From contig NZ_RKHK01000001.1 of NCBI RefSeq assembly GCF_003752405.1, forward strand, positions 2,728,001-2,792,000: a stretch of DNA of 64,000 nt. The letters are read 5' to 3'. Made by a program: the position numbers and the translations under genes. The notes under the pieces are model-generated. The model was not told the origin of the DNA. It ran no database searches and saw only the letters and a list, made by a program, of their open reading frames with translations. The stretch comes from Bogoriella caseilytica (lineage in GTDB: Bacteria > Actinomycetota > Actinomycetes > Actinomycetales > Actinomycetaceae). Below, one piece after another: positions 1 through 64,000 of this stretch. Positions within the stretch are counted from its first letter, which is position 1. Each line of letters opens with the position of its first letter.

Positions 1-73
1 AACTGCGCTGATCCTGGGTCTCACGGGCGCGGCCCGTGCCCCTCAGCCTTCGGCAGTGGGTAGCTTGTGGGCT

Positions 74-1051
74 GTGAATACTGCCACCACTTGGACCCTG
101 ACCCATCCCTCCGGCGCCCGCCTCGATGTTGCGGCCACTGGCGCCACCGCTCTGAGCTGGCACGTCCCCGGGGCTGACGGCGCACTCGTGGATCTGCTCG
201 ACGGCTACCGTGACGCCGAGGAGCTGGCCGCCGAAGACGGCTATCGCTGCGCGGTGCTCGCGCCGTGGTCCAACCGGCTGCGAGACGCCCGATGGCGCTA
301 CGAGGGAGACATCCTCGATGTCGCTCCCGGCGTGGACGAGGAGCGCGAGGACGCCTCGCTGCACGGACTGGTCACCGATCAGTCTTTCCAGCCCGCCGGG
401 GGCGACATCACCCCGGGGGAGACCGCGCATGAACTCACCCTCGCGACCACGATCGCGGCGCGTCCCGCCTACCCCTTCGAGCTTGAGCTGCGCGTGCACT
501 ACGCCCTGGCCGAGGGCCCGGACGGCCAGCAGAGCCTGAGCATCGAGATCATTGCGCTCAATACCGGGGATCGGCACGCCCCGGTCGGGCTCGGCTGGCA
601 CCCCTACGTGCGGTTGCCCGGTCACGCCACCATCGACGAACTTCACCTGGAGGTGCCCGCCGCCTCGGTGGTCACGGTGGACGACAAGCTCATCCCACTG
701 GCCGATCCCCTGGAATCGACCGGCGGAAAGCTCTCCCTGACCCCGGTGGCCGGTGCGGAGATCGACCTCGCCTTTGCGGGGCTACATGCCGACGACGAAG
801 GCATGGTGAAAACCACGCTGAGCTCACCGCGCACCGGTGACCGCTTGAGCCTGTGGCAGCGGGCCGAGGAAACCGACATCGTGCACCTCTTCACCGGTGA
901 CTTCCTCGAACGCGACCGCCGCGCTTCAGCAGCGATCGAGCCCTGCACCTTCGGTGCCGACGCGCTCAACCGCGAACTGGACGCCATGCTGATCGCCCCC
1001 GGCCACAGCCGCCGCCTGCGCGCCGAGTGGGTCTTCGAGCGCGGTCACTGA
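74..1051 (+). CDS. Aldose 1-epimerase family protein
   Basis: Probable mutarotase that interconverts alpha and beta anomers of a hexose in the cytoplasm; the substrate is not evident. Family motifs are visible in order: the sugar-contact block APWSNRLRDARW near the N-terminus, LHGLV, the catalytic-type GLGWHPYVRLP histidine in mid-protein, and the C-terminal IEPCTFGADALNR block carrying the catalytic-type glutamate. The length (325 aa) is normal for the family. An in-frame GTG at 56 exists, but GTG 74 is preferred because a TAnnnT -10-like box (61-66) lies 7 nt before it, which fits the leaderless pattern repeated in this window. It is a single gene followed by a hairpin at 1056-1096. No sugar-catabolic partner adjoins it, so the pathway is unknown. 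Family call is firm; the start is moderate. Confidence 0.85.
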   Translation: MNTATTWTLTHPSGARLDVAATGATALSWHVPGADGALVDLLDGYRDAEELAAEDGYRCAVLAPWSNRLRDARWRYEGDILDVAPGVDEEREDASLHGLVTDQSFQPAGGDITPGETAHELTLATTIAARPAYPFELELRVHYALAEGPDGQQSLSIEIIALNTGDRHAPVGLGWHPYVRLPGHATIDELHLEVPAASVVTVDDKLIPLADPLESTGGKLSLTPVAGAEIDLAFAGLHADDEGMVKTTLSSPRTGDRLSLWQRAEETDIVHLFTGDFLERDRRASAAIEPCTFGADALNRELDAMLIAPGHSRRLRAEWVFERGH

Positions 1052-1055
1052 ACCG

Positions 1056-1096
1056 TAGCCATGGCACGTGCCGTCAGCCGGCACGTGCCCTGGCTA
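1056..1096. terminator. Long hairpin terminator, copy A of a flanking repeat
   Basis: Arms TAGCCATGGCACGTGCCG (1056-1073) and its complement (1079-1096) pair 17 of 18 positions around a 5-nt loop, just after the epimerase stop. It lies between convergent genes, so it could terminate both strands. About 55 bp from 1066 onward reappear almost unchanged at 4091-4147. Confidence 0.75.
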
Positions 1097-1120
1097 TCGG
1101 TCCGCCGTGGCGCGTGCCGC
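1066..1120 (+). repeat. Direct repeat copy A flanking the curA-nmrA-araC module
   Basis: This stretch is about 90% identical to 4091-4147, in the same orientation. Its right half matches the reverse complement of the last codons and stop of the TRAP permease gene (4121-4145), although the gene ending nearby here is the oxidoreductase. That suggests a duplicated remnant left by an insertion between the two copies. Confidence 0.7.
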
Positions 1121-1185
1121 GAGAGATCAGAAGGGTGGCTGTCCCTTGGCCTCGCCGGTGGGTTCTTCCCATCGCGCCTGGGCAG

Positions 1186-2187
1186 TCACAACCGGACGAG
1201 CATCTTGCCGATGTTGGCGCCTCGGAACAGACTGATGAACGCTTCCGGGGCGTGATCGAGTCCATCCACGACCGTCGACTCGGCGCGAAGGCGCCCGTCG
1301 GCCAGCCAGGCCGCGGCTTTCGGAATGTACTCGCCAAAAGCGTCCAGATGGTCGGAAATCAACATTCCGCGCAAGGACAGCCGCTTCGCGTAGGCCCTGA
1401 AGAAGTCGCTCGGGCCGGCAACGGTATCGGTGGCGTTGTAGCCGCTGACCGCGCCCACGAGCGCGACGCGACCGTGGGGGTTGAGCACGTCGAGGGCTGC
1501 GTCGAGGTGATCGCCTCCTACGAGATCGAGGTAGACGTCGATTCCTTCTGGTGCGGCTTCCCGCAACTGCTCGGCGAGATCGCTCGCTGTGTAGTCCAGG
1601 GCCGCATCCAATCCGAAGTCGTTACGGAGCCGCTGCGCCTTCGCCTTCCCGCGAGCCGATCCGATCACCTTGGACGCTCCCTGCAAACGTGCGAGTTGCC
1701 CGGCGATGCTCCCGACAGCACCCGCCGCGGCCGAGACGAACACGACGTCTCCCTCGTGCACCGGAGCGATGTCCGTCAGGGCGACGTAAGCGGTCAGGCC
1801 GGTCGTGCCCAGCACACCGAGGTAGTCCTGCGGGCGCCCGATACCGGTATCGATCGGCACGACGGCGTCGCGGGTGAGTACCGCATGGCTGCGCCATCCG
1901 GCGAAATGGGAGACCGTCGTGCCTGCGGGCAACGTGTCGTCTCGGGAGTCGATGACGTGACCGATGGCGCCGCCATCGAGCGCTGAGCCCAGTTCGAACG
2001 GGGGCAAGTACGATTCGACGTCGTCCATGCGTCCTCGCATGTAAGGGTCCACAGAGATCCAGGTATTTTCTATGAGGACCTGGCCGGGCTCGAGCTCCGG
2101 CAGGTCGGCGCTGATGAGTGCGAAGTTCTCAGCGCGGGGAAGCCCCGTGGGTCGGGATCGCAGGTGAATCTCGCGCCCCGTGCTCAT
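1186..2187 (-). CDS. CurA/YncB-like NADP-dependent oxidoreductase (zinc-free MDR)
   Basis: Medium-chain reductase of the curcumin reductase/2-alkenal reductase group, predicted to reduce the C=C bond of alpha,beta-unsaturated carbonyls with NADPH in the cytosol. N-terminal SVDPYMRGRM is the family signature. A Rossmann fold follows from about residue 135 (FVSAAAGAVGSIAGQLARLQ), then a conserved LVGAVSGYN block and the C-terminal GANIGKMLVRL. No catalytic-zinc cysteines are present, as expected for the group. ATG 2187 is preferred over upstream GTG 2196: it has a GGAG ribosome-binding site about 10 nt upstream and overlaps the preceding stop as ATGA, implying translational coupling. It is co-transcribed with the NmrA-like gene and probably controlled by the divergent AraC regulator. 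Length 333 aa is typical. Confidence 0.87.
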   Translation of the reverse strand: MSTGREIHLRSRPTGLPRAENFALISADLPELEPGQVLIENTWISVDPYMRGRMDDVESYLPPFELGSALDGGAIGHVIDSRDDTLPAGTTVSHFAGWRSHAVLTRDAVVPIDTGIGRPQDYLGVLGTTGLTAYVALTDIAPVHEGDVVFVSAAAGAVGSIAGQLARLQGASKVIGSARGKAKAQRLRNDFGLDAALDYTASDLAEQLREAAPEGIDVYLDLVGGDHLDAALDVLNPHGRVALVGAVSGYNATDTVAGPSDFFRAYAKRLSLRGMLISDHLDAFGEYIPKAAAWLADGRLRAESTVVDGLDHAPEAFISLFRGANIGKMLVRL

Positions 2188-3017
2188 GATCCCCACACTC
2201 CTTCGCTCGCGGTTTCGGCGACGTAATCCGAGAAATCACGTGGTTCGCGCCCCAGCGCCCGCTGAACCCCGTCGGAGAGGTGGGCATCCTCACCGTTGCG
2301 GATGTACTCGCTCAGGGTGACAACCCCTTCGCTGACCCCGGGAGGGTAGTGCCGACTCAGGTAGTCGCGATAGGCATCCGTATCCAGGGATCGGGTGCGA
2401 ATCGCGCGACCCGTGGCGGTCGCGATGGACTGCACAGCTTCGTCGACGGAGATGGCGCGTGCGCCGGTCAGCGCGTAGTACTGCCCGGCGTGACGATCGT
2501 CCGTGAGGGCGGCGCTCGCCACGGCGGAAATATCCCTGACATCCACGAAGGGGTGACGGCCCTCGCCAGTTCCGTGCACGAGTTCGCCCTCAGCGACGCC
2601 CTCCGCGAAGAAGGGCTCCTCGCTGAAGTTCTGCGCGAACCACACGGGTCGAAGGATGGTCCAGTCCGGTCCGGAATTGCGCACGATGTCTTCTCGCTCC
2701 AGCGCCTCGGTGAAACGGAGGTCGGTCCACTCACGAGCCGAGAGCAGTACCAGACGTTGCACGCCGGCTTTCGCGGCCAGGCTGGTGAACGCTGCAAGCC
2801 GATCGTTTCCGCCTGGTGCTTCGTGGGGCAGGATGTAAATGCTGTCTGCGCCGCTCACGACGGCGTCCCAGGTTCCTTCCTCATCCCAGTCGAATCGAGG
2901 GATCCCGCCTCGGGACGCGGCTCGAACCTCATGGCCGGCGTCTCGCAGTTGCGCGAATATCCGTCGTCCGGTCTTGCCGGTGACGCCGAGGACACCGATG
3001 GTCTGTTGTGTGGTCAT
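2184..3017 (-). CDS. NmrA-like NAD(P)-binding protein (atypical SDR)
   Basis: Atypical short-chain dehydrogenase of the NmrA/QOR2 type. The N-terminal IGVLGVTGKTGRRIFAQL is the glycine-rich NAD(P)-binding motif, followed by an Arg-containing strand (VRAASRG) consistent with NADP preference. LVLLSAREWTDL and WTILRPVWFAQNF are standard for the family. The canonical Tyr-x-x-x-Lys catalytic pair is not obvious, so it could be a redox sensor or a reductase. It is first in a two-gene operon with the CurA-like reductase. A predicted promoter on this strand has TTGAGC (plus-strand 3047-3052) and TGCAAT (3024-3029) 17 bp apart. Its -35 box lies inside the inverted repeat shared with the divergent araC gene. 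Confidence 0.85.
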   Translation of the reverse strand: MTTQQTIGVLGVTGKTGRRIFAQLRDAGHEVRAASRGGIPRFDWDEEGTWDAVVSGADSIYILPHEAPGGNDRLAAFTSLAAKAGVQRLVLLSAREWTDLRFTEALEREDIVRNSGPDWTILRPVWFAQNFSEEPFFAEGVAEGELVHGTGEGRHPFVDVRDISAVASAALTDDRHAGQYYALTGARAISVDEAVQSIATATGRAIRTRSLDTDAYRDYLSRHYPPGVSEGVVTLSEYIRNGEDAHLSDGVQRALGREPRDFSDYVAETASEGVWGS

Positions 3018-3023
3018 GGCCCC

Positions 3024-3091
3024 ATTGCATCAGCCGTGGGTGAGACGCTCAATGCTTCAACGTATTGAGCGGATACGCCATCGTCTAACGT
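3024..3091. promoter_or_regulatory. Divergent promoters with inverted-repeat operator for araC and nmrA-curA
   Basis: CGCTCAAT (3046-3053) and ATTGAGCG (3064-3071) form a perfect 8-bp inverted repeat with a 10-bp spacer. The arms contain -35-like TTGAGC elements for both directions. Leftward, TGCAAT sits 17 bp away. Rightward, TAACGT (3086-3091) ends 6 nt before the araC ATG, although that spacing is short at 15 bp. The arrangement fits autoregulation plus control of the neighbouring reductase genes by the AraC protein. Confidence 0.55.
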
Positions 3092-3097
3092 TGGCAC

Positions 3098-4054
3098 ATG
3101 GATGCCTTGACCAACATGCTCAACGAGTTCCGCTCGGCGGGCGCGCTGCTCGGCAAGAGCCTGATGACCCCGCCGTGGTCAGTACGATTCACCGAGGGCG
3201 CATCGATGACGCTCGTGACGATGCTGCGGGGCGAGGGATGGGTGGTCCCCGACGGCGCCCCGCCGGTGCGGCTTCAGCACAGGGACGTTGCCATCGTCCA
3301 GGGGCCGACGTCGTTTACCCTCGCCAGCGAGATCGATTCGACTGTTGACGTCCTCTACGTGCTCACCGAAGACGGTGTCTGCACCGATGGAACGGGCAGT
3401 GTACTCACCGACGAGATCTGCCTGGACGTGCGAACCTGTGGGACGCGCCTGGATGCTGAGCACGCATTGCTCACCGGATCCTTTACGCTGACCGGCCGAG
3501 TTGCCGAGCGGTTGCTCGCCAGTTTCCCGCGCGTTCTCGTGGTTCCGCACCACGAACAACGATCAGCGGCTCTCAAGCTTCTCGAGGCCGAACTCGTACG
3601 TGACGAGCCCGGCCAGCAGGCGGTGCTCGGCCGTTTCCTCGATTTGGTGCTGATCGGCACCCTTCGCGACTGGCTTGCCCTGCCAGGATCGGCCGTGCCC
3701 GGGTGGCATCGAGCATCGGCCGATCCTGTCGTGGGTGCCGCCCTTGCCGCCATCCATGACGATCCGGCCCGGCCATGGACCGTCGAGAGCCTGGCTCGGA
3801 CGGCACGGGCATCCCGGGCCACCTTCGCCCGCCAGTTCGCCGAGGTGATCGGCGAGCCGCCCATTGCCTACCTCACCGGGTGGAGGCTCTGTTTAGCGGC
3901 CGATCTGCTGGAACGCAGCGAGGACACGGTCGAGTCGATCGCCCGTCAGGTCGGGTACTCCAGTGCCTATGCCCTGAGCACGGCCTTCACCCGCCAGTTC
4001 GACATCCGCCCGAGCCGGTATCGGACGATGATGGCAGGCGCCGCGAGCATCTGA
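3098..4054 (+). CDS. AraC-family regulator with N-terminal cupin
   Basis: Transcription factor of 318 aa. Residues about 1-180 form a cupin-type sensing domain: GEGWVVPDG near residue 45 and HRDVAIVQGPTSF resemble the cupin_6/AraC-binding class. The last 100 residues hold two AraC helix-turn-helix motifs (LARTARASRATFARQF and IARQVGYSSAYALSTAFTRQ), closed by the RPSRYR signature. AraC proteins of this class usually sit next to, and control, an SDR or NmrA gene that answers electrophiles or small aromatics, which matches the divergent nmrA-curA pair. TAACGT ends 6 nt before the ATG and no Shine-Dalgarno sequence is present, so the transcript is probably leaderless. The gene is followed by copy B of the flanking repeat. 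Confidence 0.88.
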   Translation: MDALTNMLNEFRSAGALLGKSLMTPPWSVRFTEGASMTLVTMLRGEGWVVPDGAPPVRLQHRDVAIVQGPTSFTLASEIDSTVDVLYVLTEDGVCTDGTGSVLTDEICLDVRTCGTRLDAEHALLTGSFTLTGRVAERLLASFPRVLVVPHHEQRSAALKLLEAELVRDEPGQQAVLGRFLDLVLIGTLRDWLALPGSAVPGWHRASADPVVGAALAAIHDDPARPWTVESLARTARASRATFARQFAEVIGEPPIAYLTGWRLCLAADLLERSEDTVESIARQVGYSSAYALSTAFTRQFDIRPSRYRTMMAGAASI

Positions 4055-4089
4055 TTATCGAGCTCCTCCACGCGTCAGCTCTCTAAATC

Positions 4090-4115
4090 GCACGTGCCGT
4101 CAAGCCGGCACGTGC
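4090..4115. terminator. Bidirectional hairpin terminator, copy B
   Basis: GCACGTGCCG (4090-4099) and CGGCACGTGC (4106-4115) pair perfectly around a 6-nt loop between the convergent araC and TRAP permease genes. The right side continues as CCATGGCTA, which complements the left arm of copy A (1056-1064) better than copy A's own right arm does. Confidence 0.7.
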
Positions 4116-4147
4116 CATGGCTATCGGTCCGCCGTGGCACCCGCCAC
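4091..4147 (+). repeat. Direct repeat copy B
   Basis: Near-identical to 1066-1120. The right part of this copy encodes the real C-terminus and stop of the TRAP permease, so copy B looks like the original sequence and copy A the duplicate. Confidence 0.7.
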
Positions 4148-6421
4148 GACGTCGTCGGGGAAGTCCTCGTCCCAGTCGTTCTCGTCAGGGACTTCCTCGT
4201 CGGAGCCGCCGCCCTCGGGAGTGTCCAGGTCAGGACTGTCCGCGTCGGCTTCGCCTGAGGTACCAATTCCGCGCCCAGCTCGCCACCGCAGAAGTTGCAG
4301 CACGACAGCGAGCGCCATGGCCACCATGCCTGCGACGGAGATGACGAGCTCGGGGTAGATCAGCGCCAAACCGCCCGCGATGAGGAGTACCCGTTCAAGG
4401 ACATTGGCTCTGATCAGCAGATGCCCGGCCAAGCCGGAGGCGAGCGCGATCATCCCGACGATCACCGTGGTGAGCGCTTCGAACAGCTCGGTGATGCTGC
4501 CTTCGAGCAGGAGAGCCGGCTGCAGCACGAAGACGTAGGGGATGAGGAAACCGGCCACCGCGATGCGCAGCGCGGCCACGCCAGCCCGGAGCGGGTTCGC
4601 GCGCGCGATCCCGGCGCCGGCGTAGGCCGCCAGACACACCGGCGGGGTGATATCAGCGAGGATGCCGAAGAAGAACACGAACAGGTGGGCTGCCACCAAA
4701 GGCACATCGAAGTTCTGGTACAGGATTGGGGCGGCCACGGTGGCGGTGACCACGTAGTTCGCCGTGGTCGGCAGGCCCATGCCCAGCACGATGCAGGCGA
4801 TCATCACGAAGAACAGCACCAGGATGAAGTTGCCTCCGGCCAGGTCCACCAAGCCCCGGCCTAGCTGCCCGCCCAGGCCCGTGGTGGTCACTGTGCCGGC
4901 CACGATCCCGGCGGTTGCGCAGGCGGCGATCACCGGCAGCGCGGTGCGGGCGCCACCGACGAGCATGGCGACCACCACCTGCACCAGTCCCACGACCAGG
5001 GTGAGGGTCCCCACCGGCTTGGTGCGAGTCCCCGCTTCGATGGCGGCGTCGCTGACCTCCACGCCGCGGTGGGCGATGAGCCGAGGCATGAGGAACTGGG
5101 TGATGATGGCGCGCACCAGGCTCAGGCCCAGCGCGGTGCCGATCCCGAACAGGGCGGCGCGCATGGCGCTGGTGCCACTGAGCAGGGAGCCGATGATGAC
5201 CACCAGGGGCAGCAGCATGTCGATGCGGAGGAAGAGGCTCTTGTAGCTCGGGAGCTCGCTGCCCGCCAGGCCCTTCAGGCGGTTGCGCTTCGCCTCGAAA
5301 TGCACGGAGAGGAAGGCGCCGAGGAAGTACAGACCCGAGGGGATGATCGCGATGATGATCAGATCGTTGTAATCGATGTCGGTGATGTTCTGCGCCATGA
5401 TGAAGGCGGCAGCACCCATGATCGGCGGCATCATCTGACCGCCCGTGGATGCGGTCGCCTCCGTGGCAGCCGCGATGTGCGGTTTGAAGCCAGCCTTCTT
5501 CATGATCGGGATCGTGAAGGAACCGGAGGCCACCGTGTTGGCCACCGAGGATCCGGAGATCATGCCCTGCAGCCCTGAGGCCGCCACCGCGGCCTTGGCC
5601 GGCCCGCCGGCGAAGCGGCCGGCGGCCCGGAAGGCCAGGTCGTTGAAGAACTGGCCGATATTGGTGCGCATGAGCACCACGGCAAAAAACAAGAACAAGA
5701 AGATGAAGGTCGAGGAGACCTGGATCGGTGTGCCGAAGATGCCGCCGCCGGAGGACAGGAACATGTTCCCGACGAGCTCGCTCCAGTCCTGGCCGCGGTG
5801 GCCCCAGCCGGAGGCGGTGATCCGATCACCGAACAGCGCATAGGCGATGGCCACACCGGCAACGATGACGATGGGCAGGCCCACGCAGCGGCGCGTGGCC
5901 TCGAGGACGAGCAGCAGACCGACCGTGGCGACGACGATGTCCAGGGTCTCATGACCGACCAGGTTGACCCGCGGGGAGACCAGGTACTGGTAGTTGAAGA
6001 AGATGTAGAGATTGCAACCGATGGCCGCGGCGGCGAGCACCACGTCGTACCAGGCCACGCCCCGGTGGCGCCCGGTCAAGGCGTTGAGCGCCGAGGATCC
6101 GCCTCCCAGGCGCAGTAGGCGCTTGGAGGCTGGGTACAGCAGGAAGATCAGGCTGGTGCCGCCCGCGACGTGCAGCGAGGCGTGCATCCACACGTTGTAG
6201 GGGCGGTAGAACGCCGCGTACAGGTGGTAGAGCGTGAAGGCCACCGCCAGGGCCCCGATGAGCCAGCCCCACCACCCCAGGTCGGTGCGGTAGCGGCTGG
6301 AGATGTCATGTTCACGGAGGAGCTCATCGGCCTGCTCGTCCTCGGCCGACGCCCCGGGCGTCGGTGTCTGGTCAGACACCGACGCCCGAGGCTGATCCGC
6401 CGCTGCTGCGGCTGCGGTCAC
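4121..6421 (-). CDS. TRAP transporter fused permease (4TM/12TM, TAXI type)
   Basis: Integral membrane component of a sodium- or proton-driven TRAP importer, probably for a dicarboxylate or glutamate-like acid. The small DctQ-like and large DctM-like subunits are fused into 766 aa, the usual form paired with TAXI receptors. DctM landmarks are clear: GGPAKAAVAASGLQGMISGS near residue 280, then ASTGGQMMPPIMGAAAFIMA and, towards the C-terminus, ADITPPVCLAAYAGAGIA. Many hydrophobic helices are present and the tail is acidic. The GTG start overlaps the receptor stop (GTGA), implying coupled translation. The first 35 residues are Ala/Pro/acid-rich and poorly conserved; codons 12-23 lie in a 16-bp perfect palindrome (6355-6388). 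The substrate cannot be read from the sequence. Confidence 0.92.
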   Translation of the reverse strand: MTAAAAAADQPRASVSDQTPTPGASAEDEQADELLREHDISSRYRTDLGWWGWLIGALAVAFTLYHLYAAFYRPYNVWMHASLHVAGGTSLIFLLYPASKRLLRLGGGSSALNALTGRHRGVAWYDVVLAAAAIGCNLYIFFNYQYLVSPRVNLVGHETLDIVVATVGLLLVLEATRRCVGLPIVIVAGVAIAYALFGDRITASGWGHRGQDWSELVGNMFLSSGGGIFGTPIQVSSTFIFLFLFFAVVLMRTNIGQFFNDLAFRAAGRFAGGPAKAAVAASGLQGMISGSSVANTVASGSFTIPIMKKAGFKPHIAAATEATASTGGQMMPPIMGAAAFIMAQNITDIDYNDLIIIAIIPSGLYFLGAFLSVHFEAKRNRLKGLAGSELPSYKSLFLRIDMLLPLVVIIGSLLSGTSAMRAALFGIGTALGLSLVRAIITQFLMPRLIAHRGVEVSDAAIEAGTRTKPVGTLTLVVGLVQVVVAMLVGGARTALPVIAACATAGIVAGTVTTTGLGGQLGRGLVDLAGGNFILVLFFVMIACIVLGMGLPTTANYVVTATVAAPILYQNFDVPLVAAHLFVFFFGILADITPPVCLAAYAGAGIARANPLRAGVAALRIAVAGFLIPYVFVLQPALLLEGSITELFEALTTVIVGMIALASGLAGHLLIRANVLERVLLIAGGLALIYPELVISVAGMVAMALAVVLQLLRWRAGRGIGTSGEADADSPDLDTPEGGGSDEEVPDENDWDEDFPDDVVAGATADR
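6355..6388 (-). promoter_or_regulatory. 16-bp perfect hairpin inside the TRAP permease 5' coding region
   Basis: CGGGCGTCGGTGTCTG (6355-6370) and its exact complement (6373-6388) are separated by only 2 nt. The transcript would form a very stable stem over codons 12-22 of the permease, right after the receptor/permease overlap. It may attenuate transcription or slow ribosomes so that less permease than receptor is made. The regulatory role is inference. Confidence 0.5.
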
Positions 6422-7488
6422 GGCAGCTCGATGCCCTGCTCGTCGTAGTAGCGCTCAGCGCCCGGGTGCAGCGGGATGTCGCCGATACCCAGGAGCGCCT
6501 CATCGATGTCGATGTTCTCGCCGGCGGAGACAGTGATCTGGTCGGCGTACTCGAACAGCGCGGCGGTGATCTCGTAGGCGAGCTCCTCGCTGACCTCGGT
6601 GGTCGAGGCCGCCAGGGCAGCGAACACCGAGATGGTGGTGACGTCCTCGTCGAGGAAGTCGTAGGAGTCACTGGAGATGGAGTAGGACTCGTAGAAGCCA
6701 CCGTCGGCGATGTCCTCGGCGTCACCCTCGTCCAGCGAAATCAGGCGTGCGTCCCGGGTGGCAGTGAGCTCGACCAGCCCGGCCACGGGAACGCCGACCA
6801 CGAACATGGTGGCGTCGATCTGGCCATCGGCCAGCATCTCGGTGGAGGAACCGAAGTCGGTCTCCTCCGGGGTGTAGTCGATGTCGTAGTGCTCGAGGAT
6901 GGCGTCCGAGATCGCGCGAGTACCCGAGCCGACGTCGCCGACGGCAATCGTGGCACCGTTGAGGTCCTCGATGCTCTGGTACTCGGAGTCGTCGAGGACG
7001 ATGATGTGCATGGCCTCGGGGTAGAGGTTCGCGATCCACCCCACGTTGTCCACCTCGACGCCATCGAGGTCATCGCCCAACGTGCCGTTGACGGCATTGG
7101 CCGCGGTGTCGTTCTGGGTGAGGATCAGCTGGGCCTGGCCTTGCAGGAGGCGGCCGAGGTTGTCTATCGAGCCGCCGGACTCCACGTAGTCGACCGTGGC
7201 CTCGGTGTTGTCGGCGAAGATCGTCGAGAGCTCGCCGGCGAGGGGGTAGTAGGTGCCGGCGGTGCCACCGGAGGCGAAGGTCAGGTTGGTGATGAAGTCA
7301 CCCTCGGCCGCGCCGTCATCAGTCTCGTCATCGGCGTCGTCGTCAGTGTCCTCGTCACCGTCGTCGGTGTCCTCGTCGGTGGTGGCGTCGTCGGTGGCCG
7401 GGTCCTCTGGTTCAGAGTCGCCGTTGCAGGCGGCCAGCACCAGCATGCTTGCTGCTGCTGAGATCGCAATCGGAACACGGATCTTCAT
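6418..7488 (-). CDS. TAXI-family TRAP transporter solute receptor (lipoprotein)
   Basis: Extracytoplasmic substrate-binding protein that hands solute to the downstream fused permease. Start ATG 7488 is chosen over an open frame running upstream because AGGGGA precedes it and a clean lipoprotein signal follows: Lys/Arg near the start, a hydrophobic run, then LAAC with Cys21 as the lipidation site. An acidic Asp/Glu/Thr-rich linker (about residues 22-65) tethers the domain to the membrane. The TAXI signature TFASGGTAGTYYPLAGELS follows, with TIAVGDVGSGTRAISDAILE in the middle. Mature length fits the family. It is first gene of the operon; an 11-bp hairpin sits at 7513-7537 just upstream. Binding specificity is not deducible; glutamate and C4-dicarboxylates are the usual ligands. 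Confidence 0.92.
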   Translation of the reverse strand: MKIRVPIAISAAASMLVLAACNGDSEPEDPATDDATTDEDTDDGDEDTDDDADDETDDGAAEGDFITNLTFASGGTAGTYYPLAGELSTIFADNTEATVDYVESGGSIDNLGRLLQGQAQLILTQNDTAANAVNGTLGDDLDGVEVDNVGWIANLYPEAMHIIVLDDSEYQSIEDLNGATIAVGDVGSGTRAISDAILEHYDIDYTPEETDFGSSTEMLADGQIDATMFVVGVPVAGLVELTATRDARLISLDEGDAEDIADGGFYESYSISSDSYDFLDEDVTTISVFAALAASTTEVSEELAYEITAALFEYADQITVSAGENIDIDEALLGIGDIPLHPGAERYYDEQGIELP

Positions 7489-7807
7489 GCTCGTCCCCTT
7501 GGGTCGAAGGATGATGCCGGCGAGGTTCGCCGGCATCGGGGTCGTGGCCAGGAGTATGACGTATCGCCATTGCCGATGTGTTTCCGCATCGAATGAGAGC
7601 GCCGTCTCATCTCCGTGCCTGGCCGCTCAATGTAGCCCACTGTTAGCATGGATGTTCGGGCTTCCAGCTCGCTCATGGTGGCACCTCTACCATTGTGCGG
7701 CGAGCAGAGCCCCGGCCAACGACCGACCACGAGGTACCCCACGCCCCAGTCCCGGTCGAGGCGATACCCTCACCGACCGTTGACAGTCCGCAACAGGAAG
7801 ACCACAC
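7489..7807. other. Divergent intergenic region between the TRAP operon and rpsT
   Basis: About 320 bp without a recognisable gene. It holds a perfect 11-bp inverted repeat GATGCCGGCGA/TCGCCGGCATC with a 3-nt loop at 7513-7537, in the leader of the leftward TRAP operon. Close to rpsT it has an AGGAAG ribosome-binding site at 7795-7800. TAGCAT (7644-7649) and GATACC-like boxes occur, but no -35/-10 pair is convincing. Confidence 0.6.
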
Positions 7808-8071
7808 GTGGCGAACATTAAGTCCAAGAAGAAGCGCATCCTCACCAATGAGAAGGCGCGCCTGCGTAACAAGGCCGTGAAGTCGGAGCTGAAGACGCAC
7901 GTGCGCAAGACCCGTGCGGCTGTCGCCGCTGGCGACAAGAGCGCAGCCACCGAGGCTTTGCAGGTCACGGGCCGCAAGCTGGACAAGGCCGTCTCCAAGG
8001 GCGTCATCCACGCCAACCAGGCAGCCAACCGCAAGTCGAAGCTGGCCAAGCAGGTCGCACAGCTGTCCTGA
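7808..8071 (+). CDS. rpsT: 30S ribosomal protein S20
   Basis: Small basic ribosomal protein (87 aa) that binds 16S rRNA in the 30S subunit. The start [20 protein letters not shown] and the conserved [20 protein letters not shown] segment are unmistakable, and the length is standard. The GTG start has AGGAAG at optimal distance. It stands alone and is followed by a strong GC-rich terminator. holA lies nearby on the opposite strand, a common arrangement in bacteria, here with a glycosyltransferase gene in between. Confidence 0.97.
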
Positions 8072-8095
8072 ACCCGCTGACTCAGCCGGTTCGCC

Positions 8096-8127
8096 AGCGG
8101 CGTCGCACCCACGGGTGCGGCGCCGCT
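8096..8127 (+). terminator. Terminator of rpsT
   Basis: AGCGGCG/CGCCGCT outer arms and GCACCC/GGGTGC inner arms form a 13-bp stem interrupted by a 2-nt bulge on each side. It lies 25 nt after the rpsT stop. There is no clear U-run, as is usual for actinobacterial terminators. Confidence 0.75.
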
Positions 8128-8158
8128 GTTGCGTCTGCTCCCCGGATGTGCGGAGCGC

Positions 8159-9295
8159 TTAGCGGCTCAGGACCGGCGTGGCGTCGGCCACGGCGGCGTA
8201 ATGCTCCAGGAGCGTCTCACCGAGAGCCTCCCAGGAGCGCGGCAGCACGCGCCGCCGTCCGGCTTCGCCCATCTGTGCGCGCCGGGCGGCGGCATCCGGC
8301 GCACTGAGCGCGGCGACGGCGCTGCGCAGATCGGCGTCGTCCTCGGGGCCGTAGAGGTACCCGGTCTCCCCGGGGGCCACCACGTCAAGTGGCCCTCCGG
8401 CAGCCGGAGCCACGACGGGCACACCGGAAGCCATCGCTTCCTGGAGGGTCTGGCCGAAGGTCTCATGGATGCCGGTGTGCACGAAGACATCGAGAGCGGC
8501 GTAGCAGCGCGCGAGCTCCTCCCCGGTGCGCTTGCCGAGAAATACCGCGTTCGTGAGCTTGCGCTCCAGGGCGCTACGCGAGGGGCCATCACCGACGATC
8601 GCCAACCGCACGCCCAGCCCCTCGAGAGCCGCCAGGCGCTCGACGCGCTTCTCGGGTGCGAGCCGGCCCACGTAGCCGACCAGGGCCGTCCCTGCCGGAG
8701 TTCCTCGCAGGAGTTCCTCGCGCAGTGCTTGGCCGGCGGCGGTGGCGCGGTGGCGCGGGTGATACGTCACGGCATCGACGCCCCGGCCCCACAAGGCCGT
8801 CCGAGTGCGCGCCACGCCATTGGTGTGCAGGTCGTGCAGGGCCGCACTCGATGGCGCCAGGGTGAGATCTGCCTGGTCGTGGACCGTGCGAACCCAGCGC
8901 CACGACGCCCACTCGGTGCCGACAAGTCCGTACTTCAGCGCGAAGCGGGCGATGTCGGTCTGGAAGATGGCCACAGTGGGCACCGCGCGGCGGCGCGCGA
9001 GTAGCAAAGCCTGGTAGCCGAGTGCGAAGGGCGCTGCGGCATGGACGACATCGGGCCGGAACTCGTCGAGGTGCCGGGCCAGCAGCGGGCTGGGCACAGC
9101 CGCACGGAAGCCTTGGAAAGTGAAGGACGTCACTTCTCGGACCGGGAAGCCGGCGTAGTGGGCGGGCGCCGGGCCAGGGCAGACCACCATGGCCTGATGC
9201 CCGCGGGCGGCCAGGTGATCCAGCACGCGCAGGACTGAGGTGGTGACGCCGTTGGTTGCCGGAAGGAAAGATTCGGTCACGATGGCGACTCTCAC
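8159..9295 (-). CDS. GT4 glycosyltransferase, MgtA-like mannosyltransferase
   Basis: Cytosolic-face glycosyltransferase with two Rossmann domains (GT-B fold). The start RVAIVTESFLPATNGVTTSV closely matches actinobacterial GDP-mannose-dependent alpha-mannosyltransferases of the MgtA/PimB group, which extend lipomannan-type glycolipids. Further matches are VPTVAIFQTDIARFA, WGRGVDAVTYHP and VGYVGRLAPEKRVERL. The nucleotide-sugar motif E-x7-E is present as ETFGQTLQE near residue 300. Both 9295 (GTG, giving the typical MRVAIVTES start) and 9325 (ATG, ten residues longer) are possible; neither has a strong ribosome-binding site. It is transcribed towards rpsT and is the last gene in its direction. 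Mannose-donor specificity is inferred from similarity only. Confidence 0.82.
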   Translation of the reverse strand: MRVAIVTESFLPATNGVTTSVLRVLDHLAARGHQAMVVCPGPAPAHYAGFPVREVTSFTFQGFRAAVPSPLLARHLDEFRPDVVHAAAPFALGYQALLLARRRAVPTVAIFQTDIARFALKYGLVGTEWASWRWVRTVHDQADLTLAPSSAALHDLHTNGVARTRTALWGRGVDAVTYHPRHRATAAGQALREELLRGTPAGTALVGYVGRLAPEKRVERLAALEGLGVRLAIVGDGPSRSALERKLTNAVFLGKRTGEELARCYAALDVFVHTGIHETFGQTLQEAMASGVPVVAPAAGGPLDVVAPGETGYLYGPEDDADLRSAVAALSAPDAAARRAQMGEAGRRRVLPRSWEALGETLLEHYAAVADATPVLSR

Positions 9296-9393
9296 GGTTT
9301 CACCGTGCCCGCCGTGGGTAACCATCGGGGGTGTCTGGGGCGACGTGTTGATGTCGGTTCGGTGAAGACCGCGGTGCCCATCGCCGGATTGCC

Positions 9394-10395
9394 TCAGTGT
9401 CCGCTGGCGGCCGCGACGCGCAACACCGCCCGTTCCACGGCGAAGACCGGGTCACGGCTGAGCCCTTTGACCTCGGCGTCGGCAGCAGCCACGGCAGTGA
9501 TGGCCGCGGCCAGGCCCTCCGGAGTCCACCGGTTCAGATCCCGGCGCGCCCGATCGACCTGCCACGGTGCCAGCCCGAGATCGGCTGTGGTCACCCCCGA
9601 ACGCCCGCGCGTGGCCGCCACCTTGGCCAGGGTGCGGAGCTTGACCGTCAGCGCCGCCACGATGGGGACCGGCCCGGTCCCTGTGGCCACCGCGTGGCGC
9701 AGGAGAGTCACCGCCTGCCCGGCCTGCCCCGCCACAGCGGCATCGGCGACGGCAAAGCCTGTGGCCTCCACCCGGCCCCCGTGGTAGCGCAACACATCAT
9801 CGACGGTGATCGTTCCCGTCGTGTCGGCCACGAGCTGGCTGGTGGCTGAGGCGAGCTCCCGCAGATCGGAACCCAGGGCATCGACGAGCGCCTCCACGGC
9901 CTCGCCTTCGATGCGACGGCGCGCGCGCTGCACATCGGCGCGCACGAGCTGGGCCTTGTCGGCGTCACGTTTGATCGCGTCGCAGACGATGACGGGGTGC
10001 TTCGCGGAGAGGGCGTCGAGCAACTTCTTGCCCCGGGTGCCGCCCCCGTGGCGCACGATCAGCCAGACGTCGTCCGGTGGTGCCTGGAGATAGGCGAGCG
10101 CGTCGGTGAGGAACTCGTCGTTCATGGCCTCGGCGCCATCGGCCACTATGCAGCGCCGCTCGCCGAAGAGCGACGGACTGGCGAGCATCTCCAGGCGGCC
10201 ACGCTCGTAGGCAGCGGCTTCCAGGCGTGTGACCTCAACGGCGGCATCGGCGTCCCGGGCCTGATCGAGCAGCGCCGCCAGAGCCCGGTCGGCCAGGAGG
10301 CCTTCGCTTCCGCGAATGAGGACCACCGGGGCGAGTGTGGCGGCGTCCCAGGACACTCCGGACGTCGACGCTGTCTTGCGGCGGGCGGGGGGCAT
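9394..10395 (-). CDS. holA: DNA polymerase III subunit delta
   Basis: Clamp-loader subunit that opens the beta sliding clamp. It has the weakly conserved actinobacterial HolA layout: an N-terminal AAA-like domain with PVVLIRGSEGLLADRAL and FGERRCIVADGAE, a middle region with LREL-rich helices (GSDLRELASATSQL), and the C-terminal KLRTLAKVAATRG...LGLAPWQVDRARR collar domain. Length is 333 aa. The open frame extends far upstream, but MPPARRK (ATG 10395) or GTG 10401 is the sensible start; AGGAGG lies about 10 nt before the GTG and 16 nt before the ATG. It is divergent from comEA, which is the usual actinobacterial arrangement. Confidence 0.92.
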   Translation of the reverse strand: MPPARRKTASTSGVSWDAATLAPVVLIRGSEGLLADRALAALLDQARDADAAVEVTRLEAAAYERGRLEMLASPSLFGERRCIVADGAEAMNDEFLTDALAYLQAPPDDVWLIVRHGGGTRGKKLLDALSAKHPVIVCDAIKRDADKAQLVRADVQRARRRIEGEAVEALVDALGSDLRELASATSQLVADTTGTITVDDVLRYHGGRVEATGFAVADAAVAGQAGQAVTLLRHAVATGTGPVPIVAALTVKLRTLAKVAATRGRSGVTTADLGLAPWQVDRARRDLNRWTPEGLAAAITAVAAADAEVKGLSRDPVFAVERAVLRVAAASGH

Positions 10396-10531
10396 GACCA
10401 CGATCCTGCCACCTCCTTCCCACACGGTGGCCACGCCCGGCGGGTGGTCACCTTCTCCCCACCGCGGTGAGTGGCCACCGGTGGATCCACAGCCCCGGCG
10501 GCGTGCCGCCCACCCGCGCCCCACGCGTTCC

Positions 10532-10543
10532 TAGCCTGCGAGC
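10532..10543 (+). promoter_or_regulatory. Leaderless-type -10 of comEA
   Basis: TAGCCT (10532-10537) ends 6 nt before the GTG start and no Shine-Dalgarno sequence is present. Confidence 0.45.
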
Positions 10544-11422
10544 GTGAGCAGTCAGGACTCGGCACCGCACCAGTCGCGCCGCGAGCAGCGCCGGTCCCAG
10601 CGGCTGCGCGCCCTGGCGTCCTCGGCGTACACCGCCACCGCCGGGCACCTGGAGATCGAGCCGGAGGAACGCGACGGCAGGGCACCGCGCCGCTGGTTCC
10701 CTGAGCCGGCTGCCGCGTGGGCCCTGGGGTTGCTTCTCGTGCTCACCGCGGCGGTCACGATCGGCTGGATGGCCCTCAGCGGGGGTGGCGAGGCGGTTCA
10801 CTTCGGTGACGGGGCTGCCGAGAGTGAGCCGCTGGCCGGTGCCGAGCCGGAGGCAGCCCAGAGCGGTACCGAGCAGGACGCTGCCGAGGCTCAGGTAGAG
10901 CTGCCCGAGGAGGGAGACGCTCCGGATGCTGCCAGTGCGACATCGGGCGAGGAGGCCCGGATCGTCGTCCACGTAGCCGGCGCGGTCGCCGAACCCGGGC
11001 TCGTGGAATTGCCGGCCGATGCCCGCGCGGGCGAGGCCGTGGACTCCGCGGGCGGGCCCGTCGCCGATGCTGATCTCTCCCGGGTGAACCTTGCCCGGCC
11101 GCTGACCGACGGCGAGCAGTTGTACCTGCCGCGCATCGGAGAGGACGCGCCCGAGGTCACCCAGCCGGAGCCGGGCGCTGGTGCTGAGGCCGGCACCGGG
11201 TCCGCAGGAGACGCCGCGCCCCCCGAGGACGCCACGATCAACATCAGCACGGCCGACGCTGCGGCCCTGGAAGGACTTCCCGGCATCGGACCCGCCCGAG
11301 CGCAGGCGATCATCGAGTGGCGCGAGGCGAATGGCGGGTTCAGTGCCGCAGAGGATCTCCTGCAGATCTCCGGCATCGGCCCGGCCACCTTCGAGCGCCT
11401 CCAGCCCTTGGTGACCTGGTGA
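10544..11422 (+). CDS. comEA: ComEA-like helix-hairpin-helix DNA-binding protein
   Basis: Membrane-anchored DNA receptor homologue. A basic cytoplasmic N-terminus (about 55 residues) precedes one transmembrane helix (AWALGLLLVLTAAVTIGWMA). An acidic linker follows, then an SLBB domain (VHVAGAVAEPGLVELPADAR), and the C-terminal ComEA helix-hairpin-helix pair with INISTADAAALEGLPGIGPA and ISGIGPATFERLQPLV. Total 292 aa. It is the first gene of a comEA-comEC operon, overlapping comEC as GTGA. The pair is kept in many actinobacteria with no shown competence, so its physiological role here is uncertain. The start is supported by a TAnnnT box 6 nt upstream. Confidence 0.92.
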   Translation: MSSQDSAPHQSRREQRRSQRLRALASSAYTATAGHLEIEPEERDGRAPRRWFPEPAAAWALGLLLVLTAAVTIGWMALSGGGEAVHFGDGAAESEPLAGAEPEAAQSGTEQDAAEAQVELPEEGDAPDAASATSGEEARIVVHVAGAVAEPGLVELPADARAGEAVDSAGGPVADADLSRVNLARPLTDGEQLYLPRIGEDAPEVTQPEPGAGAEAGTGSAGDAAPPEDATINISTADAAALEGLPGIGPARAQAIIEWREANGGFSAAEDLLQISGIGPATFERLQPLVTW

Positions 11423-13926
11423 GCGGCGCTTGGGCCACCGCCGGTCGTGCCGCGCAGAAACGCTCAGGAGAAGAGCGGTCCCGGGAGGAGAGCGGCCCAC
11501 CGCCCATCGCCGTGGATCTCCGGCTCGTCCCTGCTGCGCTGGCCGCCTGGGGCGCAGCCTTCGCCGGAGTCGGGCTGCCGCCGGCCTGGGGGCTGGGGAT
11601 CGCTATCGGCGCTGGTGCGCTCGCCGCCGTCGCCGGTGGGCTGTGCCTGGCGCGCCGTGTGCGGCGCGCGGGCCCTGTTGCCCTGCTGCTCCTGACCGGC
11701 CTGGCTGCGCTCGCAGCCGCGCTGTCCGCGACGAGCCAGTCGCACGCTCGTGAGATCTCACCCCTGACGGCGGCCGCCCACGAGAGCGGCGAGGTGCAGC
11801 TGAGCGGGCGAGTGCTCCGGGCACCTTCGCCGCTGGCGCCGAGCCCCGAGGGCGGGCCGCGAGGTATGCGCGTGCAGCTTGCGGTGGAGGAGGTCGATGC
11901 GCGCGCCCACCACCGATGGGTCGATGGCGACCCGGCGATCGTGATCGCACCTGCGTCCTGGCGCGATCTCGAGCTCGGCGCCCTGGTGACCTTCCCGGCG
12001 AGCCTGCGCGCCACCGACCCAGGGGATCGGGCCTACGCGCTGGCCTTCACCTACGCACCGCCGGAGGTGGTGGCCGGCCCGCCGGCAGCGCTGCGCCCGG
12101 TCGCGGCGGTGCGCACGGCCCTGCACGGCGTGCTGGCAGATCGCTCCGGTCAGGCGCGCGGCCTCATTCCCGGAATGTCCGTGGGCGACGACCGGCATCT
12201 CCCTGCCGACGTCGACGAGGCCATGCGCTCCGTGGCGATGACCCACCTGACCGCCATCAGCGGCACTCATCTCGCCATCGTGATCGGGGCGGTGCTCCTC
12301 GCGGGCGTGTGGCTCCCGCCACCGCTGCGGGTGGCGGTCGCTGCGCTCGCCATGCTCGGCTTCGTCCTCCTCATCCGGCCTGAGCCCTCCATCCTGCGGG
12401 CCTCCGCGATGGCCTCGGTGGTGCTCGCCGGCCTACTGCTCGGCCGGCCATCCCGGGCGCTTCCGGCGCTGTGCCTGGCCGTAGCCGTGCTGATGACGGC
12501 CGATCCGCAACTGGCGCACGCCTACGGCTTCATCCTCTCGGTGCTGGCGACCGCGGGCCTGGTCACCCTGGCCCGTCCGTGGGCGCGATGGCTCAGTCAC
12601 GTGATGCCGCGCTGGCTCGCGACGGCGATCTCCGTTCCTGCGGCGGCCCAAGCGGCGTGCGGCCCGGTGGTCCTGCTCCTCCAACCGGCCCTGCCCCTGT
12701 ACGCGGTACCGGCGAATCTGCTCGCAGCCCCGGCGGTTCCGCCCGCCACGCTGCTGGGTGTCGGCACAGCCCTGCTCGCCCCCCTGTGGCCCGGTGGTGC
12801 CGAGGTGCTGGGTATGGCGGCGGCGGCGTTCACGTGGTGGATCTCGTGGTGTGCACTGACCTTTGCCGAGCTCCCGGGTGCGCAGCTGCCCTGGTGGGGC
12901 GGGACCCCCGGGGTCGTGCTGCTCGCCGCGGCCACGGCGGTGACCTTGGTACTGCTCGCGGCCCTCGGTGGTCCTCGTGCGGCGGCAATGCTGTGGTGGC
13001 CGGTCAGGGCCCTCCGGCGATCCTCCCGCGCTCTCCGGATGGCCGGGCTCATCACCGTCCTCATCGCGGCGGCACTGGCTCTCCTGCCTGTGCTGGGGCG
13101 ATGGATCGCCGGAACCACACCCGGTGCACTGCCCCCGGACTGGGCCGCGCACCAGTGCGACGTGGGGCAGGGCAGCGCCTTCCTCATGCGATCCGGCCCG
13201 GATTCCGCTGTGATGGTCGACGTCGGTGACGAAGGCATGGGCGCTGCCCGGTGCGTGCAGGATGCCGGCGTGCAGCACCTCGACCTCCTGGTGCTCTCAC
13301 ACCCCCATCGCGATCACGTCGGCGGGTTGGCCGAGGTCCTCGCGGACGTCACGGTCACCGAAGTGCTCCTGAGCCCGGCTACCGCCCCAGAGCAGAACGT
13401 GGCGCAGGTAGCGGCTGAGCTCGACGCGGCGGGCGTGCCGGGGCGCGTGACGACAGCATCCGGCGAGGCCAGCTCCGGCCATGCCGGAGCGGTGGAGTGG
13501 GAACTCCTCTGGCCCACCGATGCCGGCGCAGCCGCAATGGTCCCCCGGGGAGGCGCGGCCGCGAACGACCTGTCGCTCACCGTGCTGCTCGATGACGGCG
13601 AGCTGAGCGTGCTCGCGCTAGGGGATCTCGAACTGGACGGACAGGCAGGCCTCCGGCAGGCATGGCAAGGGGCAGGACTCGCAGAGCCCGCGGTGGCGAT
13701 CATGGCCCACCACGGCTCAGGCTTGCAGGATCCGGCGCTCGCCACCCTGCTGAGCCCATCGCTCACCCTGGTCTCGGTCGGGGCGGACAACACCTACGGA
13801 CACCCGGCCAGCTCCGCCATCGACCTCTACACCCCGCACGGCCCGGTGCTGCGCACCGACCTGTGTGGGGCGATCACCCTGCTGCCCGGCTCGGCCTATC
13901 AGACCGAGCGCGAATGCCTGGAATAG
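11419..13926 (+). CDS. comEC: ComEC/Rec2 DNA-uptake channel with metallo-beta-lactamase domain
   Basis: Polytopic membrane protein (835 aa) expected to pass single-stranded DNA through the membrane. After N-terminal helices and an OB-like domain comes the Competence domain (about residues 250-530, with AMRSVAMTHLTAISGTHLAI). The cytoplasmic or peripheral metallo-beta-lactamase domain begins at HQCDVGQGSAFLM and carries the metal motif SHPHRDHVGG; LALGDLE and IMAHHGSG complete the site. GTG 11419 overlaps the comEA stop, and earlier in-frame codons lie inside comEA, so this start is preferred. All catalytic landmarks of the ComEC nuclease-like domain appear intact. No pilus or other late competence genes are in the window. 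Confidence 0.93.
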   Translation: MSGAWATAGRAAQKRSGEERSREESGPPPIAVDLRLVPAALAAWGAAFAGVGLPPAWGLGIAIGAGALAAVAGGLCLARRVRRAGPVALLLLTGLAALAAALSATSQSHAREISPLTAAAHESGEVQLSGRVLRAPSPLAPSPEGGPRGMRVQLAVEEVDARAHHRWVDGDPAIVIAPASWRDLELGALVTFPASLRATDPGDRAYALAFTYAPPEVVAGPPAALRPVAAVRTALHGVLADRSGQARGLIPGMSVGDDRHLPADVDEAMRSVAMTHLTAISGTHLAIVIGAVLLAGVWLPPPLRVAVAALAMLGFVLLIRPEPSILRASAMASVVLAGLLLGRPSRALPALCLAVAVLMTADPQLAHAYGFILSVLATAGLVTLARPWARWLSHVMPRWLATAISVPAAAQAACGPVVLLLQPALPLYAVPANLLAAPAVPPATLLGVGTALLAPLWPGGAEVLGMAAAAFTWWISWCALTFAELPGAQLPWWGGTPGVVLLAAATAVTLVLLAALGGPRAAAMLWWPVRALRRSSRALRMAGLITVLIAAALALLPVLGRWIAGTTPGALPPDWAAHQCDVGQGSAFLMRSGPDSAVMVDVGDEGMGAARCVQDAGVQHLDLLVLSHPHRDHVGGLAEVLADVTVTEVLLSPATAPEQNVAQVAAELDAAGVPGRVTTASGEASSGHAGAVEWELLWPTDAGAAAMVPRGGAAANDLSLTVLLDDGELSVLALGDLELDGQAGLRQAWQGAGLAEPAVAIMAHHGSGLQDPALATLLSPSLTLVSVGADNTYGHPASSAIDLYTPHGPVLRTDLCGAITLLPGSAYQTERECLE

Positions 13927-13989
13927 CGCGGCGGGAGTGCTCACGTAAAGGATGCGGTGCCCCTGTGCCCGGCTTGCGATACTGCACGC

Positions 13990-14715
13990 GTGTCAGCTGA
14001 ACTCGCGGAGTCATCCAGGACGGTCGTCAACCGCGTGTGGGCGGAGCGGCTGGGAGTTTCGCCGCTCGCCTTCGGAGCTGCTGAGCCGATCTTGATCACC
14101 AGGCCCGAGCTGACGGCGGCGGTGTCCCTCCGTCTCGGTGCCACGACGGCCGTGGCGGCCCCCGAGGAAGCCTTGGCCCTCCTGCGCCCCCTTGCGGCGG
14201 AGCAGTTGATCGCCGGTGCAGCGCTGCTCACCGCACTGGAGCCCTTGCGGCCGCAGCTGCTCGGGGCAGCATCGCTCTCCTTCCTGGAAGGCCAGCCGGA
14301 GACGCCCGTCACGGGTACCACGTGGATAGCCGCTGAGGCCGATGTCGGGTCAGTTCTCGATCAATGCTCGGGCGACGAGCGCGAGGAGAGCGGCCTGGGC
14401 GAGATGACGCACCGCTGGGCCGCCGGTGCGCGGCGCGGCGAGCCGGGGGCTGCTGCCGGTTATGAGGTCTGGGGTGATGGCCTCGCCCACCTGGGCGTGG
14501 CGGTCGCGGCGGGTGCCCGGGGCCGAGGTCTGGGGGCGCTGGCCGCGGCGGCGGCTGCCAGCCATGCGTGGAGCTCCGGACTGGTCCCGCAGTGGCGGTG
14601 CCGGCTAGCTCACCGTCACTCGGCGCGTCTTGCGGAACGCCTCGGTTTCGTCCGCGCCGGCGAGCAGATCGCCATCAATCTCGGCGCAGCCGGAGAGGAG
14701 CGCACCACCCGGTAG
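13990..14715 (+). CDS. GNAT-family acetyltransferase
   Basis: Protein of 241 aa whose C-terminal 100 residues are a GNAT acetyltransferase fold: LAHLGVAVAAGARGRGLGAL contains the acetyl-CoA pyrophosphate loop (R-G-x-G-L/A), followed by the helix and the AERLGFVRAGEQIAINL strand typical of the FR47-like subgroup. The N-terminal half is Ala/Leu-rich and unrecognised. The acceptor substrate is unknown. GTG 13990 is preferred over 13957 because GATACT lies exactly 6 nt before it, suggesting a leaderless mRNA. It stands alone between comEC and the HAD gene. Confidence 0.7.
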   Translation: MSAELAESSRTVVNRVWAERLGVSPLAFGAAEPILITRPELTAAVSLRLGATTAVAAPEEALALLRPLAAEQLIAGAALLTALEPLRPQLLGAASLSFLEGQPETPVTGTTWIAAEADVGSVLDQCSGDEREESGLGEMTHRWAAGARRGEPGAAAGYEVWGDGLAHLGVAVAAGARGRGLGALAAAAAASHAWSSGLVPQWRCRLAHRHSARLAERLGFVRAGEQIAINLGAAGEERTTR

Positions 14716-14854
14716 TCAGGCCGCGCGGCTGCCAGGCGAGAAACCCAGGAGGCGTCTCCCCGACCTCCCGGATACGGTCGAAAGAGCTCTGCGCCGTGGC
14801 TCCTTGCCTGAGGACCACCGGACCTGTCGCGCCGTGATGAAGGAGGAATCTCGC

Positions 14855-15520
14855 GTGTCTACTCGTCTCGATGCCGTGGTTTTTGATGTTCTCGAAACTC
14901 TGCTCGACCTCGACCCTCTCGGGGCCAGGCTTGAGGAAGTCGGGCAGCCCGCAGAGGTGCTGGGCGCCTTCTTCATGCGCTTCCAGCGTGACGCCATGGC
15001 GCTGACGCTGGCGGGCGACACTGCCGACTTCATGCGAACCGCCCGGCAATCGCTACGGATCGAGACGAAGCAGACGATCTCCGATGAGGACATCGACTAC
15101 TTCCTCGAGGGCTTCGGCAAGGTCCCCGCCTTTGCCGATGTGAAACCTGCGCTGCGGACGCTCTCCGAATCCGGGATCACTATTGCTTGCCTGACCGTCG
15201 GTGACCCAGACACCACATGGTCCTTCCTGGCCGGAGCGGGGCTGGATTCCTACGTGGATCAGGTGGTCACCTCCGACGACGTCGGTGTGTGGAAGCCTGC
15301 ACCGGACGTCTATCGCCACACCGCGAAGGTGCTGAACTGCGAACTGGATCGGATGGCCCTGGTCGCTGTCCACGCCTGGGACTGCCACGGTGCCAAGAAG
15401 GTCGGCGCCCTGGCCGGCTGGTGCTCCCGGCTTGAAGGAGAGCACGGGGAGGTCTTCGACCCGGCAGACGTCAGCGGAGCTGACCTCGTCGAGGTTGTGG
15501 ACGGCCTGCTGGCGCTCTAG
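14855..15520 (+). CDS. Type II haloacid dehalogenase-like hydrolase
   Basis: HAD hydrolase of the L-2-haloacid dehalogenase-like class (221 aa). Motif I is VVFDVLETLLDL with the Asp nucleophile; the usual Gly of DxxGT is replaced by Glu, so activity may differ. ADFMRTARQSL belongs to the helical cap. CLTVGDPDTTWSFLAGAGL is motif II. SDDVGVWKPAPDVY holds the motif III lysine, and VAVHAWDCHGAKKVGALAGW is the late type II block. Start GTG 14855 is fixed by AAGGAGGA about 8 nt upstream, although the frame stays open further back. True dehalogenation cannot be claimed; many family members act on other small acids. Confidence 0.82.
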   Translation: MSTRLDAVVFDVLETLLDLDPLGARLEEVGQPAEVLGAFFMRFQRDAMALTLAGDTADFMRTARQSLRIETKQTISDEDIDYFLEGFGKVPAFADVKPALRTLSESGITIACLTVGDPDTTWSFLAGAGLDSYVDQVVTSDDVGVWKPAPDVYRHTAKVLNCELDRMALVAVHAWDCHGAKKVGALAGWCSRLEGEHGEVFDPADVSGADLVEVVDGLLAL

Positions 15521-15571
15521 CGAGGAGCGAACCTGCTCGACATTGACCCGTACGCATGTTCGAATAGCGCG

Positions 15572-16666
15572 ATGAGATGGGAAGCGCAACGACTCGACGA
15601 CGGCGCCCAGGCGGCACAGGGTGCGCTGCTGCCCATGAAAGGGCTGGTCCGGACTGTCCGCACGCCTGAGTTCGAGGGCGTCACCTTCCACGAGATCCTC
15701 GCCAAGAGTGCACTGAACCGCGTGCCCGCGCAGTCGAGCATGCCTTTCAGCTGGACGATCAACCCCACCCGCGGATGCCTGCACCGGTGCTCCTATTGCT
15801 TCGCTCGACGCACCCACGAGTATCTGGACCTCGATGCCGGCAAAGACTTCGACACCCAGATCATCGTCAAGACCAACATTGCCGAGGTGCTGCGGCGCGA
15901 GTTGGCCCGCCCTTCCTGGGCACACGAGCACGTGGCGCTGGGAACCAATTCCGATCCCTACATGCGTGCCGAGGGCCGCTACCGGCTCATGCCCGAGATC
16001 ATCACCGCCCTGGCTGAATCGGGCACACCCTTCTCGATCCTGACCAAGGGTCCGCTGCTCAAGCGCGACCTGCCCCTGCTCATCGAAGCCGCCCAGGCCG
16101 TTCCGGTCTCCATCGCGGTCTCGCTGGCCATGATCGACCGTGACCTGCAGCAATCGGTGGAGCCGGGCACACCCGATCCTCGCGCCCGCCTCGGCCTCAT
16201 TCGCGCCGTACGCGAGGCCGGCCTGGAGTGCTCCGTGCTCGCCATGCCGATCCTGCCGTGGCTCTCCGACTCCGAGGACCAGCTCGACGCCCTGCATGCC
16301 GCGCTCGCCGTCGCCGGCGCGCAGGACGTGGTCACCGGCGCCCTGCACCTGCGCCCCGGGGCGCGGGAGTGGTTCCTGCAGTGGCTCGCCCGGGAGCACC
16401 CGGATCTCGTAGACCGCTATCGCCGGATGTACGCCCGGGGGGCCTATGCCCCTGAGGACTACCGCACGTGGCTCTCTGCGCGCGCGGCGGAGGTCCGCAG
16501 GCGCCATGGCATCGTGCGCAGCCAGCGCAGCGACCGCGGCCAGGCGAGCCGCGGCGCCGCCCAGGATCGCACCCGGCCCGCCTGGCGCGGGCGCGAGGAC
16601 CCGATCCGGCGCCATGGCGACGAGACGCCTGCAGTCGAGGTCGGCGGGCAGCTCGCCCTCTTCTGA
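15572..16666 (+). CDS. Rv2578c-family radical SAM protein
   Basis: Iron-sulfur radical S-adenosylmethionine enzyme resembling the mycobacterial Rv2578c family and spore-photoproduct-lyase-like proteins. The [4Fe-4S] motif CxxxCxxC is TRGCLHRCSYCFAR (Cys69, Cys73, Cys76). SWTINPTRGC, ALGTNSDPYMRAEG and FSILTKGPLLKRDLPLL are family blocks. The last 80 residues are Arg-rich and variable. At 364 aa it is typical in length. The reaction is unknown for the family; repair of nucleic-acid damage has been suggested from the spore-lyase resemblance. No partner gene is nearby. Confidence 0.88.
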   Translation: MRWEAQRLDDGAQAAQGALLPMKGLVRTVRTPEFEGVTFHEILAKSALNRVPAQSSMPFSWTINPTRGCLHRCSYCFARRTHEYLDLDAGKDFDTQIIVKTNIAEVLRRELARPSWAHEHVALGTNSDPYMRAEGRYRLMPEIITALAESGTPFSILTKGPLLKRDLPLLIEAAQAVPVSIAVSLAMIDRDLQQSVEPGTPDPRARLGLIRAVREAGLECSVLAMPILPWLSDSEDQLDALHAALAVAGAQDVVTGALHLRPGAREWFLQWLAREHPDLVDRYRRMYARGAYAPEDYRTWLSARAAEVRRRHGIVRSQRSDRGQASRGAAQDRTRPAWRGREDPIRRHGDETPAVEVGGQLALF

Positions 16667-16754
16667 GCCAGCATGCCGATCGAGCCCGCCGTCGCGGCTG
16701 TCGCCGCACAGGTTCCCGCAGGGCTGCGCATGCCCGGCGCGGTAGCGTCACCCC

Positions 16755-18356
16755 GTGCCTACCCGCTCCTCCACCGACGCCACCGACGCCACCGACGGCA
16801 CCGCCGTCCCGGCCGTTGCGAACCACCTCGCCCGAGCTCTTGCCGCAGACCTGCGCGATGCGGGGTTCACCGCCGCGGCGCTGCGCGAGGCGTGGGGCCA
16901 GGACGCCGATGACGCGCTAGGCCGCGGGCTTCGCTTGCCGGCCGAACGCGCGCTGGCGCACCGCACCGACGCGCTCGCCGTCCTCGCCAGACTGCTCGTG
17001 CTGGGCATGGCCCAGCCGAGCGACGGCGTCGCTTCGGCTCTGCCCACCACCGGGGTCGCCGGACTCGTTGACCTCCTGCTCTGCGCCGATGACGGCACCA
17101 CGGTGACGCCGGTGGCCTCGCTGCGGCCGCAGGAGATCGCGGACGACGCCTGCTCCGCAGAGTGGTACGTGGTCTCCGACCTCGACGAGACGGCACTGGG
17201 AGCGCAACCCCTGCCCGTCGACCACGTCCTCGGTGCCGGTGGTGCCTCCCTGACGTTGGCAGCGCTGCAGCTCCCGACTCCCGCACAGAGCGTGCTGGAC
17301 CTCGGCACCGGTTGCGCCATCCAGTCCCTGCGCGCCCGGCGCTACGCCACGACGGTGGTCGCCACCGACCTCTCGGCCCGCGCCCTGCGCTTCGCCGCGC
17401 TGAATCTTGCCCTCAACGAGGTCGATGACGTCGAACTGCGAGCCGGCAGCCTGTACGAGCCGGTGCTCGGCCAACGCTTCTCGCGCATTGTCTCGAACCC
17501 GCCCTTCGTCATCACCCCGCGCGACCCCGAGATGCCCGCCTACGACTACCGGGACGGCGGCATGGAGGGCGATGCGCTGGTAGAGGCGGTGATCAGCGGC
17601 GCTGGCGAGCACCTGGAGCCCGGTGGGATCGCGCAACTCCTGGGGAACTGGGAGTACCTCGCTGTCCATGGTGACGGTCGGGAACAGGTGGAGATCTCCG
17701 GGTTGGATCGCGTGCGGGCGTGGGTCGAGGCCTCGGAGAGCCCGCTCGATGCCTGGGTGGTCGAACGTGAGCTCCTCGATCCGGTGCGCTACGCCGAGAT
17801 GTGGATCCGGGACGGCGGGATCCTTCCTGGCACCGGCGAGCACACACGTCTCCTGCAGGCCTACCTCGAGGACTTCGAGCGCCGAGGCGTGACGAGCATC
17901 GGCCTCGGGTACGTGTTGTTGCGTCGCCCGGCCGACGGGATCGTCTCCCTGGAGCGCTACGAGCAGGTGCCTCAGGCCCTCCCCGGTGAAGCTGGGCTCG
18001 GTGCGCACCTGGCAGGCGTCCTGGATCGGCACGACGAGCTCCGCGCCCTGGACGACCAGGCCTTGCTGGACCGGGCGGCTCGGACGGCGCCCGACGTCAC
18101 CGAGGTGCGCCACCACATACCCGGGGAACCCGGCCCGGTGGTGGTCGAGTTGCGCCAGGGATCGGGTTTCGCCCGCACGCAGCAGGTCCGCGCCGAGCTC
18201 GCCGCCGTCGTGGGTGCCTGCGACGGCGACCTCACGCTCGGGCAGATCCTCACCGCCGTGGCCGCGCTGATGGATCTGGACGCTGAGGAGGCGCGAGCGG
18301 AGCTGGTGCCACCGCTGCGTGCTCTCATCAATGATGGCTTCCTCACGATCGAGTGA
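16755..18356 (+). CDS. SAM-dependent methyltransferase with extra N- and C-terminal domains (DUF7059/DUF7782-like)
   Basis: Class I methyltransferase embedded in a 533-aa actinobacterial protein. Residues about 20-140 form an N-terminal domain. The Rossmann core has LDLGTGCAIQSLRARR (SAM loop), ATDLSARAL and the catalytic SNPPFVI motif (Asn248), characteristic of N5-glutamine or adenine-N6 methyltransferases of the HemK/PrmC/RsmC type. A separate C-terminal domain of about 180 residues ends in a winged-helix-like segment. The target is unknown; the NPPF motif suggests methylation of a planar amide or amine. The N-terminus has a short DAT-rich repeat. TAGCGT ends 6 nt before GTG 16755, so the mRNA is probably leaderless. 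Confidence 0.78.
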   Translation: MPTRSSTDATDATDGTAVPAVANHLARALAADLRDAGFTAAALREAWGQDADDALGRGLRLPAERALAHRTDALAVLARLLVLGMAQPSDGVASALPTTGVAGLVDLLLCADDGTTVTPVASLRPQEIADDACSAEWYVVSDLDETALGAQPLPVDHVLGAGGASLTLAALQLPTPAQSVLDLGTGCAIQSLRARRYATTVVATDLSARALRFAALNLALNEVDDVELRAGSLYEPVLGQRFSRIVSNPPFVITPRDPEMPAYDYRDGGMEGDALVEAVISGAGEHLEPGGIAQLLGNWEYLAVHGDGREQVEISGLDRVRAWVEASESPLDAWVVERELLDPVRYAEMWIRDGGILPGTGEHTRLLQAYLEDFERRGVTSIGLGYVLLRRPADGIVSLERYEQVPQALPGEAGLGAHLAGVLDRHDELRALDDQALLDRAARTAPDVTEVRHHIPGEPGPVVVELRQGSGFARTQQVRAELAAVVGACDGDLTLGQILTAVAALMDLDAEEARAELVPPLRALINDGFLTIE

Positions 18357-18403
18357 GCCCGCGCCACCACCCACAACCCGGCCCGCGGCGGTAACGTCCA
18401 GGC

Positions 18404-21400
18404 ATGACCGTGGAGGACCTTGCCGAGCTCGTTGATGATGCCGTCGACCTTGCCCGCATCTGGCTTGCTGCCACCGAGGCCGGACAGGATGCGGCCGAAC
18501 GCACCACCGCTGGCCGCCTGGCGGCTCTCGTTTCGGATCCCGAGGGCCTGGACCTGGCGATCAACTTCGTTGACCGAGTGGCACGGCCCGAGGATCCGCG
18601 AGTGGCGGCGAAGGAGCTTGCCGCACTGTCCACCAGCGCGGCGGGCTTCCTCAGCACCATCGATCGCAGTCTTCTGGCTACCGGCTCCAAGGCCGCACGC
18701 CTCGCTCCCGGCCTGGTGGTTCCCCTGGCGCGGAGACGGTTGCGCGGACTGGTCGGTCACCTCGTCGTCGATGCCGCCGACCCCGCCCTGGCCGAGCATC
18801 TGGCCCGCGCCAAGGAGGACGGCTTCCGACTGAACATCAACCTCCTCGGCGAGGCCGTGCTCGGCGAGGAGGAGGCAGCCTCCCGGGCGGAGCGCACCCG
18901 CGCTCTGCTGGAGCGCGAGGACGTGGACTACGTCTCGATCAAGGTCTCATCCCTGGTCTCACAGATCTCCCCCTGGGACGAAGCCGGCACCGTCGCTCGC
19001 GTGCTGGAACGACTCCGCCCGCTCTACCGAGCAGCCGCCGCACGGAGCCCACACGCCTTCGTCAATCTCGACATGGAGGAGTACCGCGATCTGGACCTGA
19101 CGGTTGCGGTCTTCACGGCCCTGCTCAGCGAGCCCGAGTTCCAGGATCTCCGCGCCGGCATCGTGCTGCAGGCCTACCTGCCCGATGCCGCAGGGGCCTT
19201 GGAGCGCCTCATCGGCTTCGCGACCGCCCGGCGGGACGCTGGCGGAGCAAGCATCAAGATCCGCCTGGTCAAGGGCGCGAACCTCTCCATGGAACGCGCC
19301 GAGGCCGAACTCCACGGCTGGACCCAGGCGCCCTACGCCACCAAGGCCGAGGTGGACGCAAACTTCCTGCGGCTGGCCGAGCGCGCACTGCGACCCGAGC
19401 ACAGCGGCGCCCTGCGACTCGGAGCCGCCTCACACAACCTCTTCGACGTCGCCGCTATTCACCTCCTTGCCGAGCAGCGCGGGGTCTCCGCAGCCCTGGA
19501 CGTCGAGATGCTGCAGGGCATGGCACCCTCCCAGGCGCGCGCCGTCCGGGACGACGTCGGCACCGTCATCCTCTACACCCCGGTCGTAGCTGCAGAGGAC
19601 TTCGACGTCGCCGTCTCGTATTTGGTGCGCCGGCTGGAGGAGAATGCGCAGCCGCAGAATTTCCTCCACGCACTCTTTGCCGGCGGAGCGATTGGCACCG
19701 ATGACCAGGAGGCCCGCTTCCGGGAGTCCGTCCACCTGGCTGGGGAGGTCACCGCGCAGCCACGCCGCACCACCGAGCGGGCCCCGGCCCCGGAGGCCTT
19801 CACCAACGCGATCGACTCCGACCCAGCTCTCGAAGAGGTGCGCGCGTGGGCCGCGGAGGCCGTCGGCGCTGCCCCGGCCAGGCTGACCTCCCCGGTTCTC
19901 ACCTCCACGGCCGATGTCGACGGCGTGGTCCGGCTGGCTCGTGATCTGCAACGCGAATGGGCCGAGCGGCCGGCCCACGAGCGCGCGGCGGTGCTGCGCC
20001 GGGCTGCCGATGAGCTCGAAGCTCGCCGCACGGTGTTGATCACCCAGGCCGCGCACGAAGGCGGCAAGACCGTGGCACAGTCCGACCCAGAGGTCTCCGA
20101 GGCCATCGACTTCGCCCGCTACTACGCCGACCGGGTCGCTGAACTGGAGCCGGGAGCCTCCCTGCACACCGACGGCGCGCGCTTCACTCCCGCGCCCTGC
20201 GTGCTCGTCGCCCCGCCGTGGAACTTCCCCGTCGCCATCCCCATCGGTGGCGTGCTCGCTGCGCTCGCGGCCGGATCCGCGGTGATCATCAAGCCCGCAC
20301 CGCAGGTGCCCGGCTGCACCGAGATCGCCGTCGAGGCCGTGCGGGCGGCGCTGGAGGCCTCGGGGGTGCCCCGCCAGCTGGTGCAGGTGGTCCGTACCGA
20401 TGAGGGCGAGGTCGGCCAGGCCCTGGTGGCCCATGCCGACATTGACCGAGTGATTCTGACCGGCGCCGCGGAGACCGGGGATCTCTTCATTTCCTTCCGG
20501 CACGGGCGGCGTGGCGGTCCGGGCGTGCTCGCCGAGACCTCGGGGAAGAACTCCCTGATCATCACCCCCGCGGCGGACTTCGACCTGGCCGTGGGGGATC
20601 TGGTGACCTCGGCCTTCGGGCACGCCGGCCAGAAGTGCTCAGCCGCGTCACTGGCCATCCTGGTGGGCTCCGCCGGGCGTTCGGAGCGGCTCCTGCGCCA
20701 GCTCGTGGATGCCGTGCGCTCGCTGCGAGTCGGATGGCCTGACGATCTGGGCGCGACGGTGGGGCCGCTGATCGAGCCACCGCAGGACAAGCTAGAGATG
20801 GCGCTGACCAGCCTGGAACCGGGGGAGCGATGGCTGGTCGAACCGCGCCAGCTCGATGACAGTGGGCGGCTGTGGTCGCCAGGCCTGAAGGACGGCGTGC
20901 GCCCCGGCTCCTGGTTCCACCGCACGGAGGTCTTCGGACCGGTGCTGGGGATCATGCGCGCCGCCACCTTCGAGGAAGCCATTGCCCTGCAGAACGCCAC
21001 CGCCTTCGGGCTCACCGCTGGACTCCATTCCTTGGACTCCCAGGAGATGGCCATCTGGGCCGATCGGACCGAGGCCGGGAACCTCTACATCAACCGCCAT
21101 ATCACCGGCGCCATCGTGCGCCGGCAGTCCTTTGGTGGATGGAAGGCCTCGAACATGGGCCCGGGTGCCAAGGCTGGCGGCCCGAACTACGTGGCCCAGC
21201 TGGGCGACTTCGAGCCCGATGGGCTACCCGCGGAACAAGCTGACCTTTCCCGGGAACTCCGAGCGGCCCTGGCGGACTACACCGGGCTGGTGACCTCGCA
21301 GGCCGACCGCTCGTGGTTGCGCGCGGCCGTGTCCTCCGATGCTGCCGCCTGGGAGTCAGGCCTGGGGCTGGAGGTCGATGAGACGGGCTTGGCGGTGGAA

Positions 21401-21859
21401 GCCAACGTCTTCCGTTACCGGCCTGCCCCGTTGACGATCCGCACGGTCCCGGGGGCCGCCATCGTCGAACTCGTGCGCGTGCTGCTGGCCGCGGAGCTCG
21501 CCGGGACTGCGGTGGAGGTGAGCCTGGATGTCGAGACCGCGCAGGAGCTCGCCGGATTCGAGGACGGCGGCGACAATGCGCGCGCCGGCCTCGCCCGGCT
21601 GAACACCGCTCCTCAGATCGTGGAGCCGACCGAGGACTTCGTGGAGCGCCTCGCGCAGACACCGGTGGACCGCGTGCGGGTTATCGGCGTGGGGCCGGAG
21701 GCCTCGGAGATCGCCGATCGGCTCAGCTCGGCGGACACCAGCGTGCTCACCGGCCCCGTGCTAGCCACTGGCCGGCGAGAACTGCTCACCGTGGTGCGCG
21801 AGCAAGCGATCTCGCGCACCCTGCACCGTTACGGTCACGTCCCCGACGACGAGAGGTAG
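18404..21859 (+). CDS. putA: Bifunctional proline dehydrogenase/L-glutamate gamma-semialdehyde dehydrogenase
   Basis: Oxidises proline to glutamate in two steps, giving electrons to FAD/quinone and then NAD. The 1151-aa chain has an N-terminal proline dehydrogenase barrel (about residues 1-450; NINLLGEAVLGEEEA, IKIRLVKGANLSMERAEAEL and DVEMLQGMAPSQARAV). An aldehyde dehydrogenase domain follows (about 480-950) with VAPPWNFPVAIPIGGVLAAL, ETSGKNSLII and the catalytic Cys745 in GHAGQKCSAAS. A C-terminal extension of about 200 residues is common in actinobacterial PutA. No ribbon-helix-helix DNA-binding domain is present, so it is not autorepressing like the E. coli enzyme. TAACGT ends 6 nt before the ATG: likely leaderless. 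Confidence 0.95.
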   Translation: MTVEDLAELVDDAVDLARIWLAATEAGQDAAERTTAGRLAALVSDPEGLDLAINFVDRVARPEDPRVAAKELAALSTSAAGFLSTIDRSLLATGSKAARLAPGLVVPLARRRLRGLVGHLVVDAADPALAEHLARAKEDGFRLNINLLGEAVLGEEEAASRAERTRALLEREDVDYVSIKVSSLVSQISPWDEAGTVARVLERLRPLYRAAAARSPHAFVNLDMEEYRDLDLTVAVFTALLSEPEFQDLRAGIVLQAYLPDAAGALERLIGFATARRDAGGASIKIRLVKGANLSMERAEAELHGWTQAPYATKAEVDANFLRLAERALRPEHSGALRLGAASHNLFDVAAIHLLAEQRGVSAALDVEMLQGMAPSQARAVRDDVGTVILYTPVVAAEDFDVAVSYLVRRLEENAQPQNFLHALFAGGAIGTDDQEARFRESVHLAGEVTAQPRRTTERAPAPEAFTNAIDSDPALEEVRAWAAEAVGAAPARLTSPVLTSTADVDGVVRLARDLQREWAERPAHERAAVLRRAADELEARRTVLITQAAHEGGKTVAQSDPEVSEAIDFARYYADRVAELEPGASLHTDGARFTPAPCVLVAPPWNFPVAIPIGGVLAALAAGSAVIIKPAPQVPGCTEIAVEAVRAALEASGVPRQLVQVVRTDEGEVGQALVAHADIDRVILTGAAETGDLFISFRHGRRGGPGVLAETSGKNSLIITPAADFDLAVGDLVTSAFGHAGQKCSAASLAILVGSAGRSERLLRQLVDAVRSLRVGWPDDLGATVGPLIEPPQDKLEMALTSLEPGERWLVEPRQLDDSGRLWSPGLKDGVRPGSWFHRTEVFGPVLGIMRAATFEEAIALQNATAFGLTAGLHSLDSQEMAIWADRTEAGNLYINRHITGAIVRRQSFGGWKASNMGPGAKAGGPNYVAQLGDFEPDGLPAEQADLSRELRAALADYTGLVTSQADRSWLRAAVSSDAAAWESGLGLEVDETGLAVEANVFRYRPAPLTIRTVPGAAIVELVRVLLAAELAGTAVEVSLDVETAQELAGFEDGGDNARAGLARLNTAPQIVEPTEDFVERLAQTPVDRVRVIGVGPEASEIADRLSSADTSVLTGPVLATGRRELLTVVREQAISRTLHRYGHVPDDER

Positions 21860-21904
21860 CTAGCGCAGCGCTGCCCGGCGCGTGTGATGCCCGGCTGCCG
21901 GAGG

Positions 21905-22645
21905 TCAGCGAGCCTGCGGCAGCCCGAGGATCCGGGCGAGGCCGGCGGCATCCTCGGCGATCGCAGCGGAGCCGGCCTCCTCCCCGGCTTGGGCGTAACC
22001 CCAGGCCGCCAGAACCCCAGGGACGCCGTGCATGGCTGCGCCCTCGATGTCGTGGTGACGGTCCCCGACCATCACCGCGCCGGAGACGTCGACCTCGGCT
22101 TCCCGCAGCCCCTGGAGCGCTGCTGCCACCACATTGGCCTTGACCTGGACGCCGGGCAGGTCGTGGGAGTCCTCCCGGGTGGCGCCGTGGATCGAGGTGA
22201 AGAACTGCTCGAGCCCGGCGTCGGCCAGGATGGGGCGCGCCAGCTCACCGAGCTTCGCCGTGGCCAGTGCCAGGGGAATGCCCGCCGCGTGCCAGGTCTC
22301 GATCAGTTGGGCCACTCCCGGGTAGAGCGGGACCTGGGTCATCCGGGGCCGGTACCGCTCGCGGTACTCGGCGACCACCCCATCGAGGGCGGGCTCTGGC
22401 ACCCCGCCGAAGGTCAGGAAGCCCTCCCGGATGGGCGGGCCGACGAAGCGCAGCAGTGTTCCGGCGTCGGGCACGCGGTAGCCGCAGGCCGCGAGCGCCT
22501 CGGCGATGGAGGTCGTGATCGCCGGCGCGGAGTCGGTGATGGTGCCGTCAAGGTCGAGGATGACGGCGGTGGTGGGTTGCGGAAGCGGGAGAGCGGCGGA
22601 GTCGGCCACCGCACGGGTGTGCGTCGAGGCAGGGGAGTGCGGCAT
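21905..22645 (-). CDS. HAD-superfamily phosphatase, phosphoglycolate phosphatase-like
   Basis: Cytosolic phosphatase of 246 aa with standard HAD motifs: VILDLDGTITDSAPAI (nucleophile and acid/base Asp), LALATAKLGE (motif II), Lys in VQVKANVVAAAL, and MVGDRHHDIEGAAMHGVPGV (motif IV). GPPIREGF and PLYPGVAQLIETWHAAGIPL place it in the Gph/PpaX-like group with a helical cap. The most likely activity is on a phosphorylated sugar or 2-phosphoglycolate; the sequence does not decide. ATG 22645 is chosen over an upstream open frame for length, though no strong ribosome-binding site supports it. It lies just downstream of the GH51 gene on the same strand. Confidence 0.82.
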   Translation of the reverse strand: MPHSPASTHTRAVADSAALPLPQPTTAVILDLDGTITDSAPAITTSIAEALAACGYRVPDAGTLLRFVGPPIREGFLTFGGVPEPALDGVVAEYRERYRPRMTQVPLYPGVAQLIETWHAAGIPLALATAKLGELARPILADAGLEQFFTSIHGATREDSHDLPGVQVKANVVAAALQGLREAEVDVSGAVMVGDRHHDIEGAAMHGVPGVLAAWGYAQAGEEAGSAAIAEDAAGLARILGLPQAR

Positions 22646-22710
22646 GGCTGAGAGCCTACGGGGGGCGCCTGGCTCGCGCCGGACGCCACCACAGTCAGCA
22701 GGCGGAACTC

Positions 22711-24231
22711 TCAACTCACCTCGAGCTCGAGGGTGACCAGCGCTGCAGCCGGCAGATCGAAGCTGAGCGTGCCGCCGTCGATGCGGGCACCGTCATAGTC
22801 CTGCGGGGCCACGCGGTTCGGCTCGGACGCCGTGTTGTGGTCGGCCACGTCGCCGGCGACCAAGATCCGGCCGGTTACTGTCCCGGTGTTCGCGCCACGC
22901 AGGCTCAGCTCGATACGCACGGCGGCGTCCGGGTCGAGGTTCGCGGCGGTGATGGTGGCCCGGCCGTCCTTGGTGGAGGCGGTGACCGAGACGGCATCCA
23001 CGGTGGTGCCATCGACCTCACGCTGCACCCCGGTGCCGGTGCGATGCACGGCCAGCGACTGCGCATCGTGGTGCCCGGTGGCCATGGCGAAGGCGTGGTA
23101 GGTGGGGGTGAGGATCATCTGATGGCCGTCGGTGAGGACCATCGCCTGCAGCACGTTCACCGTCTGGGCGATATTGGCCAGGCGCAGGCGGTCCGCGTGC
23201 GCGTGGAAGGCGTCGAAGTGCACCGCCGCGACCAGCGCGTCGCGCTGGGTGTTCTGCTGGTACAGGAATCCGGGGTTGGTGCCCGGCTCCACGTTCCACC
23301 ACGTGCCCCACTCATCGAGCGCGAGCCCGATCTTCTTGGTGGGGTCGTAGGCGTCCATGACCGCTGCATGCCCGGCGATGAGTTCGCGGACGTGCTGCGC
23401 ACGGCGCATCGTGGTCCAGTACTCCTCGCGGCTGAACTCGGTGGCCGAGCCCTTGTCGGACCACGCCCCGGACATCGTGTAGTAGTGGAAGGAGATCGCC
23501 TGGAAGGTCTCCCGCGGACTGGTGTCGCCCAGGCCGTGGGAGACCTGCTTCATCAGGGTCTCGGTCCAGGCGTAGTCCGCATCGGAGGCGCCCGCCGCGA
23601 TGCGGTAGAGCCTGTTCTCGCCATGGTCACGCGCATAGGTCGCGTGCTGACGTGCCATGGGAGCGAACTGCTCGGCGCGCAAGTTACCGCCGCAACCCCA
23701 CGGCTCGTTCCCGATGCCGAAGAGGCGTACCTTCCACGGCTCGGGATGGCCGTTCTGCGCGCGCAGCCTGGCCATAGGGGAGTCTCCTGAGCGGTTCAGG
23801 TACTCCACCCACTCGCTGGTCTCGCGGACCGATCCTGAGCCCACGTTGGCCGAGATGTACGGCTCCGTGTCCAGCAGTTCGCACAGCGCCATGAACTCGT
23901 GGGTGCCGAAGTGGTTGTTCTCCTCCACGTCACCCCAGTGGGTGTTCACCATCCGCGGGCGGTCCTCGCGTGGGCCGATTCCATCCATCCAGTGGTACTC
24001 ATCGGCGAAGCAGCCCCCCGGCCAGCGCAAGTTCGGGATGGCAATGGCGCGCAGCGCCTCGACCACATCGGCCCGGATCCCGCCCTCATGGGGCACGTCG
24101 GCGTCCTCGCCCACCCAGAACCCGTCATAGATGCAGCGCCCCAAGTGTTCGGCGAAGTGGCCGTACAGGTGGCGGCTGATGGTCGGCCCGGCGACGTCGA
24201 GGTCGATCACGGCGGAGAAGGTGGCGGTCAT
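22711..24231 (-). CDS. GH51 alpha-L-arabinofuranosidase
   Basis: Retaining exo-enzyme that removes alpha-L-arabinofuranosyl side chains from arabinan or arabinoxylan oligosaccharides. It has no signal peptide, so it acts on imported oligosaccharides. The GH51 catalytic barrel shows [13 protein letters not shown], the acid/base Glu176 in [12 protein letters not shown] and the nucleophile Glu307 in [26 protein letters not shown] precedes the C-terminal beta-sandwich. The length, 506 aa, is normal. ATG 24231 has GGAG about 7 nt upstream. It diverges from a LacI regulator, and the perfect palindrome TACATCGATGTA lies 33 bp upstream, a likely LacI operator. Confidence 0.95.
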
Positions 24232-24263
24232 GCTGAGACTCCAGGGGTGGCGTGGCAACTGGG

Positions 24264-24275
24264 TACATCGATGTA
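24264..24275. promoter_or_regulatory. Palindromic operator upstream of GH51
   Basis: TACATCGATGTA is a perfect 12-bp palindrome with a central CG, as LacI-family operators have, located between the GH51 and lacI-like genes. Nearby GCGGAGTC (24309-24316) and GACTCCGC (24330-24337) form a second 8-bp inverted repeat. Confidence 0.5.
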
Positions 24276-24404
24276 GAGGACTTTGGCGCGGATGGGCGAG
24301 AATGTCTAGCGGAGTCTTGGTGGGCAGCGGACTCCGCAGCGCAAGCGATAGCCTCAGCGCGCTGACGGGGCAGGGCTGCAGCGGCACGGCATACCCTTTC
24401 TCCT

Positions 24405-25412
24405 ATGCGAGTGACCATGCGCGACGTTGCGGCCTACGCCGGTGTGTCGGTGAAGACCGTCTCGCGCGTGGTCAACGGCGAACCACACATCCGTCCTGAG
24501 ACCCAGCGCCAGGTCCAGGAAGCGATCGCCACTCTCGACTGGCGCCCGAATTCGGCCGCTCGCACGCTGCGCACCGGCCGGACGGGGATCGTCGGCATCT
24601 GCGTCGCCGGGCTGCGGCGACCGTTCCTGGCGGCGATGGTCGAGGCGCTGGTCTCCGAGATCGACCGGCGGGGTCTGCGGGCGGCTGTCGAGCCGACCCA
24701 CGACGACCCGGAGCGGATCGCGCAGGTCTGGGCAGCGCAGGGCCGGAGTTTCGATGGCGTGCTCATGGTGGGAACTCCGGCAGGGTTCACCTGGCATCCG
24801 CCCCGCGGTCCGGTCGTCCTCGTGGACGACGGGTCACCGCTGGCGACGGCGGAGGTGGACCGCGTTGACCCGGACCGGGACGAGGCCGCGCGGTTGATCG
24901 CCCGGCACCTGGCGGTGATGGGCCGCTCTCGTCCCGCCGTGCTCGGTGCCGATGTTCTGGCGCGGCCAGCTGCCGACGGGGTGTCTGCGCCCTTCGCTGC
25001 GAGCCTGGAGGCAGTCGGTATCGATCCGTCCGGTGTCCACGCTCAGCTCCTGCCACTCGCCGCCGATCGCGAGTCGGGGTGGCAGGCAGCATTGTCCGTG
25101 CTGGAGAGCGCGCCCGAGACCGATGCCATGGTCTGCACCAGTGATGAGGTGGCGCTCGGTGCCCTGGCTGGCCTGGCCTCGGTCGGTGTCGCAGTTCCGG
25201 GGCGCGTCGCGGTGCTCGGCTACGGCAACCTGGAGGATGGTCACCTCTCGACGCCCACGCTGACCACTGTTGATCCTGATCCGGCTCACATGGCCCGCGC
25301 CGCTGTCGAGTTGCTGGCAGAGCGGATGTCCGGGCGGGCGACCGGGCCGCCCCGGCGCGTGATCACCCCGGTGAACCTGATCCGGCGTGAGTCGACACTG
25401 GGGGGCCGATGA
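24405..25412 (+). CDS. LacI-family transcriptional regulator 1
   Basis: Sugar-responsive repressor of 335 aa. The N-terminal helix-turn-helix MRDVAAYAGVSVKTVSRVVN and the hinge region precede a periplasmic-binding-protein-like effector domain (TGIVGICVAGLRRPFLAAMV to AVLGYGNLEDGHLSTPTLTT). It is divergent from GH51 and overlaps the second LacI gene as ATGA, so both are made together. TACCCT lies 7 nt before ATG 24405 and there is no ribosome-binding site, consistent with a leaderless transcript; ATG 24417 is an alternative. The likely effector is arabinose or an arabino-oligosaccharide, inferred from the neighbours. Confidence 0.9.
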   Translation: MRVTMRDVAAYAGVSVKTVSRVVNGEPHIRPETQRQVQEAIATLDWRPNSAARTLRTGRTGIVGICVAGLRRPFLAAMVEALVSEIDRRGLRAAVEPTHDDPERIAQVWAAQGRSFDGVLMVGTPAGFTWHPPRGPVVLVDDGSPLATAEVDRVDPDRDEAARLIARHLAVMGRSRPAVLGADVLARPAADGVSAPFAASLEAVGIDPSGVHAQLLPLAADRESGWQAALSVLESAPETDAMVCTSDEVALGALAGLASVGVAVPGRVAVLGYGNLEDGHLSTPTLTTVDPDPAHMARAAVELLAERMSGRATGPPRRVITPVNLIRRESTLGGR

Positions 25413-26404
25413 AGCTCCCCACGCTTGCCGATGTCGCCGAACGCGCCGGAGTCTCGGCCAAGACCGTCTCGAATGTGATCCTCGGGCGCCCGCACGTGGC
25501 GGTCGCGACCCGCGAGCGGGTGGAGCAGGCGGTGCGAGACCTCGGCTACCAGGCCAACCCGGCGGGCCGGGGCCTGACCTCCGGGCGAACCGGGCGGATC
25601 GCCGTGGTGATTCCCAAGCTCTACCAGCCATACTTCGCCGAGATCGCCGAACGGCTGATCCTCGCCCTGGGCGCGCGAGGCTGGGCCACCACCTTGCGAG
25701 TGGCGCCCGATGCCCAGTCCGAACGCGACGCGGTGATGGGCGTGACGACGTCGGACACCGACGGCGTGGTCATCTGCCCCCAGCACCTCACCCCCGAGGC
25801 CATGGACCAGCGACCTCCGCGGCCGGTCGTGCAGGTCGGCGGCAGGCCGGTCGGCCTGATCGACGCCGTGGTGATGGGCGAACGTGAAGGGTTCGAGGCC
25901 GTCACGCGGCATGTACTGGAGTCTGGTCGCCGTCGCATTGCCATGCTCGCCTCGGGACGGCCCCATGCGCGGCCAGGGGGTGAGCGATATGACGGCCTGG
26001 AGCAGGCCATGGCCGCCTACGGGCTCACGATCGATCCCCGCCTCGTGGTCTTCGGCTCCGACTGGGACCGGCGCATCTCGGGCTACGAAGCGATGACTGG
26101 TCTGCTGCAGACGGGCAGGCCCTTCGATGCGGCGATCTGCATCAATGACGCCGTCGCCATCGGGGCACTGCGTGCGCTCCGCATGCACGGTGCCCGCGTG
26201 CCGGAGGATGTGGCGTTGACTGGCTTCGACGATACCGAGGAGGGGCGCTATACGACCCCTTCGTTGACCTCGGTGAGCCCCGAACAGGAACAGATGGTCG
26301 AGCACGCGGTGCAGATGCTCCATGAGCGGCTTCATGGCCACCAGGGCGCGGCGCGTCAGGTGCGCACCGGCGCGCACCTCGTCCCGCGCGGCTCCACCGG
26401 ATAG
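25409..26404 (+). CDS. LacI-family transcriptional regulator 2
   Basis: Second LacI-type regulator (331 aa), overlapping the first by ATGA. The helix-turn-helix is LADVAERAGVSAKTVSNVIL and the effector domain runs from GRIAVVIPKLYQPYFAEIAE to ALTGFDDTEEGRYTTPSLTS, both complete. The recognition helix differs from the first (AKTVSNVI versus VKTVSRVV), so different operators are expected. It precedes the GH127 operon by 209 bp, where two direct TGACAACGCTGA repeats surround the -35 box. It probably controls the import and glycosidase genes that follow. Confidence 0.9.
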   Translation: MKLPTLADVAERAGVSAKTVSNVILGRPHVAVATRERVEQAVRDLGYQANPAGRGLTSGRTGRIAVVIPKLYQPYFAEIAERLILALGARGWATTLRVAPDAQSERDAVMGVTTSDTDGVVICPQHLTPEAMDQRPPRPVVQVGGRPVGLIDAVVMGEREGFEAVTRHVLESGRRRIAMLASGRPHARPGGERYDGLEQAMAAYGLTIDPRLVVFGSDWDRRISGYEAMTGLLQTGRPFDAAICINDAVAIGALRALRMHGARVPEDVALTGFDDTEEGRYTTPSLTSVSPEQEQMVEHAVQMLHERLHGHQGAARQVRTGAHLVPRGSTG

Positions 26405-26530
26405 CCGGGCCTGCCCGCCGACCAGTCGGCACCCCCCGCCGGGTAGCCGGGAGGGTGACCGGTGTGGAGTCACGCCGAGCGGCGGCGTCACGGGTCGGGT
26501 GCGCGGCACCACCGTGCTGTCGATGGTGTC

Positions 26531-26581
26531 TGACAACGCTGATGGCCGATGCTTGACAACGCTGAAGGCTGGGCTTAGCGT
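26531..26581 (+). promoter_or_regulatory. Promoter and repeated operator of the GH127 operon
   Basis: TTGACA (26553-26558) and TAGCGT (26576-26581) are spaced 17 bp. The 12-bp sequence TGACAACGCTGA occurs twice (26531-26542 and 26554-26565), 23 bp apart, the second overlapping the -35 box. The GACAACG core resembles half of many actinobacterial LacI operators. Confidence 0.6.
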
Positions 26582-26613
26582 CAGCGGCAGCACACCCGGC
26601 CGAAGGAGATCAG

Positions 26614-28551
26614 GTGTCTCGTCATGAGATGGCGTCACCCCCCGCAGGGGTGAGCCCCACAGCACGACAGCCCGTCTCGGTGGCTCCCGCGCTCCCCGTT
26701 GGGCACCACCAGTTGCCCGCTGCCCACCACAGCGTTGACCTGCGCGCGGTGCGCCTCGATCCCCTCGGTCCGCTGGGTGGCTGGCAGCGCAAGAACGCGG
26801 ACGCCACGATCCCGCACTGCATCGACCAGCTGGAGGACTCCGGCGTGCTGGACAACTTCCGGCGCGTGATCGGCGAGTCCGGAGCGGCCTACCGAGGTTT
26901 CGTCTTCGCCGACTCCGATCTGTACAAGGTGATCGAAGCCGTGGCATGGGAGATCGGGCGCAGTGGCAGCGATCGCTGGAACCCCTGGCTCGACGAGGTC
27001 ATCGGTCTCGTCGCCCGGGTGCAGGAACCCAGCGGGTACGTCATGACCTGGATCCAGGGTGTGCATCCGGAGAAGAAGTTCGCGGAACTCGAGTGGACGC
27101 ACGAGATGTACGTCCTCGGCCACATGGTCCAGGCCGCGATCGCCCTCGATCGCGTGGCAGGGCGCAGCGACCTGCTCGAGCTTGCCCAGCGCTTCGTGGA
27201 TCTGATCGACCGTCGCTTCGGTCCGGGGCGCGAGCAAGGCATCTGCGGTCACCCCGAGATCGAGACCGCTCTGATCGAGCTCTACCGCCACACCCGCGAA
27301 CGGCGCTACCTCGAACTGGCCGAGCGCATGATCGACCTGCGCGGCGTGGGACTGCTCACGGTCGGCGGTCTGGGACCGCGCTACTTCCAGGACCATGCTC
27401 CGGTCCGTGAGGCGCGCGATGCTACTGGACACGCAGTCCGGCAGCTCTACCTCAACGCCGGCGTCACCGACCTCTATCTGGAGACCGGCGAGACGGCCTT
27501 GTGGGAGGCGATGGAGGCGCAGTGGGAGAGCGCCCACCACCGCAAGATGTATCTCACAGGAGCCTTTGGTTCGCGCCACCGCGATGAGGCCTTCGGTGAC
27601 GATTATGAGCTTCCCTCCGACCGGGCCTACGCGGAGACCTGCGCGACGATCGCGGACATCCACTGGAACTGGCGGATGCTGCTCGCGTCGGGTGAGGCGC
27701 GCTACGCGGAGATGATCGAGCGCGAGGTGCACAACGCGCTGGCGGCCTCCGTCGATGCTTCCGGCACCAGGTTCTTCTATGCCAACCCGCTCCAGCTGCG
27801 CCCCGACCGCCAGTCCGAGGTCAACGCGCCGCGTGAGCGCCAGGGGTGGTACGAGTGCGCCTGCTGCCCGCCCAACATCGCCCGGGTGCTCGCGCAGCTC
27901 GGCGCCTACGTAGCCTCCGCGACCCGTGATGGTCTTGCCCTGCATCTCTACGCCGCAGGAGAGATTGATCTGCCGGACCACCTCGGCCACGGCGTGGTCC
28001 GTGTCGAGACGGAATACCCGGCAACAGGAACGATCCGCCTCACCCTGGAGGGTGAGACCGCGGACGGGGCGGTCCTGATGGCGCGGATCCCGAGCTGGTC
28101 GTCGTGGGTGCGGGTCAATGGTGACGATGTTGCTGCCGACAGCGACGGCTACCTCCGGTTGCCACTGGCTGATCTCACCGGCGGTGTCACCCTTGACCTC
28201 GACGTCACTCCGCGATGGACCCAGGCCCACCACCGCATCGACGCCGTTCGCGGATGTGTGGCGCTCGAGCGCGGTCCGGTCGTGTACTGCGTGGAACAGG
28301 TCGATGTGCCCGGGGCCTCGGTCGATGACCTCAGCATCGACCTGTCGCGCCCGCTCTCGCCAGCGGAAATCGACGGCACTCCGGCGTTGAGCTTCCGGGC
28401 CTCCGTCCACGCATCGGGCGTGGTGCCCTACTCGCCGGCAACGGCGTCCCCCAGCTCCCAGGCCGAGGAGGTCATGGTGACCGCTGTGCCCTTCTCCACC
28501 TGGGGAAACCGTCAGGCAACCGCCATGCGGGTGTGGTTGCCGACAACCTGA
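26614..28551 (+). CDS. GH127 beta-L-arabinofuranosidase
   Basis: Zinc-thiolate glycosidase releasing beta-L-arabinofuranose, known from hydroxyproline-linked arabino-oligosaccharides of plant cell walls and from pectin side chains. The metal and nucleophile cysteines match the family: Glu341-Thr-Cys343 (AETCATI) and Cys415, Cys417, Cys418 in WYECACCPPNIAR. The catalytic alpha/alpha barrel spans about residues 60-430, followed by beta-sandwich domains with IPSWSSWVRVNG. No signal peptide, so it acts on imported sugars. GTG 26614 has GAAGGAG about 7 nt upstream. First gene of the operon GH127, binding protein, permeases, YesL, GH31, GH27. Confidence 0.95.
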   Translation: MSRHEMASPPAGVSPTARQPVSVAPALPVGHHQLPAAHHSVDLRAVRLDPLGPLGGWQRKNADATIPHCIDQLEDSGVLDNFRRVIGESGAAYRGFVFADSDLYKVIEAVAWEIGRSGSDRWNPWLDEVIGLVARVQEPSGYVMTWIQGVHPEKKFAELEWTHEMYVLGHMVQAAIALDRVAGRSDLLELAQRFVDLIDRRFGPGREQGICGHPEIETALIELYRHTRERRYLELAERMIDLRGVGLLTVGGLGPRYFQDHAPVREARDATGHAVRQLYLNAGVTDLYLETGETALWEAMEAQWESAHHRKMYLTGAFGSRHRDEAFGDDYELPSDRAYAETCATIADIHWNWRMLLASGEARYAEMIEREVHNALAASVDASGTRFFYANPLQLRPDRQSEVNAPRERQGWYECACCPPNIARVLAQLGAYVASATRDGLALHLYAAGEIDLPDHLGHGVVRVETEYPATGTIRLTLEGETADGAVLMARIPSWSSWVRVNGDDVAADSDGYLRLPLADLTGGVTLDLDVTPRWTQAHHRIDAVRGCVALERGPVVYCVEQVDVPGASVDDLSIDLSRPLSPAEIDGTPALSFRASVHASGVVPYSPATASPSSQAEEVMVTAVPFSTWGNRQATAMRVWLPTT

Positions 28552-28595
28552 CCGCGCGGCAGTGACGCCGCACGGCGACCACTCAAGGAGGAGTG

Positions 28596-30230
28596 ATGAC
28601 AGGCAAGCCAGTACGCAGAGCCCAGAGCTATGTCGCCGCAGCGGCAGTGCTCGCCCTGGGCCTCGCGGCATGTAGTGGCAACGGTGGCGACGACTCGGGT
28701 GGCGGATCCGGATCGGGTGGGGACGACGTCCTCAACGTTCTCGTCCTCAAGCACGCGCTGACCGGCCCCATGGAGGGGATGCAGTGGGTCAGCGAGCTGG
28801 AAGAGCAGGCTGACGTCAGCATTCGTTGGGAGGAGATCTCCGCGGACTGGGACCAGGCGAAGTCGACCATGCTGGCCGCTGGTGACATCCCCGATCTGAT
28901 CGTGGGCACCAACGCCATCACCGACTCGGATCTGTCCACCTTCACCGGTCTGTTCGAGGACCTCAGTCAGCACATGGAGTCGCTGCCGAATGTCCGGGCG
29001 ATGTTCGATGAGATCCCCGAGATGGAGGTCATGGCCCAACACTCCGAGGGCGCCATCTACGCGCTGCCCGGCTACAAGCGCTTCTGGCCCGAGACGGTGA
29101 CGCATCAGTACATCAACCAGGAGTGGCTGGACAATCTCGGCCTGGAGGTGCCCACCACCTGGGATGAGCTCTTCGACGTTCTGGTGGCCTTCAAGGAGGA
29201 GGACGCCAACGGTTCCGGCGACCCCCATGATGAGATCCCCATGGACTGGGCGCCCACCGGCTCGGGCGGTTTCGGGTACTTCCAGCCCACGGTGCTGATG
29301 GGCAGCCTGGGCTTGCCGCTCACCGGTGGCGGCGGTCCCGGCTACTTCGTCGAGGACGGTGAGGTCAAGAGCTTCCTCGTGGACGAGCGCTACCGCGAGG
29401 TCGTCGCCTTCCTGCATCGGTGTTACGCCGAGGGGCTGATCAGCGAAGAGGTCATGACCCAGGACTACTCCGCCTACCAGTCGGTGGGCCGTGGATCGGG
29501 CGACACGGCGCGGGTGGGGCTGAGCTGGGGCTGGACCGCCTCGGACCGCTTCGGTTCCCAGCTCGCTCCGCAGTACACCGCGATGGCGCCACTGCTGGCC
29601 GAGGAGGGTCAGGACGAGTCGGATCTCACCTGGACGTACGACTCGTATGGCGAGAACTTCCCGCAGAACCAGATCGTGATGTCCGCACAGAGCGGCAACG
29701 CCGAGGCCGCGTTGCGAGTGATCAATGCTTTCTATGACCAGGACATCTCGCTGCAGGTGCTCTGGGGCGACATGGGCACCAACATCGAGCAGATCGATGA
29801 GAACACCTACGAAGTCCTCCCACCGGCCGACGGCGAGACGGACCCTTCTTCGTGGAAGTGGACCACCACTCTGGCTGACAACGGCCCTACGTGGATCCGG
29901 GACGACATCGATGTGGAGATCCCGGTCGACCTCTCTGAAGCCGTAGAGGAGGCAGAACCTCTTGAGGGCGCGCTCGCCAATATGGACCTTGTCGCCGACG
30001 TCTTCCCCTGGCAGTTCATCACGCTCACCCCGGAGGATCAGACCGCGGTCGCCAATCGCGATGTCGACATCCTCGGGGTCGCGATGACCAACTGGGGTGT
30101 GTGGATCACCGGCGGTGGCATCGAGGAGGACTGGGACTCCTACATCCAGCAGGTCGAGAACTCCGGCTTGAACGAGAACATCGAGATCTACCAGCGCTAC
30201 TACGACGAGTACGTCGCCGCCCTGGACTGA
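28596..30230 (+). CDS. Sugar ABC transporter substrate-binding lipoprotein
   Basis: Extracellular solute-binding protein of the family 1/LipO-like class. The signal peptide ends in LGLAAC, whose cysteine is the lipid anchor, followed by a Gly/Ser/Asp linker. NVLVLKHALTGPMEGM starts the binding domain, and GYKRFWPETVTHQYINQEWL and VPTTWDELFDVLVAF are typical of oligosaccharide binders. Length 544 aa matches the large binding proteins paired with LplB/LplC permeases. ATG 28596 is preferred to GTG 28593 because AGGAGG needs the longer spacing. A 13-bp hairpin separates it from the permease genes, which would favour high expression of the binding protein. The ligand is probably an arabinose-containing oligosaccharide (inference). 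Confidence 0.92.
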   Translation: MTGKPVRRAQSYVAAAAVLALGLAACSGNGGDDSGGGSGSGGDDVLNVLVLKHALTGPMEGMQWVSELEEQADVSIRWEEISADWDQAKSTMLAAGDIPDLIVGTNAITDSDLSTFTGLFEDLSQHMESLPNVRAMFDEIPEMEVMAQHSEGAIYALPGYKRFWPETVTHQYINQEWLDNLGLEVPTTWDELFDVLVAFKEEDANGSGDPHDEIPMDWAPTGSGGFGYFQPTVLMGSLGLPLTGGGGPGYFVEDGEVKSFLVDERYREVVAFLHRCYAEGLISEEVMTQDYSAYQSVGRGSGDTARVGLSWGWTASDRFGSQLAPQYTAMAPLLAEEGQDESDLTWTYDSYGENFPQNQIVMSAQSGNAEAALRVINAFYDQDISLQVLWGDMGTNIEQIDENTYEVLPPADGETDPSSWKWTTTLADNGPTWIRDDIDVEIPVDLSEAVEEAEPLEGALANMDLVADVFPWQFITLTPEDQTAVANRDVDILGVAMTNWGVWITGGGIEEDWDSYIQQVENSGLNENIEIYQRYYDEYVAALD

Positions 30231-30245
30231 GCACCCACGTCAAGC

Positions 30246-30279
30246 AGGGGGGCCCGCCGTCACCTGGGCGGGCCCCTCT
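30246..30279 (+). terminator. Intra-operon hairpin between binding protein and permeases
   Basis: GGGGCCCGCC (30249-30258) pairs with GGCGGGCCCC (30267-30276) and the stem extends three further pairs, with an 8-nt loop. Without a U-run and inside an operon, it more likely protects the upstream mRNA or partly terminates. Confidence 0.6.
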
Positions 30280-30299
30280 GAGCTCGAAGGAGAGCGCAG

Positions 30300-31289
30300 A
30301 TGACCGTCGTTGACCGCAGGCCGAACGCCGAGGCACCTCCTCCGGGCCTGCCTGAGGAAAGTCCGTTGAAGCTGTCCACCAAAAGCACCAGCCTCTCCCG
30401 CCACTTCCGGACCAAGTGGCAGCTCTGGGTGATGGTGGCACCTGCCATCGGGTTCATTGGTCTCTTCATGTATGGGCCGATGTACGGCATCCAGCTGGCA
30501 TTCAGGGAGTTCGACTTCGCTGCGGGCCTGGCCGGTGGTGAATGGGTCGGATTCAAGTACTTCCGGCAGTTCTTCGACAGCCCGCAGTTCTGGACGTTGA
30601 TGCGGAACACGGTGGTGATCAGCGTCTCGACGCTGATCGTTGGCTTCATCGCACCGATCGTGCTGGCCCTGATCATCAACCAGATCCTCGGGCGCCGGAA
30701 GCGCCGATTCATGCAGACGGCCACCTACCTGCCGCACTTCATCTCCGTGGTGGTTGTCGTGGGCATGTTGCAGGTGTTTCTCTCGCCCAGCTCGGGCGTG
30801 CTCACGCGGTTTCTTCGGTTCATCGGGATCGACGGCGTCAACTTCCTCGGCGATGCCAGCGCCTTCGTTCCGGTTTACGTGATCTCGGAGGTCTGGCAGC
30901 ACGCCGGTTGGAACAGCATCATCTATCTTGCTGCCCTCGCGGCCGTGAGTCCGCAGCTCTATGAGGCAGCGCGTATCGACGGTGCCGGAAAGCTTCAGAT
31001 CGTCCGACACATCGATCTCCCGGCCCTGGTTCCCACCATGATCATCCTGTTCATCCTGAATATGGGCGGGGTGCTGGCCACTGGCTTCGAGAAGATCTTC
31101 CTCATGCAGAATCCCTTGAACCTCGGAGTCTCCGAGGTTATCGCCACCTATGTCTACAAGATCGGCATCGTGGGCAACCAGTTCAGCTACGGAACGGCAA
31201 TCGGGCTGTTCAATACCCTGATCAATTTCACCTTCCTCGTGATCACGAATGAGATCGCCAAGAGGGTGTCGAACACGTCACTCTGGTGA
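30300..31289 (+). CDS. Sugar ABC transporter permease, LplB-like
   Basis: First membrane subunit of the importer (329 aa). Six transmembrane helices follow a 45-residue cytoplasmic N-terminus. The EAA loop that contacts the ATPase is YEAARIDGAGKLQIVRHIDL. FMYGPMYGIQLAFREFD and FMQTATYLPHFISVVVVVGM are typical of the LplB subgroup used for complex plant oligosaccharides. ATG 30300 has a GGAGAG box upstream. It is coupled to the second permease by a GTGA overlap. No ATPase gene accompanies the set, so a shared MsiK-type ATPase encoded elsewhere is expected. Confidence 0.93.
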   Translation: MTVVDRRPNAEAPPPGLPEESPLKLSTKSTSLSRHFRTKWQLWVMVAPAIGFIGLFMYGPMYGIQLAFREFDFAAGLAGGEWVGFKYFRQFFDSPQFWTLMRNTVVISVSTLIVGFIAPIVLALIINQILGRRKRRFMQTATYLPHFISVVVVVGMLQVFLSPSSGVLTRFLRFIGIDGVNFLGDASAFVPVYVISEVWQHAGWNSIIYLAALAAVSPQLYEAARIDGAGKLQIVRHIDLPALVPTMIILFILNMGGVLATGFEKIFLMQNPLNLGVSEVIATYVYKIGIVGNQFSYGTAIGLFNTLINFTFLVITNEIAKRVSNTSLW

Positions 31290-32209
31290 GGCCTGATATG
31301 CGAACCTTCAGAAGATGGCGCCTCCGGAGTCCCGGAGATATCGCCTTCAGTGTCGGCCTGGCGATCGTGTCAGGACTGATAGTCTTTGCCGTGCTCTACC
31401 CCGTCTACTTCGTGGTGATCGCGTCGATCTCGAACCCCACACTCGTGGCCACGGGCCAGGTGGCCTTCATTCCGCAGGACATCAACTTCTTCGGATACCA
31501 GCAGATTCTCGAGGATTCACGTATCTGGCGCGGCTACCGCAACACCTTGGTGTACGCCACCGTGGGGACCGCACTGAACCTTTTCGTGACGATGCCGGCA
31601 GCCTTCGCGCTCTCGCGGCGCGAGTTTGCGCCCCGGAAGCTGCTGATGTTCTTCTTTGCCTTCACGATGTTCTTCAGTGGCGGACTGATCCCCACATATT
31701 TGCTCTACCGTGATCTGGGCCTGATCGATAATTGGCTGGTCTTCATTCTGCCCGGCGCGGTGAACGTCTACAACCTCATCATCGCACGTGCGTTCTTTGA
31801 GAACTCGCTCCCCGAGGAGCTGTTTGAAGCGTCAGTGATCGATGGGGCATCATATTTTCAGTTCTTCGTCCGGATCGCGCTGCCGTTGTCGATGGCCATC
31901 ATCTCGGTGATCGGACTGTATTACCTGGTGCAGCACTGGAATGACTTCTTCACGGGGTTGATCTTCGTGCGGAACAACGAGATCCAGCCGCTGCAGATCG
32001 TGCTACGGGACATCCTGATCTCCAACCAGGCCTTCGCCGGGGGAGCGGGAGGATCAGGAGGGTCCGGTGGTGGTAGCTACGCCCAGCAGTTCGCCGACCA
32101 GATCAAGTACGGCGTCATCGTGGTGTCCACGCTGCCGGTCATCGTGCTGTACCCGTTCCTGCAACGCTTCTTCGAGAAGGGCGTCCTCATCGGCGCCGTG
32201 AAGGGCTGA
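31286..32209 (+). CDS. Sugar ABC transporter permease, LplC/YtcP-like
   Basis: Second membrane subunit (307 aa) with six helices. The EAA loop is FEASVIDGASYFQFFVRIALPL; the C-terminus PVIVLYPFLQRFFEKGVLIG is standard. A glycine/serine-rich insertion (GGAGGSGGSGGGS) sits in the last extracellular or cytoplasmic loop around residue 255, longer than in the LplC proteins I know. The start may be GTG 31286, overlapping the previous stop, or ATG 31298 with GAGG 6 nt upstream. It forms the channel with the LplB-like subunit. Substrate as for the binding protein. Confidence 0.92.
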   Translation: MRPDMRTFRRWRLRSPGDIAFSVGLAIVSGLIVFAVLYPVYFVVIASISNPTLVATGQVAFIPQDINFFGYQQILEDSRIWRGYRNTLVYATVGTALNLFVTMPAAFALSRREFAPRKLLMFFFAFTMFFSGGLIPTYLLYRDLGLIDNWLVFILPGAVNVYNLIIARAFFENSLPEELFEASVIDGASYFQFFVRIALPLSMAIISVIGLYYLVQHWNDFFTGLIFVRNNEIQPLQIVLRDILISNQAFAGGAGGSGGSGGGSYAQQFADQIKYGVIVVSTLPVIVLYPFLQRFFEKGVLIGAVKG

Positions 32210-32212
32210 CGC

Positions 32213-32902
32213 ATGAACACTGTGGTGAACTGGCACGTCCGCGCCGCCCGCCTGGCAACCCGCCTCTTCCTGCTCCATCTGCTCTGGCTGCTCTGGACGC
32301 TGCGCGGTGCGGTGGTGCTGGGCGTCTTCCCAGCGACCGCGGCAATGATCGCCGCGATCCGGCACGACGTCATGGCCGAGCACCGCGGCGAGGGCGATGA
32401 CTACTCCATCAGGCCGTCGTGGTCGTTCTTCGCGGCCACGTGGAGGCGGGAGTTCGGTGCCGCCAATCGCCTCGGCTGGCTCCTCGCTGCCGGTTGGGCG
32501 GTACTGCTGCTCGACCGCCATCTCGTCGCGACCGTCGATCTTGGTCCGGTCAGCCCGTTCCTGGCCGGACTACTGTCGGTGCTGACCGGTATGGGCCTCG
32601 TGGTCACGGCCATGGCCTGGTGCCTGGCCGCCCACTTCGCGGAGCCGGCGCGGAGCACGATCCTCAGGTCGGTGAAGTTCACCCTGAGCCGCCCCGTGCA
32701 CGCCGTCACGGCTTCCGGGGCGACTGCCGTGATCTGCGCCGTCTACTACGTCGTCCCCGGACTGGCGCCCGTTCTCGGCCTCGCTGCTCCCGCTTTTGTC
32801 TGCTTCCGGTGGCTCTGGCACACCGGTGTTCTTCCCGTGCCGCCGCCACGACGCCATGCGGAGGGCGCACCCATCGACACACCCACGGAGGTCCTGGCAT
32901 GA
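32213..32902 (+). CDS. YesL/DUF624 family membrane protein
   Basis: Small integral membrane protein (229 aa) of the DUF624 family, found almost only beside LplB/LplC-type sugar importers and their glycosidases. About five hydrophobic helices are visible (FLLHLLWLLWTLRGAVVLGV, GWLLAAGWAVLLL, PFLAGLLSVLTGMGLVVTAM and two later). The FPATAAMIAAIRH segment is the family signature. Its role is unknown; an accessory or assembly function in sugar uptake is inferred from conserved neighbourhood. It starts 4 bp after the permease and overlaps GH31 by ATGA. Confidence 0.85.
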   Translation: MNTVVNWHVRAARLATRLFLLHLLWLLWTLRGAVVLGVFPATAAMIAAIRHDVMAEHRGEGDDYSIRPSWSFFAATWRREFGAANRLGWLLAAGWAVLLLDRHLVATVDLGPVSPFLAGLLSVLTGMGLVVTAMAWCLAAHFAEPARSTILRSVKFTLSRPVHAVTASGATAVICAVYYVVPGLAPVLGLAAPAFVCFRWLWHTGVLPVPPPRRHAEGAPIDTPTEVLA

Positions 32903-34956
32903 GCACGCCATTCAGTACGGAACAGGGTCGCCTGGTCTGGCGCGGCGACGGCGAGACCCTCGTGGTCGAGCCCTGGGGAGCAGACAGTGCGCGAGTCCGG
33001 GCGGCGCTCGGGGAGGTTCACGAGGCGGACTGGGCGCTGCTCCCGCCACCGCACCAGGACGCCGCCACCATCGACCTCGGTGAGCTCTCACCGCACGGTG
33101 ATGCCGAAGCCACCCTGACGAACGGGGGAGTGCGGGTAGTCCTGACGGCGCGTTCGCGCCACGATGCCCAGGCCGGCTACCTGAGGCACTTCTGCCATGT
33201 GAGTATCCAGGATGAGCACGGCGAGGTGCTGCTGGAGGAGGCGGGGGACGGCGGCGCGCTGAAGATCCGTGCCCGTGAGTACGAGTCGCTGCCGGGCGGG
33301 AGCTGGCGCACCACCCTGCGGCTGCGTTCCCCGCGCGACGAGAAGCTCTACGGCATGGGGCAGTACCAGCAGGAGATCGGGGACCTCAAGGGCTCGACCC
33401 TGGAGTTGGCGCACCGTAACTCCCAGGTGAGCGTGCCCTTTGTGATGTCCAGCCGCGGCTACGGTCTGCTCTGGCATACCCCGGCCGTGGGCCGTGCGAC
33501 CTTCGGGATGAATCGCACCGAATGGGTGGCGGAGTCCGCCGTCCAGTTCGACTACTGGGTGACTGCCGCCGGCTCGCCGGCACAGGTCAGCCGCCGGTAT
33601 GCCGAGGCCACCGGCCACGCGCCGATGATGCCCGAGTACGGCTTGGGCTTCTGGCAGTCCAAACTGCGCTACACCCACCAGGAGGAGCTCCTCGAGGTGG
33701 CGCGCGAGTATCGCCGTCGGGGCCTGCCCCTGGATGTGATCGTGGCCGACTTCTTCCACTGGCCACATCTCGGCGACTTCCGCTTCGACGAGGAATTCTG
33801 GCCGGATCCGGCAGCGATGGTGCGTGAGCTCCGCGAACTCGGGATCGAGCTCATGGTCTCGGTCTGGCCGCAGATCTCACCCGATTCGGAGAACTTCGCG
33901 CAGCTGAGCAGCCACGGCATGCTCGTCTCCTCCGACCGCGGAGTGGATGTGCAGATGGCCTTCGGTGGGCCGAGCCGGTTCCTGGATGTCACCAGCGCGG
34001 AGGCGCGTGAGTTTCTGTGGCAGAAGCTCACCGAGGGTTATGGCCGGCACGGTGTCCGGCTGTACTGGCTGGACGAGGCCGAGCCGGAGTATGCGCTCTA
34101 CGACTACGCGGCCTACCGTACGTCCGCCGGGCCGGTGACTCAGGTGGGTGGGATCTACCCGCAGCACTTCTCGCGTGCCGTGGCCGAGGGGCTGCAGGCT
34201 CAGGGAGAACCCCCGCTCGCCCTGGTGCGATGCGCCTGGGCGGGCAGCCAGCGCTACGGGGCGCTGGTGTGGTCCGGGGACATCCCCTCCACCTGGGAAG
34301 CCCTGCGCCAGCAGCTCATCGCCGGGATCCATATGGGAGTCGCGGGTATCCCGTGGTTCACCACCGACATCGGGGGATTCGGCGGCGGGTGTCCCGAGGA
34401 TCCGGCGTACCAGGAGCTGCTCGTGCGCTGGTTCCAACTCGGCACCTTCCTTCCGGTCATGCGGCTCCATGGCGATCGCGGGCCTGCACGCGAGGTCCGC
34501 GCCGCGGACGGCTCCCCGCGGATGCACAGCGGCGCGGCGAACGAGCCATGGAGCTTCGGCTCGGAGACGACTCCGGTCCTCGAGCGATACCTCCGGCTGC
34601 GCGAGCAGTTGCGCCCCTATCTGCGCGAGGTCATGACCGCGGCCCACCTCGACGGCCAGCCGGTGATGCGCGGGCTCTTCCATGAGTTCCCGGAGGACGC
34701 CCGCGCGTGGGAGATCATCGATCAGTTCATGCTGGGACCGGATCTGCTCGTCGCCCCGGTGCTCGGTGCCGGGGAGCGGAGCCGGCGGATCTACCTCCCC
34801 GCAGGTGCGCACTGGACCTCGGCCTTGACCGGTACCGTCCATGACGGTGGGCAGTGGATCGATGAAGCTGCCCCGATCGAGTCGATCCCCGTCTTCACTC
34901 GTGAGCACGCACTCCAGGAACTGACCGCCTCACTCGCCCCACAAGGAGCCCGATGA
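32899..34956 (+). CDS. GH31 alpha-xylosidase/alpha-glucosidase-like hydrolase
   Basis: Retaining alpha-glycosidase (685 aa). The N-terminal beta-sandwich is followed by a TIM barrel beginning at MPEYGLGFWQSKLRY. The catalytic nucleophile is Asp392 in YWLDEAEPEY and the likely acid/base is Asp461 in WSGDIPSTWEAL; GIPWFTTDIGGFGGG and VAPVLGAGERSRRIYLPAG are further GH31 landmarks. The FFHWPHLGDFRFD segment resembles alpha-xylosidases more than maltases, but substrate specificity is not certain. No signal peptide: intracellular. The open frame continues far upstream inside yesL, but ATG 32899 overlaps the YesL stop. Context suggests removal of alpha-xylosyl residues from xyloglucan-like oligosaccharides. 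Confidence 0.9.
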   Translation: MSTPFSTEQGRLVWRGDGETLVVEPWGADSARVRAALGEVHEADWALLPPPHQDAATIDLGELSPHGDAEATLTNGGVRVVLTARSRHDAQAGYLRHFCHVSIQDEHGEVLLEEAGDGGALKIRAREYESLPGGSWRTTLRLRSPRDEKLYGMGQYQQEIGDLKGSTLELAHRNSQVSVPFVMSSRGYGLLWHTPAVGRATFGMNRTEWVAESAVQFDYWVTAAGSPAQVSRRYAEATGHAPMMPEYGLGFWQSKLRYTHQEELLEVAREYRRRGLPLDVIVADFFHWPHLGDFRFDEEFWPDPAAMVRELRELGIELMVSVWPQISPDSENFAQLSSHGMLVSSDRGVDVQMAFGGPSRFLDVTSAEAREFLWQKLTEGYGRHGVRLYWLDEAEPEYALYDYAAYRTSAGPVTQVGGIYPQHFSRAVAEGLQAQGEPPLALVRCAWAGSQRYGALVWSGDIPSTWEALRQQLIAGIHMGVAGIPWFTTDIGGFGGGCPEDPAYQELLVRWFQLGTFLPVMRLHGDRGPAREVRAADGSPRMHSGAANEPWSFGSETTPVLERYLRLREQLRPYLREVMTAAHLDGQPVMRGLFHEFPEDARAWEIIDQFMLGPDLLVAPVLGAGERSRRIYLPAGAHWTSALTGTVHDGGQWIDEAAPIESIPVFTREHALQELTASLAPQGAR

Positions 34957-36281
34957 CCGCGCCGCCGACCGCCGCCACCCTGGCTCCGGTCCCGCCCATG
35001 GGCTGGAACAGCTGGGACTGTTTCGGTACCACGGTGACCGAGGATGAGGTGCTCGCCAATGCCGAGGTCATGCGCACACGGCTGCTGCCCGCCGGCTGGG
35101 ACCACGTCGTCGTCGATATCGACTGGTATGACCCCACCGCCCGTGCCCACGGCTATAACGACGACGCACCGGTGGTGCTCGATGACTACGGGCGCCAGTT
35201 GCCCGCAGCGGGCCGCTTCCCCTCCTCCCGCGATGGCTCGGGCTTCGCGAACCTCGCCCGCGCCGTGCACGAGAAAGGTCTGAAGTTCGGCATCCACATC
35301 GTTCGCGGCATTCCTCGCCGAGCCGTGGACCTGGACCTGCCGATCCTGGGCACGGAATGGACGGCAGCGGAGGTCGCGGATCGCTCGAACGTCTGCACCT
35401 GGCACCCTCACAATCTCGGCCTCAACCACGATCATCCCGGAGCGCAGGCCTACTACGACGCTCAGGTAGCCCAGTTCGCCGAGTGGGGTGTGGACTTCAT
35501 CAAGGCGGACGACATGCAGGCGCCCTACTACCACCGGGAGATTGAGGCGTACGCACTGGCCATCGCCCGCAGCGGGCGGCCGATGACCCTGTCGCTCTCG
35601 CCCGGGACCCACCTCTCCACTCTGCACATCGACCACCTGCGCCGGCACGCGCAGATGTGGCGCATCTCGGACGATCTCTGGGACCGCTGGGAGGACGTGC
35701 ATGCACAGTTCGCCCGCCTGGCCCGGTGGGCGCCCCTGCAGGGCAGTGGCGGCTGGGCCGATGCGGACATGCTTCCCCTGGGGCGGATCGGGCTGCGCGC
35801 CGAACGTGGCGAACCACGGAACTCCCGGCTGAGCGGCGACGAGCAGCGCAGTCTCCTCAGCCTGTGGGCGATGGGGCGTTCCCCCCTGATGGTGGGTGCC
35901 GACTTGCCCAGTACGGAGGAGTCCACCCTCGGGATGCTCGCCAATCCCGCGCTACGCGAGGTCACGGCCTCCACCACCGGCAATGCGGAGGTGATTCGCG
36001 AGCCGCACGGGGACGGCGAGATCATCGTCTGGTCAGCGCGATCGAGCCGGCAGGACCGCTGGTATCTCGCGGCGTTCTGGACGGGGGAGTCGGAGCTGAC
36101 CACGCCCATCGCCCTCGCGAGCGTGACCGGGCTGCCGGCCATGACCCACCAGCAGTGGAACGTGTCCGACCTTTGGGAAGACGGCGGGGAGATGACCCCT
36201 CTGGACCTCGACCGCGGCCATGTGTCCGTCCGGGTGCCCTCTCATGGTGTCCGGTGGCTCGCACTGGAACCCCGGGGATGA
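34953..36281 (+). CDS. GH27 alpha-galactosidase
   Basis: Retaining alpha-galactosidase (442 aa), intracellular. The N-terminal PPMGWNSWDCFG is the family hallmark. The nucleophile is Asp186 in DFIKADDM, and the acid/base is Asp240 or Asp241 in MWRISDDLWDRW. The WADADMLPLGR segment and C-terminal beta domain are present. The related beta-L-arabinopyranosidase activity of some GH27 enzymes is a real alternative given the arabinose-rich neighbourhood. ATGA overlap with GH31 indicates coupled translation; it is the last gene of the operon. Confidence 0.93.
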   Translation: MTAPPTAATLAPVPPMGWNSWDCFGTTVTEDEVLANAEVMRTRLLPAGWDHVVVDIDWYDPTARAHGYNDDAPVVLDDYGRQLPAAGRFPSSRDGSGFANLARAVHEKGLKFGIHIVRGIPRRAVDLDLPILGTEWTAAEVADRSNVCTWHPHNLGLNHDHPGAQAYYDAQVAQFAEWGVDFIKADDMQAPYYHREIEAYALAIARSGRPMTLSLSPGTHLSTLHIDHLRRHAQMWRISDDLWDRWEDVHAQFARLARWAPLQGSGGWADADMLPLGRIGLRAERGEPRNSRLSGDEQRSLLSLWAMGRSPLMVGADLPSTEESTLGMLANPALREVTASTTGNAEVIREPHGDGEIIVWSARSSRQDRWYLAAFWTGESELTTPIALASVTGLPAMTHQQWNVSDLWEDGGEMTPLDLDRGHVSVRVPSHGVRWLALEPRG

Positions 36282-36295
36282 AGCGAGCTCCTTAC

Positions 36296-36330
36296 TTGAC
36301 TGATTCCAGATAGCCGGTTCTACTGGCGAT
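36296..36330 (+). promoter_or_regulatory. Leaderless fur promoter with putative Fur-type box
   Basis: TTGACT (36296-36301) and TCTACT (36319-36324) are 17 bp apart, and the ATG follows 6 nt later. The AT-richer TTGACTGATTCCAGATAG resembles, from memory, the autoregulatory site of mycobacterial furA; an alignment is needed. Confidence 0.5.
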
Positions 36331-36855
36331 ATGTCCCTCACGTCGATCCCTGCGGAGAGCCGCCACACGGCTGATGCGCGCCTGCCAGGCACGGGCACTG
36401 CGGGCGCCGGGCTGGCCACTCGCAGCGCGGAGCATACGGCCGCGCTCAAAGCGGCAGGGCTACGAGTGACCGGGCCTCGCCTGGCGGTGCTCGCCGAACT
36501 GGCTGAGCACCCCCACGCAGATGCCGAGACGGTCCGTGCCGGGGTGCTCTCACGACTGGGATCGGTGTCCACGCAAGCCGTTTACGACGTCCTGCGCGCC
36601 CTGACCGAGGTCGGGTTGCTGCGCAGGATCGAGCCCGAGGGCTCGCCGGGGCGCTACGAGATCGCCGGTGAGGACGACAATCACCACCACGTGGTGTGTC
36701 GCGGCTGTGGGGCCGTCGCGGATGTGCCGTGCGCGGTCGGGCATGCGCCGTGCCTGGAGGCCTCCGATGACCAGGGCTTCACCATCGACCGCGCTGAGGT
36801 CATCTACTGGGGCACCTGCGCGCGGTGCCGCAGTGCGCAACCACAGCCTGCTTAG
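36331..36855 (+). CDS. Fur-family metal/redox-responsive repressor (FurA/CatR-like)
   Basis: Transcription repressor (174 aa). The winged helix spans about residues 35-95 (LKAAGLRVTGPRLAVLAELA and STQAVYDVLRALTEVGLLRR); the dimerisation/metal domain has DNHHHVVCRGCGAVADV and a C-terminal CARC, the structural-zinc cysteine pairs. The CAVGHAPCLEASDDQGF region resembles actinobacterial FurA/CatR, which normally repress an adjacent katG. Here no catalase gene follows; an oligosaccharide transporter operon does. It is probably autoregulated through the promoter just upstream and translated from a leaderless mRNA. Confidence 0.88.
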   Translation: MSLTSIPAESRHTADARLPGTGTAGAGLATRSAEHTAALKAAGLRVTGPRLAVLAELAEHPHADAETVRAGVLSRLGSVSTQAVYDVLRALTEVGLLRRIEPEGSPGRYEIAGEDDNHHHVVCRGCGAVADVPCAVGHAPCLEASDDQGFTIDRAEVIYWGTCARCRSAQPQPA

Positions 36856-36936
36856 CGAGGCCTGGCACGACTCCAGCGGACGGTGGTCGTCCGTATATCG
36901 GCCTGGTCTCACTTTCGCCGTGCGGTGCGCAACCGT

Positions 36937-36965
36937 TTGACGAGCGTCCGCTTAACCGGTTAACT
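36937..36965 (+). promoter_or_regulatory. Promoter and perfect operator palindrome of the mannoside operon
   Basis: TTAACCGGTTAA (36952-36963) is a perfect 12-bp palindrome with central CG, typical of LacI-family operators. It covers the spacer and -10 region of a candidate promoter TTGACG (36937-36942), N17, TTAACT (36960-36965). The LacI gene at 47276 is the obvious candidate repressor. Confidence 0.6.
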
Positions 36966-37054
36966 GATGACTGTCGGAGGACCACCCGGTCGCCCGCCAT
37001 CACCCGCTCGATGAAGAGAGACCCCACGCAGTCGTGGGGAGGGAGTGAGCAATC

Positions 37055-38863
37055 ATGAGGAAACCGGCATACCGCGTCGGGCTCGCCGTCGCCGCCGCCA
37101 CCGTGCTGGCGCTGAGCGCCTGCAACGGAGACACCCCTGAAGCACCCGAGATCGAACCCGATCCCGCGGACGAGAATGGCACTGAGGACGACGCCGACGG
37201 TGGCGACGACCCGGCGGCCGACGCTGACGAGGAGGAGCTCGCTGCTGCGGAGGACGTCATCTCGTCCTATCCACGCGAAGAGACCGTCTTCACCTCCGGA
37301 CAGCAGTGGGGTCCGCCCTCAAGCTGGAACCCGATCCCGCAGTCCGGCGAGGCCACCGGCCTGCGCGGTCTGCTCTACGAGGCACCCTTCTTCTTCAACC
37401 CCCACACCCTCGAGCTGGAGCCGTGGCTTGCGGAATCGGGCGAGTGGGTCGAGGACGACGTCTACGAACTCACCTTGCGTGAAGGGCTGACCTGGAGTGA
37501 CGGCGAGCCGCTGACGGCCGACGACGTCGTCTTCACCTACGAGCTCGGCGAGAACCCCGAGGTCCCCTGGTCGAACACCTGGACCTGGATGGACTCGGCC
37601 GAGGCCGTGGATGAGACCACCGTGCGTTTCACCTTCAGCGAGCCGCGCTATCAGTCCTGGGACAACAACCTGTACTCGGTGTCGATCGTGCCCGAGCACA
37701 TCATGTCCGAGTGGGCCGAAGGCGACTACATGTCGAACCAGAACGAGAACCCGGTCGGTTCCGGCGCCTTCCTCTACAACACCCACGGCCAGGACCGCAT
37801 GGTGTGGGAGCGCAACGATGACTGGTGGGGCATCGAGGCACTCGGCATGGACTTCGAGATGCGCTACATCGTGGACATCGTGAACCCGTCCAACGAGGTG
37901 GCACTCGGACTGCTGCTGCAGGGGCAGCTCGACCTGTCCAACAACTTCCTGCCCGGCGTGAACACCCTGGTCGAGCAGGGGCAGCTCACCACCTTCTACG
38001 ACGAGGCTCCGTACATGCTCTCGGCGAACACCGCGGTGCTCATTCCGAACACCGAGCGTGAGCCGCTGGACGACGCGGAGTTCCGCCGCGCCCTGGCCAC
38101 GGCCATCGACGTCGACGCCATCGTCTCCGGCGCCTACGGCGGCCTGGTCCAGCCCTCGCACTTCTCCGGCATGCTGCCCGCATACGAGGAGTTCTACGAC
38201 GACAGCATCGACGGTTTCTCCTTTGACGCCGGTGAGGCGGAGTCGATCCTCGCCGATGCCGGTTACGAGGACACCAACGGCGACGGTTACGTCGAGACCC
38301 CCGACGGCGAGGCCATCGAGCTCAGCCTCATCGTCCCAGCCGGCTGGACCGACTGGATGGAAGCCGCTCGCGTGATCGCGGAGGGCGCTCAGGACGTCGG
38401 CATCAACGTCACGGCCGATTTCCCGGACTCCGGTGCGGTGGATGACGCTCGATTCAGCGGTGACTTCGATCTGCTGATCAACAACGACGCGCAGCTGACC
38501 AACACCCCGCACACCTACTGGGAGTACCTCTACCGTCAGCCCATCCAGGACCAGATGTACTCGGGCAACTTCGGCCGCTGGGACTCCCAGGAGGGCTGGG
38601 ACCTGGCCGAACGCCTGGCTGCCACGGAGACCGATGACCCGGAGTTCCAGGAGATCCTCAGCGATCTGCAGGAGCTGCACCAGGAAGAGCTGCACGCGAT
38701 TCCGCTCTGGTACAACGGCATGTGGGCGCAGTACAACACGCAGGTGTGGACCAACTGGCCCACCTCGGAATCCGACACGCCTGACCACTTCGCCTCCACC
38801 TGGGGCGGGTACTGGCAGATGGGTGGCCTCGCCACCCTGGCGGATCTCACCCACGCGGACTGA
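37055..38863 (+). CDS. Family 5 extracellular solute-binding lipoprotein (oligosaccharide-type)
   Basis: Binding protein (602 aa) of the peptide/oligosaccharide ABC class. Lipobox LSAC follows the signal peptide, then a 45-residue acidic linker. LREGLTWSDGEPLTADDVVFTY is the family 5 signature, and PLDDAEFRRALATAIDVDAI and WYNGMWAQYNTQVWTNWP follow. Proteins with this tail and neighbours bind cello-, manno- or beta-gluco-oligosaccharides rather than peptides. The GH1 and GH2 genes downstream favour a beta-mannoside ligand. It starts the operon behind the TTAACCGGTTAA operator; a 361-bp structured gap separates it from the permeases. Confidence 0.92.
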   Translation: MRKPAYRVGLAVAAATVLALSACNGDTPEAPEIEPDPADENGTEDDADGGDDPAADADEEELAAAEDVISSYPREETVFTSGQQWGPPSSWNPIPQSGEATGLRGLLYEAPFFFNPHTLELEPWLAESGEWVEDDVYELTLREGLTWSDGEPLTADDVVFTYELGENPEVPWSNTWTWMDSAEAVDETTVRFTFSEPRYQSWDNNLYSVSIVPEHIMSEWAEGDYMSNQNENPVGSGAFLYNTHGQDRMVWERNDDWWGIEALGMDFEMRYIVDIVNPSNEVALGLLLQGQLDLSNNFLPGVNTLVEQGQLTTFYDEAPYMLSANTAVLIPNTEREPLDDAEFRRALATAIDVDAIVSGAYGGLVQPSHFSGMLPAYEEFYDDSIDGFSFDAGEAESILADAGYEDTNGDGYVETPDGEAIELSLIVPAGWTDWMEAARVIAEGAQDVGINVTADFPDSGAVDDARFSGDFDLLINNDAQLTNTPHTYWEYLYRQPIQDQMYSGNFGRWDSQEGWDLAERLAATETDDPEFQEILSDLQELHQEELHAIPLWYNGMWAQYNTQVWTNWPTSESDTPDHFASTWGGYWQMGGLATLADLTHAD

Positions 38864-39224
38864 TCGCGCCAGCTCGCGATCGCTCCAACCCCCGAGTGAA
38901 CCCGGGCGAACCCCGCGTGAACCCCGTGCGATTGTGGTCAGTAAGTGTCGGAATACCCACCCGATACGGCGTCCAGAGCGACGCCAACTGACCACAATCG
39001 CCGGGGGCGGGGCGCCCGGGAGCTCGAGCCCGAGAGCACGGGAGCTCGAGCACGGGGAGCGCCCGGGGGCCGGGCACGCAGGGGGAGCGCGGCCGAGGCC
39101 GGCTCTTGACCCTCCACCCCGGGCCCGCCGGGGCGCCGCGCCCGCTGGGGAGCCGTTGTTCGCGGACTCCTCCACCCCCCTTTTGACTTGACCTGACCTG
39201 CCCAGCCGACCGACAAGGGTTGAC
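38864..39224. other. Structured intra-operon gap with palindrome and short repeats
   Basis: No gene is seen in these 361 bp. They contain three imperfect copies of GYGAACCCCG (about 38897-38926), a 74-nt three-way-junction palindrome (38928-39001), the 13-bp direct repeat CGGGAGCTCGAGC twice (39017-39029, 39039-39051), GC-only stretches to 39180, and TTGAC repeats (39183-39197) just before the permease gene. Confidence 0.75.
38928..39001. repeat. 74-nt three-way-junction palindromic element
   Basis: GCGATTGTGGTCAGT (38928-38942) and its exact complement (38987-39001) form a 15-bp closing stem. Inside are two hairpins: GTGTCGG/CCGATAC (38945-38951 with 38961-38967, one G-U pair, 9-nt loop) and GGCGTC/GACGCC (38968-38973 with 38980-38985, 6-nt loop). 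The compact Y-shaped fold looks like a mobile repeat or a structured RNA. Confidence 0.75.
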
Positions 39225-40220
39225 GTGGCCACTTATCTCATTCGCAAACTGCTGATCTACGCCTTGACCTTCGTGGTTGCCGTCAGCATCAACTGGGCGA
39301 TCCCGCGCATGATGCCGGGCGACCCCGTGACCCGGCTCATCGCCCGCGCGAATCTGTCCCACCCGGAAGCGGTGGAGCCGATGCGCAACTACTACGAGGC
39401 CGTCTTCGGCTTGGACCTGCCGTTGTGGCAGCAGTACTTCAACTACTGGGGTGCGCTGTTCCGCGGCGAGATGGGCATCAGCGTCTGGCTGTTCCCCTCC
39501 GAGGTCTCGGAGGTGATCTGGAACGCCGTGCCCTTCACCCTGGCGCTGATGCTCCCGGCGATCCTGTTGAGCTGGCTGGTCGGCAACAAGGTGGGCGCGC
39601 TGGCGGCGCGGAGCAAGTGGCTGGACAACACCGTACTGCCGATCGGCTACCTGCTCACCGCCACTCCGTACATGTGGATCGCGATCCTGCTGGCCTGGTT
39701 CCTCGGCATCGTGATGGGGTGGTTCCCCGTGGCCGGCGGCTACGACTTCGGGCTCATCCCGATGTGGTCGTGGGAGTTCGTGGTCAATCTGGCCACCCAC
39801 TGGTTCCTGCCCTTCCTCTCGCTGTTCCTCGTGGCGCTGGGTGGCTGGGCGATCGGCATGCGCAACGTGATCATCTACGAGCTCGAGGCGGACTACGCCA
39901 ACTATCTCGAGGCACTCGGTGCACCGCGCCGGCTGGTCCGCCGCTACGCCTACCGCAACGCACTCCTGCCGCAGATCACCGGTCTGGCGCTGCAGCTCGG
40001 CACCGTGCTCGGTGGTGCCCTCGTCACCGAGGTGGTGTTCGCCTACCCGGGCCTCGGCTACCTCATCCTGAACGCGATCAACAACCAAGACCTGTTCCTT
40101 CTGCAGGGCGCTTTGCTCTTCGTGGTGGTCGGGGTACTGATCGCGAACTTCATCATTGACCTGCTCTACATCGTGGTCGACCCGCGCACTCGCACCGGAC
40201 TGCAGGGAGGAACCTCATGA
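39225..40220 (+). CDS. Oligosaccharide/peptide ABC transporter permease, DppB-like
   Basis: First membrane subunit (331 aa) with six helices. The start YLIRKLLIYALTFVVAVSIN, PGDPVTRLIARANLSHPEAV and the EAA-type loop YANYLEALGAPRRLVRRYAY are typical. TEVVFAYPGLGYLILNAINN is the late DppB signature. GTG 39225 has only a weak ribosome-binding site (AAGGG 8 nt upstream). The family also serves cello- and manno-oligosaccharides in actinobacteria and thermophiles. It overlaps the next permease by ATGA. Confidence 0.92.
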   Translation: MATYLIRKLLIYALTFVVAVSINWAIPRMMPGDPVTRLIARANLSHPEAVEPMRNYYEAVFGLDLPLWQQYFNYWGALFRGEMGISVWLFPSEVSEVIWNAVPFTLALMLPAILLSWLVGNKVGALAARSKWLDNTVLPIGYLLTATPYMWIAILLAWFLGIVMGWFPVAGGYDFGLIPMWSWEFVVNLATHWFLPFLSLFLVALGGWAIGMRNVIIYELEADYANYLEALGAPRRLVRRYAYRNALLPQITGLALQLGTVLGGALVTEVVFAYPGLGYLILNAINNQDLFLLQGALLFVVVGVLIANFIIDLLYIVVDPRTRTGLQGGTS

Positions 40221-41137
40221 CGCAGCCAGCGCAGACAGACCCAGAAGTCGAGGGCACCAAGGCCGCTCTGCCGGACGCTGCCGCGACCACCCGCAAAGGC
40301 AGCGAGACGATCTATTTCGCCTTGCGTAACCCCAAGGTGGTCGGCGCCCTGATTGTGGTACTCGGTTTCCTCGCCCTGGGGATCTTCGCCCCCTTCTTCA
40401 TCGACCACCGCCCGACGGCGTATGTGGGCCCGCCGGTCCAGCCGCCGGGCGGGGAGTGGCCATTGGGCACCACGCTCTTCGGGCAGGACATCTTCGCCCA
40501 GTTCGTGGCCGGCCTGCGCTCGACCTACCTGGTCGGCGTCCTCGGCGGTGCCGTCGCGGCGGCCATCGGCATGACGGTCGGCTTCGTGGCCGGTTACCGG
40601 GGCGGCTGGATCGATGAACTGTTGAACATGCTCACCAACATCGTGCTCGTGATCCCGGGCTTTGTGGTGCTGATCGTGATCAACGCCTACCTGGGCACCC
40701 GGTCGGTGCCGATGCAGGCTCTGTACATCGGCATCTTCTCCTGGCCGTGGGTGGCTCGCGCCGTCCGCTCCCAGACGCTCACGCTGCGCAACCGCGACTT
40801 CGTCGATCTCGCCAAGCTGTCCGGCTCGTCCACGGGCTCGATCATCCGGCGCGAAGTGGCCCCGAACATGTACTCCTACCTGTTCATGACCTTCGTGCTG
40901 CTCTTCGGTGGGGCCATCCTGATGGCCGCCTCGCTCGACTTCATCGGTCTGGGACCCACTGACGCGATGTCGCTCGGCTTGATGATGAACCAAGCCGCCC
41001 AGAACAGCGCGCTGCACCTGGGGATGTGGTGGTGGTTCGTGCCACCAGGGCTGGGGATCACCACGATCGTCGGGGCCCTCTACATCATGAACGTCGGCCT
41101 CGATGAGGTCTTCAACCCCAAGCTCAGGGAGACGTGA
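40217..41137 (+). CDS. Oligosaccharide/peptide ABC transporter permease, DppC-like
   Basis: Second membrane subunit (306 aa). A 40-residue cytoplasmic N-terminus leads to the first helix. PLGTTLFGQDIFAQFVAGLR is the DppC signature and FVDLAKLSGSSTGSIIRREV the ATPase-contact loop. SLDFIGLGPTDAMSLGLMMN completes the fold. It is translationally coupled to its neighbours (ATGA upstream, one base before the ATPase gene). Confidence 0.92.
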   Translation: MTQPAQTDPEVEGTKAALPDAAATTRKGSETIYFALRNPKVVGALIVVLGFLALGIFAPFFIDHRPTAYVGPPVQPPGGEWPLGTTLFGQDIFAQFVAGLRSTYLVGVLGGAVAAAIGMTVGFVAGYRGGWIDELLNMLTNIVLVIPGFVVLIVINAYLGTRSVPMQALYIGIFSWPWVARAVRSQTLTLRNRDFVDLAKLSGSSTGSIIRREVAPNMYSYLFMTFVLLFGGAILMAASLDFIGLGPTDAMSLGLMMNQAAQNSALHLGMWWWFVPPGLGITTIVGALYIMNVGLDEVFNPKLRET

Positions 41138-41138
41138 G

Positions 41139-42092
41139 ATGACGCTCAAGGTCGATGACCTCAAGGTCTACTACCGCACCCTCGCCGGGGATGTGAAGGC
41201 GCTCGACGGCGTCAGCTTCGAGATCGCCGACGGCGAGATCATGGGATTGGCGGGCGAGTCCGGCTGTGGCAAGACCACGCTGGGCAAGGCGCTCATCCGG
41301 ATGGACGGGCGGATGCGTCATATGGGCGGATCCGTCCACCTGGATGACCGCGAGATGCCGATCGCCGATCACAGCGCCATGCAGGACTTCCGCTTCAAGG
41401 AGGTCTCGCTCATCCCGCAGTATGCGATGAGCGCGATGAACCCCACCCGCAAGATCGGCCGCATGATCAAGGAACTTCTGGCCTCGCGCGGAGAGAGTTA
41501 CCGCGAGATCGAGCCGGAACTCCTGCGCCGTCTGAAGCTCGTTGGCCTCGACACCGAGGTGCTCAAGCGGTACCCGATCGAGCTCTCCGGTGGGATGAAG
41601 CAGCGGGTCGTGCTGGTGCTCTCCACTCTCCTGGATCCCTCGTTGCTCATCGGCGATGAGGTCACCTCGGCCCTGGACGTCTCCAGCCAGAAGGCGGTCT
41701 CGCGCGCCCTCGTGGAGTTCCGCGACCGCGAGTTCGTTCAGTCCATGGTGGTCATCACCCACGACATCTCGGTCCTCTACCAGATCGCCGACACCATCAT
41801 GGTGATGTACGCGGGCCATCTGGCGGAGAAGGCGGACACCGAGACCATCATCAACCGGCCACTGCATCCCTACACGAAGGCCCTGATCGGCGCCCTGCCG
41901 GAAGTGGGCGTGCGCTACGACGAGCGGCAGAGCCTCGAAGGGATCCCCGGGCGTCCGCCCGGCCTGCTGGACCCGCCTCAGGGATGCCGGTTCCGGGCTC
42001 GCTGCCCGCTCGCCGACGACGAGTGCCTCGAAGTGCCGCCGTTCGCCGAGGTCGAACCGGGCCACTCGGTGGCGTGCTGGAAGGTGGGCTGA
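41139..42092 (+). CDS. ABC transporter ATP-binding protein, DppD-like
   Basis: First ATPase of the importer (317 aa). Walker A is GESGCGKTTL, the signature is LSGGMKQR, and Walker B is LLIGDEVTSALD, with Val in place of the usual Pro after DE. VITHDISVLYQIADTIMVMY follows. The C-terminal oligopeptide-type domain has the cysteine pattern GCRFRARCPLADDECLE, which binds an Fe-S cluster in some relatives. ATG 41139 lies one base after the permease stop; earlier in-frame codons lie inside the permease gene. Confidence 0.92.
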   Translation: MTLKVDDLKVYYRTLAGDVKALDGVSFEIADGEIMGLAGESGCGKTTLGKALIRMDGRMRHMGGSVHLDDREMPIADHSAMQDFRFKEVSLIPQYAMSAMNPTRKIGRMIKELLASRGESYREIEPELLRRLKLVGLDTEVLKRYPIELSGGMKQRVVLVLSTLLDPSLLIGDEVTSALDVSSQKAVSRALVEFRDREFVQSMVVITHDISVLYQIADTIMVMYAGHLAEKADTETIINRPLHPYTKALIGALPEVGVRYDERQSLEGIPGRPPGLLDPPQGCRFRARCPLADDECLEVPPFAEVEPGHSVACWKVG

Positions 42093-42093
42093 G

Positions 42094-43056
42094 ATGCTGC
42101 GCGTGCGCGATCTGAACAAGGTCTACAAGGTCGGTACTTTCGGCACCGACAAGCTCCACGCTGTCCGCGACGTGTCCTTCGACATCGCTCCCGGTGAGGT
42201 CGTCTCCCTGATCGGTGAGTCCGGCTCAGGCAAGTCCACGATCGGCAAGCTCGTGCTCCGCCTGATCTCCACCACCTCGGGAACCATCGATTTCGAGGGC
42301 GAGGACATCGCCGGGATGTCGGGCAGGCGTCTGCGGAAGTACTACCAGCGCGCCCAGGGGGTCTTTCAGGATCCCTTCTCGACCTACAACCCGATCTTCA
42401 AGGTCGATCGTGCTTTCGACACTCTGCGCAATAACTACTTCGGCTCGATGTCCCGCACGGATTGGGATGAGAAGGTCCGCGAGGCCGTGCGCTCGGTGAG
42501 CCTGGAGCCGGAGTCGGTGCTGGGGAAGTACCCCCATCAGCTCTCCGGCGGGCAGCTCCAGCGCCTGCTGATCGCCCGGGCGCTCTTGCTGGACATCAAG
42601 CTGCTGGTGGCGGACGAGATCATCTCCATGCTCGACGCCTCCACCCGGATCGACGTACTCAACCTCCTGGGCGACCTGCGCGCCAAGGGCCTGGGCATCC
42701 TCTTCGTCACGCACGACCTCTCCCTGGGAAACTACGTCTCGGACAAGGTCGTCATTCTCTACAAGGGTCGCGTGGTCGAATCGGGTATCACCTCGAAGGT
42801 GTTCGGCCAGCCCTTGCACCCGTACACCCGCAACCTGCTCGCCTCCGTGCCCCAGTTGGACCGCAAGTGGGACGAGGTCGAGGCCGAGGAAGCCGCCCGT
42901 GCGGTCGAACTCGACAAGCACTGCTTCTACCACGAACACCCCGAAACCCTCGAGAAGTCCACCGGCCTGATCGAGGTCGACAACGGCCATCTGGTGGGCT
43001 GTTTCGCCATGTCAGCCGACGACCCTTGCCCGATGGGAGCCACCGATGACCGCTGA
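42094..43056 (+). CDS. ABC transporter ATP-binding protein, DppF-like
   Basis: Second ATPase (320 aa). Walker A GESGSGKSTI, signature LSGGQLQR and Walker B LLVADEIISMLDAS are visible; the DEIISMLD sequence replaces the DEPVSALD usual in peptide systems and seems typical of the sugar-transporting subgroup. The Q-loop is FQDPFSTYNP. The C-terminal domain ends in CFYHEHPE...GCFAMSADDPCP, with cysteines. The last 11 bases overlap the GH1 gene. It should pair with the DppD-like protein as a heterodimer. Confidence 0.9.
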   Translation: MLRVRDLNKVYKVGTFGTDKLHAVRDVSFDIAPGEVVSLIGESGSGKSTIGKLVLRLISTTSGTIDFEGEDIAGMSGRRLRKYYQRAQGVFQDPFSTYNPIFKVDRAFDTLRNNYFGSMSRTDWDEKVREAVRSVSLEPESVLGKYPHQLSGGQLQRLLIARALLLDIKLLVADEIISMLDASTRIDVLNLLGDLRAKGLGILFVTHDLSLGNYVSDKVVILYKGRVVESGITSKVFGQPLHPYTRNLLASVPQLDRKWDEVEAEEAARAVELDKHCFYHEHPETLEKSTGLIEVDNGHLVGCFAMSADDPCPMGATDDR

Positions 43057-44509
43057 GCCCACCACCGCGACCCCTGCGTCCGCCGATCTCACGCAGCCGC
43101 TCGCGATCTCCACCGATGTGCGGGTGGACCTCGACCCGACGGTGCTGGCTGCGCGCCTGCCGGCCGGGTTCCGGCTCGGCGCCGCGACCTCGTCCTATCA
43201 GATCGAGGGCGCCGAGGAGGCCGATGGCCGCGGCCTCTCGATCTGGGATACCTTCTCCCGCGCCCCCGGGCGTGTTCATCTCGGGCAGACCGGTGCTGTG
43301 GCGATCGACCACTACCACCGGCTCGAAGAAGACGTCGCCCTCATGGCCGACCTGGGGCTGGAGTCCTACCGCTTCTCCGTGGCCTGGCCGCGCATCATTC
43401 CCGACGGCGATGGCGCGGTGGAGCCTCGCGGTCTGGCCTTCTACACCCGACTGGTCGACCTGCTCATCCAGGCCGGTATCGAGCCGGTCGTCACGCTCTA
43501 CCACTGGGATCTGCCGCAGGCGCTGCAGGACCGTGGGGGCTGGGCCAACCGCGAGACGGTTCACGCTTTCGCCCGCTACGCGCGCGTGGTCCAGGAGGCT
43601 CTGGGGGAGAAGGTCAAGGTCTGGACCACGATCAACGAGCCCTGGTGTGCCGCGTACCTCGGCTACGGCAACGGCGTGCACGCCCCAGGGATCACTGACC
43701 CGCGCACCGCCATGCGCGCAGCCCACCATCTCCTGCTCGCGCACGGCGTGGCCACCCAGCAGATGCGTGAGGCGGCGCCCGAGTTCAGCTACGGGATCGT
43801 GCCCAACCTCTACCCGGTGTACCCGGCCACCCAAGATCCGGCCGACGTCGCCGCGGCCGACACGATCGACGCCCTGCAGAATCGGCAGTGGCTCGATCCG
43901 CTGCTGCTCGGGCGCTACCCGGAGGAGATCACCCGCACCCAGCGCCGCTTCGGTGCCGACTCCGCGATCCTGCCCGGTGACCTGGAGCAGATCGCGCAGC
44001 CCTTGGACCTGCTCGGCGTGAATTACTACAGCCAGCACCACGTGGCCGCCGAACCGAATCCGGTCCCGCGCTACAACACCGAGCACCCCGGATCGGAGCA
44101 TGTGCGATGGGTCCGCGGCAATGGCCCGCTCACTGACATGGAATGGACGATCGAACCGCATGGGCTGCGGGACATCTTGATCCGCCTCAGCCGGGACTAC
44201 TCGGCGCCGCCGCTCTTCGTGACCGAGAACGGTGCGGCCTTCCCCGACGTCGTCGCCGACGACGGTTCGATCCAGGATGCCGACCGGAGGCAGTTCCTCG
44301 CCGCGCACATCTCTGCCGTGGTGGAAGCGATCGAGGCCGGGGCGAACGTCACCGGATACACCGCGTGGTCGCTCTTCGACAACTACGAATGGGCCTTCGG
44401 ATACGCCAAGCGCTTCGGCATCGTGCACATCGACTACGAGACGCTCCAGCGCACCCCGAAGGCGTCGGCCCACTGGTACCGCGACCTCATCGCCGCCCGG
44501 CGGCGCTAG
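43046..44509 (+). CDS. GH1 beta-glucosidase (possible beta-mannosidase side activity)
   Basis: Retaining beta-glycosidase (487 aa), intracellular. The barrel begins at GFRLGAATSSYQIEGAEEAD. The acid/base is Glu198 in WTTINEPWCAAYLG and the nucleophile Glu394 in FVTENGAAFPD; YSRF-like SYRFSVAWPRIIP and WSLFDNYEWAFGY are aglycone and glycone site blocks. A 45-residue Thr/Ala-rich N-terminal extension precedes the catalytic domain. It overlaps the DppF gene by 11 bp, so it is co-translated with the importer. Predicted to cleave imported cello- or gluco-manno-oligosaccharides. Confidence 0.95.
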   Translation: MTAEPTTATPASADLTQPLAISTDVRVDLDPTVLAARLPAGFRLGAATSSYQIEGAEEADGRGLSIWDTFSRAPGRVHLGQTGAVAIDHYHRLEEDVALMADLGLESYRFSVAWPRIIPDGDGAVEPRGLAFYTRLVDLLIQAGIEPVVTLYHWDLPQALQDRGGWANRETVHAFARYARVVQEALGEKVKVWTTINEPWCAAYLGYGNGVHAPGITDPRTAMRAAHHLLLAHGVATQQMREAAPEFSYGIVPNLYPVYPATQDPADVAAADTIDALQNRQWLDPLLLGRYPEEITRTQRRFGADSAILPGDLEQIAQPLDLLGVNYYSQHHVAAEPNPVPRYNTEHPGSEHVRWVRGNGPLTDMEWTIEPHGLRDILIRLSRDYSAPPLFVTENGAAFPDVVADDGSIQDADRRQFLAAHISAVVEAIEAGANVTGYTAWSLFDNYEWAFGYAKRFGIVHIDYETLQRTPKASAHWYRDLIAARRR

Positions 44510-44576
44510 CCGGGCGCCGAGCGACATCCTTCCCCCGGGCACTGCGCCCGCACCCGCCTGATTCGACTGGAGCTTC

Positions 44577-47186
44577 ATGACTACCGCGCCTTCGGCCCCC
44601 GCACCCACCCTGCCCGCCCGTATGGACCTCACCGGCGCGTGGCGGCTGTCCCTGATCACTCCGGCCTCGGATGCCCCGGCTGAGGTCACGAGCTGGGGCG
44701 ACATCGCAGCCACCGTGCCGGGCACCGTGCACACCGACCTCATGGCCGCCGGGCTGCTGGAGGACCCGGAGATCGGGACCCGCGAGAACGACCAGCACTG
44801 GATCGGACGCTCGGAGTGGAGCTACCACCGCACCTTCACCGTCGTCCCCGGCGAACACGAGCACACCGAGCTGGTCATGGCCGGGCTGGACACCCTCGCG
44901 GTGGTCCGCGTGAACGGTGAGGTGGTGGCTGAGACCAAGAACCAGCACCGCACCTACCGCGTGGACGTCACCGAGCTGCTGCACGAAGGAGAGAACACCC
45001 TCGAGGTGCGCTTCCGCCCCATCTTCGAGGAGATCGACCGGGTCGAGGGCGAGGTGGGTCTCCTGCCGGCCACCGAAGCCATCCACTACCCCTATGTGCG
45101 CAAAATGGCCTGCAACTTCGGGTGGGACTGGGGGCCACGCTTCATCACGGCCGGCATCTGGCGCGAGATCCACCTCGAGTCCTGGTCATCGGCTCGGCTG
45201 GGCACGGTCATACCCCTCGCCACCTGGGATCAGGACAGCGGCGACGGCGTGCTCGACGTGGCCGCCACCGTCATCGGTTCCCCGGCCACGGCCCGTCTGC
45301 GCGTGACGGCCAGCCGAGACGGTTCCTCCGCCACCACGGAAGAGTCCGTGGGTACCGACGGCGCCTCCGTCCAGCTGCGCGTGCCCCAGGCGGCACCGTG
45401 GTGGCCCAGCGGCTACGGAGACCAGCCGCTCTACGACGTCGTGATCGAACTGCTCGACGCGGACGGCGCCGTGCTGGACCGCGTGACGCGGCGGACCGGG
45501 TTCCGCACGGTGACCACCGTGGAGCAGCCCGATGGCCGCGGCAGCACCTGGGAGACCTCCATCAACGGCCAGCGTGTACCCGTGCGCGGCTACGACTGGA
45601 TCCCGGACACCTGCTTCCCCGCCACCATCACCGAGGAGCGCTACCAGCGCCGCATCGACCAGGCGGTGGCAGGCGGGGCGAACATGCTGCGCGTGTGGGG
45701 CGGGGGGATCTATGAGTCTGCCGCCTTCTACGAGTACTGCGACGCCCGCGGGGTGCTGGTCTGGCAGGACTTCCTCTTCGCCTGCGCGGCCTACCCCGAG
45801 ACCGAGGACTACGCCGCCGAGGTCGAGGGCGAGGCTCGCGACGCCATCCAGGAGCGCGCCCACCACCCTTCGCTGGTGTTGTGGAACGGCAACAATGAGT
45901 GCACCTGGGGCTATCACGACTGGACCTGGTGGCACGACATCCTGCAGGGCAAGGCCTGGGGCGCCCGCTACTACGGCGAGCTCCTTCCCGCGCTGATCGC
46001 CGAGCTGGACCCGTCCCGCCCCTACATTCCCGGCTCACCCTCCTCGGGTGATCTGGAGCAGGCGCCCAATGACGACGCCCTGGGCATCCAGCACCTCTGG
46101 GAGGTGTGGAACCAGCTGGACTACGTCCACTACCGCGACCACGACTCGAGCTTCGTGGCCGAGTTCGGATTCTGCGGGCCGCCGACGTGGGCCACGCTGC
46201 GCCAGGCGGTGCCCGAGGGCGAGCTCACGCTGCAGAACGAGGAGGTCACCCACCACCTGCGTGCCGCCGACGGCGTGATCAAGCTTGATCGGGGCTTGGC
46301 CCAGCATTTCCCGGCACCGGTGCCCGATGCGGTCGGTCTCGGGTGGTCCGACGAGGACTGGCACTACCTCGCCCAGGTCAACCAGGCCCGGGCGCTCACC
46401 CTCGGGGTGGATCATCTGCGTGCCCTGCAGCGCAACTCCGGCGTGGTGGTCTGGCAGCTCAACGACTGCTGGCCGGTGATCTCCTGGGCCGCGGTGGACA
46501 GCGAGGAACGTCTCAAGCCGCTCTGGTACGCCCTGCGCTCCGCTTTCGCCACCCGGCGGGTGACGGTGCAGCCCACGAGCCTGGGCGCGGATGCGGCCAC
46601 CCGCGGCGAGGGTGCGCTCCAGCTGGTGGCCGTCAACGACGAGCCGGGGGAGTGGGAGGCAACCGCCCGCGTGCGCCGCGTGAGCTTCACCGGCGAGGTA
46701 CTTGCCTCCGCAGAGCTCACCCTGACCGCTCCTGCGGCCGGAGTCGCCTCGGTGGAGGTGCCCGCCGACGTGGCCACTCCGGCCGATCCCCGCAGCGAGC
46801 TGATCGTGGTCGACACCGACGGTGCCGGAGGCAGCCCGGGCTTCCCCGGCGGCGGTGTGCAGCGCACCACCTGGTTCTTCGAACGCGACAAGGACCTCGA
46901 CTACCCGCAGGCGCAGTGGGAGGCCAGCGTCACCGAGGTACCAGGCGGGCTCGAGTTGACCGTGCAGGCCACCACGCTACTGCGCGATCTCGCCGTCTTC
47001 CCCGACCGGCTGACCGGCCCGGACGGGACAGCGCTCGGGCCGGAGGCGGCGGCCTCAGATCTGCTGCTCACGGTGCTCCCGGGAGAATCGGTGACCATCA
47101 CCCTGCCCGGTACGCTCCCTGAGCATGCTGAACTGCTGACCTCACGACCCGTGTTGCGCGCGGTCAACGACATCGTCCACCGCTGA
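44577..47186 (+). CDS. GH2 beta-mannosidase
   Basis: Exo-beta-mannosidase (869 aa) of the large GH2 type, intracellular. The N-terminal jelly roll (LTGAWRLSLI, ATVPGTVHTDLMAAG, IGRSEWSYHRTF) and immunoglobulin-like domains precede the barrel. The acid/base is Glu441 in VLWNGNNECTWGY and the nucleophile Glu529 in FVAEFGFCGPPTW. KMACNFGWDWGPRFITAGIW and WQLNDCWPVISWA are specific to beta-mannosidases as opposed to beta-galactosidases. ATG 44577 has GGAG about 6 nt upstream. It follows GH1 by 67 bp and is followed by a terminator. It supports beta-mannan or glucomannan as the pathway. Confidence 0.94.
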   Translation: MTTAPSAPAPTLPARMDLTGAWRLSLITPASDAPAEVTSWGDIAATVPGTVHTDLMAAGLLEDPEIGTRENDQHWIGRSEWSYHRTFTVVPGEHEHTELVMAGLDTLAVVRVNGEVVAETKNQHRTYRVDVTELLHEGENTLEVRFRPIFEEIDRVEGEVGLLPATEAIHYPYVRKMACNFGWDWGPRFITAGIWREIHLESWSSARLGTVIPLATWDQDSGDGVLDVAATVIGSPATARLRVTASRDGSSATTEESVGTDGASVQLRVPQAAPWWPSGYGDQPLYDVVIELLDADGAVLDRVTRRTGFRTVTTVEQPDGRGSTWETSINGQRVPVRGYDWIPDTCFPATITEERYQRRIDQAVAGGANMLRVWGGGIYESAAFYEYCDARGVLVWQDFLFACAAYPETEDYAAEVEGEARDAIQERAHHPSLVLWNGNNECTWGYHDWTWWHDILQGKAWGARYYGELLPALIAELDPSRPYIPGSPSSGDLEQAPNDDALGIQHLWEVWNQLDYVHYRDHDSSFVAEFGFCGPPTWATLRQAVPEGELTLQNEEVTHHLRAADGVIKLDRGLAQHFPAPVPDAVGLGWSDEDWHYLAQVNQARALTLGVDHLRALQRNSGVVVWQLNDCWPVISWAAVDSEERLKPLWYALRSAFATRRVTVQPTSLGADAATRGEGALQLVAVNDEPGEWEATARVRRVSFTGEVLASAELTLTAPAAGVASVEVPADVATPADPRSELIVVDTDGAGGSPGFPGGGVQRTTWFFERDKDLDYPQAQWEASVTEVPGGLELTVQATTLLRDLAVFPDRLTGPDGTALGPEAAASDLLLTVLPGESVTITLPGTLPEHAELLTSRPVLRAVNDIVHR

Positions 47187-47190
47187 CGGT

Positions 47191-47220
47191 CCGGCCCGGA
47201 ATCCCAGGGTTCCGGGCCGG
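47191..47220 (+). terminator. Hairpin after the mannoside operon
   Basis: CCGGCCCGGAA (47191-47201) and TTCCGGGCCGG (47210-47220) form a perfect 11-bp stem with an 8-nt loop, between GH2 and lacI. It may separate the regulator's expression from the operon. Confidence 0.75.
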
Positions 47221-47275
47221 TCGCCTACAGTCCAGTCCGAGAGGTCCGACCTACCAGGAGAAGGGGCGAGCCGCG

Positions 47276-48295
47276 ATGGCCGCACGCGTCACCATTGGCG
47301 AGCTCGCCCGCCGGCTCGACATCTCCACGGCCGCCGTGTCGTACGCCCTGAACGGCCAGTCCGGCGTCAGCGAGGAGACTCGCCAGCGAGTGCGCGCGCT
47401 GGCTCAGGAACTCGGCTACCACCCCAGCTCCTCGGCACGAGCACTCTCCCGGGCGCGTTCCGGCGCCATTGGCGTGGTCCTCACCCGGGCTCCGCAACAG
47501 ATCGGCGTCGAGCCCTACTACATGCAGGTGCTCGCCGGCATGGAGATGGTGCTCGCGGAGTCGGAGATGTCCCTGCTGCTGCGTGTGGTGGACGCCGCTC
47601 CCGGCAACGATCTGGAGGTGTACCGGCGCTGGTCGGCCGAGCGTCGTGTCGACGGCGTGGTGCTCTTCGACGAACGCGAGGACGACGCGCGCTTCGGCCT
47701 GCTGGAGAGCCTCGGCCTGCCGGCGGTGCTGCAGGGCGGGCCGGTCCGGGGTGCGGAACGCTACGTGCCTCCCGATGACGCGGGCAGCGCGCGGCTCATC
47801 CTCGGCCACCTCAGGGAACTCGGGCACCGGGAGGTGCTGCATGTGGGCGGTTTCGGCCAGTTCATGCACGAGCGCCGCCGCTGGCGCTACATCTCGGCAG
47901 AAGCCCAGCGCCAGCAGATGCGTGCCTGTCACGTGGCCAGCGACTACACCCTCGAAGGCGGGTTGGAGGCCACTACCACCATGCTGAGCGGCCCGGACCG
48001 GCCCACCGCGGTCATCTACTCCAACGACCTGATGGCCATCGGCGGTCTGCGTGCCGCACAGGCCGCCGGCGTCTCGATACCCGGGGAGCTCGCCCTGCTC
48101 TCCTGGGACGACTCCTTGCTGTGCACCATCTCCCAGCCGGCGATCACTGCCGTGGACCGTCACCCGCTGGCCTATGGCCGCCGCACGGCGCAGGTGCTGC
48201 TCGATGTGATCGAAGGCCGCGAGTCCACCGTCGAGCCGGAGCCGGTCAACGAGCTGCGCGCCCGCGCCACGACCGTGGCCACACGGCCGGCGTGA
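47276..48295 (+). CDS. LacI-family regulator, probable repressor of the mannoside operon
   Basis: Sugar-responsive repressor (339 aa). Helix-turn-helix TIGELARRLDISTAAVSYAL with hinge ELGYHPSSSARALSRARSGA, then a complete effector domain from IGVVLTRAPQQIGVEPYYMQ to LALLSWDDSLLCTISQPAIT. The ribosome-binding site AGGAGAAGG precedes ATG 47276. Being last in the mannoside gene block, it most likely acts at TTAACCGGTTAA (36952-36963). The effector, perhaps mannobiose or cellobiose, is inferred. Confidence 0.9.
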   Translation: MAARVTIGELARRLDISTAAVSYALNGQSGVSEETRQRVRALAQELGYHPSSSARALSRARSGAIGVVLTRAPQQIGVEPYYMQVLAGMEMVLAESEMSLLLRVVDAAPGNDLEVYRRWSAERRVDGVVLFDEREDDARFGLLESLGLPAVLQGGPVRGAERYVPPDDAGSARLILGHLRELGHREVLHVGGFGQFMHERRRWRYISAEAQRQQMRACHVASDYTLEGGLEATTTMLSGPDRPTAVIYSNDLMAIGGLRAAQAAGVSIPGELALLSWDDSLLCTISQPAITAVDRHPLAYGRRTAQVLLDVIEGRESTVEPEPVNELRARATTVATRPA

Positions 48296-48306
48296 GGGCG
48301 ATGCGC

Positions 48307-48429
48307 TAGGCTCCACGGTGATGTCACACGTGCTGCTCCTTCGGTGCCGCGGCGGGGCCAGGTAAAGGCCGGCTCCTCGTCGCGGCGTTCGCTGTGCCCG
48401 GCCCACCAGCGATGAGGAAGCAGCAGACC
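48307..48429 (+). promoter_or_regulatory. leuA leader/attenuator
   Basis: A -10-like TAGGCT (48307-48312) precedes a short leader ORF with three consecutive Leu codons. Downstream, GGCCGG (48367-48372) can pair with CCGGCC (48398-48403). GGGCC (48355-48359), inside the leader ORF, can pair instead with GGCCC (48400-48404). Mutually exclusive pairings that depend on ribosome position are the hallmark of attenuation. Leucine attenuators upstream of leuA have been described in actinobacteria. Confidence 0.6.
48321..48365 (+). CDS. leuA leader peptide
   Basis: A 14-residue ORF, MSHVLLLRCRGGAR, with Leu codons CTG-CTC-CTT at positions 5-7, ending 64 bp before leuA. Ribosomes stalling there when leucyl-tRNA is scarce would alter folding of the downstream leader RNA and let leuA be transcribed. 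The ATG follows a -10-like box by 8 nt, so the peptide may be translated from a leaderless 5' end. Too short for homology to decide; the call rests on the Leu run, its position and the alternative hairpins. Confidence 0.6.
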   Translation: MSHVLLLRCRGGAR

Positions 48430-50187
48430 ATGAAGACCCAGCACCACATCACCGCGCAACGGCCCTCGGGAATGCCCACGGCCAAGTATCGCGCCTTCGA
48501 GGACGTCAATCCCATCTCCCTGCCGGACCGCACCTGGCCCGATGCGCGCATCACCCGGGCGCCCCGCTGGCTCTCCACCGACCTGCGCGACGGTAACCAG
48601 GCTCTGGTCGAGCCCATGGACGCCGAACGCAAGCGGCGGATGTTCGATCTGCTGGTGGCCATGGGCTACAAGGAGATCGAGATCGGTTTCCCGGCCGCCT
48701 CGCAGACCGACTTCGACTTCGTGCGCTCGCTGGCCGAGCCCGGAGTGATCCCGGAAGACGTCACCGTCTCGGTGCTCACCCAGGCCCGGCCGGACCTGAT
48801 CCAGCGCACGGTGGACTCCTTGGTGGGCATGCCGCGCGCCACCGTGCACATGTACAACGCGACCGCCCCAGTCTTCCGCGACGTGGTGTTCCGTAACGAC
48901 AAGGACTCCACGCGCGAACTCGCCGTGGCCGGCACCCGCGAGGTGGTTGCCCACGCGGAGAAGGTCCTCGGGGACGAGACGATCTTCGGCTTCCAGTACA
49001 GCCCCGAGATCTTCGTGGACACCGAGCTGGACTTCGCCCTGGAGGTCTGTGAAGCGGTGATGGACGTCTGGCAGCCCGGGCCGGGTCGCGAGATCGTGCT
49101 GAATCTGCCCGCCACCGTCGAGCGAGCCACACCCAACGTCTACGCCGACCAGATCGAGTGGATGAGCCGGAACCTCAGCCGCCGCGAGCACATCGCCCTT
49201 TCCCTGCACCCGCACAATGACCGCGGGACCGGAGTGGCCGCCGCCGAGCTGGGCATCATGGCCGGCGCCGACCGGATCGAGGGCTGCCTCTTCGGTCAGG
49301 GTGAGCGCACCGGCAACGTCGACCTGGTGACCCTGGGGATGAACCTCTTCAGCCAGGGCATCGATCCGCAGATCGATTTCTCCGACATCGACCGCGTGCG
49401 GCGCGTGGTCGAGCAGTGCACGCAGATGAGCGTGCACGAGCGCCACCCCTATGGCGGCGATCTGGTCTTCACCTCCTTCTCCGGATCCCACCAGGATGCG
49501 ATCAAGAAGGGCTTCGCCGATCGGGACAGGAAGGTCGCAGCCGCGGGCGGCGAGGACCGTGACGTGGTCTGGGACCTGCCCTACCTGCCGGTGGACCCCA
49601 AGGACGTCGGCCGCAACTATGAGGCGATCGTCCGCGTGAACTCGCAGTCCGGCAAGGGCGGTGTGGCCTACCTGCTCTCGGCCACGCGGAGCCTGGATCT
49701 GCCGCGCCGTCTGCAGATCGAGCTCTCGAGCATTGTCCAGCGCCACAGCGATACTGCCGGCGGGGAGATCTCCGCGGAGCGGCTCTGGGAGATCTTCGCC
49801 GACGAGTACCTCCCGTACAACACCCTCGACAGCTTGCGGCCGTGGGGGCGCCTCTCCCTCGAGGCCACGTCGCTGGTCAGCGCCGGGCAGGGCCAGGAGT
49901 CCGTGCTGGAGCTCACCATCGTGGACAACGGCGTACAGCGGACCCTGACCGGCACGGGGAACGGCCCGATTGATGCCTTCGTCAAGGCTCTGGCCTCCGG
50001 CGGCATCGAGGTGGAGGTGCTGGACTACGCCGAGCACGCGCTGTCCACCGGTGGTGATGCGACGGCGGCCTGCTACGTGGAGTGCCTGGTGGGGGAGCAG
50101 GTGCTGTGGGGTGTGGGAATCGACCCCTCGACCATGTCGTCGTCCTTCAAGGCGATCATCTCCGCCATCAACCGGGCCTTCCGCTGA
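48430..50187 (+). CDS. leuA: 2-isopropylmalate synthase
   Basis: First committed enzyme of leucine biosynthesis, condensing acetyl-CoA with 2-oxoisovalerate. At 585 aa it is the long actinobacterial/fungal type. LSTDLRDGNQALVEPMD starts the TIM barrel with the metal-binding Asp. SLHPHNDRGTGVAAAELG supplies the metal-binding His pair, and GCLFGQGERTGNVDLVTLGM follows. The C-terminal regulatory domain (from about residue 450) is complete and gives leucine feedback inhibition in relatives. ATG 48430 is chosen over 48394/48412 because GAGGAA lies upstream and the protein then begins MKTQ. It is controlled by the leader at 48307-48429. Confidence 0.96.
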   Translation: MKTQHHITAQRPSGMPTAKYRAFEDVNPISLPDRTWPDARITRAPRWLSTDLRDGNQALVEPMDAERKRRMFDLLVAMGYKEIEIGFPAASQTDFDFVRSLAEPGVIPEDVTVSVLTQARPDLIQRTVDSLVGMPRATVHMYNATAPVFRDVVFRNDKDSTRELAVAGTREVVAHAEKVLGDETIFGFQYSPEIFVDTELDFALEVCEAVMDVWQPGPGREIVLNLPATVERATPNVYADQIEWMSRNLSRREHIALSLHPHNDRGTGVAAAELGIMAGADRIEGCLFGQGERTGNVDLVTLGMNLFSQGIDPQIDFSDIDRVRRVVEQCTQMSVHERHPYGGDLVFTSFSGSHQDAIKKGFADRDRKVAAAGGEDRDVVWDLPYLPVDPKDVGRNYEAIVRVNSQSGKGGVAYLLSATRSLDLPRRLQIELSSIVQRHSDTAGGEISAERLWEIFADEYLPYNTLDSLRPWGRLSLEATSLVSAGQGQESVLELTIVDNGVQRTLTGTGNGPIDAFVKALASGGIEVEVLDYAEHALSTGGDATAACYVECLVGEQVLWGVGIDPSTMSSSFKAIISAINRAFR

Positions 50188-50201
50188 GAGGACGTCCGCG
50201 G

Positions 50202-51503
50202 ATGCAGCCCACGACAGGTGCGGCGGGGAGCTGGTCGGCTCCGCCGTCCCGAATGCGGGCTGTCGCCCGTTCTCGGAGCGAAGGGCCGGGTGCCCTCCCG
50301 CCGGGCGCCGGGCCCCTGCACGTGCTGCGCGATTGGACGCTGCCCCAGCCATGGGTGGCCTCGCAAGACCTTGGCATCCTGGGGAAGAGCCCGGGCTTCT
50401 TCGAGGACTCCCTCGGAGTGCTTGCCGAGCCCGGCGGTGCCGTGAGCGTCGCGGTCCATGACGGGCCGCTCCCGGAGTCGATCGCCGCGGTGGCCCAGCG
50501 CCGGGCCCGGCACCGCCCGCCCCCCACGGTGTTGATCGAACGGCGTGCGCTGCGGTGCCCGCCGCCGGTGGCGCTGCGTCGATGGCGCGAGGCGGCGGGG
50601 GAGAGCGAGGCCTCGGGTCGGCCCGCGAGCGGACTGTCCAGTCCGCGCGAGGTGCGCATGGCGACCGCGGGGGTGTACCAGGTTGCCCTGGTGCGCACCC
50701 GGCCCTGGCTGGCTGCCGGCCCCGGAGTGCGGGTCAGCGCCGTGCTGATCATGGACGGCGTCCGTGACGCGCTCGTGCTGACCATGACGTGGGACGACGA
50801 GGACGGCATGGAGGCGCTCGACGCCTTGGCCATACGCACCGTGCAGCAGCTCGGTCTCCAGATCGACCCGCCCCCGGAAATGGCCGCCGAGCTGCTCGCT
50901 CATGCGCCTGGGCGGCAGGCCGGGCGGATCCCCCGGCAGTGGAACGGAGTGTCCACGCCCGCGCGGGCGGGAGCTCCGGCGCTCCGGGCGGTGACGCAGG
51001 GACTGAGCGCCGGAGTCCGGGGTGTGTTCGGGGATCGCTTCGTCATCCCCTGCCTCCTCGTCTGGGTACTCGGCGTGACCGTGCTCGTGGCGCAGGTTCT
51101 CGCGGCCGGGACCGCCGTGGCCAGTGTGGTGGCCACCAGCGTGCTCATCGCGGCCTGTGTGCTCCCTTACCTGCTGGCGTGGCGTGCGTGGACGATCCTG
51201 CACGGTCTGGTCACCGACCCGGTGGACCGCACCATGCGACTCCCCGCACAACGGATGCGACCCACCGGGCTCTGGTACTACCTGGCCACCGCGGCGATCC
51301 TGGGTGCCGCGCTCTTCGTGAGCATGGTCGGAGGGCTGATGGGTGCGCTCCCGATCCGCCAGGGCGCCGCTCTCGTGGCGTGGACTGCTGGGCACGTGCT
51401 GCTGGTGGCGCTGGAGCACCTTCGGCCCGGCACTCCGCGGCTTCGCCGATGGTGGCAACAGCGCGCGTCGGCCCGCCTGGGCGCCGCAACACTGCGAGAA
51501 TGA
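50202..51503 (+). CDS. Unrecognised membrane protein between leuA and recO
   Basis: A 433-aa protein I cannot assign. The first 300 residues are soluble, rich in Arg, Pro and Ala, with an alternating beta-type stretch near residue 200 ([20 protein letters not shown]). The C-terminal third has about four transmembrane helices ([76 protein letters not shown]). The start ATG 50202 has GAGAGGA about 10 nt upstream; the frame is also open inside leuA. It ends 4 bp before recO, implying linked expression. No motif reveals a function; a membrane-anchored sensor or envelope protein is only a guess. Confidence 0.65.
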
Positions 51504-51507
51504 CACG

Positions 51508-52238
51508 GTGAAGCTCTACCGGGACGAGGCTGTGGTGCTGCGCACGCACAAGCTCGGTGAGGCCGATCGGATCATCACGCTGCTCACCCGCGAGCACGGC
51601 CAGATCCGCGCGGTGGCCAAGGGAGTGCGCCGCACCTCCTCACGCTTCGGTGCGCGCCTCGAGCCCTTCAGCGTGGTGGACGTCCAGCTCCACCGTGGTC
51701 GCAGTCTCGACGTCATCACCCAGGTGGAGACCATTGCCCCGCACGGGCGCAAGCTCGGCGCCGACTACGGCCTCTACACCACCGCCACCGTCATGGCTGA
51801 GACGGCCGAGCGGCTCACCGAGATCGAGGGCGAGCCCGCACCCCAGCAGTACCTGCTGATCGTCGGTGGGCTGCACGCTCTGGCCACCCGCCGCCACGCC
51901 TCCACCTTGGTGCTGGACTCCTACCTGCTGCGGGCCCTGGCTGTCGCCGGATGGGCGGTCAGCTGCTTCGACTGCGCACGCTGTGGCCGCGAGGGACCGC
52001 ACCAGGCCTTCTCCCCGGCCGGTGGCGGCGCCATGTGTGCGACCTGCCGGCCGCCCGGCTCGGCGTCACCGGCGCCCCAGACCATCACGCTCCTAGGTGC
52101 TCTCCTCAGCGGGGACTGGGCGGTGGCCGAAGCCACCGAGCCCATCCACCGCCGGGAGACCTCCGGGTTGGTGGCTGCCTACCTGCAGTGGCATATGGAG
52201 CGCCGGCTGCGGTCCTTGCCCCTGGTCGAGCGAGGGGC

Positions 52239-52242
<4 letters not shown>
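51508..52242 (+). CDS. recO: DNA repair protein RecO
   Basis: Recombination mediator that helps RecR load RecA onto SSB-coated gaps (244 aa). N-terminal OB fold [20 protein letters not shown] and [20 protein letters not shown], a helical middle, and a zinc finger near residue 155-180 with [11 protein letters not shown] and MCATC. Four cysteines are present. GTG 51508 follows the upstream stop by 4 bp and lies 6 nt after GAGAAT, so an internal leaderless promoter is possible. It overlaps uppS by GTGA, the standard recO-uppS arrangement of actinobacteria. Confidence 0.95.
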
Positions 52243-54447
<2,205 letters not shown>

Positions 54448-54474
54448 CGCGGGTGGCGCGCGGGGCTGGGACCC

Positions 54475-55812
54475 TCAGCTCGGCGTGGTGTCCTCCGTGA
54501 CTCGCCGCTCCCGCGAGTACGCCACCAGTACCACGGCGATCGCCGTGGTCGCGGGAATCGCGAAGACCAGCCCCACCGAGGAGACCAGGGTGCGGACCAC
54601 TTCGTCGGCGATCTCTCCGGCCATCAGCGTGTCCAGGACGGGGCGCTGGATCAGCGAGGCCATCATCAGCACCGGCAGCGCCGTGCCCACGTAGGCGAAT
54701 GCCAGGGTGTACACCGTCGAGGCGATGTGATCCCGCCCGATGCGCATGCCGCGCATCATCAGGGTGCGCCGCGGCGTGGCGGGATTCGCGGCGTGGAGCT
54801 CCCACACGGCCGAGGCCTGGGTGATCGTGACGTCGTTCAGAGCGCCCAGTGAGGCGATGATCATGCCGCACAGCAGCAGGTCACCGAGGTTGAGATGCGG
54901 GAACTCCAGCGCCAGGTAGGGCGCGGCCTCGGAGTTGGTGCCCAGCAGGTTGGCGGCCCGCGTGGACCACGCGGCCAGTGCCAGCGTCACGCCCAGAGCG
55001 GCGAAGGTGCCCAGGAGCGCGGTCGTGGTGCGGATGGAGATGCCGTGCGCGAGGTACAGCGAGAGGAACATGACCGCCGCCGCACCCACGAGGGCCACCA
55101 GCACCGGGGGTGAGCCGAGCATGATGGCGGGCAGCACGAAGACGACGATCACGAGCAGCGAGGAGCCGAGACCGGCCACGGCGGCCAGGCCGCGCCAGCG
55201 CGCCACCAGCAACACCACCGCGAGATAGATCAGCGCCAGCCAACCCACCGGAGCGCTGCGCTCGAAGTCCCAGAAGACGTACGGGCTGCCGGTGCCCAGG
55301 GCCTCGGGTGAGAAGAGCAGCTGCAGCACGTCGCCCTCGGACACCCCGCCGGCGATCACCTCCGGGGGGACCTGTACGGGCACGAACTGACCGGCACCGG
55401 ATCCGCTCAACAGCTCGACGCGCACCTGCCCGCCGGCCGCGCCGACGTACTCACCTGGGGGCGCACCTGATTCAACGTCCTCGGGATCGGTGAGGACTTC
55501 CACGACCTCGCCTGTTTCGATGCTCATCCCCGAGGTGGTGATGGGAATCGACCGGATCGGCGTCTCACCACGCGGCCATAGGGCCACCATGCCCACGAGA
55601 GTGGCGATCAGCAGCGGGATGACGATGGCCAGCAGGATCGTGCGGACCTTGCGCGTCTGGGCACGGGGGAGGTCGAGGCCACCGGAGTGGGAATGGCCGT
55701 GCGCGGCGCCACCGTCCCCGTGCTCCCCGCCGCCGTGAGCCTGCGCGGCCCCGGAACCGGTACTGCGCTCCGGGCCGCGGGCGCGCCGTCTCGATCTGTG
55801 CTGCTCAGTCAC
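54475..55812 (-). CDS. YibE/F family membrane protein with His-rich N-terminus
   Basis: Integral membrane protein (445 aa) of the YibE/F family, whose function is unknown. A cytoplasmic N-terminal tail contains a histidine-rich patch (HGGGEHGDGGAAHGHSHSGG), which could bind a metal ion. The first helix (ILLAIVIPLLIATLVGMVAL) is followed by an extracytoplasmic beta-rich domain of about 110 residues, then at least six helices. Conserved blocks are LCGMIIASLGALNDVTITQA and RIGRDHIASTVYTLAFAYVG. The GTG start (55812) has only a weak upstream purine stretch. It lies downstream of glyS on the same strand, 25 bp away. Transport of a small solute or metal is possible but unproven. Confidence 0.85.
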   Translation of the reverse strand: MTEQHRSRRRARGPERSTGSGAAQAHGGGEHGDGGAAHGHSHSGGLDLPRAQTRKVRTILLAIVIPLLIATLVGMVALWPRGETPIRSIPITTSGMSIETGEVVEVLTDPEDVESGAPPGEYVGAAGGQVRVELLSGSGAGQFVPVQVPPEVIAGGVSEGDVLQLLFSPEALGTGSPYVFWDFERSAPVGWLALIYLAVVLLVARWRGLAAVAGLGSSLLVIVVFVLPAIMLGSPPVLVALVGAAAVMFLSLYLAHGISIRTTTALLGTFAALGVTLALAAWSTRAANLLGTNSEAAPYLALEFPHLNLGDLLLCGMIIASLGALNDVTITQASAVWELHAANPATPRRTLMMRGMRIGRDHIASTVYTLAFAYVGTALPVLMMASLIQRPVLDTLMAGEIADEVVRTLVSSVGLVFAIPATTAIAVVLVAYSRERRVTEDTTPS

Positions 55813-55837
55813 TGGTCCATCGTGGCCGCCGGGCCCG

Positions 55838-57214
55838 TCAGCAACCGGGCAGGCGCGCCGCCAGGTAGTCGCGCACCTGGTCCAGCGCCACCCGCTCCTG
55901 AGACATCGAGTCCCGTTCGCGAATGGTCACCGCTTGATCCTCGAGCGTGTCGAAGTCGACCGTGACGCAGTACGGCGTGCCGATCTCGTCCTGCCGGCGG
56001 TACCGCTTGCCGATGGCCTGAGTGATGTCGTGGTCCACGGTCCAGTACCCGCGCAACTCCGCGGCCAGCTTCTCGGCTGTGGGGAGCAGCTCCGCCGACT
56101 TCGACAGGGGCAGCACGGCGGCCTTGACGGGGGCCAGGCGCGGGTCCAGGCGCAGCACGGTGCGCTTATCGACCCCGCCCTTGGCGTTCGGGGCCTCGTC
56201 CTCGGTGTAGGCGTCCACCATGAAGGCCATCAACGAGCGTGTCAGGCCGGCAGCCGGCTCAATGACGTAGGGGGTCCAGCGTTCGCCGGAGGCCTGGTCG
56301 TAGTAGCGCAGGTCCTGCCCGGAGTGCTCGGAGTGGGTGCGCAGGTCATAGTCCGTGCGGTTCGCGATGCCCTCGAGCTCGCCCCATTCACCGCCGGTGA
56401 ATCCGAAGCGGTACTCGATGTCGACGGTGCGCGTGGAGTAGTGGGAGAGCTTTTCCTGCGGGTGCTCGTAGTGGCGCAGGTTGGCCGGGTCGATGCCGAG
56501 CGAGGTGTACCACTCGGTCCGTGCGTCGATCCAGTACTGATGCCATTCCTGGTCCTCGCCGGGCTTGACGAAGAACTCCATCTCCATCTGCTCGAACTCG
56601 CGCGTGCGGAAGATGAAGTTCCCGGGAGTGATCTCGTTGCGGAAGGACTTCCCGATCTGCCCGATGCCGAAGGGCGGCTTCTTGCGGGCCGAGGTCATCA
56701 CGTTCGCGAAGTTGACGAAGATGCCCTGCGCGGTCTCCGGGCGCAGGTAGTGCAGGCCGGACTCGTCGTCGAGCGGCCCCAGGTAGGTCTTCATGAGGCC
56801 GGAGAAGGCACGTGGCTCGGTCCACTGGCCGCGCTCGCCGGTCTCGGGGTCGGGGATCTCCTCCCAGCCGCTGGGCTCGCGCCCGTGCTTGGCCTCGAAG
56901 GCCTCCCAGAGATGATCGGCGCGGTAGCGCTTGTGAGTGACGGTGGATTCCACCAGCGGGTCGGTGAAGACCTCCACGTGCCCGGAGGCTTCCCAGACCT
57001 TCTTGGGCAGGATGATCGAGGAGTCGAGCCCGACGACGTCGTCACGGGAGGTGACCACTGTGCGCCACCACTGGCGCTTGATGTTCTCCTTCAGCTCCAC
57101 GCCCAGCGGGCCGTAGTCCCAGGCGGAGCGGGATCCGCCGTAGATCTCCCCGGACTGGAAGACGAAGCCGCGCCGCTTGGCGAGGGAAATGACGTTGTCG
57201 AGCTTGCTGGCCAC
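55838..57214 (-). CDS. glyS: Glycyl-tRNA synthetase (dimeric type)
   Basis: Charges tRNA-Gly with glycine. Class II synthetase, alpha2 type (458 aa), standard in actinobacteria. [20 protein letters not shown] starts the protein and [19 protein letters not shown] follows. Motif 2 is [20 protein letters not shown] and motif 3 is [11 protein letters not shown]; the C-terminal anticodon-binding domain starts near [20 protein letters not shown] 57214 with GGGAG upstream is the sensible start although the frame stays open to 57367. It is divergent from znuA. Confidence 0.96.
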
Positions 57215-57401
57215 AGTGATGCTCCCGAGGTCGTGGCTACCGCTGGCTGCGGCAGGCCGGTGTTCCCGCGCCTGGCTGGCGCGGAGCTGCGGGATCACCG
57301 TACCCAGGGGGAGTGGCCGCAGCCGAATGGATACTCCGGTGGCGGCTCTAGCCGTGCCGCACCTCACGGGCGCCGTTCTCGCCCGCGCTGCAGCGGACTG
57401 G

Positions 57402-57421
57402 TAATTTGAGAATCGTGTTCA
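57402..57421 (+). promoter_or_regulatory. znu promoter with candidate Zur box
   Basis: TAATTT (57402-57407) is a -10 box placed 7 nt before GTG 57415. TGAGAATCGTGTTCA (57407-57421) resembles the imperfect palindrome bound by zinc-loaded Zur and would block transcription start. No clear -35 is seen. Confidence 0.5.
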
Positions 57422-58320
57422 GTTACTTCCCGAAGACGGCCGCCGCCGGCCTTGCCGCGGCCGCCGTACTGACCGCGTGCGCCGGCGAGAACGGCACCGC
57501 CTCCGATCCGGACGGAGAACTGCAGATCGTCGCGGCCATGTACGCGCTGGAGTTCCTCGCCGACGAGATCGCCGGGGAGCGCGCGGAGGTCACCTCCCTG
57601 ACCCCGGCCGGTGTCGACCCGCACGATCTGGAGCTCACCACCAGCGCTGTCGTTCAGCTCGACGAGGCCGTGGTGGTCTACCTCTCCGGCTTCCAAGCGG
57701 CTGTCGACGACGCCGTCGCCGCCACCGACCCGATGGCGGCCCTGGATGTGGCCGGGCCGGCCGATGTCACGGCCTTCGACGCCGATGGCCAGCCCATCGA
57801 GGGCACCAGCGTGGACCCGCACTTCTGGCTCGACTTCGATCGCATGAGCGCCGTGGCAGAGTACGTCGCCGCAGAACTCGGCGAGATCGACCCCGAGGGC
57901 GCCGAGCACTACGCCGAGCGCGCCGAGGCGCTCCAGGCCGACTTCGCCGCCCTCGACGCCGAGTACTCCGAAGGACTCGCCGAATGCGAGACCCGGACCG
58001 TGGTGGCGGCTCACGAGGCTTACGGCTACCTCGCCTACAACTACGACCTGGAACAGATGGGCCTGTCCGGGCTCGATCCAGAATCCGAGCCCTCACCGGC
58101 GAGACTCGCCGAGGTGCGCCGCGTGGTGGAGGCGTCAGGCGTGAGCACGATCTACGCCGAGGACCTGATCAACCCGGCGGTGGCGGAGGCCTTCGCCCAG
58201 GATCTGGGTATCTCGGTGGCCATGCTGGACCCGGCCGAGATGGAACCCGAGGGCGGGGACTATCGTCAAGCCATGCGGGACAATCTGGAGGCGCTGCGCG
58301 AAGGACTGGGCTGCGCGTGA
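57415..58320 (+). CDS. znuA: Zinc ABC transporter substrate-binding lipoprotein
   Basis: Cluster A-I metal-binding protein that captures Zn(II) outside the membrane (301 aa). The signal ends with LTAC, the lipobox. Metal ligands are visible as His70 in GVDPHDLEL, the His of VDPHFWLDF, the His of [15 protein letters not shown] and the Glu of [11 protein letters not shown]. The His-rich flexible loop common in ZnuA is absent. Start: GTG 57415 is preferred to TTG 57406 because it fits a leaderless transcript from TAATTT; TTG would supply an N-terminal Arg. First gene of znuA-znuC-znuB-zur. A manganese-binding relative is a less likely alternative, given the adjacent Zur. Confidence 0.88.
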
Positions 58321-59159
58321 GCACGCCGGCGATCCGTACCTCGGGGCTGACCGTCCTGCTCGGCGGCCACCGGGTGCTGAACGACGTCTCCCTGGAGATC
58401 GCCAGCGGAGAGTCGGTGGCCTTGTTCGGCGCCAACGGATCGGGGAAGTCCACCCTGGTGCGCGCCCTGCTCGGCCTGGTCCCGATCACGGCGGGCCGCG
58501 CTGAGGTTCTCGGAACGGTCCTGGGATCACGGACCCAGCGCGTGCCGTGGCAGCGCGTGGGATACGTGCCGCAGCGGATCACCGCTTCCGCCGGTGTTCC
58601 CGCCACGGCAGAGGAGGTCGTGGCCTCCGGCCTGCTCTCCTTCCGGCGGCTGCGCATCGGACGTTCCGGCCGGGAACAGGCGCGCGCTGCCCTGGCTGAG
58701 GTGGGTCTGGCCGACCGGGCGAAGGAATCGGTGCAGATCTTCTCCGGCGGGCAGCAGCAGCGCGTACTCATCGCCCGAGCCCTCGTCCGTGAGCCGGAGT
58801 TGCTCGTCCTCGATGAGCCACTGGCTGGGATCGACCACGACTCCGCCGATTCCTTGGCGGGAACCATCACCATGCTGCGTCAGCGGGGCACCACGGTGCT
58901 GACCGTGCTCCACGAACCCGGAGTGCTCGGCCCCCTGGTCGAACGCGCCATCATGCTGCGTGAGGGGCGGGTGATTCACGAAGGCCCGGTGCCCGCTCCG
59001 GAGCCAGGCCACGAGGACCCCGCACATGATCACGTGCATCCGCACGTGAGCAGCGAACCTGCCACACACGGCAGGAATCTCGGCCTGGATGCACCGCTCC
59101 CGCAAGGTGAGCGCCACCGGGAGGACGCCGCGCATCGTGGCGAGCAGGGAGCGTCGTGA
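58317..59159 (+). CDS. znuC: Zinc ABC transporter ATP-binding protein
   Basis: ATPase of the zinc importer (280 aa). Walker A GANGSGKSTL, Q-loop region VGYVPQRIT, signature FSGGQQQRVLIARAL, Walker B LLVLDEPLAGID and the switch His in VLHEPGVLG are in place. A C-terminal extension of about 55 residues is rich in His and acids (PGHEDPAHDHVHPHVSSEPA), unusual for the ATPase and possibly a zinc-sensing or zinc-buffering tail. GTG 58317 overlaps the znuA stop (GTGA). Confidence 0.92.
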   Translation: MSTPAIRTSGLTVLLGGHRVLNDVSLEIASGESVALFGANGSGKSTLVRALLGLVPITAGRAEVLGTVLGSRTQRVPWQRVGYVPQRITASAGVPATAEEVVASGLLSFRRLRIGRSGREQARAALAEVGLADRAKESVQIFSGGQQQRVLIARALVREPELLVLDEPLAGIDHDSADSLAGTITMLRQRGTTVLTVLHEPGVLGPLVERAIMLREGRVIHEGPVPAPEPGHEDPAHDHVHPHVSSEPATHGRNLGLDAPLPQGERHREDAAHRGEQGAS

Positions 59160-60052
59160 TGAGCCTGATGGACACACTCGCGGAGATGCTCCGCACGCCT
59201 CTGATGCAGCGGGCCCTGCTGATCGCCGTCCTCGTCGGCCTGGCCGCCCCGGTGATGGGCACCTACCTTGTGCAACGCCGTCTGGCCCTGCTGGGCGACG
59301 GCATCGGGCACGTGGCCCTGACCGGCGTCGCCGCAGGATGGCTGGCCGGTGCGGCTGCCGGCTGGGCCGACCAAGGCGCGCTGGCCGTGCCCGGCGCGAT
59401 CGTGGCCTCGGTGGCCGGTGCGCTGCTGATCGAGGCGGTGCGCGCTCGTGGCCGCACCTCGGGCGATGTGGCCCTGGCGATTCTGTTTTACGGCGGTATC
59501 GCCGGAGGAGTGCTGCTCATCACCCTGGCCGGTGGGACCACCGCGAATCTCAACGCCTACCTCTTCGGCTCCATCGCCGCCGTCACGACCATGGACGTGT
59601 GGCTGACCCTGGGCCTGGCCACCTTGATCATCGGCGTGGGGGTGGGGCTGCGCGGACCGCTCTTCGCCCTGTGCCACGACGAGGAGTTCGCCCGGGCCGC
59701 CGGCCTGCCGGCGAAGGCCCTCACGGTGCTGATCGCGGTCATGGCCGCGCTCACCGTCTCGGTGTCCATGCGCGTGGTCGGTGTTCTCCTCGTCTCTGCG
59801 CTGATGATCGTGCCGGTGGCCACCTCGCAGCTGCTGGCTCGGTCCTTCCGGGGCACCATGGGCGCGGCGATGGTGATCGGCCTGGTGGTGTGTGTGAGCG
59901 GACTGGTCCTCACCTACCTCTACCCGCTCTCACCCGGCGCGACCATCGTCGTGCTCGCGATCGGCCTGTACGCCGTATCCTCGATAGTGCGCCCGCTGCT
60001 CTCGCGCCCCCGCCCGGTGGACCACGTCGCAGCGAGCAGCTCGACGTCATAG
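59156..60052 (+). CDS. znuB: Zinc ABC transporter permease
   Basis: Membrane channel of the zinc importer (298 aa) with about eight to nine helices. RRLALLGDGIGHVALTGVAA is the cytoplasmic contact region, and GDVALAILFYGGIAGGVLLI and RVVGVLLVSALMIVPVATSQ are family blocks. Start GTG 59156 overlaps znuC; ATG 59159 immediately after is an equal candidate, overlapping the stop by one base. It is followed by zur after 20 bp. Confidence 0.93.
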   Translation: MMSLMDTLAEMLRTPLMQRALLIAVLVGLAAPVMGTYLVQRRLALLGDGIGHVALTGVAAGWLAGAAAGWADQGALAVPGAIVASVAGALLIEAVRARGRTSGDVALAILFYGGIAGGVLLITLAGGTTANLNAYLFGSIAAVTTMDVWLTLGLATLIIGVGVGLRGPLFALCHDEEFARAAGLPAKALTVLIAVMAALTVSVSMRVVGVLLVSALMIVPVATSQLLARSFRGTMGAAMVIGLVVCVSGLVLTYLYPLSPGATIVVLAIGLYAVSSIVRPLLSRPRPVDHVAASSSTS

Positions 60053-60072
60053 CCACACGAAGGAGGGTCGCG

Positions 60073-60522
60073 ATGTTGCGGAAGACCCGACAGCGTTCCG
60101 CGGTTCAGGATCTGCTCGACCGCACAGAAGACTTCCGCAGTGCGCAGCAGCTGCACGAGGAACTGCGCGCCACCGGTGAGACCGTGGGTCTTGCCACGGT
60201 CTACCGCACGCTGCAGTCCCTGTCCGAGGCCAAGGCCGTGGACGTCCTGCGCACCGACGATGGCGAGGCCCTCTACCGCCGCTGTGCCGGCTCCGGCCAC
60301 CACCACCACCTGGTGTGCAAGGAATGCGGCCGTACCGTCGAGATCGAGGGCGCTCCGGTGGAGACCTGGGCCCGGCAGGTGGCTCAGGAGAACGGTTTCG
60401 TGGATGTCGACCACGTCGCAGAGCTCTTCGGCACCTGCGCGCCGTGCGCGGAGGACGACTCACCCGGCGCCGAGGCCGCAGCATCGCCATCGGCGGATGA
60501 CGCCGCCCCCCACCGGGCCTGA
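60073..60522 (+). CDS. zur: Zinc uptake regulator, Fur family
   Basis: Zinc-dependent repressor (149 aa). The winged helix is RSAVQDLLDRTEDFRSAQQL and GLATVYRTLQSLSEAKAVDV, and the metal domain has GHHHHLVCKECGRTVEIEG with a second cysteine pair CAPC. The C-terminus is short and Ala/Asp-rich. AAGGAGGG stands 7 nt before ATG 60073, a strong ribosome-binding site; the frame is open further upstream inside znuB but this start fits. Co-transcribed with znuACB, so zinc excess would shut off both uptake and its own synthesis through the box at 57407-57421. Assignment as Zur rather than Fur rests on the operon. Confidence 0.93.
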   Translation: MLRKTRQRSAVQDLLDRTEDFRSAQQLHEELRATGETVGLATVYRTLQSLSEAKAVDVLRTDDGEALYRRCAGSGHHHHLVCKECGRTVEIEGAPVETWARQVAQENGFVDVDHVAELFGTCAPCAEDDSPGAEAAASPSADDAAPHRA

Positions 60523-60533
60523 CCCCTCCGCGC

Positions 60534-61064
60534 GTGATTCCCGATGACAGCAGTCCCTTCTGGGTGCTCTTCATCGTCTTCTACTGCGTGGGCTTCTTCC
60601 GCACACTGGCCACGTACTGGATCGCGCGCGTGGTCTCACGCTGGACCTTGCAACGCACCGGCCCGCAGCGCCCCTGGGTCGCGCGGGTGCAGACCTGGCT
60701 CGACTCGGACACGGCCGACAAGGGTGTGGCCGTCGTCCGCCGCTGGGGCGTGCCGGCAGTGCCGCTGTCCTTCCTGCTGACGGGCACCAAGACCGTGGTC
60801 AATGCCGCTGCCGGAGTGCTGCGGATGCCGATGAGCCGTTACCTTCCGGCGCTCGCCATCGGATCGGCGGGGTACGCCGTCATCTACGCCACCATCGGCT
60901 GGGGCGCCTGGGTGGCCGTGGTGGCAGCCGCCGCGGGCTCGCCCTGGGCCATCGGCGCCATCGCCGGGGCTGTGCTCGCCGCGGTGAGCGTGATCATCCT
61001 CAAGCGCCGCACAAAGCGGCGGGACACCAGCTCAGACGAAGAAGGCGCCACAATAGAGGGATGA
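60534..61064 (+). CDS. Small DedA-like (VTT-domain) membrane protein
   Basis: Membrane protein of 176 aa with about four hydrophobic segments (FWVLFIVFYCVGFFRTLATY, VPLSFLLTGTKTVVNAAAGV, ALAIGSAGYAVIYATIGWGA, GAIAGAVLAAVSVIILKRR). The pattern of an Arg/Gly-containing re-entrant segment after a long helix and YLPALAIGSAGYAVIY recalls DedA/SNARE-associated proteins, possibly phospholipid flippases. GTG 60534 starts it; the stop overlaps dusB as ATGA. It follows zur by 11 bp, perhaps in the same transcript. Family call is tentative. Confidence 0.65.
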   Translation: MIPDDSSPFWVLFIVFYCVGFFRTLATYWIARVVSRWTLQRTGPQRPWVARVQTWLDSDTADKGVAVVRRWGVPAVPLSFLLTGTKTVVNAAAGVLRMPMSRYLPALAIGSAGYAVIYATIGWGAWVAVVAAAAGSPWAIGAIAGAVLAAVSVIILKRRTKRRDTSSDEEGATIEG

Positions 61065-62299
61065 GCACTCCAGGTCTGCGCGTCGGTGCCCTGCGCGCCG
61101 GTAGCCCCATCGTGCTGGCGCCGATGGCCGGGGTGACCAATCCGCCCTTCCGCAAGCTGTGCCGGGAGGCGGGCATCGAGGGCGTGCGGGCCGCTGGTCT
61201 CGGCCCCGTCGAGGCCGCAGCGGTGCCGGGTGCCTATGCGCCGGCCGGGCTCTACGTCACCGAGATGATCACCTCGCGAGCGCTCGTGGAGCGCACACCG
61301 GAAACCATGCGGATGATCGCGGCCGATCCGGAGGAGCCCATCCGCTCGGTCCAGCTCTACGGCGTCGACCCCGCCACCGTGACCGCGGCGGTGCGCATGC
61401 TGGTGGCCGAGGATCACGCCGACCACGTCGACCTGAACTTCGGCTGCCCGGTGCCGAAGGTGACGCGGAAGGGCGGGGGAGCGGCCCTGCCATGGAAGCG
61501 CGATCTCTTCGAAGCGATCGTGCGCGGCGCGGTGACGGCCGCCCGCGAAGCCAGCCAGGCGGCGGGGCGTGAGCGTGAGGTCCCGGTGACGGTCAAGATG
61601 CGCATGGGCATCGATGACGGTCACCTCACGTACCTCGATGCCGGCCGCCGGGCTGAGCGCGCCGGGGCCGCGGCCGTGGCGCTGCACGCCCGCACCGCCG
61701 CTCAGCACTACTCCGGCAACGCCCAGTGGGAGGCCATCGCGCGGCTGAAGGACGCGGTGCGGAGCATCCCCGTGCTCGGGAACGGCGACATCTGGGCCGC
61801 CGAGGACGCCATGGAGATGATGCGCCGCACCGGCTGTGACGGCGTCGTCGTCGGACGGGGGTGTCAGGGGCGGCCCTGGCTGTTCACCGATCTGGTCGCT
61901 GCCGCCCATGGTTCCCCGGTGCGAGTGCGCCCGGGAATGGCGGAGGTGGCCGCGGTGATCCGCCGGCATGCGGAGCTCATGATCGAGTACTTCGAGGACG
62001 AGAATCGCGGGCTGCGTGAGCTGCGCAAGCACATGGCGTGGTACCTCAAGGGTTACGCCGTCGGAGGGCCGGCCCGGCGCGATCTCGCCCTCGTCTCCAC
62101 CCTGGCGGAGCTGGATGAGCGCCTGGCCGCGCTCGATCTGGACCAGCCCTATCCCGGGGCCGGCGCCGAAGGCCCGCGCGGACGTGCAGGAACGCCCAAG
62201 GATCCGCATCTGCCGGAGAACTGGCTCGCCAGCCAGGAGATCGACGAGCAGCTCCGGGCCGTGATCGCCCAGGCAGAATTGTCCATCTCCGGCGGCTGA
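61061..62299 (+). CDS. dusB: tRNA-dihydrouridine synthase, DusB-like
   Basis: FMN-dependent enzyme reducing uridine to dihydrouridine in tRNA D-loops (412 aa). IVLAPMAGVTNPPFRKLCRE starts the barrel, VDLNFGCPVPKVTRKGGGAA contains the catalytic Cys129, VTVKMRMGIDDGHLTYLDAG and PVLGNGDIWAAEDAMEMM are flavin-site blocks; the C-terminal helical domain is present. Between LCREAGI and GLYVTEMITSRAL there is an insertion of about 23 residues (GVRAAGLGPVEAAAVPGAYA) not present in the DusB proteins I recall. ATG 61061 overlaps the upstream stop and sits 6 nt after CACAAT, so it may also have a leaderless start. Confidence 0.93.
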   Translation: MSTPGLRVGALRAGSPIVLAPMAGVTNPPFRKLCREAGIEGVRAAGLGPVEAAAVPGAYAPAGLYVTEMITSRALVERTPETMRMIAADPEEPIRSVQLYGVDPATVTAAVRMLVAEDHADHVDLNFGCPVPKVTRKGGGAALPWKRDLFEAIVRGAVTAAREASQAAGREREVPVTVKMRMGIDDGHLTYLDAGRRAERAGAAAVALHARTAAQHYSGNAQWEAIARLKDAVRSIPVLGNGDIWAAEDAMEMMRRTGCDGVVVGRGCQGRPWLFTDLVAAAHGSPVRVRPGMAEVAAVIRRHAELMIEYFEDENRGLRELRKHMAWYLKGYAVGGPARRDLALVSTLAELDERLAALDLDQPYPGAGAEGPRGRAGTPKDPHLPENWLASQEIDEQLRAVIAQAELSISGG

Positions 62300-62335
62300 A
62301 CCCTCGCCGAGCTCAGCCTGCCGCTGCGCCCAGAC

Positions 62336-64000
62336 TCATCCCGTCCGCTGGGCCCAGACGGTGACGTCGGTGGGCACGGCTGCGCCCTCCAGTGGGCCAG
62401 AGGCCACGAGGACGGTCCAGCCGGCTGGCAGGTCCACTGGGGCAGCGCCGATGTTGGTCATCACGAGGACGTCGGCGCGCGTGCCGGCCGGGTCCTTGCT
62501 GACCAGTGCCACCACGTCCGGGGAGGCCAGATCGGGGTGATCCTCGAGCGTGGCCGTGCCCAACTGCCGCTCGCGGCGCACTCGGAGCGCCAGCCGGTAG
62601 AGCTCCAAGGTCGAACCCTCCCGACCGGCCTGGGCATCCGCTGCGTACTCGGCCCAGTCAGCGGGCTGCGGGAGCCAGGACGCGCCGGTGGGGGAGAATC
62701 CGTACGCCGGTCGCCCGGCCTCCCAGGGGATCGGCACCCGGCAGCCGTCCCGGCCGATCTCCGAACCACCGGTTCGCTGGAAGGTCGGATCCTCGCGCAC
62801 ATGCGAGGGCAACAGGGTGTGCTCGGGTAGTCCGAGCTCCTCACCCTGGTACAGATAGGCCGAACCGGGCAGGCCGAGCATGAGTAGCGTCGCGGCGCGA
62901 GCTCGGCGCAGGCCCTTCTCGCGATCAGGTTGTGGGTCGCTGGGGCCGATGCCTTTGTTCGGGCCCACCTTGTCGGTGATCCCATCGAAACCGAGGCGCG
63001 AGGCGTGGCGCACCACATCGTGGTTGGAGAGCACCCAGGTGGTGGGTGCCTCCTCGGCGTCATTGACCTGGTAGGACTCAGCGATGACCGAGCGGAGCTC
63101 CCCGGCGTGCCACGGCGTGGTGAGGAAGGCGAAGTTGAAGGCCTGGTGCATCTCATCGGACCGCACGTAGCGCGCCAGCCGCGGTAGGGGGTCCACCCAG
63201 GCCTCGGCCACGAGGATCCGATCCTCGTACCTGTCCACCACCTGGCGCCACGACCGGTAGATCTCGTGCACGCCGTTCTGGTCGAAGTACGGCGGCATGG
63301 CCGGGTTGTCGTCGCTCTCCTGCTGGGAGGCGTCCACACCGCCCACCATCTCGACGCGGCCGGTCCAGTCGGGGAGGCCCTCGGCCTTGATCATTCCGTG
63401 CGCCACGTCGACCCGGAACCCATCGACGCCGCGGTCGAGCCAGAAGCGCAGAATGTCCTCGAACTCCGCCCTGACCTCAGGGTTCTGCCAGTTCAGATCC
63501 GGCTGGGAGGAATCGAAGAGGTTGAGGTACCACTGTCCGTCCTCGGCCCAGGCCGACCCGGGAGCATCGGCACGCTCGCGCACCCGGGTCCACGCCGGCC
63601 CGCCGAAGACGGACTCCCAGTTGTTCGGGGGCTGTGCGCCGTCCTCGCCGCGCCCCTCGCGGAACATGTAGCGCTCGCGCTCAGCCGATCCGGGGCCTGC
63701 GGCCAGCGCCTCGCGGAACCAGGCGTGCTCATCCGAAGTGTGGTTCGGCACCAGATCGACGATGACCTTCAGGCCGAGTTCATTCGCGCGGGCCAGCATG
63801 GCATCCGCATCCGCCAGGCTGCCGAAGCGCGGGTCGATGTCGCGGTAGTCGGCGACGTCGTAGCCAGCGTCCTTCTGCGGCGAGCGGTAGAAGGGCGAGA
63901 GCCACAGCGCGTCGACGCCGAGATCGGCCAGGTGCTCCATGCGGGAGGTGATGCCGGGAAGGTCCCCCATGCCGTCGCCGTCGCCGTCGGCGAAGGAACG
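62336..64000 (-). CDS. GH13 alpha-glucosidase/oligo-1,6-glucosidase (partial)
   Basis: Intracellular GH13 hydrolase cut by the right edge: 554 residues are visible, beginning inside the conserved ADGDGDGMGDLPGI calcium-loop region, so perhaps 25-45 N-terminal residues are missing. Landmarks are IVDLVPNHTSDEH, GFRVDVAHGM (nucleophile Asp), LVAEAWVD (acid/base Glu) and VLSNHDVVRHASR (third catalytic Asp). QGEELGLPEH and the C-terminal beta domain are present. It probably cleaves alpha-1,4 or alpha-1,6 bonds of maltose or isomaltose-type oligosaccharides. No neighbouring maltose genes are seen before the edge. Confidence 0.93.
   Translation of the reverse strand, partial: RSFADGDGDGMGDLPGITSRMEHLADLGVDALWLSPFYRSPQKDAGYDVADYRDIDPRFGSLADADAMLARANELGLKVIVDLVPNHTSDEHAWFREALAAGPGSAERERYMFREGRGEDGAQPPNNWESVFGGPAWTRVRERADAPGSAWAEDGQWYLNLFDSSQPDLNWQNPEVRAEFEDILRFWLDRGVDGFRVDVAHGMIKAEGLPDWTGRVEMVGGVDASQQESDDNPAMPPYFDQNGVHEIYRSWRQVVDRYEDRILVAEAWVDPLPRLARYVRSDEMHQAFNFAFLTTPWHAGELRSVIAESYQVNDAEEAPTTWVLSNHDVVRHASRLGFDGITDKVGPNKGIGPSDPQPDREKGLRRARAATLLMLGLPGSAYLYQGEELGLPEHTLLPSHVREDPTFQRTGGSEIGRDGCRVPIPWEAGRPAYGFSPTGASWLPQPADWAEYAADAQAGREGSTLELYRLALRVRRERQLGTATLEDHPDLASPDVVALVSKDPAGTRADVLVMTNIGAAPVDLPAGWTVLVASGPLEGAAVPTDVTVWAQRTG

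Follow-up and report, generated by a model that had tools for sequence, protein, structure and literature searches.

The 74-bp palindromic element at positions 38928–39001 of the window, the whole 64,000-nucleotide stretch of the Bogoriella caseilytica genome analysed here, belongs to a family of dispersed palindromes which are probably the DNA sites of nucleases encoded elsewhere in the genome, with one such gene for each subfamily, in a system resembling that of REPINs and REPtrons. Computation revealed the dispersal of the family, its two subfamilies with matched arms and the flanking of each of two paralogous predicted nuclease genes by palindromes of its own subfamily, together with a like arrangement that recurs in many lineages with different palindromes, tandem arrays at the element edges and the exact absence of the gene-and-palindrome unit from one lineage.

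The window element and its predicted fold

The element (2766928–2767001 on contig C1 of the genome, no strand assigned) begins 64 nt past the stop codon of a gene for an extracellular solute-binding protein of family 5 (37055–38863, forward strand; Pfam SBP_bac_5) and ends 223 nt ahead of an ABC permease gene (39225–40220, forward strand; Pfam BPD_transp_1). The initial annotation had placed it in a 361-bp gap between a binding-protein and a permease gene, which is borne out by the open reading frames ending at 38863 and starting at 39225, and by Pfam for both names. On the basis of the dyad conserved over the copies, the left 23-bp arm (38928–38950, forward strand) and the inverted right 23-bp arm (38979–39001, reverse strand) are proposed as half-sites; the 28-bp centre between them (38951–38978) is unconserved among the copies and includes parts of both inner hairpins of the junction into which the window copy folds. 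Two tandem arrays, likewise without an assigned strand, lie in the same gap: a decayed 11-bp array, CCCCGAGTGAA repeated 3.5 times (38890–38926, detected with TRF; 3891–3927 of L120), stops one base short of the element, and a 17-bp array of 2.2 copies (39119–39155) does not adjoin it.

Folding reproduced the 74-nt coordinates, the exact 15-bp closing stem and the two inner hairpins with almost no unpaired bases between them. The minimum free energy of the window copy is -44.9 kcal/mol, shuffles averaging -17.8 (z -9.55, with 0 of 200 as good); constrained to the long-hairpin fold of the family, the copy scores -38.1. The “perfect three-way junction” of the initial annotation is thus predicted for this copy, but a multiloop was the best fold in only 4 of the 46 copies found in the genome, and also in 397 of 1000 shuffles of the window copy's interior. 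The inner helices paired in 48.7% and 45.6% of the cells of a 19-copy alignment. With these helices in under half of the cells and the multiloop rare among copies, a three-way-junction RNA was rejected, and the junction is incidental to the family. That such an RNA regulates the window operon is hardly credible: the very stable predicted fold of the window copy speaks for it, the rarity of the junction against it, and no Rfam family reached its gathering score in the window.

The same 19 copies gave a dyad pairing of 85.1%, identical to the shuffle mean of 85.1%. Variable arm positions therefore change without their partners, as would be expected of a site in double-stranded DNA made up of two inverted half-sites more than of a sequence selected as RNA; the suggestion of a novel structured regulator is not supported. 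The covariance-model search that had been put forward as a check did recover multiple dispersed copies, but over those 19 copies the arms covaried no better than shuffles. Among 16 Brevibacterium copies, on the other hand, dyad pairing was 86.8% compared with 83.3% for shuffles, none of 500 being as high. On the whole the evidence favours a DNA dyad and still allows a hairpin role, given the modest above-shuffle pairing in Brevibacterium. Secondarily, the element may influence termination or the mRNA upstream of it; the flank of the window copy is GC-rich and contains no T run.

A dispersed family, its gene context and its edges

A DNA search of the genome (3,235,396 bases in one contig) retrieved related copies in both orientations. 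Nineteen of these, which match by construction as the other 27 do not, were used to build a covariance model that located at least 46 distinct places, every copy being 73 or 74 nt long and the weakest having an E value of about 0.006; because 150 of 4331 first-look candidates were scored, 46 is possibly a lower bound. The conserved feature is a 73/74-bp DNA dyad of two arms of about 23 bp around a variable centre. Pairwise identity, computed from the 15 subfamily A copies of 73 nt and the 22 subfamily B copies of 74 nt among the 46, is 0.84–0.86 over the outer 14 arm positions, 0.61–0.71 over the next 13 and 0.36–0.37 in the centre. Subfamily A, mostly 73 nt long, has GTGGTCA arms and subfamily B, nearly always 74 nt, GTGCTCA arms, and the arm types match within the copy in 43 of 46 cases (A/A 21, B/B 22). 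The window copy is a hybrid with the outer arms of subfamily A, B-like inner arms and the B length of 74.

Most copies are intergenic, four of the 46 overlapping a predicted open reading frame. The annotation's suggestion of a REP/MITE-like mobile palindrome is thus upheld as regards dispersal, fixed length and mostly intergenic position, but the element is no strict REP or MITE: the model of RAYT-type Y1 transposases (PF01797) found no match in the genome, whereas it matched in 5 of 14 control genomes, and direct repeats at the element edges are at shuffle level, the longest averaging 1.33 nt over the 46 copies compared with 1.31 nt in shuffled pairs, with 247 of 500 shuffles as high. The copies are near-perfect dyads of fixed length, many of them at gene ends, and on these grounds attC, parS, dif and telomere-type sites were provisionally set aside.

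The window-type element was found in none of 36 genomes of the same family, searched with model R1 under stricter filters; the R1 search of relatives also gave two weak matches within the same order. A scan of public genomes with the outer motif returned multi-copy, mostly 73-nt families in Brevibacterium. There were also two matches in viral contigs. Single matches in distant genomes, for instance of Chloroflexi and Planctomycetota, were taken as chance and left out. Viral contig IMGVR_UViG_3300025770_000008 has three TTGTGGTCA...TGACCACAA dyads within 1.4 kb (L091 877–2211).

Gene orientation around the copies was derived from a simple coding-potential gene caller, the window and six 20-kb stretches serving as control. 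Convergent gaps were enriched, at 17 of 43 element gaps versus 3 of 46 control gaps (p 0.00025), and divergent gaps made up 5 of 43 versus 12 of 46 (p 0.11). Tandem repeats were detected by TRF, in the window genome only, in 21 of 43 gaps that contain an element and in 12 of the 126 others (p 1.7e-7). In 19 of the 46 copies an array boundary lies close to the element edge, no more than 15 nt inside it or 1 nt outside. Where arrays stand on both sides of one copy, the listed consensus units differ, only partly at L098; we read the arrays as tandem duplications that arose from the edges of elements already present. GC-rich minisatellites with units of 7–22 bp and up to 14 copies start at palindrome edges, as at L107 4195–4291, L100 5043–5116 and L117 3864–3924, and these edge minisatellites of the window genome are possible fast-evolving typing markers. 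By eye, tandem arrays are absent from the listed 30-nt flanks of the palindrome copies in three other genomes considered below (G355, G237 and G407). The composition of the flanks is skewed, with a C content of 0.51 in the 20 nt before the element and a G content of 0.48 in the 20 nt after it.

The predicted partner nuclease genes

Two pairs of elements in the B. caseilytica genome, an A pair at 925892 and 927115 and a B pair at 3168560 and 3169712, stand about 1.1 kb apart and each enclose one gene, nuclease A being bordered by A elements on both sides and nuclease B likewise by B elements. The two products are paralogues of 63% identity, and both genes are outside the window. Four further element pairs are less than 2.5 kb apart, one of which also encloses a single gene, so that close pairing as such is not unique to the nuclease loci. 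At L104 3984–4760, a third gene of the genome (L104 4069–4614) has A-type palindromes on both sides and a sequence unlike that of the nucleases. Nucleases A and B are the only close homologues in the genome; two more remote ones exist at L137 and L138, neither with a convincing palindrome pair, a pair at L137 having passed the automatic threshold and been judged chance. A 70-nt imperfect palindrome (L138 2338–2407) stands beside the remote DUF559-like gene there, with no partner on the other side.

The protein is predicted to combine, as a fusion, an AbiEi-like part with a homing-endonuclease fold of the Vsr/EDxHD type. In the model of nuclease A (pLDDT 89.8, pTM 0.84), residues 36–185 match the AbiEi antitoxin with a Z score of 11.5 among the matches listed, and residues of about 187–290 match, also among those listed, I-Bth0305I (3r3p; Z 11.3), NGO0050 (10.6) and Vsr (1cw0; 10.1); Foldseek alone ranked I-Bth0305I first at an E value of 0.026, no PDB match falling under 0.001. 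E193, D225, H242 and D251 do not vary among the 30 homologues compared, and by their order we provisionally assign them as the EDxHD residues. At E values up to 0.1, Pfam recognised MTES_1575 in 23 and DUF559 in 21 of the 30 members, and the AbiEi model of PADLOC matched 22 of the 30. MTES_1575 has been described as a novel Vsr-type restriction endonuclease (PMC3710099). None of the eight genes next to four loci belongs, by Pfam, to the nucleotidyltransferase toxin family of the AbiEii partner; these neighbours gave GATase, Clp ATPase, LamB_YcsF, an ABC exporter, a weak Isochorismatase match twice and nothing twice. Homologues in plasmid and phage records are remote only, in 5 and 1 records, respectively.

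The layout recurs beyond Bogoriella. In two Brevibacterium species the homologous nuclease gene is again situated between two palindrome copies. Of 396 genomes sampled within the order, 195 have a homologue at an E value of 1e-15, and some of these were checked for palindromes. At 29 new loci, with the threshold set at an arm similarity of at least 13 of 16, matching palindromes were present on both sides at 14, compared with 3 of 812 pairs that combined the left and right sides of different loci, and the palindrome sequence differs from lineage to lineage. A second automatic test of 63 loci was passed by 29, and by 110 of 3904 crossed pairs, many of these presumably between related loci.

On a tree of the homologues, 31 of 62 rows are flanked and widely spread; one clade has 0 of 23 rows (22 genes) and the remainder 31 of 39. 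The flanked label requires 8 changes against a shuffled mean of 20.9, with 0 of 500 shuffles as low. These labels are partly by eye: L137 and L163 were removed from the flanked set, L167 and L242 were added, as were two Brevibacterium loci. The tree left out L137, L138 and L140; L146 and L252 are the same gene, and L264 is partial. Among the best matches in 30 species of genus g40, the ten at L237–L246 (54–81% identical to the protein of genome G237) are all flanked by eye and the 19 at L247–L265 (49–54%) are not, although within this set of near relatives the automatic comparison of own and crossed pairs is weak (5 of 30 versus 49 of 870 at threshold 13). The bare clade comprises L247–L265 together with L142, L143, L146 and L150; it is present in many of the 30 g40 genomes and may have taken on a host function. 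At L163 and L165, several palindromes cluster on one side only of the nuclease gene.

Flanking palindromes are also dispersed in other genomes. The one beside the G237 nuclease has fixed-length copies at 5 sites of that genome, 7 of G407 (two of them flanking the latter's own nuclease gene) and 14 of G355, with none in five other genomes tested, and a reversed-pattern control found none in all eight; a slightly wider pattern gave 21 palindromes in G514 and 10 in G458. Four pairs of copy-bearing stretches align between two species with the element at the matching place in each, and the arm variant follows the species, being mostly ACTTAT in G355 and ACTTAC in G407. In the stretches from G355, G237 and G407, the 22 copies include 13 in convergent gaps, and most are 7–30 nt past a stop codon; many have short A-rich and T-rich ends, and short T runs are seen at many G355-type copies.

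Gain and loss could be followed at several sites. At one convergent gap compared across 30 species, the palindrome is present in 10, in several of which the two arms have changed in step, and 14 of the 20 palindrome-less species have instead a short hairpin by the script's test. When the palindrome at the test site and a close nuclease (at least 67% identical) were scored over 30 species, both were present in 5, the palindrome only in 5, the nuclease only in 3 and neither in 17. From the 21 palindromes of G514, 12 were chosen for having no apparent match in G355; five of these sites were comparable in G355, three being filled and two empty. One of the empty sites is deletion-like, and the other (L278) is clean and has no direct repeat.

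The entire palindrome-nuclease-palindrome unit of the G458 locus, about 1.1 kb, is exactly absent from the sister species G355 and G514. The empty site there reads GCAACGCGTTG(C) and the filled site GCAA-CGCG ... CGCG-TTGG, leaving a 4-bp CGCG overlap. Homology to the flanks of this locus extends over both sides in G237, G427, G452 and G498 (L145, L237, L239 and L240) and over one side in G511, G449 and G423 (L242–L244), with none in G424 (L241). As the nuclease occupies the same locus over several species, loss of the unit is the simpler reading; insertion with a 4-bp duplication is a possible alternative, and replication slippage across the inverted repeat could produce the exact absence. 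The 8-mer footprint of the lost unit, AACGCGTT, is not recurrent, having 10 matches in 830 kb where 9 were expected, two of them at the nuclease locus. G355 and G514 keep their 14 and 21 exact-pattern palindromes with a best nuclease match only 52% identical to the cognate one, and so palindromes do not need the nuclease in the short term. Their retention suggests that they persist through host use, or that the nuclease loss was recent.

Proposed mechanism, rival explanations and known systems

The nuclease is proposed to join an inverted-repeat-binding part like that of AbiEi to a Vsr/EDxHD catalytic domain. The promoter of AbiEi's own gene contains two inverted repeats of 23 bp to which the protein binds (PMC7319586), and I-Bth0305I, an EDxHD enzyme, forms a dimer on a target almost 60 bp long (PMC3943268). 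By analogy, a fusion of these two predicted folds beside two inverted arms of about 23 bp suggests dimeric binding of the dyad, in which two protomers would bind the two arms and the nuclease would nick or cut near the outer edges. The arrays abutting the edges and the exact loss of a unit suggest breaks near those edges. If such cuts were repaired while hairpin-forming DNA stood at the break, copies might be lost, regained or homogenised, and tandem duplications growing outward from the element might be left behind; the palindromes would persist for long at gene ends, as REPINs do with RAYTs. The mode of origin of new palindromes is left unexplained by this proposal, and their spread is itself something that we infer.

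A different account would have the palindromes kept by the host as transcription terminators or as stabilisers of mRNA 3' ends, with the link to the nuclease incidental. The enrichment of convergent gaps, the position and the A-rich and T-rich ends of the G355, G237 and G407 copies and the short hairpin replacing the palindrome in 14 of 20 species would all suit it, yet fixed length, lineage-specific arms, the existence of two subfamilies and the flanking of the nuclease on both sides are left unexplained, and the window copy, whose flank is GC-rich and has no T run, also tells against it; taken as the whole explanation, it is unlikely. We hold it to be very unlikely that the flanking palindromes are operators of an AbiEi-like autorepressor whose regulon is the dispersed copies and whose nuclease domain is idle. 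The predicted fold of the N-terminal part and the promoter binding by AbiEi cited above accord with such operators, but palindromes are found downstream of the nuclease gene too, the dispersed copies prefer gene ends to promoters (divergent gaps being, if anything, rarer than in the control), and the E, D, H and D residues are invariant throughout the homologues.

Ordinary MITEs, or terminal inverted repeats of a DNA transposon that uses the nuclease as its transposase or no longer has a transposase, would account for a gene between matching palindromes and for a whole unit gained or lost, with the CGCG overlap readable as a target duplication. The nuclease, however, stays at one locus over several species, though not in L241; the centres are unshared between copies, unlike those of young MITEs; and no target duplication is seen around the 46 copies, leaving the CGCG overlap of the composite unit as the one candidate. 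We regard this account as slightly more improbable than that of the operators, and return to the reading of the palindromes as sites of the nuclease in comparing them with known systems.

REPINs and REPtrons consist of dispersed extragenic inverted repeats that form hairpins, with conserved arms and a spacer kept in length, and of a single-copy enzyme gene next to its own repeats, several flavours of repeat each having their own enzyme gene (PMC3116915, PMC8266576). Here too an enzyme gene has its own repeats on either side, and further copies are dispersed in the genome. The enzyme, however, is a predicted AbiEi-Vsr/EDxHD fusion and not a Y1 HUH transposase, and the GTAG/CGTC tag is absent by eye from the A, B and Brevibacterium consensus sequences; within 10 nt of the edge of the 46 copies, GTAG was found at 1, CTAC at 3, CGTC at 2 and GACG at 3. 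Without HUH transposase and tag, the system is not filed as a REPtron. The bordering of transposase genes by inverted repeats that can also be dispersed is known from TIRtrons/TIRYT (PMC3733652), but theirs are tyrosine transposases.

The predicted fold and the E-D-H-D residues liken the enzyme to Vsr and to EDxHD homing endonucleases such as I-Bth0305I, from which the present system differs in having intact palindromes on both sides of the gene, a proposed target in dozens of copies per genome and an AbiEi-like DNA-binding part. With the AbiEi antitoxin of the type IV AbiE system it would share a predicted fold and cognate palindromes with two inverted arms of about 23 bp, but here the fold is fused to a nuclease, and the adjacent nucleotidyltransferase toxin gene is missing by Pfam. 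In the open-access literature, at the level of titles and abstract openings and with most subscription papers outside it, no description of palindromes linked to DUF559/Vsr-like genes was found. The system looks like a new enzyme-and-repeat partnership common to many related bacteria.

The broadest form of the proposal, to which we give even odds, is that Actinomycetes hold an independent, convergent counterpart of the REPIN-RAYT system. AbiEi-Vsr/EDxHD nucleases, ancestrally bordered by their own palindromic targets, would create, homogenise and sometimes excise palindrome populations by dimeric edge cutting and would seed minisatellites, while hosts would co-opt the palindromes as bidirectional gene-end hairpins. 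REPINs and RAYTs are a well-studied case of a short-repeat population living with a single-copy enzyme, in which the spread of the repeats is still unsolved. If the proposal is true, a second and enzymatically unrelated system with the same layout would show this to be a general evolutionary solution, and the question of repeat spread would become testable with a different chemistry, namely the predicted metal-dependent cutting by a homing-endonuclease fold. It would also suggest a function for the DUF559/MTES_1575-like proteins, which occur in about half of the sampled genomes of the order, give naturally diversified nuclease-target pairs for work on protein-DNA specificity, and hint at one possible origin of minisatellites and of hairpins at gene ends in high-GC genomes.
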